From assembly GCA_022925895.1 (NCBI GenBank), contig JAKSYS010000661.1, forward strand, positions 1 to 34,379: a DNA stretch of 34,379 nucleotides, in the 5' to 3' direction. Shown piece by piece: positions 1 through 34,379 of this stretch. Under the pieces are notes generated by a model. That model saw only the letters and a list, made by a program, of their open reading frames with translations. It did not search any database and was not told where the DNA came from. Numbering within the stretch: position 1 is the stretch's first letter; each line of letters begins with the position of its first letter. This stretch comes from Fragilaria crotonensis (lineage: Eukaryota; Bacillariophyta; Fragilariophyceae; Fragilariales; Fragilariaceae). The translations under genes were made by a program, and so were the position numbers.

Positions 1-839
1 ACAACTATAGAGAGTGTAGAGTATGGAGTGCACAATCGCAGCACTCCGAGTCTTCTCGAGTCCTACATCCACGAATGGCGACAGAATGTTTTATGCCTCC
101 TGAACTATGAACTATGAAACGATGGATCAACCTCACATGCGATGAAGTACTACTATCTGAGTACTGTTGGAATCTTTGTTAGACATTAAAGGTGGCACTT
201 GATACACGGGATACCACTGGACTGGAAGTTTTCTTTGCAATCGAAACGTGGCGAGCAAACCGGATAACGCCTTGGCGAAAATGATCAATTTGTCAAAGGA
301 TCGAGACGAATGCTGAATCAACTGGCGTCAGCGGCCGTCGTGTCGGCGGACGTTTCGCATTTTGCACAATCAAGAATCAGTTCAATTTCCCCGCCCGCGA
401 GTAGTTTTATGTCTGGAATCACACATCGTAGGGTCGTTGGAAATGTAGAAAGACGAGCGATCAGATGACTCAGCCACCAGAAAACTTGATTGTAAGAATC
501 AACCGTGAGTTCGAATCATATCCGTTCTCGATGTTGGCTGGGATCTGCCCGAAGAAAATTTCATCAGGTTATGCAAAAATGGACGACCAAGCAACTGTTG
601 AAGGCAACCAATGTGCTCTCCAAACCGATGAAAAAATGTGCTAAACTGCATGCCCCTTCCAACTATATCATCAAGAAACATAGCGCAGTATCGGACAAGT
701 CAGACCCCAAGATAGCTATGGAAAGAGCGTAATGAAATCGCTTTTGACAAGAGGATGCGTAGCCGGAAACAAACAGTCGTACAATGGCCATCAGTGATCG
801 CATGCATTTCCTCTTTGTCGACGTTGAGTATGAGAGGTA
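1..839. other. No confident gene
   Basis: Short open frames occur on both strands (for example 133-321 minus and 505-732 plus), but none shows a recognisable domain or a consistent coding pattern. No RNA gene was recognised. The stretch is AT/GC-mixed intergenic sequence, probably old duplicated material, because a JmjC-gene fragment begins at its right edge. Confidence 0.4.
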
Positions 840-1075
840 TGCTGGACTACGCTTTGTTGACGTTCGTAAATCGTTCGTGCTCTTTTCTCAACTCCTCAAA
901 TGAACGGCCTCGATGGTCTATCCAAGAAAAGTTGATTGGTTTCTCTCCAAGTCATCGGCTTGGCCTCACTGTTCGTCAAAGATGTTGTCCCTGCCTCCTT
1001 GCCCAGAACCATGGTTGGTGTTTTCATCGCCATCTGCGTTGCCTCCGCACTCTGTGGACCAAGTAGTACAATATG
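840..1075 (-). pseudogene. JmjC-gene fragment A (decayed 3'-part copy)
   Basis: The plus strand here aligns by eye with about 9735-9960, the part of the intact minus-strand JmjC gene around its acidic linker and the start of the final catalytic segment. Shared landmarks are TTCGTGCTCT, CTCAACTCCTCAA, GGTCTATCC, GTCATCGGCTTGGCC and the following Ser/Asp-rich stretch. The fragment has no continuous reading frame in the gene's frame and lacks both metal-binding segments, so it cannot encode an enzyme. It lies in the same orientation as fragment B and the full gene. Most likely it is an old partial segmental duplicate. The exact ends were judged by eye and may be off by tens of bases. Confidence 0.6.
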
Positions 1076-1918
1076 AAGAATTATTCACATGATCCCCATC
1101 ATTATGGTTGTTTAGTTCCTGATCATTGCAATGTACTGTACGATCATTTTATCGTAGATTAATTCGAAATAAGACATCTGTTAGCATGCATACGGGTTAC
1201 GGGTTACGGGTGTAATGCATTCTACATCTCACTGGACCGGTGTACGGCGTTTTCCAAACTTTGTTTACTGTGTACTGTATGATATGTGGAGAGTTCCGTA
1301 CTGTAGTACAGTATAGTACAATTTTGCAGTACTCAGTACCTGGTACAAGTACTCGAGTACTGTTCGCATTGTTTGTACTACTATGACATATGACGACAAC
1401 TCGTTCCGTATCTCATCGTGTAGACATCATATGAAATACGTGCATATATTCGGGTGCAGGTTGTTTGTTGAAATGGGGACAGGACATTCCATATCATACA
1501 ACCAACAATCAACTCTGTTAGCAATTGGGACATTCATCAATCTCTTGGCATGGGCCATCGGCTCCATGTGTTTTGTATTGTGTGAAACACCTACTGAAGA
1601 AGAAGAAAAGAACCGATTTCATAGCTGTGCTAAAGGATGAATTCTCCTTGGTGGAATATACATGTATTTGTCCTTCCGATGTCAGGAATGTCGCTTGAGG
1701 CTTGAGAATTTTGCGACCTAACTACCAGGTACCGTTTTGCTCGTCTCGTCCCTCCCTGAAGTCATATCGTCGTGCTGTCCAAACTATTGAAAAACGCACT
1801 GATGGCTATTGATGGACTTCCGATGGCTCATGTTATTCAAGACGACATTGACATTGACTAAGCTTTACTTTCAATTTACCTAATTCGATTCGTTGTTGGT
1901 GGGCGGAGGCGAACACGA
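1076..1918. other. Intergenic, GTAC-palindrome cluster
   Basis: No recognisable gene. An 85-residue open frame at 1383-1640 (+) has no motif that I know. Around 1290-1382 the sequence is packed with GTAC-centred words (AGTACT, GTACTGTAGTAC-like, TACCTGGTAC) that can form small hairpins; the same words recur in most intergenic gaps of the window. Confidence 0.45.
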
Positions 1919-2395
1919 CTACACTTCATCCATTGTGACATTCGATGCGTCACTCCGAGAACTCTTAGTTCCGGTAGAAGAGTAATCCATGGAAGAGTCG
2001 CTTCCAGTCAGCATGTCGACGTTACTGTTCCTGGACATGTCTTTTCCAATTGCCTTCAAGTCACGTATAATTTGCATGGGACCCGCATGAAGGATTGCCA
2101 TAAAGGGAGGCACCACTGTCAACCTCAATGGAGGAGGAACAACAGCGCGGTCCAACATGAACTCAATAATTGCCAATTCATCGCCAATCATGTCCATGAA
2201 ACCTCCAACCTTGGCCCTTTGGAGCTGCCCAATATGGTACATCAGATTTGATTTTGTGTGCTGCTGATTGATTGCCCTCCAGAGCGCCTGGAACACTTCC
2301 TTGACATCTTTGAAAATTAATTTGAACCAACAAGCAACAGCACATTGGTCAGTGAATATGGTCATCACGGAATGATGCAACGGCAGTAAGAACAT
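1919..2395 (-). CDS. Hypothetical protein (uncertain)
   Basis: This open frame of 158 residues has a plausible amino-acid balance: an amphipathic helical N-terminal half (around FKDVKEVFQALWRAI), a central segment with two Pro-rich hydrophobic patches, and a Ser/Thr/Asp-rich C-terminal tail. I recognise no family. The true gene may extend upstream: another minus-strand frame begins with an ATG at about 2450 and overlaps the start of this one in a different phase, which could mean a frameshift or an intron. A second minus-strand frame (2553-2781) could be an upstream exon. Convergence or operon logic does not apply. It could equally be a chance frame. Confidence 0.3.
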   Translation of the reverse strand: MFLLPLHHSVMTIFTDQCAVACWFKLIFKDVKEVFQALWRAINQQHTKSNLMYHIGQLQRAKVGGFMDMIGDELAIIEFMLDRAVVPPPLRLTVVPPFMAILHAGPMQIIRDLKAIGKDMSRNSNVDMLTGSDSSMDYSSTGTKSSRSDASNVTMDEV

Positions 2396-2552
2396 TGCTC
2401 AGCTCACCGGAGGCTTGAGTTCCTGCGGGAACACGCTGTTCGATTGACATGATGGTCGACGGTGATTGGAAACAAGATATGTGTCATTTTAGCATAACGT
2501 TGGTTTGACGAGGCACAATTGAACATCACCCAGAGGACATGGCAAGAATCAG

Positions 2553-2781
2553 CTATGCGTCAACTGACTTTTCCATGTCGCAACTGACCTTTGCCTGGTG
2601 TTGTCGTCGTCTTCGACTACTCCTTGACGGCGTCTTTTGAAATGTGTTGGATCCTCCGATCGCCATTGGATCCTGCAATGTGCTGCTGAGTGTTGCGGCT
2701 TCATCCTCGCGAATGGTATCAAGAGTGCTGGCATGCCGAGTTGTTGCGTTCATGGCACCTTTCTTGCGTTTCTGCATTGGG
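2553..2781 (-). CDS. Hypothetical basic protein or upstream exon (uncertain)
   Basis: From an ATG near 2781 the frame gives a short Lys/Arg/Ser/Thr-rich peptide beginning MSRPMQKRKKGAMN and ending in a basic run (RSSRRRRQHQ). The composition resembles a nuclear-localisation-type N-terminal tail. It lies upstream of, and on the same strand as, the 1919-2395 frame, so the two may belong to one interrupted gene. No domain is recognised and no clear splice pair was established. Confidence 0.2.
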
Positions 2782-2849
2782 CGAGACATTTTTTTTATGA
2801 ATTCCAATCTCGTACTCGAGTGGTACATGATGGTTGATGCTCCATTATT

Positions 2850-3740
2850 TAACAATGAATCAACTGTTCCATTTGAAATGGAGTCTCCCCAAAAGAGGTA
2901 TTGGGAGTCTTATGGTGGATCGGTTCGTCCATACATAAGCAACTATGACACTAGAGTAAAGTACCGGTGCCTAGAGTGTATACTAGAAACACTCCGAGTA
3001 CGTCCTCTAGTGTAATGTTGTATACGATAAGCCACCACATTCATGGGAAGCCGCTAGTAGTCATCTTCTTTCTTCATGTTTCACTGCTTTTCATGGATAA
3101 CATCTTGCGTCAAGCATGAAAGTACAAAATGTTGCGACACGAATCACCATTTGGCAAGCGCCCAGCCATAGGCTGGTCGTTGCTGTGACAATGAACCAAA
3201 AAATATCCATCAAAGAAATGAAGCAATGCTCCTCGTCGCGCGAGATGCCAATTGTTCACGCGTCGGAATGAACCAAGCGCCTCGATCAAGGGAGTGGGAA
3301 TCATTAGATAGCCCCGCACAGCACGAACGCATTGTTGTCAGTATCTATGGTGGGCAGCAATTGAAGTCAATTGAAGTCATCGAACCTTGTCCGGTGGGGC
3401 GAGGATGGAACCAGAAGCTGAGAGCCATGATGCTGTGATAATAATGATCCTTTGTAGATTGACTGGTAACTTTATGGCACTAACCGGTCGATGCGAGAAA
3501 AATTGTTGGGTTTACTCACCGGCGAGTCATGGGTTCCTTGGCCACACATTTTCAAAAGTCGTTGTCCCTGCTGGCTCCTTGCCCAGAACTCATGGTTGTC
3601 ATTCGTCGCCATTTGTGTTGCTTTCACTCTCTGGACCAAGTACAATGCGAAGAATTCTTCTGTATACAATCCCATCATCGTTGTCGCTCGTTGGATCTCC
3701 GCTCCATTATCTTTCTTTGTGTATACATGATACGATGTAG
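2850..3740 (-). pseudogene. JmjC-gene fragment B with downstream flank (decayed copy)
   Basis: This stretch matches about 9127-9990 over most of its length. The first part (2850-3380) corresponds to sequence downstream of the intact JmjC stop codon, with landmarks AACAATGAATCAACTG, AGAGGTATTGGGAGTCTTAT and AAGCCACCACATT. The later part covers the C-terminal coding segment: the minus strand retains a degenerate version of the block that in the intact gene reads TSQSTKDHYHMALNYWF. About 100 bp corresponding to 9705-9810 are missing, which removes the PAGWFHEV core with the third metal ligand. Frames are broken several times and the N-terminal two thirds of the gene are absent. It is therefore a partial, non-functional duplicate. 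Confidence 0.7.
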
Positions 3741-4102
3741 ACGACTCCAAGATTCATAGATATGTCTGGGGACTGGGGACACACGGAGTCCTGTCTTCTA
3801 CATTTTACTGGAACGGTGTATGTGCATGTACGGTGTATGGAGAGTGTAGAGTTCACGTACTGTACAAGTTGCAGCAAGTACTGTACCTGGTACTGTACGT
3901 CTGGTTTGTATCCATGGGAGCACACGAGCACACCTTCGTTCAGTATCTCATCGCGTAGACTATGCATACATACTCGAGTACTACATAGGGTAGAATCCGG
4001 TCCTGGTTGTTGCTTACCATGCGCGACAGGAACACAATCCACACACACAAGATCATCGAGTTGTTGTTAATCATCAAGACACAATAGTAATCCTTCATCA
4101 TC
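3741..4102. other. Intergenic, upstream of CSN2
   Basis: No gene was seen. GTAC-centred words are dense at about 3855-3905, for example AAGTACTGTACCTGGTACTG. The stretch immediately before the CSN2 start is rich in CAT/ATC triplets. Promoter elements are presumably here, but no specific site can be supported. Confidence 0.4.
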
Positions 4103-5548
4103 ATGTCTGACGACGACGACGACGAAGAGGAATACGAGTACGAGTATGATGATGAACAGGATGAAGAGATGGAAGATAAGTTTGAATACACGGACGAGGA
4201 AGAAGAGGCGGACGATGGTGAAATCAAAATGGAAAATGATTATTACAATGCCAAGGGCTTACGAGACACCAATGTCACCGAGGCGATTCAGGCATTCGAA
4301 AAGGTCATTGCTACCGACAGTCAGAGTGAACAAGTCAATTCTCAAGGAAAGAAGTATGGACAATGGTCCTTCAAAGCTATGAAACAGCTCATCAAGCTTC
4401 ATTTGCGAACTGGAAATTCAAGTGAGATTCTGCGTCATTATGAACGTTTGATGGAATGCATTTCGGAAGGAACTATCAGTCCGAACGCTGTAGAAAGGGA
4501 ATCAATGGTATGTTGGACAGAATCTCGTCCATTCTGCAAGGAACTCTTCGTCAAGGGTTCAAGATCCACGCAACCTTGCCAGTGAAATATACGAACGTAC
4601 CATCAAGTTCTTTGAACCCAAGAGGGGCCCTTTCCAAACGATCGATTGTGGTTCAAGACAAATCTCAAGTATGGTCAACTCTTGTACGAAACGAATGAAA
4701 CAGGAAAACTTCAATTGGTATTGCAAGATCTCAAGAACACTCAATTTTCAGAATCCAGCAGTTCATCGACTCATTTGATGGAAATTTACGCACTTCAGAT
4801 TCAGCTCTACTCACGCCAGAAGGATAACAAGGAGCTGCGCAAAATATTTGAGAAGGCGCTCGCGGTCCGCGGTGGTATTCCCCATCCTCGCACTCTTGCC
4901 TTGATCCAAGAACTGGGAGGTAAGATGCATCTGGCAGCCAGAGAGTACGAGGCGGCAGGCAAGACGTTCTTTCAGGCATTCAAATCGTACGATGAAGCTG
5001 GAGATCCGAGTCGATTGAGATGTCTCAAGTACTTGGTCATGGCGAGTATGCTTCATTCCTCCTCCATTAACCCATTCGATTCTCAAGAAGCGCGACCGTA
5101 TCGCGATGATCCTGAAATCGTTGCCATGACGAATCTTGTACAAGCGTTTCATAGTAATGAGATTCAGGCGTTTGAAAAAATATTGCGAGAGAATCAAGGT
5201 CGAATCATGGAGGATGAGTTTGTGCGAGAGCACGTGGAAGACCTGCTTCGGACCATTCGCCGTCAAGTCCTACGACGCGTCATTCAACCATACACTCGTA
5301 TTTCCTTGGAAGCCATTTCGAAGGAGTTGAATGACATTTCAGTGCGGGATGTCGAGTCCCTTCTCGTCGGTCTTATTCTGGATGGGAAATTGGACGGCGA
5401 GATTGATCAAGTGGATGGGGTGTTGTTGTTGAAAGGTACTTCCTCGAAGAATGCTGTCATTTCGAACCAGATTGAAGTTTGCGATGCGCTCGATCAGATG
5501 GCGACGGCGTTGGAGGCGTCTCGAACTTCATCACAGGCAACCGGTTGA
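4103..5548 (+). CDS. CSN2: COP9 signalosome subunit 2 (frame interrupted three times)
   Basis: CSN2 is a PCI-domain scaffold subunit of the COP9 signalosome, the nuclear/cytosolic complex that removes NEDD8 from cullin-RING ubiquitin ligases. The acidic N-terminus (Asp/Glu/Tyr-rich, residues 1-45) is followed by the family signature ENDYYNAKGL, then helical repeats, then RLWFKTNLKYGQL, IPHPRTLALIQELGGKMH, INPFDSQEARPYRDDPEI and a C-terminal PCI/winged-helix (TRISLEAISKEL, DVESLLVGLILDGKLDGEID). About 482 residues are predicted against 443 in human. Between 4490 and 4640 homology passes through all three frames. Single bases appear to be missing near 4494-4496 (A run), 4563 (G) and 4636-4638 (A run), and the three losses together restore frame. 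Everything else is clean, so either sequence error or a very recent lesion is possible. Confidence 0.92.
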
Positions 5549-6730
5549 AGGAGACTAATCAAGGGGCCATGAGGTATTACCAATGTCGCAGCTCATTAGT
5601 GTGCCTATCGCTGCCATGTGGCTGGATGCAGGAAAAAGACGTTTTGGATGCCCGTGTAGCTCGTTTTGGATGATAGGAATATACATGTATATTTAGTATT
5701 ATTTGACTCAACGCATGGAGCGATTCGTTGTTTTACTGTGTCATCACTTACGCGATGCATTCATCAGCATCAAATGAGATTTGAATGCAGGGAGCATTAA
5801 AAAAACTAGAACTCAATCTACCGTACTACCGCAATGCCCAAGACGAGAAGACATTCGACCCGCATGCAGGGAGCATAGTGCACCCAGGCCCAACAACAAA
5901 GAGGATATAGTAGAGGCTTCCTTTGTTCTGCATCATTTACCATGATGCGGTTCGTACCAAATTGCAACATCTATTTCTACCGTAGTTGTGTCAAAGGCAA
6001 CCAATACTTCATTTTCATCGGTCGTCAAGTCTTTGCAGTATTTTTTTTCAAATGCATATCATGTCGTATGTATGATAGCATCAACTTATGTGAAGGTACT
6101 CCAGTACAATTCAATTACAGTACAAGTACCGTAGTCATTTCGCAGCATTCCAGAAACATGTCATGTACTACCGGTAGTACCATATATGACGTATGCATAT
6201 GATTGATCCGTAATATTGTACTGTAGCATTCTTTTACTGAAGTGCTCCGGTATTGTTGTACCAGGATCACTGTAGAGCAAATACTTCATACGTCATATTT
6301 CATATTCATACGGACGGGGCATTATGTGCATCCTTCTCAGCTCATGCGCCTATATGAATACACGAACAACAAACCAAGTTTAGGATTTTTCGATTTCAGT
6401 CTTGTGTCTTGTCGACAGAGTAATAACTAATAACCGTAATAACTCGAGCAATGAACCGACATCGTAAGGAAGACGACAACGTCATCGAGTACCGCTTGCT
6501 GCCCGCATGCGCTTGCTAAAACTCAGTTGTATTCATACTTGTGCTTTGATCTACTTTGATAGTAGTACTTGTACCAGAGAACTGAACTTGGAGGATTGAG
6601 AGTATACGAGGAATAGAAACGATATGACGAATGCACATTAGCGTGTATATATACGTATATGACATACGCACATGCTGTGCCCTTTTTCTCGTTGTTGGAA
6701 GATGACAAATATCAGGTTTCTGTGTATGTG
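5549..6730. other. Intergenic
   Basis: No gene recognised. Weak open frames (5942-6202 and 6242-6430, plus strand) lack recognisable motifs. An 11-bp word GCAGGGAGCAT occurs twice (about 5788 and 5865). GTAC-centred words cluster at about 6095-6180. Confidence 0.4.
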
Positions 6731-6883
6731 CGATTAGGTTTCACCAATTTGACGTCAACGCCCACGTCACAGTACTGATGTCTTCACGTTCAACGTACTG
6801 ACATACAGTACTACAGTAAGACAGTAACATACTGAGAGCGTCCTGATTGGTAAGCGCTGACGTCAAATGGTGAAACCTAATCG
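6731..6883. repeat. 153-bp foldback (MITE-like) element
   Basis: The ends form a near-perfect inverted repeat of about 29 bp. The left arm (6731-6760) starts CGATTAGGTTTCACC and the right arm (6855-6883) ends GGTGAAACCTAATCG, with one gap and one mismatch between arms. The central ~95 bp are unique and contain several GTAC words. No coding capacity and no convincing target-site duplication was seen. It may be a small non-autonomous DNA transposon or a regulatory cruciform. Confidence 0.6.
6750..6865. promoter_or_regulatory. CRE-type palindrome cluster
   Basis: The full palindrome TGACGTCA is present at 6750-6757 and 6858-6865, with the half-site form ACGTCA at 6764-6769. These are bZIP-type sites. 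In the diatom Phaeodactylum, related TGACGT/ACGTCA elements act as CO2/cAMP-responsive elements. They lie 280-400 bp upstream of the Hint gene start at 7149. Both full palindromes are part of the foldback arms, so they may simply come with the element. Confidence 0.4.
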
Positions 6884-7148
6884 GATCTGGTTTATGAGTT
6901 CCAGAACCCAATTTTTAACAATGGGAAACAAATTTGTGGCGGGCTACCGTTATCGAACGTTACAGATTTGTGTAGTAGTGCTTGAAAAATGTGTTTTTGT
7001 GTTTTCATTCGTTCAAGAACGCAGAGTACGGTAGCAGATGTCTGATCCATGAGACGTCGTTGCGTACCTGGCATATTAGTACTCATGCTGCGCTGGGGAG
7101 AAGATTCTCACAATACACATTCCTCGACTCTCCTAAGGTTCAGCTGCC

Positions 7149-8851
7149 ATGAAGCTCTCTGTTCTCCTCGTCATCCTTGGCGTTGCTGTTGAAGGTCTCG
7201 ACATCACTGTCGAAGATGCTGTTTCTATTGTCGAGGACTCGAGTTCCGTTAACTTCGAGACCACAACTGGCAGCACAACTGAAGGTTTCCTCGCTGTCGA
7301 GATCGAGGATCCAGTTCTGTTCTCACGAGGAAGAATTCCGGCACTGTAATCAACGTGGCCTCAAGGCGACTGGCAAAGCAAATCAAGCGTAAGCGCAGAT
7401 AAAACCGCATAGTCCCGCACCAACAGCTGTATCTACCGCCAAACCTTCTGCCCGCAAATCAAGCACAAGCGCAAGGTAAAACCAACTGCAGCACCAACCT
7501 CCACCAACCGCCACCAACCGCCACACCAACCGCAGCACCTACATCAGCACCTACATCAGCACCTACATCAGCACCTACATCAGCACCTACATCAGCACCA
7601 CATCAGCACCTACATCAGCACCTACATCAGCACCTACATCAGCACCTACATCAGCACCTACATCAGCACCTACATCAGTACCAACCGCCGCACAACCGCA
7701 GCACCAACCGCAGCACCAACCGCAGCACCAACCGCAGCACCAACCGCAGCACCAACCGCAGCACCAACCGCCGCACCAACCGCAGCACCAACCGCAGCAC
7801 CAACCGCCGCACCAACCGCAGCACCAACCGCAGCACCAACCGCAGCACCAACCGCAGCACCAACCGCAGCACCAACCGCAGCACCCCGCAGCACCTACAT
7901 CAGCACCTTCATCAGCACCTACATCAGCGCCCCATCAGCGCCTACATCAGCGCCTACATCAGCGCCTACATCAGCGCCTACATCAGCACCACCGCACCAA
8001 CCGCAGCACCAACTTCCGAACCAACCTGCTTCTCTGGTGACGCAATCGTCACGGTCCACGGGAAGGGTCACGTGAGAATGAGGGATGTCAAGATTGGAGA
8101 CCGTGTTCTTGGGATGGGTGGGAATTTCATGCTGTCTACGCTTTCGTACATTGGTCAATTGATGCATCCCTGTGTATATCCGTCTCCATACAAATGGTAC
8201 CTCAGCTCCACTCGAGATCTCGTCGCGTCATTTTGTGTTTCGCTTCGATCAACAGGAAGTTCCTGCGGTGCCTGCATTCTTAAAGGTTGGTGATGTCCTT
8301 CTTGGCGCGGATTCCACTCAGGGCGCGCGTGAGATTATCAAGATTGATACTGTCATGAAGGATTCTATGCACCACTCACCTCTGATGGTACTATTGTTGT
8401 CAATGGAGTCGTTGCCTCAAGCTACGCGTTACCGCAATCTCACTCCTCGTCGAGGACCCATGATTATGTGTATTTGTGGGAAAACACAAGATCATGTCAA
8501 TCAATGCGTTTAGTCATATTCGACACAGTCCCCTCCGCCTTGCTTCTCTAGGAATTTCGCCATGGTTTGGCACGCTGGCGGATAAGGAACGAAGGATTTC
8601 CTTTCCTAGCTTACAAATATCCGGCACGTGGATGCATTCCAGCACTCATGGCTTCGGCGTTGTGGCATTGGAACTGTGCTCTTTTGTGCCTTGTGTGGGT
8701 TTTCTTTCTTTGCTATTTGTTCGAGTGTATCGTCGGACCAGTCATGGGTCCAACTGTCATGGCTTTGGTCATCCTCGCATCCGTGGTGACATTCAAGAAG
8801 CAGCGCCAGACCAGGACCGCCGGCGGTATTGTGAAGCTGAAAATCCATTAG
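7149..8851 (+). CDS. Secreted Ala/Pro/Thr/Ser-repeat protein with Hedgehog-type Hint domain (frame interrupted)
   Basis: The ATG at 7149 opens a signal peptide (MKLSVLLVILGVAVEG) and an acidic, Thr-rich mature start. Then comes a long APTS/APTA linker (about 7500-8020) and a Hint domain opening with the catalytic-type Cys in CFSGDAIVTVHGKG, followed by VRMRDVKIGDRVL. The next blocks are HTNGTSAPLEISSRHFVF (with the block-B His), AFLKVGDVLLGAD and GFYAPLTSDGTIVVNGVVA, which closely matches the end of the Hedgehog autoprocessing module. A hydrophobic segment (WVFFLCYLFECIVG and following) suggests a C-terminal membrane anchor. The Hint blocks fall in successive frames. Single bases seem to be missing near 8127, 8169 and 8360, and again around 8470-8570 and 7335. 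In Hint proteins the Cys drives N-S acyl shift and self-cleavage; whether this copy is active is inferred only. The position after ASS is Ser where Hedgehog often has Cys. Confidence 0.75.
7505..8010 (+). repeat. 12-nt coding tandem repeat (APTS/APTA)
   Basis: Two families of a 12-nt unit alternate in blocks. GCACCTACATCA (Ala-Pro-Thr-Ser) occupies about 7545-7680 and 7885-7990; GCACCAACCGCA (Ala-Pro-Thr-Ala) occupies about 7680-7885. Small in-array indels break phase in a few places. It encodes a mucin-like, probably O-glycosylated spacer between the signal-peptide region and the Hint domain. Such arrays are prone to length change and to assembly collapse. Confidence 0.9.
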
Positions 8852-9126
8852 GGTGTTGCTGCGCTGATGTACAAGAACCAGGCATACACGCCATACTCCG
8901 AGTACTTCGATGAACATTAGGTAGTAGTATATTGGAATTGTTCTTCTCGTCTGTGCCGTTAAAGTCGTATGTCGTATCGACGTGTTGTCCAAATTTCTGA
9001 ACGACCAAATCAAGGCAGGTCAATCCGAAAGGAAACTATGCATGCAACGATCATATACCAGATTGCCAAACTAGAACAAGACTACCAGGGTTAACTTACT
9101 ATTGGGCCTAGTTTTACTCGTCTTTG

Positions 9127-9553
9127 CTCCATCATTTGACAATGAATCAACTGCTACGTGCGAAATGGAGCCTCTCCGAAAGAGGTATTGGGAGTCTTAT
9201 CGTGGATCGGTTCGTCGATACACAACTGGAGTAGACTCCGAGGGCGTTGAGATCTTGTCGAGTCCTCTAGTGTAATGTCGTATACTATAAGCCACCACAT
9301 TAATGGGAAGGCGCTGTTGGTCATATTCCTCATTGTATTTGTCACCGCTTTTCATGGACGTATCATGCGTAAAGCATGAGCTGGAAAGTACAAAACTTCC
9401 GACACGTCACCATTCTGCAAGTGCCGATGGTCGTCGCCGTGACAATGAACAAACAAATAAAATAGCGACGTTCCTCGTCGCGAGACTCCATCGTTCGTGT
9501 GTCGGAACGAGCCAAGAGTGCGCCTTAGTATACAATCTATCAACGAATCGTTG
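9127..9553. repeat. JmjC downstream flank, duplicated upstream in the window
   Basis: This non-coding stretch follows the JmjC stop codon (gene on minus strand) and is similar along its length to 2850-3390. Shared words include ACAATGAATCAACTG, AAAGAGGTATTGGGAG and AAGCCACCACATT. That the flank is duplicated together with coding sequence shows the duplication was genomic, not via processed mRNA of the coding part alone, although a long 3' UTR could also explain it. Confidence 0.6.
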
Positions 9554-11100
9554 TCATCTGATTGCCCCGAATGCATCTTTGTCAGTGTACGGACAACTGA
9601 AGTCGTCCATCTTGTCCGGAGGATTGAACCAGTAGTTGAGAGCCATGTGATAATGGTCCTTTGTAGATTGACTCGTAACTTCATGGAACCAACCAGCTGG
9701 TAAGTAAAGTGACTGTCCTGCTTTCAAATGCACAACAGCTTCGTTGACACACGAAAATCCTTCGTGCTCTGTTCTCAACTCCTCAAGGGAACGGCCTCGC
9801 AGGTCTATCCGAGAAAGTTGTTGGGTTTTCTCTCCGACTCCGAGTCATCGGCTTGGCCACACATTTCGTCAAAGTCGTCCCTGGCTCCTTTCCCAGAAAC
9901 ATTGTTGTCTTCGTCGCCATCTGTATCGCTTCCACTCTCTTCACCAAAGCCCTTGCCATACAACGCTTCCTCGTCAGTGTCGTGCTGTTCGACATCCGTG
10001 TCATCGTGGTCGTCTGTTGCTTGTTCCACAGGCAGACCGTCCGGTCGTGTTTCACTACCAACATAACTAATGAGACCATTTGGATGAATGCGATGAATCT
10101 CCCCATAAGTCTTCATGTGCGGAGCGCAATCGGGCGAAAAGAGTCGAAAGGTCTTGGATCCGTGCAACAAGACATAAAAATTGTCATGAAAGTCGTGATG
10201 CAACCCCGAACTCGTCCCGGTGTGGGCAGCACTGCCGCCATTTGTTCCCATCCACAGATTGCACGATTGAAGTATCAAATTTCCTGCCCATGACAACGTG
10301 TTTGGAATGATTTTGTTGTCAATCAGTTGTTTGCATGGAGTCGTTACGATTGGTCTAGCCACATCGTTATCACCATTCTCATCATCGTCCGTTAGTTGTG
10401 TGGATAGATAAAGCAAATGTCCATCTGATTGTTCTAGCGCTTGACAAAAATCCTGGACTTTCATCATCAATTGTCGATCGGGACATCGCAACTGACCAAA
10501 TGTTTCTCGAGCATCCAGCCGACGTTCCACCTGGACTAGTTCCTGGCCCGCCACTCGGATCAGTTGTTCCTTGTCTAACACCAGCGATTTCGTAGCTCGA
10601 CAGGCATCATCATCGTCGTCTTCATCATTAGCGAGTATTGGAAGGGCGTGAATCACACAAGGCTTACGTTGTGAGATGCAATCGTTCCATAGAATTTGTG
10701 GAAATTTGTTCGTGTGAATGTCAGAATCACCATATTCGTTTGGAACGTAACTTGGGATCATGGTGACGATGTTGGGGCCTGTTTTAGTCTTCGTTTCGAC
10801 AGTACAAGTACCTAAACTACTACCAGTTGCACCAGTACCAGAGACCGTCAATGATGACGGTATTAGCGAAAATCCAACATACTGGTTCCTGACGTTCCAC
10901 GCCTCGCCATCGCTACTATCACTCTCGTCGTCGACGTCGCAGCCGTCTCTTCTGCATCTCTTGACCTGACTTGGCTGAAGTATCTGCAGCTGGTGTTTAT
11001 CACATTGTTTCACTTTAACTGACGAATGATGTGAAGAACTATTCACATTGATCCCATCTTCGTGCTTGCTCATTTGCTCATCGCTATTTTGTGTGCCCAA
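9554..11100 (-). CDS. JmjC/cupin-8 family 2-oxoglutarate oxygenase (one frameshift)
   Basis: This is a JmjC-type Fe(II)/2-oxoglutarate hydroxylase related to the JMJD7/FIH-like cupin-8 group. Such enzymes hydroxylate protein side chains, or demethylate histones in other branches. About 515 residues. A polar N-terminal third is followed by a cupin core with the metal motif HxD at residues 301-303 (LHHDFHDNFYVLLHGSK). An acidic linker follows (residues about 360-425). The terminal block SLYLPAGWFHEVTSQ carries the distal His ligand, then HMALNYWFNPPD. The last block lies in another frame: homology continues after a likely missing A in the run at 9826-9829 (T on the plus strand). Without that base the protein would stop before its third ligand. 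The ATG at 11100 is the first in frame. The gene is divergent from the LRR gene at 11600. Two decayed 3' copies lie at 840-1075 and 2850-3740. Confidence 0.8.
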
Positions 11101-11599
11101 CTACCGAGTCCCGACCCCAGATGTCCATACTCAGAGTATAGTACAAGTACCAGGTACCGGTATTGTACCGGTACTGCTCCCGTCTATAGACCTACTGGAT
11201 TATTAACTTACAGTCGTACACGGCACGCGACACTCAGGACAGTACAAGTATGCATACCCTATGATACAGAAAAGATCCAACTATTTTGCGATATGTCGTG
11301 GCATGAAGGTCATACGTACGAATTCTAATATAACCCAGGTACGATTCACCAACGTTCCGATTCCTTTGATTGCCTCCTTTCCTTGCGGATGAATCATGAT
11401 AGTTCTCAGCTCATAATGCTGCTGATTGATGATAGCAGTGCATCACCTACACTTCATTTTTCGCGTTTACTTTTGCCTCTCAAGGACGCGACGAGTCCTA
11501 CAGAAGTTGTGCATTGTTGGCACACTAGGAGTTGTACTCGGATTATCGGAGGAAAACTGGTTGCAAGGACTTTGAAGATCAATCGCGATCGCTTCGGCC
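11101..11599. promoter_or_regulatory. Divergent promoter region, JmjC gene / LRR gene
   Basis: This 499-bp gap separates two divergently oriented gene starts. It contains a dense GTAC palindrome block at about 11140-11180 (ACAAGTACCAGGTACCGGTA and similar). No TATA box or other defined element can be assigned with confidence. Confidence 0.4.
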
Positions 11600-12997
11600 A
11601 TGTCATCGGCTCCTTCTACTTCCTCTGCGATCGCTTCGTTACCGGCAGCCTCAACGGTTGAACGTCACAACCAAGGAAGTGCTAGTGGTAAAAAAAGATT
11701 GGAACATGCACCACCGAATGAACCAATACCTTCAACCGGAATTCGAATGGCAGACTCTTCGGAAAGGCCTCCGGTTTCTAATGCAAGGAATCAAGACGGC
11801 ACTGCCGGAGCACTTCCCTTGGCACCACCATCGCGCAATACTGCAACAAATGGAACATTCCTGTCTCCAATAAGTGCGTATGATCCCCCCAGACAGCTAA
11901 CGAATGAAGACTCCGCAGGAGAATATACCGGTGGGCACAACAGCAATCGCATGGCTGCCGAAAGCGATGTAGACATTGTGGAAGCCTATCGAGTACCCAC
12001 GCAATGGTATCGACGTCCCGTGTATCGATTGATTTTGGTGGGCAGTATCTTGCTTGTGTGCTGTCTTGTTGGCGCGGTGGTGGCACTGGTTATACTTGTC
12101 AATCGACCCCCATCTGCAGCAAGCAGCTCTTCATTGACGTCCCCCACCCCTGTTATAACTACATCCCCAGAACGAATTACAGCGACCCCCATATCAGCGC
12201 CAATTTCTTCACCAACTCCTGGGGAGCCCCCCACCGGGGCCCCAAGTACAGCAGCGCCCACCACACCCGATCCGACTGCGGCGCCCGCGACCCCGGAACC
12301 AATCACGGCGACCCCCATATCAAGTTTTTCACCAATAACGGTAGTGCTCCCCACCAGCGCTCCAACGACAGCAGCGCCCACAACCGCCGAAGCAACTGCG
12401 GCATCTCCCACGCCGGATCCAATCACGGCGCCGCCTTCGCGGGTACCAACCACAGCGCCTCCGACCTTGGAACCGACCGTCTTGACGCCGGAACTAATCG
12501 CCTGCAACTTTCTTTCCATGCGATACGTGAATGTGTGTCGATCGGCCTTGGGGTTTCAAGACACTACGAGGGGTTCCACAATTCCAAGTGAGATCGGACT
12601 CTTGACGCAGTTGAAGTATTTGAACGTCAACTTCAATTCGTTGACTTCCACAATTCCAAGTGAGATCGGTTTGTTGACACAGTTGACGGCATTGGATTTC
12701 GGCGTCAATTCGTTGACATCCTCAATTCCAACTGAGATCGGACTCTTGACACAGTTGACGGCATTAGGTTTCTCGTACAATTTGTTGACTTCCACAATTC
12801 CAAGTGAGATCGGATTCTTGACACAGTTGACGTGGTTGGATTTCTCCAATAATGCTTTGCAAGGGACAGTTCCGTCATCGCTCTGCCCAATCACTCCTAG
12901 CGACGGGTATAGCTTTATCATTGTTGACTGTTTTGAAGTTACATGTGTTTCAGGTTGCTGCTGGGATCGTTATGAGGATGGTTCTCTCTGTAGCTGA
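11600..12997 (+). CDS. Single-pass membrane LRR protein with Pro/Thr-rich stalk (intact)
   Basis: The 465-residue frame is uninterrupted. Residues 1-140 are polar and presumably cytoplasmic. A transmembrane helix spans about 143-167 (LILVGSILLVCCLVGAVVAL). Residues 170-305 form a Pro/Thr/Ala stalk with repeated PTxAPTT words. Four plant-type 24-residue leucine-rich repeats follow (IPSEIGLLTQLTALDF...NSLTS), then a Cys-rich cap (CFEVTCVSGCCWD). The lack of a cleavable signal and the basic residues before the helix suggest an N-in, LRR-outside type II topology. LRR proteins of this layout are abundant in pennate diatoms and are thought to take part in surface recognition or adhesion; the role here is inferred. 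It converges on RLP24 and has a frame-broken paralogue at 18664-20685 with about three times as many repeats. An alternative upstream start is not excluded. Confidence 0.85.
   Translation: MSSAPSTSSAIASLPAASTVERHNQGSASGKKRLEHAPPNEPIPSTGIRMADSSERPPVSNARNQDGTAGALPLAPPSRNTATNGTFLSPISAYDPPRQLTNEDSAGEYTGGHNSNRMAAESDVDIVEAYRVPTQWYRRPVYRLILVGSILLVCCLVGAVVALVILVNRPPSAASSSSLTSPTPVITTSPERITATPISAPISSPTPGEPPTGAPSTAAPTTPDPTAAPATPEPITATPISSFSPITVVLPTSAPTTAAPTTAEATAASPTPDPITAPPSRVPTTAPPTLEPTVLTPELIACNFLSMRYVNVCRSALGFQDTTRGSTIPSEIGLLTQLKYLNVNFNSLTSTIPSEIGLLTQLTALDFGVNSLTSSIPTEIGLLTQLTALGFSYNLLTSTIPSEIGFLTQLTWLDFSNNALQGTVPSSLCPITPSDGYSFIIVDCFEVTCVSGCCWDRYEDGSLCS
12577..12870 (+). repeat. 72-nt LRR-coding tandem repeat, 4 units
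   Basis: Four consecutive units, each with the conserved core CCAAGTGAGATCGG...TTGACACAGTTGA, encode the leucine-rich repeats. Units are very similar in DNA as well as in protein, which suggests recent unit duplication or gene conversion. Confidence 0.85.
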
Positions 12998-13365
12998 GGA
13001 ATGAATGAACGAATAAACGAATGAATGTGATGAATAAAGGGAAGAATGGATGAAGGCACCAAGGCAAAGGCACACGAGGCTGTTCGTGTGTGAGCTTGAG
13101 ATCGGATCGGAATGTATGATGCGTGATGGATAATGGGTACTACCAAGCAAACGTTGATTGGACAGCCAGGGTCGGATAACTTCCATGCTCGAATCGTCTC
13201 CAGTAATTATATAAATGTTTACTCCAGTACACTACCATGTCTATAGTCGATCACTCTAGCTACCGTAGTAGAGTACACCACAACGATGGAGCCATTACAT
13301 ACAAGTTTAATTTGTTGCTAGTTATTCCAATGTAAACAAGTCTTACTAACAGCAAGTTCCTACTC

Positions 13366-13908
13366 CTACTCCTCCATTTGATCCGCATCACCACTTCCAG
13401 CACCAGCACGGTAAGTCTCTGCCGAACTCTTCTTTCGAGCTGCAATTCTGGCACGTGCCGAATCGACCACATTCCTCATAACTTCCTCTCTCTTTGCCAC
13501 AGCTGGAGCCAACAATTCGATTGATTTCTCAATTTCAACTCTTGCTTGCTTTTTCTTTTCCGCCTTGGCATCAGTCATTCTGTTTTGAAAGAATCGTTGT
13601 TCACGACTCTCCTTAATCTGTTGTACTTTCTGCATGGCCAATATGGTCTTGCTCCATGAGATCACGACCATACTTGACTGGTCGATTTCGTCTCTTTTCA
13701 AATTCAAACGTGGAATCGACAGCCATTTCCTTCCCCGGGTCTTGCGAAAGGCCTTGGTCAAAACCTTTCGTGGATTGCGCTTCTTGTTGAAATTGCGATG
13801 ACATTTCGAACGACAGAAACGGAATTGTTTCGCATCGTTACGAACAAATGTCATTCCATGACCAGGATAACACGGTGATGAACAGAAGTAACACTTTTCA
13901 ATTCTCAT
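13366..13908 (-). CDS. RLP24: Ribosome biogenesis protein RLP24 (compensated frameshifts)
   Basis: RLP24 is the L24e-family placeholder on pre-60S ribosomes. In yeast it recruits the AAA-ATPase Drg1 and is later replaced by ribosomal protein eL24. The N-terminus [18 protein letters not shown] and [10 protein letters not shown] give the four zinc-binding Cys of L24e. The long Lys/Glu-rich C-terminal extension ([14 protein letters not shown] to DQMEE) separates it from eL24 itself; at 180 residues the size fits. Two defects are seen. The normally invariant RW after NPRKV is replaced by a single Leu. The segment expected to read [19 protein letters not shown] is present only in another frame between about 13732 (a missing A) and 13653 (an extra C), so the listed frame carries about 27 wrong residues yet stays open. 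It converges with the LRR gene. A truncated second copy lies at 21037-21480. Confidence 0.88.
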
Positions 13909-14950
13909 GATGCTGCTTTACAAAGAGATGTTGTTGTGGATGATTGCTGTTGTTGATGACACTGTTCTGCAAATGGAACGAGTGTATGGAAATTGGTCGT
14001 ACAATTGATACACTGGCAACGTCGCTGCCGAAGTTGGACGATAGTACTGTACGCCTTACCCGTATTTCACTTGAAAACGAGAAATCCATGGAGGCGAAAT
14101 CGGTGGTGGGGATTGTCTTCTCGAGTCGATTTAAGCACGAACGACGGACGGTGAGAATTCATCCTCGAAATCGGACAGATCGACACTGCAAAGTACGGAG
14201 TACGGTACAGTACTCCAGTACATTTGCGTCCTACAGTCTACAGTCCTTGTACCGTGTTGTTAAGTAATAATTGTGCAAGTACTGGAGTGCTAGTACCAGG
14301 CACATGGGGTACTGTAGTACTCCTGAGTGTACCGTAAATTGCTCCTCGGTTTTGAAGAGATTTTGACGGAATCTCATGTTCATCCTAAAAGCAAAATATA
14401 GTGGTTCTTAAGAGATGCTTATAGAATAACATTCTTGCATGGCACGCATTGATCATGAGCACCATTCATCACCCAACTGGCATCACCATGGAAATTGTTT
14501 TGATAGAAGCCAATAGCAATGGTTGATCATGTTATCAACATGATGTTTGTGGCACACTTATTGAGGAAGATGTTGATCTAAGGCTCCAGAGTGTACAAAT
14601 TCTCAACAGTCTTGGCAGAGAAGAGACTACAATTGCTGCATACCATGTATTGGATGGCATTGACTAGTGTCGAGTAGAATTTTCGCATTGTCAAGAAGTC
14701 GTAGTCCATGCCAAAACATTTGATGGCATTTTGGTACAAGTGATAGAGATCTTTTTGCCGGTTGGGAGCGACAGGCCAATCAAGCAAAAAAGTGGTGACA
14801 ACAACACGGTTATCAACATCATTCCGATGCTGAAACTCCTCTTTTCACCATCCTTGATCCTCAAATTGCCTCCATTTTAGGTGTAACAGTCCTTAAAGGC
14901 AGAGGAGTATGGTTTTCAGTACATTGGTACAGTAGTATTGTAGCAGAAGA
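13909..14950. other. Intergenic, no confident gene
   Basis: GTAC-centred words are dense at about 14190-14335. A minus-strand open frame at 14578-14787 (69 residues, with CFGMDYDFLTMRKFYSTL) has protein-like composition but no family I recognise; it could be a relic exon. A short palindrome, ATCATGTT/AACATGAT, lies near 14525-14543. Confidence 0.4.
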
Positions 14951-15355
14951 GCAGAGTCCTGCACCGGGTATGACGCCTGTGCCCATGGGTACCAAGGCTA
15001 CCGGTAGGCAGCGGACCACATGACCACCACGCTTCGCGCGGTCACGCTTGGACCACGTACCACCCACGCCCGCTGGGCGTGCATACCCACCCATGCCCTG
15101 CAAAAATTTAGCCGCCGCAGGCTGTTTTCTAAAGTTGCTCTCACGTGTACTATACTACTCCTTACTGGCTACTGTATACTCAGAGTACACTGGTCGATTC
15201 GTGTGGGCAGGTTAGACCACCCATTACCGGTTTGCTCAGTGGAGTTTGGACCACCCATACCCACCCACCCACTGGTTGGGCACCCATACCACCATTAACC
15301 ATGGGTATGGGTGGGTAGTGGGTGGTACTGGGTATGGTACAGTGCAGGACTCTGC
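14951..15355. repeat. Inverted-repeat element, about 405 bp
   Basis: The ends are perfect 14-bp inverted repeats: GCAGAGTCCTGCAC at 14951 and its complement at 15342-15355. The interior is rich in ACCCATACCCACCCA-like words on one strand near the right end and has related inverted words near the left. The flanks share AGA on both sides, a possible but weak 3-bp target duplication. No coding capacity was seen. Confidence 0.45.
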
Positions 15356-15573
15356 AGATGTCAGCAGTACCATTACCTGAAGTACTATGCACTGTGCACG
15401 GACCACGATGCTGTGCGCGCAACGACATGCTTTTGCTTCAAACTCTTCAAACGCCTTGGGAGTTGGGGTCTGTCGTATGTATGCATGTGTATGTAGATCT
15501 TGGTTTCGTCATGCGATCACTCCAGTCCCGGATATGGAAGTGTATAACAGGATTTTTCATTCAAGTTGTATTA

Positions 15574-16166
15574 GGCTCAATCTTAGCGAGGACACAGTGT
15601 GTTGAAAGAGAACACAAACTAAAAAATATTTGTTGATGTCAGAACACGGTTCGATGGTCGTGTCGCTTGCCTTCGGACCAAAGATTTGAAAGTGTGTTGT
15701 CATCGACACAGCGGAATCTGTATCGTCTACCCAAGTACTGGAGTACATAAGTACTGTAGGATGAAAATAATTCAAATCTGAAAATCTCTGACTAGAACGA
15801 CTTCATGCTATTGGTTAAGAAAATCATTTTGTGTCGTATACTCTGAAGTACTCGAATACCGTAGGAAAATATTATGCGAATTTAAATTCTCTGACTAGAA
15901 CGACTTAATGCTATTGGTTAAAAATTCAGTTTGTGTCGAATGCTCGACACACGAGATTTGAGTTTGTGTCCGCGAAAACAGGGACACAATTGTATTTTTC
16001 ATCAAATCTCGTGTGTCGAACGCCGACACAAACTCCAATTTACTGTGTTTGTGTCCTGGTTGTGTCCACGCTAAGGCAAAAAACACAGACACAAATCATT
16101 TTTTTCGGAGAAACTATTTCGTTTGTGTCGAAAAAAAACACACTGTGTCCACGCTAAGATTGAGCC
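15574..16166. mobile_element. PIF/Harbinger-like MITE, 593 bp
   Basis: The terminal inverted repeats are 30 bp with one mismatch, starting GGCTCAATCTTAGCG at 15574 and ending with its complement at 16166. They are flanked on both sides by TTA (15571-15573 and 16167-16169), which is the target-site duplication typical of PIF/Harbinger elements. An alternative reading is TA duplications with slightly longer ends, as in Tc1/mariner. The inside holds a direct repeat (CTCTGACTAGAACGACTT at about 15786 and 15891) and several inverted GTGTCG words such as CTCGTGTGTCGAA. No transposase is encoded, so it is non-autonomous. Confidence 0.75.
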
Positions 16167-16171
16167 TTATA

Positions 16172-16204
16172 CTGTATTATACCATACCACGTGGTATAAT
16201 ACAG
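16172..16204. repeat. Short perfect hairpin
   Basis: The arms CTGTATTATACC and GGTATAATACAG are perfectly complementary around a 9-nt centre. It lies 5 bp outside the MITE end. The word GTGGTATAATAC also occurs at about 17000 inside another 15-bp palindrome. Confidence 0.6.
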
Positions 16205-17039
16205 CTGTTCTGACAGTAGCCAGTAGTCTAGTACTAGAGTACCCCAGTACGACTGCCAACACGGAATCGAGCCAGGTGGTGGGCCGCCGCAGTTGGAAAA
16301 TTTTGTTGAGTTTGGTGTAGGCACTTCATGCAAAATATCATGTCAGAATTATTGTTTGGGTGAGGTTTGCTATGATACTTTCACTCATTTTCCACGGCTG
16401 GCACTGAGTTGTACGAATTGTGAGGGCAAAACATAGTTTTAGTCATATCAAAGTCTCCTTCCATTTCTGTTGGCAGCTTGAAAACACTCATACATATTCA
16501 CATCAAACTCATTCATTTGAGAGCCTTTGGCATTATGTTTTACTCATATGTCCGATGGAAGTTCACAGTATTGTTCCGAAAGAATCCCTGTTTATTGAGA
16601 TACTTGAGTTTGGCTCTGTATTGATATGCATTGACCCTCCATAAAAGCATCAAGCTATCCAAAAGCTCTACTGTGCTTCTTGCTTCTTGCACTTCAGTCA
16701 ATTATCTTGAAGTCTGCCTGAGCATTATTGCAATCTTGGGCGTGTCTGTCTCTGACTCATCTCCTCTGAGCCTGTAGAATTCAACAAAATGTTCACAAAT
16801 TTTATCCCATTCCTCATATTTAGATTCACCTCTGATATTTGTGTGCTTTTGTGCTGGTTGCAGATCTGGAGGATGTCAATACTATCAGAATTGTGTATGT
16901 ATGATGATACTCGTCGCTCGAAACACCCGCATGACCATGAAACCCTAACTCTAAACATGATTCCAATAATACAATTATACCTAACACCCTCAAAATGGAG
17001 TGGTATAATACCACGGTATGATAAAATTTGAATTATACC
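16205..17039. other. Intergenic, no confident gene
   Basis: Short frames on both strands (16420-16644 plus, 16725-17075 minus) are AT-rich and show no domain. The palindrome GTGGTATAATACCAC lies at 17000-17014, just before the next inverted-repeat element. Confidence 0.4.
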
Positions 17040-17272
17040 GGGAGCCCGTCTATGTCCCCTTTTCGAGCCGGTCAAACGTTCTATATAAATCTACTTCGTG
17101 AAATTAACTGCGTCGTCAGCCAACCATGTACTTTTTATGGGATAAAAAACCTCAGAGAATCATCTCCGGATGGTATTCGTATAGACAGTGATGTAGAAGC
17201 TACGCAAGTAAAGATTGACCGGCTCGAAAAGGGGACACAGACGGGCTCCCAAACATACATAGACGGGCTCCC
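17040..17272. mobile_element. Small TIR element with duplicated right end
   Basis: The left arm starts GGGAGCCCGTCTATGTCCCC at 17040 and runs 36 bp. Its complement is at 17215-17250 with one mismatch. Directly outside the right arm a further partial copy of the terminus (AGACGGGCTCCC, ending at 17272) follows a ~10-bp spacer. That outer copy matches the left end exactly where the inner copy has its mismatch. No coding capacity and no clear target-site duplication were seen. It is a MITE-like relic. Confidence 0.6.
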
Positions 17273-17443
17273 CATCCATAATCCCGGAGCACATATTGTG
17301 GCCTAATCGATGAGTACCAGTAATACGTGGTACTAGTACCTAGTACCCCAGTCCACCATGCTGAAACTGTGCGTCCGAAGGTTTTCGGAAGTTGCTTGCA
17401 TATGAATCCGAGTAATGGGCGCAATGTTCGGTATGTTCCAGAT

Positions 17444-18356
17444 GAATATGCCTAATGCGCTTAGAATTGATGCGCTTATAAAGCACTTGCACCAATCAAA
17501 ATCGTCCGAATTTCGGTTGGGGTTGCCCCTTCCCGAAAGAGTCATCTACCTGTTCTGAAAATATCAATAACGGTTCAAGGCAGGTTGCAAGCAACACCTG
17601 TCGAGAGTTTATATATCTTAATTTCGCCTTCATTGTAAACATTTACGACGGTGTTGGTGCTGGGAAGAGCGAGACTTGAAGGTTCAACGAACTTGACGGT
17701 TACTGAACGCACGCTCGTAGAGCGTGTGCGTGATGGTGTTCTTTTGGTTTTTTTTACGATCTCTTGGTAAAAACACAAGTACTCCGAGTGTTGCGAAGTG
17801 CGGCGAAGACTGCTAATTTGGTTGATCTATTTAAAAAAGTACTGAGTACACGGAGTGATATTCATACAAGGTAGTTCAGCTACGGCACACGTACACAGAC
17901 TTCGTGTTACATGTTACATGTTTGATCTTGTGGTCATGAGCGTTAAAAGTGACCTTCATACTTAGGCAGGGGGTGTAACAGAATTATTGACTTCGAAATT
18001 GCAACGGTGATGGTGTTCTTTTGGTTTTTTTTACGATCTCTTGGTAAAAACACAAGTACTCCGAGTGTTGCGAAGTGCGGCGAAGACTGCTAATTTGGTT
18101 GATCTATTTAAAAAAGTACTGAGTACACGGAGTGATATTCATACAAGGTAGTTCAGCTACGGCACACGTACACAGACTTCGTGTTACATGTTACATGTTT
18201 GATCTTGTGGTCATGAGCGTTAAAAGTGACCTTCATACTTAGGCAGGGGTGTAACAGAATTATTGACTTCGAAATTGCAACGATGACGTTTTGGACGATT
18301 TTGATTGGTGCAAGTGCTTTATATGCGCATTAATTCTAAGCGCATTAGGCACTCTC
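17444..18356. mobile_element. Mutator-like (MULE-type) non-autonomous element, 913 bp
   Basis: Long terminal inverted repeats of 59 bp with two mismatches lie at 17449-17507 and 18293-18351, starting TGCCTAATGCGCTTAGAATT. Five bases outside each TIR there is a perfect 9-bp direct repeat GTTCCAGAT (17435-17443 and 18357-18365). If the element is counted from those repeats, it has a 9-bp target-site duplication and ends beginning with GA, both usual for Mutator-like elements. The interior holds a 277-bp tandem duplication and no transposase. A minus-strand frame of 67 residues (17575-17778) has no recognisable domain. Confidence 0.75.
17731..18282. repeat. Near-identical 277-bp tandem duplication
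   Basis: Copy 1 (17731-18006) and copy 2 (18008-18282) are identical by eye except for one G in a run (five G versus four). Both lie within the MULE-like element. The duplication is either very recent or an assembly artefact. Its unit contains GTACTCCGAGTG and AAGTACTGAGTACACGG, like the GTAC words elsewhere. Confidence 0.9.
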
Positions 18357-18663
18357 GTTCCAGATCCCAGTTTCGTTCGATCTTCTTGCTATTCTCCTTC
18401 GTCGAGGGCTCTCAGCTCATGAAGCTGGTACTCAGGTACCTGGTACTCTACTAGTAGTAACATTGCTCTACTAGCAACAAGGTATTGAGAAATACGAGGT
18501 TGTGATTGTACTCCAGCACCCTTCTGACCTCAGAGTACTTGTACTGAAAGAGTCCCTAATCCGAGTATCATACTCGAAGGTGATCTGATTCGATCAACTC
18601 ACGTGCACATTTTTCTACTCCAGTACTCCAATATAGATATACAAGTAGAAATCTTGTTTTCTG

Positions 18664-20685
18664 ATGGAAAATCGAGGCAGTGCCGACGACATTGACAACG
18701 TTGTTGTCGAGGAGCATTCTATGGGTGACGGCATCGAGGAGGAGGACGACGACGTTTTTTCCGAAGAAAGTTCGTCGGATGAATTTCCAGGGATGGCCAC
18801 GGAGTCTTCGGCTGCTTCTGGTTCCTCACTTCCGTCCGCTTTGGTATCACCATCATTGGCACTGGTGAATAATGCCGATGAGGATAATGGTGGTCGTCGC
18901 GACCTTGTTCATGATGTTGTTGAAACAAAGAAATTGGAACTTGCACCACCGAGTGAACCAATGCCTTCACCTGGGTTGCGGATGGTAGACTCCATGGCAA
19001 GAAGGCCACCGGCAGGTGTTGCAAGCAATCGCGACGTTGGTCCCGGCGCATTTCGAGCGAAGGATCCGATCGCATCACAGCGGCACGTTGGACATTCAGG
19101 CCACCAATTCGTTCGTATGATCCGACCATCAGCCAGTTAACAACAAGTGAAGAATTCAAGCAGGAAGAGAAGTGCCAAACTCCGCAGGGGCATATACTGG
19201 TGCGCACGACAACAGCAGTCTAATTGCAACTGGAAGTGGTTTGTACGCTGTGGACGCACAACAGGTACCGGATGGAAACGAGGAGGAACGGTGGTAGTTG
19301 CCGAGGCCCAGTACGTTAGAATGAAGCGGTACCAATCTCGATGCACTTCTTTGGGTCTTGTCTTATTTGTGAGCTGTCTTGTTGGCGCGATGGTTGCAGT
19401 TGTTTTCTTGTCGTTCGATCAACAGCTGCAGGTAGCAGTTCTTCGTCGATGTCCTCTCCACCACCATTCAACCCCGACACTGGCACCAACTAAAGCCCAT
19501 CTGCGGCGACCACTTCACCAGCCGCTTCACCAACCACTGACTCCACTCGAGCACCAACTGTAAGTGTATCCGTCATCCCGACGACGACCTCCACGACGCA
19601 GGTGGTAATTGCTTGTAACTTTCTTTCCATTGCAAATGTGACGAGGTGTCGATCGACATTCACGTTTGGCAACGCAACGACTGGTTCAGCAATCCCAAGT
19701 GAGATCGGGTGTTGACACAGTTGACGTACTTGAATTTGGACAACAGTGCGTTGACTTCCACAATCCCAACTGAGATCGGACTCTTGACACAGTTGACGTA
19801 CTTGAGTTTCTACAACAATGCGTTGACTTCAGAGTCCCAAGTGAGATCGGACTCTTGACACAGTTGATACAGTTGGATCTCGCCGTCAATGCCTTCACAT
19901 CCGCGATTCCAAGTGAGATCGGACTTCTGACAACTTTGACGACATTGGATTTTTCCGGCAATCTTTTACTTCCACAATCCCAGTGAGATCGGACGCTTGA
20001 CAGAGTTGACGTTGCTGGATTTCTATGGCAATTCGTTGACATCCGGAATTTCAAGTGAGATCGGACTCTTGACAAAGTTGACGGCGTTAGATCTCTCCAA
20101 CAATCAGTTGACTTCCACAGTCCCAAGTGAGCTTGGACGCTTGACGCAGTTGACACAGTTGAATCTCGCCAACAATGAGATGACTTTCACAATTCCTAGT
20201 GAGATCGGGCTCTTGACACAGTTGACAACCTTGTATTTCAACAACAATTTTTTTTTCTTCCACCATTCCAAGTGAGGTCGGACGCTTGACACAGTTGACG
20301 TTGCTGGATTTCTACGAGAATTCGTTGACATCCGCCATTCCAAGGGGAGATCGGACTCTTGACAAAGTTGACTGAATTGGACTTCGGACTCTTGACACAG
20401 TTGACGTCATTGGATTTCAACAGCAATTCCTTGACATCCGCGATTCCTAGTGAGATCGGACTCTTGACAAAGTTGACGGCATTGGGTTTTAACGACAATC
20501 AGTTGACTTCCACAATTCCGACTGAGATGGGACGCTTGGCTGAGTTGACCACGTTGGCTTTCTTCAACAACACGTTGACGGGGACAATTGCGTCATCCCT
20601 CTGCTCAATCCCTTCTCTTTTTGATATCTTAATCGACTGTGAAATTGCATGTCCTTCAGGTTGCTGCGGAACCTGTGATCCATGA
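18664..20685 (+). pseudogene. LRR membrane protein paralogue, frame-broken
   Basis: This is a second copy of the 11600 gene. An acidic N-terminus (18664-19140, MENRGSADDIDNVVVEEHSM) leads into the shared block LAPPSEPMPSPGLRMVDS (compare HAPPNEPIPSTGIRMADS in copy 1). A transmembrane segment near 19350-19410 (GLVLFVSCLVGAMVAVVFLS) and a Pro/Thr stalk follow. About twelve 24-residue LRRs (19690-20590) and a Cys-rich end (PSGCCGTCDP) complete it. The reading frame changes at least six times, for example near 19140, 19707, 19840, 19970, 20260 and 20350, usually by one base. As written it cannot give a full protein. Because intact genes in this window show the same kind of single-base loss, it may still be a real gene blurred by sequence error. 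Confidence 0.75.
19690..20590 (+). repeat. 72-nt LRR-coding tandem repeat, about 12 units
   Basis: Each unit carries the core AGTGAGATCGG...TTGACACAGTTGA. It is the same repeat as in 12577-12870 but expanded about threefold, with one shortened unit near 20375-20400. Confidence 0.8.
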
Positions 20686-21036
20686 ACGCATGAATGAATT
20701 AAGGGACGAATGGAGGAAGGCCGCAAGGCAATGCTTGGGAGACGGGCACGTTTGAGTTTGAGGTCGGATCGGAAATGAAGGACGATGGTGTTATGATGCC
20801 TGAAGGATATTTGGCGTTGAATTGTAATCGTGTTTGATAGGATCGGATGGGTGGGTAGTCTGGAGTCTGGAGTAACAAAAGATTAAAGGTGATTTGTTTT
20901 CCAAGGTCGGGTAACTTCCAAGTCTTGTGCTCAATGGTTTCCAGTAGCTCGATATTGTAACATTGCATCCAAGTCAAGTCCTATAATCCATTGTAACCAA
21001 GTTAAGTCAAGGCATGCAAGTAATAACAGCAAGTTC

Positions 21037-21480
21037 CTATTCCTCCATTTGGTCAGCTCCATATCCTTCGCCCACACCGGAACGACCAGCACCAGACAAG
21101 ATAAGTCTCTGAGTCGAACTCCTCGTTCGAATCGACATAGCTCCTCATAACTTCCTCTCTCTTTGCCACACAGCTGGAGGCAACAATTCGATTGATTTTA
21201 CAATTTCAACTCGTGCTTGCTTTTTCTTTGCTGCCTTGGCATCTGTCGTACTGTTTTGAAGGAATTGGTGTTCACAACTCTCCTTAAATTGGTGTACCTT
21301 TTCCATGAGATCACGATCATATTCGACAGAGTCGATTTTTCATAATTCAAACGTGGAATCGACTGCCATTTCCTTCCCCCGCATTTTGCGCAGGGCATTG
21401 GCCCATGCGACCTTTTTCTTGGATTGCGCTTCTTGTTGAAATCGCAATGACATTTGGAACGACAGAAATGGAATTGACAG
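21037..21480 (-). pseudogene. RLP24 second copy, truncated
   Basis: The minus strand reads the same C-terminal end (DQMEE, stop at 21037-21039), the Lys/Glu-rich tail and the block [12 protein letters not shown], matching 13366-13800 of the intact RLP24. Similarity stops at about 21477, inside the segment that precedes the second zinc-binding pair. The first ~25-30 residues, including CYFC, are therefore replaced by unrelated sequence. Frames are broken several times downstream. It lies after the LRR paralogue exactly as RLP24 lies after the first LRR gene, so both were copied in one block. Confidence 0.8.
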
Positions 21481-22486
21481 TATCAGTCCGTCGACTACTC
21501 GTACGTCACCTGTCTCATTGGCTCTACGGTAGAGTTGGTCGCCTGACCGACTAGAGAGCGCGCACAAAATGAAAATGTGTTGTGGAAATTCTAGTGATTT
21601 GCCACCCATGATATGGTCCTTCACACTGCCGAACAACGAGTCTTATTTCTAATTTCCCAAGGTACTGCAATGAAGCTCGGCTGGTGTCACATCACCACAC
21701 ATACACAGCACCACCACCTCCATCCATTTCTCTCAGCTGTGATGGAAAACCGCGTACGTCTCGTCCACTTGTTGGTTCACAACAACCACTGAAACGAGTT
21801 TGTTTGTTTGTGATTAGCCTTGTCGCCGAACAGTACGCCGAGGTGCGTACGTACATGCAATGGAATGGTGTAGTCAGCGATAGCTTTCGTGTCTTCATTC
21901 GACATTTGACAACGGATATCATTGAGTTCTGGTCGTCCGTGATTGGAAGCGGAAAGGGTCCGACACCAACAAGCTTTATCAAAACAAAAATGCAAATGCC
22001 AAAGCCAGTAGGCCTCCGTTTGTGCAATCATGCAATTGAACTGGGGTAGAGAGCAGCAAAAACACTCGTCACAACTACGGTATTTGTAGCCTGATTTGGG
22101 ATTCACGTCCAGGCTATTGAGCTGGTTTTCAGGCTTTCATGACTTGTCGTTGTACTTTGTATTACTAGCCACTCTGCTGGTAGCCGCTCTGATGAGCACC
22201 AAGCTGCCAAGCTGCTTCATCTTCGTTCTGCTAGTGGCAGTCTGCCAGAGGCAGTGCTTCCAAGAAAACATTTTGTCATGGTCAATGAAGAGATCTCAAG
22301 TCATCGAGTACGATCTCGGAATAATTCGCAGTCATCTTTACTATCGCTGGTCATGTCGTCTTGCGAGCGAAAAGCAAGCAAGCAAGCAAGAAAGCAATGG
22401 ATTCTCCTTGGATATCGTTGGATTATTAATCAGAGAGAAGTAATGATCGTATGTTCGAGGGCGTTCCAGAATATCCTGTTATCTTT
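21481..22486. other. Unassigned sequence between RLP24 copy and retrotransposon
   Basis: Open frames occur on both strands (21684-22049 plus; 21777-22106 minus; 22096-22443 plus), the last with a hydrophobic N-terminal segment (FVLLATLLVAALM) that could be a signal peptide. None is recognisable. A GCAA microsatellite lies at about 22373-22395. Confidence 0.35.
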
Positions 22487-22491
22487 GGCGC
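22487..22491. repeat. Target-site duplication, left (GGCGC)
   Basis: GGCGC directly precedes the 5' LTR and is repeated at 28016-28020 directly after the 3' LTR. A 5-bp duplication is the normal footprint of a copia-type integrase. Confidence 0.92.
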
Positions 22492-22840
22492 TGTTGAATC
22501 TAGCTGACGGGACCAGCTGGCCGAGTACGAACGGACATGTCGGATCGGACGGTTGGGTCATGGAGAGGGCAAAACCTTCTAAACGGATGTCGCACGGGAG
22601 CGAACAGTCTCCGAGTGTTATGCGTGCAGGGTCACGTATGAATAGCGGATCCCGTGTGAACTGGGCGGAATTGTCCACGGCTGAACGGAATGAGATTATT
22701 GGAGAAGATGAGATAGATAGTCTCACTTTAAATTAATTATCCGGTTTACAAGCGATTCGACCACCACAATTAATCACATCACATCCGGATCTGTTATCTG
22801 ATTGATACAGAGGATTGGTCTGTAAATTGTGGTTTCAACA
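22492..22840 (+). repeat. 5' LTR
   Basis: It begins TGTTGAATCTAGC and ends GTGGTTTCAACA. Its first ~245 bp carry an open frame equivalent to the C-terminal end of pol. The stretch CTTTAAATTAATTAT at 22726-22740 is complementary to sequence just after the LTR. Confidence 0.93.
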
Positions 22841-22854
22841 TAATTAATTTAAAG
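22840..22854 (+). other. Putative self-complementary primer-binding site
   Basis: ATAATTAATTTAAAG spans the last LTR base and the first 14 bases of the internal region, where copia elements carry their primer-binding site. It is the perfect reverse complement of 22726-22740 inside the LTR, 99 bp upstream. No usual match to the 3' end of initiator tRNA (TGGTA...) is seen at the junction. This resembles the Tf1 arrangement, in which the 5' end of the transcript folds back to prime minus-strand synthesis. The function is inferred. Confidence 0.5.
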
Positions 22855-22871
22855 GCACGTCGTGTAGTGCC

Positions 22872-25800
22872 ATGACGACCCCACGAGTAAAGTGGAAGCC
22901 GGAGACGGTTCATCTAATAACAAGGATAGCAAGGAAGGAGCTGGTGACGCCAAGAAGGGCAAGTCAACTTTTCCAAAGGTCCATACAGGCATGCTTCAAG
23001 CGTCAAGTTCGACGGAAGCTGCGAAGACCTCAAGGGTCACATATTCGATTGTGCCGACGTGAAACAGTCGGACATCTTCGTCGAAACCACCAAGGCGATT
23101 GCAATCTACGTTGGAGCAAAATACAAGTATGGAGCCGATACATCCACTGCAGTCGAGACCCTGGAGGAGCAGATCATTGAAGTCCCACCGCCATGTGCCG
23201 ATGTCGAAAACCCAACCTTGAAGAGGATTTGGGAGAAGAAGATTGATGAATACGTGAAGAGGACCACCTACATCGAGGAAAATAACAAAACGTTATATTC
23301 TCTCGTTTGGGGTCAGTGCACGGATATCATGCAACAGAAGGTCAGATCGAGTGAAGGTTTTGATGTTACGATGAAGACGAAGAACGGAGTCGGGTTGTTG
23401 ACAGCAATCAAGAACATCGCATTCTCGTTCGAAGGTCAGAAGTATCACCCTTTGTCTTTGCTTGAAGCGAAGAAAAGGTTCCTAAACCAAGTTCAGGGAC
23501 GAACTGTCACAACCCAGGCATACTACGAGAAATTCCGAAATACAATGAATGTGTTGAAGGCAATTGGCGCTGACATCGGATTAGATTCCGGGATGCGTAA
23601 GATCCTGAATGGAGACAGGGACATGTCGACAATGACTTCCGATGAAAGAAGGCAATCGACGAAGAAGTCGTTGAACGCTTCATGGCCATCACGTTGCTCA
23701 TGGGAGCTGATCGCACGCGTTACGGAAGATTGTTGGATAATCTTGAAAACGAATTCGTCGCAGGTCACGACAACTATCCCAAGACCTTAACCGACGCGTA
23801 CAATCGTCTGGTTTACTTCACCAAATCAGGCGAGCAGAATGGACTTAAGGGAATCAGTGGAGGCGAGGTCGCCTTTGTCAACGCTGAAGGAAAAAAAAGA
23901 AACCAGCCAAAAGCGAAGTCGAATGCCGTCGCTGCAAGAAAAAGGGCCATTACGCAAGTGAATGCGACAATGAACGGTACATTGAGGGAGCAGAGGCGAA
24001 GCCAAAAAGCATACCGGAACCACGCTACTCACCGATGGAGTTTACGACGCGGACTTTCTTGACGATCAGCCGGACTACTCTGAGTTCCAGTTCATTAATC
24101 ATGACGTCACCATGAACGAAACCGCAGTCACCATGCAAATCGGAAGAGATGGACGGTTGCCACGCACTTGGATATTGCTCGACAACCAGTCGACAGTTGA
24201 TGTCTTCTGCAACCGGGAGTTGCTGTCCAACATTCGTGAGCACGAGAGCACGATGGATATTCACTGCAATGCAGGTATCACCAGTACAAAATTGATCGGC
24301 GAGCTACAAGGCTACGGGACAGTTTGGTATAATCCTAAAGGTATTGCAAACATCCTATCTCTTTCACGTGTCAAGGAACGTGGGTACCGTGTGACTTTCG
24401 ACAGTTCGGACGGAAATGCCTTTCACCTTCATAAATCGGATGGTGGCGTTCGCATTTTCACCCAGTCCGACAAGGGGCTTTACTATTTGGACACTCAGGA
24501 GGACACCACGGGGGTGAGCCTTGTCAACACAGTAGCTGATAAGGCTACTAAGTACTCGGAACGGGATTACTCGAAGGCTAAGCTGGCGCGCTCGATACAA
24601 AAGATTATCGGACGTCCAAGTACAAGGACATTCATCTCCATCGTTGAAAAAAACCAACTCCCTAATTGTCCTGTGACTCGAGACGACATTATCGCCGCAG
24701 AACGTATCTTTGGGCCCGATCTCGGGTCATTGAAGGGGAAAACCGTACACAAGCGTCCGGATCCTGTCAAAATTGACCATGCAAACATCCCAGGGTCGGT
24801 TGTCTCGCGGTACCGAAATGTAGTGCTGGCCGGCGATATTATGTTTGTTAACAAGTTGCCATTTTTCGTAACGATTTCACGACATATCAAATTCGGCACT
24901 TCGGAGCTCCTCACGAATCGAAAAATCGAAACTATCTTCGAAGCGACAAAACGAGTATACCAACAGTACATGAAACGCGGTTTCAAAATCACGAGCATAC
25001 TAATGGATGGCGAATTCGACACTGGCGGTTATCGTGGCGAACTGTCTGCACTTGGGATCACGCTCAACGTCGTCGCAGCTGAGGAACACGTCCCCGAGAT
25101 CGAACGTCACATTCGTGTCATCAAAGAACGCGCACGCAGTGTTATCAACACGTTACCGTTCGACAAGGTGCCCGCACGTGTGATTATCGAATTGGTTTAT
25201 TACTGCGGCTTCTGGCTCAACAGTTTTCCCGCTGCCGGTGGCATCTCTGACACGATGAGCCCTCGAGCCATTGTCGTCGGAACGACGGTTAATTATGCCA
25301 ACCACTGCAAGGTCGAGTTTGGCGAATATGTGCAGACGCACGAACCACACGACAACAGCATGCAATCACGAACTGTCGGCGCGCTTGCTGCGTCCTACAG
25401 GAAACGCCCAAGGAGGACATTATTTCTACAGCCTCGCCACCGGACGGCGACTCAACCGCAACCATTGGACATCGCTCCCTATGCCCGCCGAAGTCATCGA
25501 TCGTGTACACGAATTATCCCATCAAGCCCCCGGTGCCCCGCTGATTGAATTTGCAAACCGGGCAGGAGTGCCTTTCGATGACGACGATCTCCAAGACGAC
25601 GACATTTATGACGGCGACAACGATAATGCTGATGACGATGACTACAATCCCAACGAGGATGACAACGTTGAGATTGCAGGAGTGGATGATGAAGGAAGCG
25701 ATGACGAGGAAGTCCACGATGACGATAATGATGACGATGCTGATGACGATGATAATGACGATCAAAACGACGACGATCAAAACGATCAAAACGACCACAT

Positions 25801-27911
25801 CGCCAATCTTGCAAACACCGGAGGAGCCCCCGAAACTTTTGAGCCAGTCGAGCCCACCGAAATCGGTCCAATCGAACCTGTCGAACCTGTCGAAATCGAA
25901 CCTGTCGAACATACAATTGAGGAACAAATGGATGAAGCATATGGACCACGCAACAGTGAATACAACTTACGTCCACGCAAGCCACGCGACTATGGTCACA
26001 TTCACACGATCCTGGAGTCGACAGCGATGACACAACATAGTGTAAAAAAAGGGCTGAGATTGTTCGGCGACAAAGGAGTTGACGCGGTCATGAAGGAGCT
26101 AGACCAGCTCCACGTCCGAAAGGTTCTGAAACCAACAAAAAACCTTAACTGTAAGGAGCGACGTGACGCGTTGCAATATCTCATGTTCCTGAAGGAAAAG
26201 AGAAATGGTATCATCAAAGCCCGCGGATGTGCGGACGGGCGGAAGCAACGAGCGTTCACAACCAAAGAAGAAGCAAGTTCTCCAACAGTTTCAATCGAGT
26301 CGGTCATGTTATCTTGTGTAATTGATGCAAAGGAGCGTCGTGATGTCGCAACTGTTGATTTGCCTGGAGCGTTCATGCAAGCTGACATGGAGGACACAGT
26401 TCACATGAAACTTGAGGGCAAAATGGCCGAGCTACTTGTGAAATGCGATCCCAAATTATATCGAGTACGTTCAAATGGAAAACGGAAAGAGGTTCTATAC
26501 GTACAGCTGACAAAAGCACTCTATGGAACGCTGAAGGCAGCACTGTTGTTCTGGAAGAGGTTGAGTAAACAACTGATTCAATGGGGTTCAAACTAAACCC
26601 ATACGACAGCTGCGTTGCGAACAAAACAATCGACGGTAATCAATGCACCATCCTTTGGCATGTCGATGATCTGAAGATCTCACATGTGGACCCAAAGGTC
26701 GTGACGGATGTGATTGAGTTGCTTAAGTCCGAGTTTGGAAACGAGGCTCCATTGACCATTACACGTGGCAAGGTACACGAATACTTGGGGATGACCATTG
26801 ACTTTAGCATCGACGGCAAGGTCATGTTTAAGATGTTTGATTATATCAAGACGATGTTGGACGAACTACCAGCTGACTTTGGCGGAACCGCTCCGAACCC
26901 AGCGAGCATGAAGCTGTTCGATGTCGACCCAGCGGCGGCACGAATTTCAAAGAGTTGGGAAAATTGTTCCATCACAATACCGCCAAGCTGCTATTTCTCT
27001 GTAAGCGAGCTCGACCGGATGTACAACCACCAACGGCTTTCCTGTGCACTCGAGTGAAGGATGCTGACGTCGATGACTATAAAAAACTGCGTCGAGTCAT
27101 GCAATACCTGCGCGGGACGGCGCTTATGCCTTTGACATTAGAAGCTGATGGCATGAGCATCATCAAGTGGTGGGTGGATTCATCGTTCGCGGTGCATCCC
27201 GATATGAAGGGTCACACAGGTGGCATGATGACATTGGGAAAAGGCGCAATTTATGGGACATCGACTCGCCACAAAATTAACACAAGAAGTTCGACCGAAT
27301 CGGAGCTGGTGTCTCTATATGACGTTATGCCACAGATACTATGGACTAGGTATTTTCTCGAAGCCCAGGGTTATGGAGTAAAAGAGTCCATTGTGCATCA
27401 AGACAACAAGAGCACTATTCTACTCGCGGAAAACGGGAAGGGCTCCAGCAGTAAAAGAACGCGACATATCGAGATCCGTTACTTCTTCGTTAAAGACAGA
27501 ATTGATTCTGGGGATCTTACAGTTAAGTATTGCCCCACTGGAGAAATGATTGCGGACTACTTTACCAAGCCATTGCAGGGTGCATTGTTCACGAAACTTC
27601 GCAATGAGATTATGAATGTCAATCCTGATCACGTCGACTACGCGCTTGAGGATTGCAGGAGTGTGTTGAATCTAGCTGACGGGACCAGCTGGCCGAGTAG
27701 TACGAACGGACATGTCGGATCGGACGGTTGGGTCATGGAGAGGGCAAAACCTTCTAAACGGATGTCGCACGGGAGCGAACAGTCTCCGAGTGTTATGCGT
27801 ACAGGGTCACGTATGAATAGCGGATCCCGTGTGAACTGGGCGGAATTGTCCACGGCTGAACGGAATGAGATTATTGGAGAAGATGAGATAGATAGTCTCA
27901 CTTTAAATTAA
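22872..27911 (+). CDS. Retrotransposon Gag-Pol polyprotein (frame interrupted)
   Basis: The ATG at 22872 starts a Lys/Gly-rich Gag N-terminus. Then follow the diatom copia Gag block KFDGSCEDLKGHIFDCADVK (from about 23005) and a CCHC zinc knuckle CRRCKKKGHYASEC at about 23924. Next are a protease with LLDNQSTVDVF (Asp-Asn-Gln instead of the usual D-S/T-G) and an integrase core with DIMFVNK, MDGEFD and VPEIERH as likely D, D, E. A Glu/Asp/Asn and Glu-Pro-Val spacer (25573-25920) leads to reverse transcriptase with LPGAFMQADM and HVDD in place of YVDD. RNase H follows with VDSSFA, STESELVSL and HQDNKSTILL. I could not find a typical HHCC finger ahead of the integrase core. Frame changes lie near 22883, 23000, 23670, 23890, 24060, 25390, 26572 and 26958; those checked base by base fit single-base losses. 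The last frame runs on into the 3' LTR and stops at 27911. Confidence 0.9.
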
Positions 27912-28015
27912 TTATCCGGTTTACAAGCGATTCGACCACCACAACTATTCACACCATATCCGGATCTGTTATCTGATTGATACGGAGGATTGGTCTGTAA
28001 ATTGTGGTTTCAACA
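27664..28015 (+). repeat. 3' LTR
   Basis: Same ends as the 5' LTR. It is 3 bp longer (an extra TAG within GAGTAGTACGAACG). The pol frame continues through its first 248 bases to a TAA at 27909-27911; the self-complementary segment is at 27901-27915. Confidence 0.93.
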
Positions 28016-28020
28016 GGCGC
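28016..28020. repeat. Target-site duplication, right (GGCGC)
   Basis: Directly follows the 3' LTR and equals 22487-22491. Confidence 0.92.
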
Positions 28021-28821
28021 ACACGCGCACTCACTCACCCATCTCGAATCTCGCACGCTGTCAAACGTTAACGCACAAATACTGGCATGCCAGGTGGAAG
28101 TCCCACGTTCGGCATCGGGTGTTTATGTCATATGCAATTCGACGTCGTACGGTCGTGACGACGAGAGGTGCGTTTTCGGATGTCATTGGAGCTAATGTCC
28201 CTTGTACGTATCGACTGGGACTAAAGCATATAGGAATACTTGGTCGATTCCATCATGTATCACTTTGGTGGCATATACTCAGAGTAAACATGTATGTAGT
28301 ACATCATATTTGGATATGATACGTATCCTTCATTAAACACACGTCCTCCTGATTTCCCGAATTTGTAAATTGTCGACAACATGGATTTCGAAGAGTCGAA
28401 TCATCTCCTCTGCGACATCATAATGACATCACGAGGAGCGTCCTTACTGTAGAATTCTAGTACCGGAACTCGTAGACAAAAAGTGACGTTCGAAAAATGT
28501 CCCACTGTTGATGGACGGCCAGCGAGTGACATCATGTTTGGTTCGAATCTCAGTATACATGTGTAGATCCCTTGACACCGACGAGACCACACCACCAAAT
28601 CCATCAGTCTTCAATCCACCAACGTCGCCTTTTTTGGTTCATCAGAATTTGGACGTCTCCTCTTGACAAGATCTTTCGGTATTCTATTTGCACTTTACAC
28701 GCACACTCGTTGCTCCTTACATTGCAATCCCACAAATCTATCTTCTTACTGTGGTCGTACTAGTACATTTCAATAGTCACACTACACTTCATTACAAACA
28801 CAACCACACTAAAGATTCAAG
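28021..28821. other. Intergenic, upstream of pyruvate kinase
   Basis: No gene was recognised. The last ~250 bp before the pyruvate kinase start are pyrimidine/adenine-rich, compatible with a promoter and 5' UTR, and contain ACTAGTAC at about 28759. No specific element can be assigned. Confidence 0.4.
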
Positions 28822-30925
28822 ATGAAGATCTCTTGCAACGCGTTCGTTTCCATCCTCCTTCTCCTCGGGTCACACTTGACCGAGACGACTGTTGCTTTTC
28901 AACTGACTCCATTGACTACTACAACATCTACAAGAACTTCTACAGCTCGATTGGCAACGATTGCTCCCAATGGAGCGTCATCCATGACATCATCGGCACG
29001 GGATAGTACAACTGTCGCTGCCGCACCCAAAGGCTCAACGTTGGAGAAAGAGTACCAAACAAGTGGTTACTTTGGGACCAGCATCGGACAATCGTGAAAT
29101 GATTGAAAAATTATTTCTCGCAGGTGCCGATGTCTTTCGTCTCAATTTTTCTCATGGATCACAAGAACAAAAAAAAGAATTGTTGGATACGATTCGTCAA
29201 GTCGAAGAAAAGTATTCTCATCCCATTTGTGTTTTGGGAGATTTGCAAGGACCAAAATTGCGTGTCGGAGAATTCTCCAAGGAATATGAAATTCTAGAGA
29301 AGGGACAAACCTTTCGTCTCGATAGTGATTCGGCCAAGGGTGACAACACTCGTGTCATGTTGCCACATCCTGAAATTTTGGCGGCAAGTGAAATTGGACA
29401 TTCACTCTTGGTCGATGATGGGAAAGTCAAATTGACAGTCATTGGAAAAGCACAAGACAATACATGGTTGGATTGTCGTGTTGATGTTCCAGGAAAGATT
29501 AGCAATCGCAAGGTACGTTGTTGTTGTTTGTTTGTATGTATTGTTTTTATGCATGTTCAGTCGTATTCGCCACGTTACTCACACACACACACTATCCACA
29601 CACAACAGGGTGTCAACACTCCAGATTCCATCCTTGAAATTAGTCCATTGACCCCCAAGGACCGTTCGGATTTGGAATACATGTTGGGAATTGGGGTCGA
29701 TTGGGTCGCCCTCTCTTTTGTTCAGAGACCATCTGACATTGAAGAAATCATCCAACTCATTGATGAAAAGTTACCACCAGGACAATTCAAACCATGCATC
29801 ATGGCCAAGATTGAAAAGCCATCGTGCTTTGATGGTGACAATTTGGAAAAGATTGTCGAATTGTGCAATGGAATCATGGTGGCACGTGGTGATTTGGGTG
29901 TCGAATGGTACGTCGTATTTGTTGTTATTGTTATCATTGTTATTATTCCTTGTCCAATCTGTATATATACTCATTGTACTTGTTCACCTCGTTTTACCAC
30001 AAAACGAACACATACATGCACGTTACCCACACATATACACACAGCCCACCCGAAGATGTTCCATTGTTGCAAAAACAAATCATTGATGAATGTCGTCGAC
30101 AGGGAACACCCGTGGTGGTTGCCACTCAGATGCTCGAATCCATGATTGATTCTCCCACCCCCACTCGTGCCGAAGCCAGTGATGTGGCGACTGCCATTTA
30201 CGATGGTGCGGATGCCATTATGCTTTCCGCCGAGAGTGCTGCTGGCAAGTATCCCGAAGAGAGTGTTGCCATGCAACAACGCATCATCAACCGTGTCGAA
30301 AGTGATGGTCATTATCGTAACCTATTGGAACAGAATGCTCCATCGCCTGGCAATACACCCACGGATGCCATGATTGTGGCAGCCCGACAAATTTGTCAAA
30401 CCATTAGTGCCAAGGCCATTGTTTGCTTTTCTCTTCGTGGAACGACGGTCTTGAGAGCATCCAAGAAGAGACCATCTGTTCCAATCTTGGCTCTTTGTCC
30501 TTTCAAGGAGACGGCACGTCAGTTGGCTCTCAGTTGGGGTGTCTACCCTGATTTGCCAAAGGCTGGATCGTATGGATATTCTGTCTCGGAAGATGACATG
30601 TTCAATGATGGACGTAAGTGTTGTTATATTGATTCGATTGTGACAATTGTGTGCTTGGAAATCAAATGTTCTGACTGTATTTTGCCCTCCCCTGTTCTCA
30701 TTATAATACTACACAGCCATGATTGAACGTGATACGGATGATTTTGATCTTGTCCTTCGTAACGCATGCCGTGCCGCCCTCAAGAAGGGACTCGTGAATG
30801 ACCCCAATGATCTCTTGGTGGTCACGGCAGGACTTCCATTCGGTACTCCTGGTGCTGCCAACGTTCTGCGCATTGTTCCTGCGGCAGGACCATCGTGCTG
30901 GGATGGAGTCTGCCGTGTCGATTAA
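28822..30925 (+). CDS. PYK: Pyruvate kinase, plastid-targeted type (three introns)
   Basis: Pyruvate kinase converts phosphoenolpyruvate and ADP to pyruvate and ATP. The start at 28822 gives a signal peptide ending at TTVA/FQL, followed by a Ser/Thr/Ala-rich transit-like stretch. A Phe at +1 of the cleavage site is the diatom plastid-import signature. Exons are 28822-29512, 29609-29907, 30045-30613 and 30717-30925, all joined by GT-AG introns. Motifs are [35 protein letters not shown], the active-site IMAKIEKPS with its Lys, ARGDLGVE with the Mg-binding acids, and TQMLESMI...[10 protein letters not shown]. The C-terminal regulatory domain follows ([15 protein letters not shown]). About 590 residues. 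One extra G at about 29043-29044 breaks the frame between the transit region and the catalytic domain; the second frame reads cleanly from RKSTKQVV. It converges with the helicase gene, 114 bp apart. Confidence 0.93.
29513..29608 (+). other. Intron 1 of pyruvate kinase
   Basis: GTACGT...CAACAG, 96 bp, phase 0, with a CA microsatellite. It contains no stop in frame, so unspliced RNA would stay open. Confidence 0.88.
29908..30044 (+). other. Intron 2 of pyruvate kinase
   Basis: GTACGT...CACACAG, 137 bp. Removal joins ...GDLGVE to [13 protein letters not shown], as expected for the family. Confidence 0.85.
30614..30716 (+). other. Intron 3 of pyruvate kinase
   Basis: GTAAGT...CTACACAG, 103 bp. 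Removal joins ...DDMFNDG to [14 protein letters not shown] in one frame. Confidence 0.87.
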
Positions 30926-31039
30926 GATTCTATTATTATTACACACAAGCAAAAACATGCATTGTCGACGACTACTGCTCAGGGTGTGCATATCCATAAT
31001 AGAAAAAGGATCTACGGTAGATAGGATACACTACGTCAT

Positions 31040-34000
31040 CTATAACAAAGAGAGTCTATTTCTTTTCTTCTTACCACCTTTGGGCTTTCGATCTTCTTGG
31101 GCTGCTTGGAGCTTGGCATTCAATGCAGCTGATTTCTTCGTATCTTTTTCACAGTTGGGGTGGAGGCTTTGCAATCAAAATACCATTGATAATGGTTCGG
31201 TAATTACCAGTTCCTTCCACTTTACGACCATGCGAATTCTGAACCTTGTCAATTTGAGAATCCAGGAATGCCATGTCGTCGTCCAGATCATCACGACTAC
31301 TCAAGTCATCCGCAGGTTTCTTCTTCGCAGGTGGAACTGACGAGCCACCGAGTTTTTGTCCACCCTTTTCTTATTCCAAGCCTTCCCACTAGGTGGAGGC
31401 GGTATTATTGCGGCTGGCTTGCAGATGCCCTTGTGCCCTGCTGTCGCTGTCGTCGTTCCAATGCTAAACTGGCCAAGAGAGAGTTCGGTGGAATATCATT
31501 GTCAATGGCTGGCTTGGCTTGCTCGTCTGCGCCTTGGTCGTCTTCATCATCGTCGTCTTCGCTATCATCGTCATCATCATCACTATCAAGACTTGAAATG
31601 CAGACGCCTTGCCGAGTGTTCCAACTTCATCGCCGTCCCTCATCTTCCTGAACTTCTAGAATCATTTCGTCACTCCTTGGTTCAACAATCTCTTGTAAAA
31701 CCACTGGCTCTGGGGCGGTTCCTCCAGGGATTTTGACAATAATGTGTCGATCAACTCCCTCAACTCCTTCGCTTCGGTGTTCTATTCCCAACTCGGTCGC
31801 ACGTTCATGGATAAGACGCCGATCATTCTTGGACAAATGAGTGCCCATGACTTTCATGTCGCCGGGATTGCCTTTTTGGGCAAATTCCGTAATCTGATCC
31901 ACGAGAGAAGTAACCCTTTCTTGCTCCTTTTTCGCAAAATGGTCTCGATTCGTTGGCTTTTTCCCTGTCATCGGATCGCTTTTGCTTGTGGGGCTGGATT
32001 CCCCCATGAGCTTGTTCAATTCCAGTTCCGCAAGTTCCAAATCTCCTTGGATATCCGATTGGTGATACTCCGCCGCCGATCGATATTCGCCATGCTGTTC
32101 CATCCAATCAATCAAACCACCAATGAATTTGCTCTTCGTCACAGTTTCCGTATCACAAATGACAGCACAGTGACGTTTGGCACGAGTAATGGCAACATTA
32201 AGACGTCGCGAATCACAGGAATCCAATCACACCCCTGTGATTGCAGCGCACAAACTAAGAACCACGGCCTCACGTTCGCCACCTGAAAGCCATCGACGGA
32301 CCGAATTTCAAGCTTCGGTGCTATCTCAGGCAATAAAAGCGTTCTCAGCAACTCGACTTGTCCATTGTAGGGCGATATGACTGCGATTTCTTCGGGTTTA
32401 ATTCCTGCACGCAGCAGCGTCTGGACGTGTTGGACGACCAATTGTGCCTCACCTTGATTGAATCGCGACCCGGCGCTCGTTTCGCCCTCTTCCATACCAC
32501 AACCGGCCGTGTCAACTAGCAAAAGTGCTGGTTGTTCGCGATCTTCTCCATCATCACTAACATTGCCATCATTGTTGCTGGCATGACGATGTGTGCCAAT
32601 CATCAGGTCTGACAAGACGTGTTGCGCCACCGATTCGTGGGTACGTAATTGTCCGTGGTACATGGCACCGCTCGCCCAGTCGGCAATGGACTGATGCATG
32701 CGATATTGTACTTGGAGCATGCGCGATACTCAGATCTACATTCCGCTCGTAGAGTTTCAAAATTCGTTCAAACAAGGTAATCGATAGCCCTTGTTGAACC
32801 TTTGGATCATGACTCTTGATGGTGGGAGGGAGCTGACAATGATCACCGGCCAGAACAAGTCGTTTGCCTTTGAGAATGGGAATCCAACACGATGCTTCTA
32901 GAGCTTGAGCCGCTTCATCGATAATGACTAAATCAAATTCCATATCCTTGAGTATTCGGTTGGCGGCACCGACTGTCGTACAGAGTATAACCTGAGCATC
33001 CCGCAGCAGCGATTGAACTACTTTGGTTTCTCGTTGCCGAACTTCCTGTCGCAACAATTTGACTTCGCGATAGGCAGTACGCTTGTCGTCCGTCCCTCGT
33101 GATCGTGATGATGATGATTTCTTCGGTCGGAGCAAGATTTGTAGATATGATTGCAATTCCTGTCGGACGGCTTGTACAATTTCTGTTCCCTCGGCGTTTT
33201 GAACTTGTGCTTCTAGTGAGTATTGAAGAATACCAGGTTTGATTCTTGCTGGATGTCCAATGCGAACTGCCCGAATTCGTGATGCTGGTGTTTTCTTGTT
33301 ACTGTTGCCATTCAGCTGTTGGGATTGGACGATGCGTTCCAAGACATTATCAACCACAACATGCACTGTGCTAGAACCTTGTACTTGTGATGGTGAACAG
33401 CTTGTTGAATGAGTTCTGCTACTGTACTGGTTTTCCTGTACCGGGAGGACCATGAATGAGCGACACGTGACGATCGGGATGTAAGGAAAAGGCAATAGCA
33501 TCGAGTTGACTCTCGTCAAGATTGGGATTGTAGGGATTTGTTGTTGCTATTGTGGACTGTGGTGCACCTGCTGTTGATGATGATGTTGATCCTGGTACAC
33601 AGTATTGTTGACCGGAAAAGATGGCCTGGACCACATTTCCGTAAAGTGCATGTGAAGCTCCATGACGTTCTAAATCAGTAAGTGCTTGCATCATTTTGTT
33701 GTGTACCTCCGCGGAACTCTTGGGAACAATGGAGAATGGAGGTGATCCTAGAATGGTGGTTTCTTCCTCGCCACTCGTCGTGGATGTTTTTGTGGTTGCA
33801 TCATTATTAGCATGAGTCTTCCCAAAGAGAGCGATCGATATGAATGTTTCATCAACCTGACTGACAACTCCTCCTTCTCCTTGCATTCCCTGTCGTTGAT
33901 TGTTACCAAACGCTGTCGCAGACGACGAGGATGATTTGGACAATATTTGTATTTCATCTCCCGTTGTAAAGCGATGTTGTGGCAGCAAGCATTTTCCTTT

Positions 34001-34291
34001 CTCATTCGTATCCGTATCAAATCCCAGTGTCACGACTGTCCTACCATATAATCCTACAGACACTTGAAGTAGCGCCAGATTTCGTAGGACGACAGGTGCA
34101 GATGTAGGTTCTGCTGGCGCTCCATGTTGCTGTTGTTTTTCTGCTGCTGTTGCTGCTGCTCTTCCACCAGTCTCACTCGCCAATTCCGCTGCCAACAACA
34201 CTCGTTGGAGACTCACGAATTCCCATATCTGCTCATCAATGGATGGCAAGCTTTGCGATCCGCCGCTGACTCCTTCCGTCATCACAATCAT
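31040..34291 (-). CDS. IGHMBP2: IGHMBP2/SMUBP-2-like SF1B helicase with R3H domain (frame interrupted)
   Basis: UPF1-like superfamily 1B helicase of the IGHMBP2 group, an ATP-dependent 5'-3' RNA/DNA helicase linked to ribosomes and translation in animals. In order on the minus strand: an N-terminal barrel-like region; [13 protein letters not shown] and Walker A GPPGTGK (about 33440-33465); [14 protein letters not shown] (about 32910); [27 protein letters not shown] (about 32700); [20 protein letters not shown] (about 32190); an R3H domain [20 protein letters not shown] (about 31830); and an acidic stretch. The tail ends [19 protein letters not shown] and [15 protein letters not shown] (31040-31250). 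Breaks lie near 33431 (a missing A right after Walker A), 33370 (motif Ia damaged, more than one base), 32730, 32280, 32240, 31640 and 31400. The ATG at 34291 is preferred because upstream frames lack an ATG. The animal AN1 zinc finger is not seen. Confidence 0.87.
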
Positions 34292-34379
34292 ATGTTGTAA
34301 TGTTTCATGCTCGACGAAATCGTTGTATGGACACACGCTCGCCCGTACTCAACCTCCAACACCGAGTACTGCTTCATGT

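What the first reader, a model, noticed from the sequence alone, without database searches (positions are those of the whole stretch)
22726..22854. Copia-type retrotransposon that may prime its own reverse transcription
The segment right after the 5' LTR (22841-22854, plus the last LTR base) is a perfect 15-bp reverse complement of CTTTAAATTAATTAT at 22726-22740 inside the LTR; the 3' LTR keeps the same word at 27901-27915. No ordinary tRNA-type primer site is visible at the junction. In the yeast element Tf1 (Ty3 class) the 5' end of the mRNA folds back on the primer site and is cleaved to form the primer. If transcription here starts near 22724, the mRNA 5' end would be exactly the complementary segment. 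The intervening ~99 nt contain further pairing (TTTACA/TGTAAA, ACCACAATT/AATTGTGGT). Self-priming is described for Tf1/sushi-type elements; I am not aware of it in Ty1/copia. The AT-rich composition weakens the chance argument but 15 of 15 is striking.
Basis: partly seen in the sequence, partly recalled or inferred. Interest (0 to 1): 0.82.

Follow-up and report, generated by a model that had tools for sequence, protein, structure and literature searches.

The report
Diatom copia lineage priming itself
A family of jumping genes in a diatom appears to start copying itself into DNA with the folded-back tip of its own RNA instead of a cell tRNA, because two short matching words change in step across the family.

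Summary
The 14 bases after the 5' LTR (22841-22854) are the exact reverse complement of 22726-22739 in the LTR, plus one pair with the LTR's last A. The 14-mer occurs 9 times in the readable 62-Mb assembly, all in three related elements, so no assembled tRNA carries it. The feature belongs to a whole RT lineage: 16 of 16 5' junctions of the first search and 16 of 16 further elements with a delineated LTR pair have a perfect 13-15-nt complement; 4 of 20 relatives fetched could not be tested. A contig from another sample has 14 pairs, one G.U. Over 16 distinct word/site sets, 222 of 223 pairs are Watson-Crick; 0 of 20,000 permutations reach this. Of 18 more distant Copia elements of the same genome none has a complement over 8 nt; nine carry sites matching a host tRNA-Met. 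Best reading: a Tf1-like self-primer in Ty1/copia, beginning directly after a [C/T]A that may be the transcript start. Start, RNase H cut and primer use are inferred, not shown. Self-priming in copia was already predicted in plants (TAR lineage).

The parts
22487..22491 (.). left target-site duplication GGCGC (right copy 28016-28020)
   Evidence: read directly
22492..22840 (+). 5' LTR, TGTTGAA...TTCAACA, 349 nt
   Evidence: 98% identical to the 3' LTR over 300 nt; ends and TSD
22725..22725 (+). predicted transcription start (A of TCA)
   Evidence: inference: 16 of 16 distinct sets have [C/T]A directly before the word
22726..22739 (+). self-primer word CTTTAAATTAATTA; predicted RNase H cut after 22739
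   Evidence: exact complement of the site; covaries in 16 distinct sets; cut site inferred
22740..22840 (+). rest of R-U5, predicted to fold into internal hairpins between primer and site
   Evidence: folds; weak covariation
22841..22854 (+). primer binding site TAATTAATTTAAAG
23329..23790 (+). open piece of the gag region (the copy is frameshifted)
   Evidence: no Pfam match; gag assignment from position, inference
24112..25548 (+). open piece of the protease/integrase region
   Evidence: no Pfam match; assignment from position, inference
26000..26593 (+). N-terminal half of the Ty1/copia-type reverse transcriptase (RVT_2)
   Evidence: PF07727, 38.9 bits against cut-off 31.6
27099..27911 (+). 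RNase H end of pol; the frame continues through U3 of the 3' LTR and its TAA lies in the primer word
   Evidence: RNase H named from recalled motifs, no Pfam match
27664..28015 (+). 3' LTR, 352 nt
27901..27914 (+). 3' LTR copy of the self-primer word

Best explanation
This is a frameshifted copy of a diatom Ty1/copia-type LTR retrotransposon whose lineage starts reverse transcription with the 5' end of its own RNA. Proposed steps: transcription starts at the A of TCA (22725, inferred); the next 14 bases fold back onto the 14 bases just after the LTR (shown as strict complementarity and covariation); the element's RNase H cuts after 22739 (inferred from Tf1); the freed 3' end is extended into U5 (inferred); after strand transfer the word is copied again from the 3' R (inferred); and second-strand synthesis copies the RNA primer, so the new binding site is rewritten from the primer each cycle (inferred). 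This copying would explain why the complement is exact and ends at the same place in every family.
For: Word and site directly after the LTR in 16 of 16 5' junctions among 27 LTR hits. Further relatives delineated by their own LTR pairs: 9 of 9 and 7 of 7; one rule applied to all gives 14-16 nt, LTR end included, in 16 of 16. A contig from another sample, host unknown: 14 pairs, one G.U, same register. 222 of 223 pairs Watson-Crick over 16 distinct sets, permutation mean 119.8, 0 of 20,000 as high. Pairs with both-sided change: 12 of 15 and 7 of 15, no pair varying on one side only. Ten comparisons of near sets (members shared): 17 of 17 word changes matched in the site. Controls: 0 of 18 over 8 nt, nine with sites matching a host tRNA-Met. 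The 22 self-lineage rows form one RT group (100/100; 0.974 on stricter columns). Primer:site helix in the best fold of 16 of 17 leaders as counted; the 17th, C685, forms it in its own 13-nt register.
Against: No RNA or cDNA data: start site, cut and primer use are inferred. Pairing between the stretch after the site and the LTR after the word, as one of the extra Tf1 duplexes would give, is in none of 20 leaders more than 2 s.d. better than shuffles (a crude test). Four of 20 relatives fetched could not be tested (C398, 5' zone beyond its contig; C427, C44, C874, no LTR pair even in wider zones, and no complement found by scan there). Only one tested element comes from outside this genome. The RT tree tool warned of long branches that meet.
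Confidence: 0.88

Rival explanations
1. A host tRNA (or tRNA fragment) or other small host RNA primes, and the match to the LTR is incidental.
For: Most LTR elements use tRNA (recalled); nine control Copia elements of this genome carry sites matching a tRNA-Met.
Against: The window's 14-mer occurs 9 times in the assembly, only in 3 elements. No site of the 16 sets matches 22 tRNA stretches over more than 7 nt. Each family would need its own tRNA that changes with its LTR. Limits: the tRNA list is incomplete, a spliced or edited tRNA would be missed, and withheld or unassembled sequence is not excluded.
Confidence: 0.03
2. The helix is real and conserved but serves another role at the RNA 5' end (dimerisation, packaging, hiding the cap from translation), and something else primes.
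For: A 5'-end helix of 14-15 pairs could have such effects; there are no biochemical data.
Against: The 3' arm begins at the first base after the LTR in every set, where a primer must sit; the helix ends at the LTR's last A (T after the word in 16 of 16 sets); no tRNA match was found at this place.
Confidence: 0.06
3. Priming by the element's RNA in trans: the 5' end of a second genomic RNA in the particle pairs with the site.
For: Sequence cannot separate cis from trans; retroelement particles generally hold RNA dimers (recalled).
Against: Leaders fold in cis with the primer helix in the best structure. This is a variant of the best explanation and its odds overlap with it.
Confidence: 0.15
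4. Chance complement in A+T-rich sequence.
For: The window's word is 13 of 14 A/T.
Against: 0 of 4,794 internal 14-mers; relatives have mixed words such as TTCTCGCGAAACAA; covariation.
Confidence: 0.001

Closest known systems
Tf1/sushi self-primed elements (Tf1, Tj1; Ty3/gypsy chromoviruses)
   Same: RNA 5' end complementary to the site after the 5' LTR; LTR ends in CA; no tRNA site; first 11 nt of Tf1 RNA, cut between 11 and 12 (PMC7175516, PMC4600332, PMC10085805, passages).
   Different: Copia-type RT, 13-15 nt rather than 11, no support for a further duplex beside the site in a crude test, a diatom host; no biochemical proof.
Plant TAR lineage of Ty1/copia (with Houba, Osr-1)
   Same: Ty1/copia with a predicted self-primer in the 5' LTR (PMC6317226, passages).
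   Different: That prediction rests on a complement of at least 10 bp starting 0-5 bp after the LTR; the passages I saw report no covariation. Kinship by RT was not tested: no TAR sequence at hand.
CoDi elements of diatoms
   Same: Ty1/copia elements of diatoms.
   Different: A term search of the text found no 'tRNA' or 'self-prim' in PMC2806351 and no 'PBS' or 'primer binding' in PMC8147415. The CoDi group of this lineage was not assigned.
Half-tRNA-primed copia (such as Drosophila copia; recalled)
   Same: Sister elements in this genome have sites fitting internal parts of a host tRNA-Met.
   Different: The window's lineage has no such site.
Fungal GalEa elements with a conserved hairpin site
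   Same: Copia without a tRNA site (PMC5445492, passages).
   Different: Their authors found no complementary repeat in U5; here the complement is the defining feature. Another lineage of this genome, with a palindrome after the LTR, looks closer to GalEa.

Membership tests
Ty1/copia (Pseudoviridae) | copia-type reverse transcriptase | tested here: met
   PF07727 RVT_2, 38.9 bits against cut-off 31.6
Ty1/copia (Pseudoviridae) | LTRs with TG..CA ends and a 5-bp target duplication | tested here: met
Ty1/copia (Pseudoviridae) | integrase before RT in pol | tested here: inconclusive
   a long open piece lies before RT, but it has no Pfam match
Tf1-type self-primed elements (mechanism) | complement between RNA 5' region and the site directly after the LTR, kept by covariation | tested here: met
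Tf1-type self-primed elements (mechanism) | transcript starts at the word | not testable with these tools
   only indirect: [C/T]A before the word in 16 of 16 sets
Tf1-type self-primed elements (mechanism) | RNase H cut frees the primer | not testable with these tools
   needs RNA and enzyme
Tf1/sushi lineage (membership) | two further duplexes beside the primer helix ('pretzel') | tested here: inconclusive
   the downstream one is in none of 20 leaders over 2 s.d. better than shuffles (crude); an internal helix near the U5 end is predicted
Tf1/sushi lineage (membership) | Ty3/gypsy chromovirus RT | tested here: not met
   RT matches RVT_2, the copia type, as its only Pfam hit
Plant TAR lineage | complement of at least 10 bp, 0-5 bp after the LTR | tested here: met
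   14 bp at offset 0
Plant TAR lineage | RT kinship to TAR | not tested
   no TAR sequence at hand
tRNA-primed copia | site complementary to a host tRNA | tested here: not met
   tRNA set incomplete
Fungal GalEa conserved hairpin site | palindrome after the LTR, no complement in the LTR | tested here: not met
   the complement exists

The most novel reading that the evidence does not exclude
A whole lineage of Ty1/copia elements gained self-priming apart from Tf1/sushi. Its primer is set only by where transcription starts, and the binding site is rewritten from the primer in every cycle. The word can then drift freely (16 different word/site sets seen, one of them in another sample), and the element needs no host tRNA and escapes tRNA-fragment control. 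Other Copia lineages in the same genome carry tRNA-Met sites or a palindrome instead.
Probability: 0.55. Interest if true: 0.75.

Novelty: new variant of a known kind. Interest (0 to 1): 0.64.

Why it matters
Self-priming was demonstrated for the yeast Ty3/gypsy element Tf1 and, as far as I saw, only predicted in plant copia. Here a copia lineage carries many natural compensatory changes between primer and binding site, with Copia lineages that carry tRNA-Met sites in the same genome as controls. That makes two questions testable: how often priming modes switch, and whether a self-primer frees an element from host tRNA and tRNA-fragment control. It also warns that searches for tRNA-type sites will miss such elements in protists.

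Tried and rejected
Chance in A+T-rich DNA: rejected. tRNA primer: rejected as far as the assembly allows (22 tRNA stretches tested, part of the 63 hits, which is itself a capped list). A further Tf1-type duplex downstream of the site: no support. Oomycete-type initiator: the context of the word fits YCAYTYY in the window's family, but that paper reports that a diatom appears to lack the related INR+FPR and FPR motifs (PMC3599244, passages), so it is only a loose analogy. Relatives in viral contigs: none in 3 scans; in plasmid and phage records: none. Genome contigs gave two contigs filed under bacterial MAGs; L168 ends before the site and could not be tested.

One search repeated the test against the 3' zone, which holds the other LTR copy: the longest complement in 18 of 18 is still at most 8 nt, while the same rule (with a slightly wider range of offsets) finds 14-16 nt in 16 of 16 self-lineage elements. 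The same check showed that one of the six palindromes (C243) is off by one base.

Full report
What is there. The window is one whole contig (C626) of a 62-Mb assembly of 881 contigs. The host has silicon transporter matches (19 rows, best E 4e-193), so it is very likely a diatom. The element runs from 22492 to 28015, with LTRs of 349 and 352 nt that differ by 6 substitutions and a 3-nt indel, and a 5-bp target duplication GGCGC. Its RT is of copia type (RVT_2). The reading frames are broken; they are described only.

The observation. The 14-mer after the 5' LTR is the exact complement of 22726-22739; a fifteenth pair joins the T after the word to the last base of the LTR. The 14-mer occurs 9 times in the assembly: word, site and 3' word in each of three elements. 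Gaps and withheld stretches are not covered. None of 4,794 internal 14-mers of the element has its complement in the 5' LTR.

Relatives by LTR. A DNA search with the LTR and leader found 27 places, a lower bound. Of these, 16 are followed by the exact complement of their own word: families A (3), B (3) and C (10). The other 11 are not. Eight of them are by position the 3' partners of listed 5' LTRs (L004, L005, L006, L011, L013, L015, L025, L026). L008 lies downstream of an RT match, as a 3' LTR would. L009 leaves the family before the LTR end, and L010 has the same following sequence as L008. A to B changes two positions and B to C two, each matched in the site.

Relatives by RT. From 104 RT rows I fetched LTR zones of 20 elements. 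One 5' zone lay beyond its contig (C398). Three had no LTR pair, also after a wider fetch, and a scan found no complement there (C427, C44, C874). The other 16 were tested: 9 of 9 and 7 of 7 have a perfect complement of 13-15 nt at the LTR end to a word 109-146 nt upstream. Some of the 16 share one word (C120 and C55; C9, C870b and C108a; C136 and C62). RT identity to the window's element falls to about 40%. Sites differ widely, for example TTGTTTCGAGATAA and GTTTTAGTAAAGTA.

Another sample. One contig filed under a bacterial MAG (L169, 55% RT identity; host unknown) carries a single LTR followed by what looks like the start of the internal region. Its word CTAATTTCTGATAA and site TTATCAGAAATTGG pair over 14 positions with one G.U, in the same register after CTCA.

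Statistics. The script took 33 elements and required an A before the word and CA at the LTR end for the 17 rows outside families A-C; no row failed. C685, whose word is 13 nt, was set to 13 by hand. The 33 hold 16 distinct word/site sets, with 222 Watson-Crick and one G.U pair of 223. With sites dealt among sets at random the mean is 119.8 and the maximum 176 in 20,000 deals. The sets are related, so this is not a probability. Counted on alignments, pairs with change on both sides are 12 of 15 (seven leaders) and 7 of 15 (eight leaders), with no pair varying on one side only; slid registers fall to 34-59% paired. In one search the two unpaired cells come from C685. The base that would pair with the A before the word is T in 1 of 16 sets, while the T and C after the word are present in 16 of 16. 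The helix therefore has a sharp end next to a [C/T]A, which fits a transcript start there.

Controls. Twenty more distant Copia elements were fetched; two had no LTR pair (C862; C142). Of the other 18, none has a complement over 8 nt at the junction, tested against the 5' LTR and, because five 5' LTRs were cut short by the fetched zone, against the 3' zone. Four have CGCTTCCTCTGCGC and five GGTTATGAGCCCAA, both of which match a host tRNA-Met over 14 of 14. Six have CGTTT..AAACG directly after the LTR, a perfect 12-14-nt palindrome in five and one base off in C243; three have a site like the anticodon-arm one but altered, the form tested having no match over 7 nt in the tRNA stretches. On an RT tree of 40 rows the 22 self-lineage rows, all of whose junctions were tested, form one group (100/100; 0.974 on 123 well-filled columns). 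The tool warned of long branches, and the self rows were found by similarity to the window while the controls came from the Pfam profile, so the tree shows clustering, not the number of origins.

Folding. In 16 of 17 leaders the best fold holds all 14 primer:site pairs as counted; the seventeenth (C685) forms the helix in its own register. Internal hairpins are predicted with weak support. Pairing of the stretch after the site with the LTR after the word is in none of 20 leaders more than 2 s.d. better than shuffles.

The pol frame runs into U3. Read in the 5' LTR copies, in the frame that pol has in the window, it stops within 11 nt of the predicted start in six near families; in the window the stop codon lies inside the primer word. 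Against this: in C870a the 3' LTR copy is shifted and stops about 90 nt before the word, and in the six more distant elements the stop lies from about 70 nt before to about 60 nt after the start of the word. dN/dS of the stretch is 0.31-0.68 in four of five comparisons, the fifth being saturated.

Literature. Self-priming: Tf1 and relatives (PMC7175516, PMC4600332, PMC10085805; passages). Plant TAR copia were predicted to self-prime, with Houba and Osr-1 proposed earlier (PMC6317226; passages). Fungal GalEa lack a site (PMC5445492; passages). The searches listed no paper whose title or start of abstract speaks of self-priming in diatom copia; I read passages of some, not whole papers. This open-licence library lacks most subscription papers, and two original Tf1 papers were not held.

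Verdict. The step from complementarity to primer use is inferred from position, register, covariation and the Tf1 precedent.

Noticed in passing
L083, L087, L089, L091, L093, L101 (C733, C80, C81, C243, C515, C537): Another Copia lineage has CGTTT..AAACG directly after the 5' LTR, a perfect 12-14-nt palindrome in 5 of 6, and no long match in the tRNA stretches tested (one form); it recalls the hairpin site of fungal GalEa elements and may be yet another priming mode.
   Followed up: partly
L095, L097, L099 (C521, C171, C207): Post-LTR site GGTTA(T/C)TTTGCCCAA resembles the tRNA-Met anticodon-arm site GGTTATGAGCCCAA with an altered middle; no match over 7 nt in the tRNA stretches tested (one of the two forms).
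   Followed up: partly
L167 (G000:C37:64748-64777): One host tRNA-Met carries complements of two different control sites (D-arm and anticodon arm), so two Copia lineages seem to use different internal parts of the same tRNA.
   Followed up: partly
L043, L045, L063, L065: In several relatives the bases just upstream of the predicted start repeat part of the binding-site sequence, giving an inverted repeat across the start (read by eye).
   Followed up: no
window 27664-27911: The pol frame reads through U3 of the 3' LTR; its stop codon lies inside the self-primer word. The distance varies in more distant relatives.
   Followed up: partly
window 29099-30726: Open frames that look like pyruvate kinase split by introns (recalled resemblance, no search).
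   Followed up: no
L168, L169: Copia sequence on contigs filed under bacterial MAGs (Rhizobacter sp., Flammeovirgaceae bacterium): likely misbinning, or in L168 a chimera, since the rest of that contig looks bacterial by eye.
   Followed up: partly
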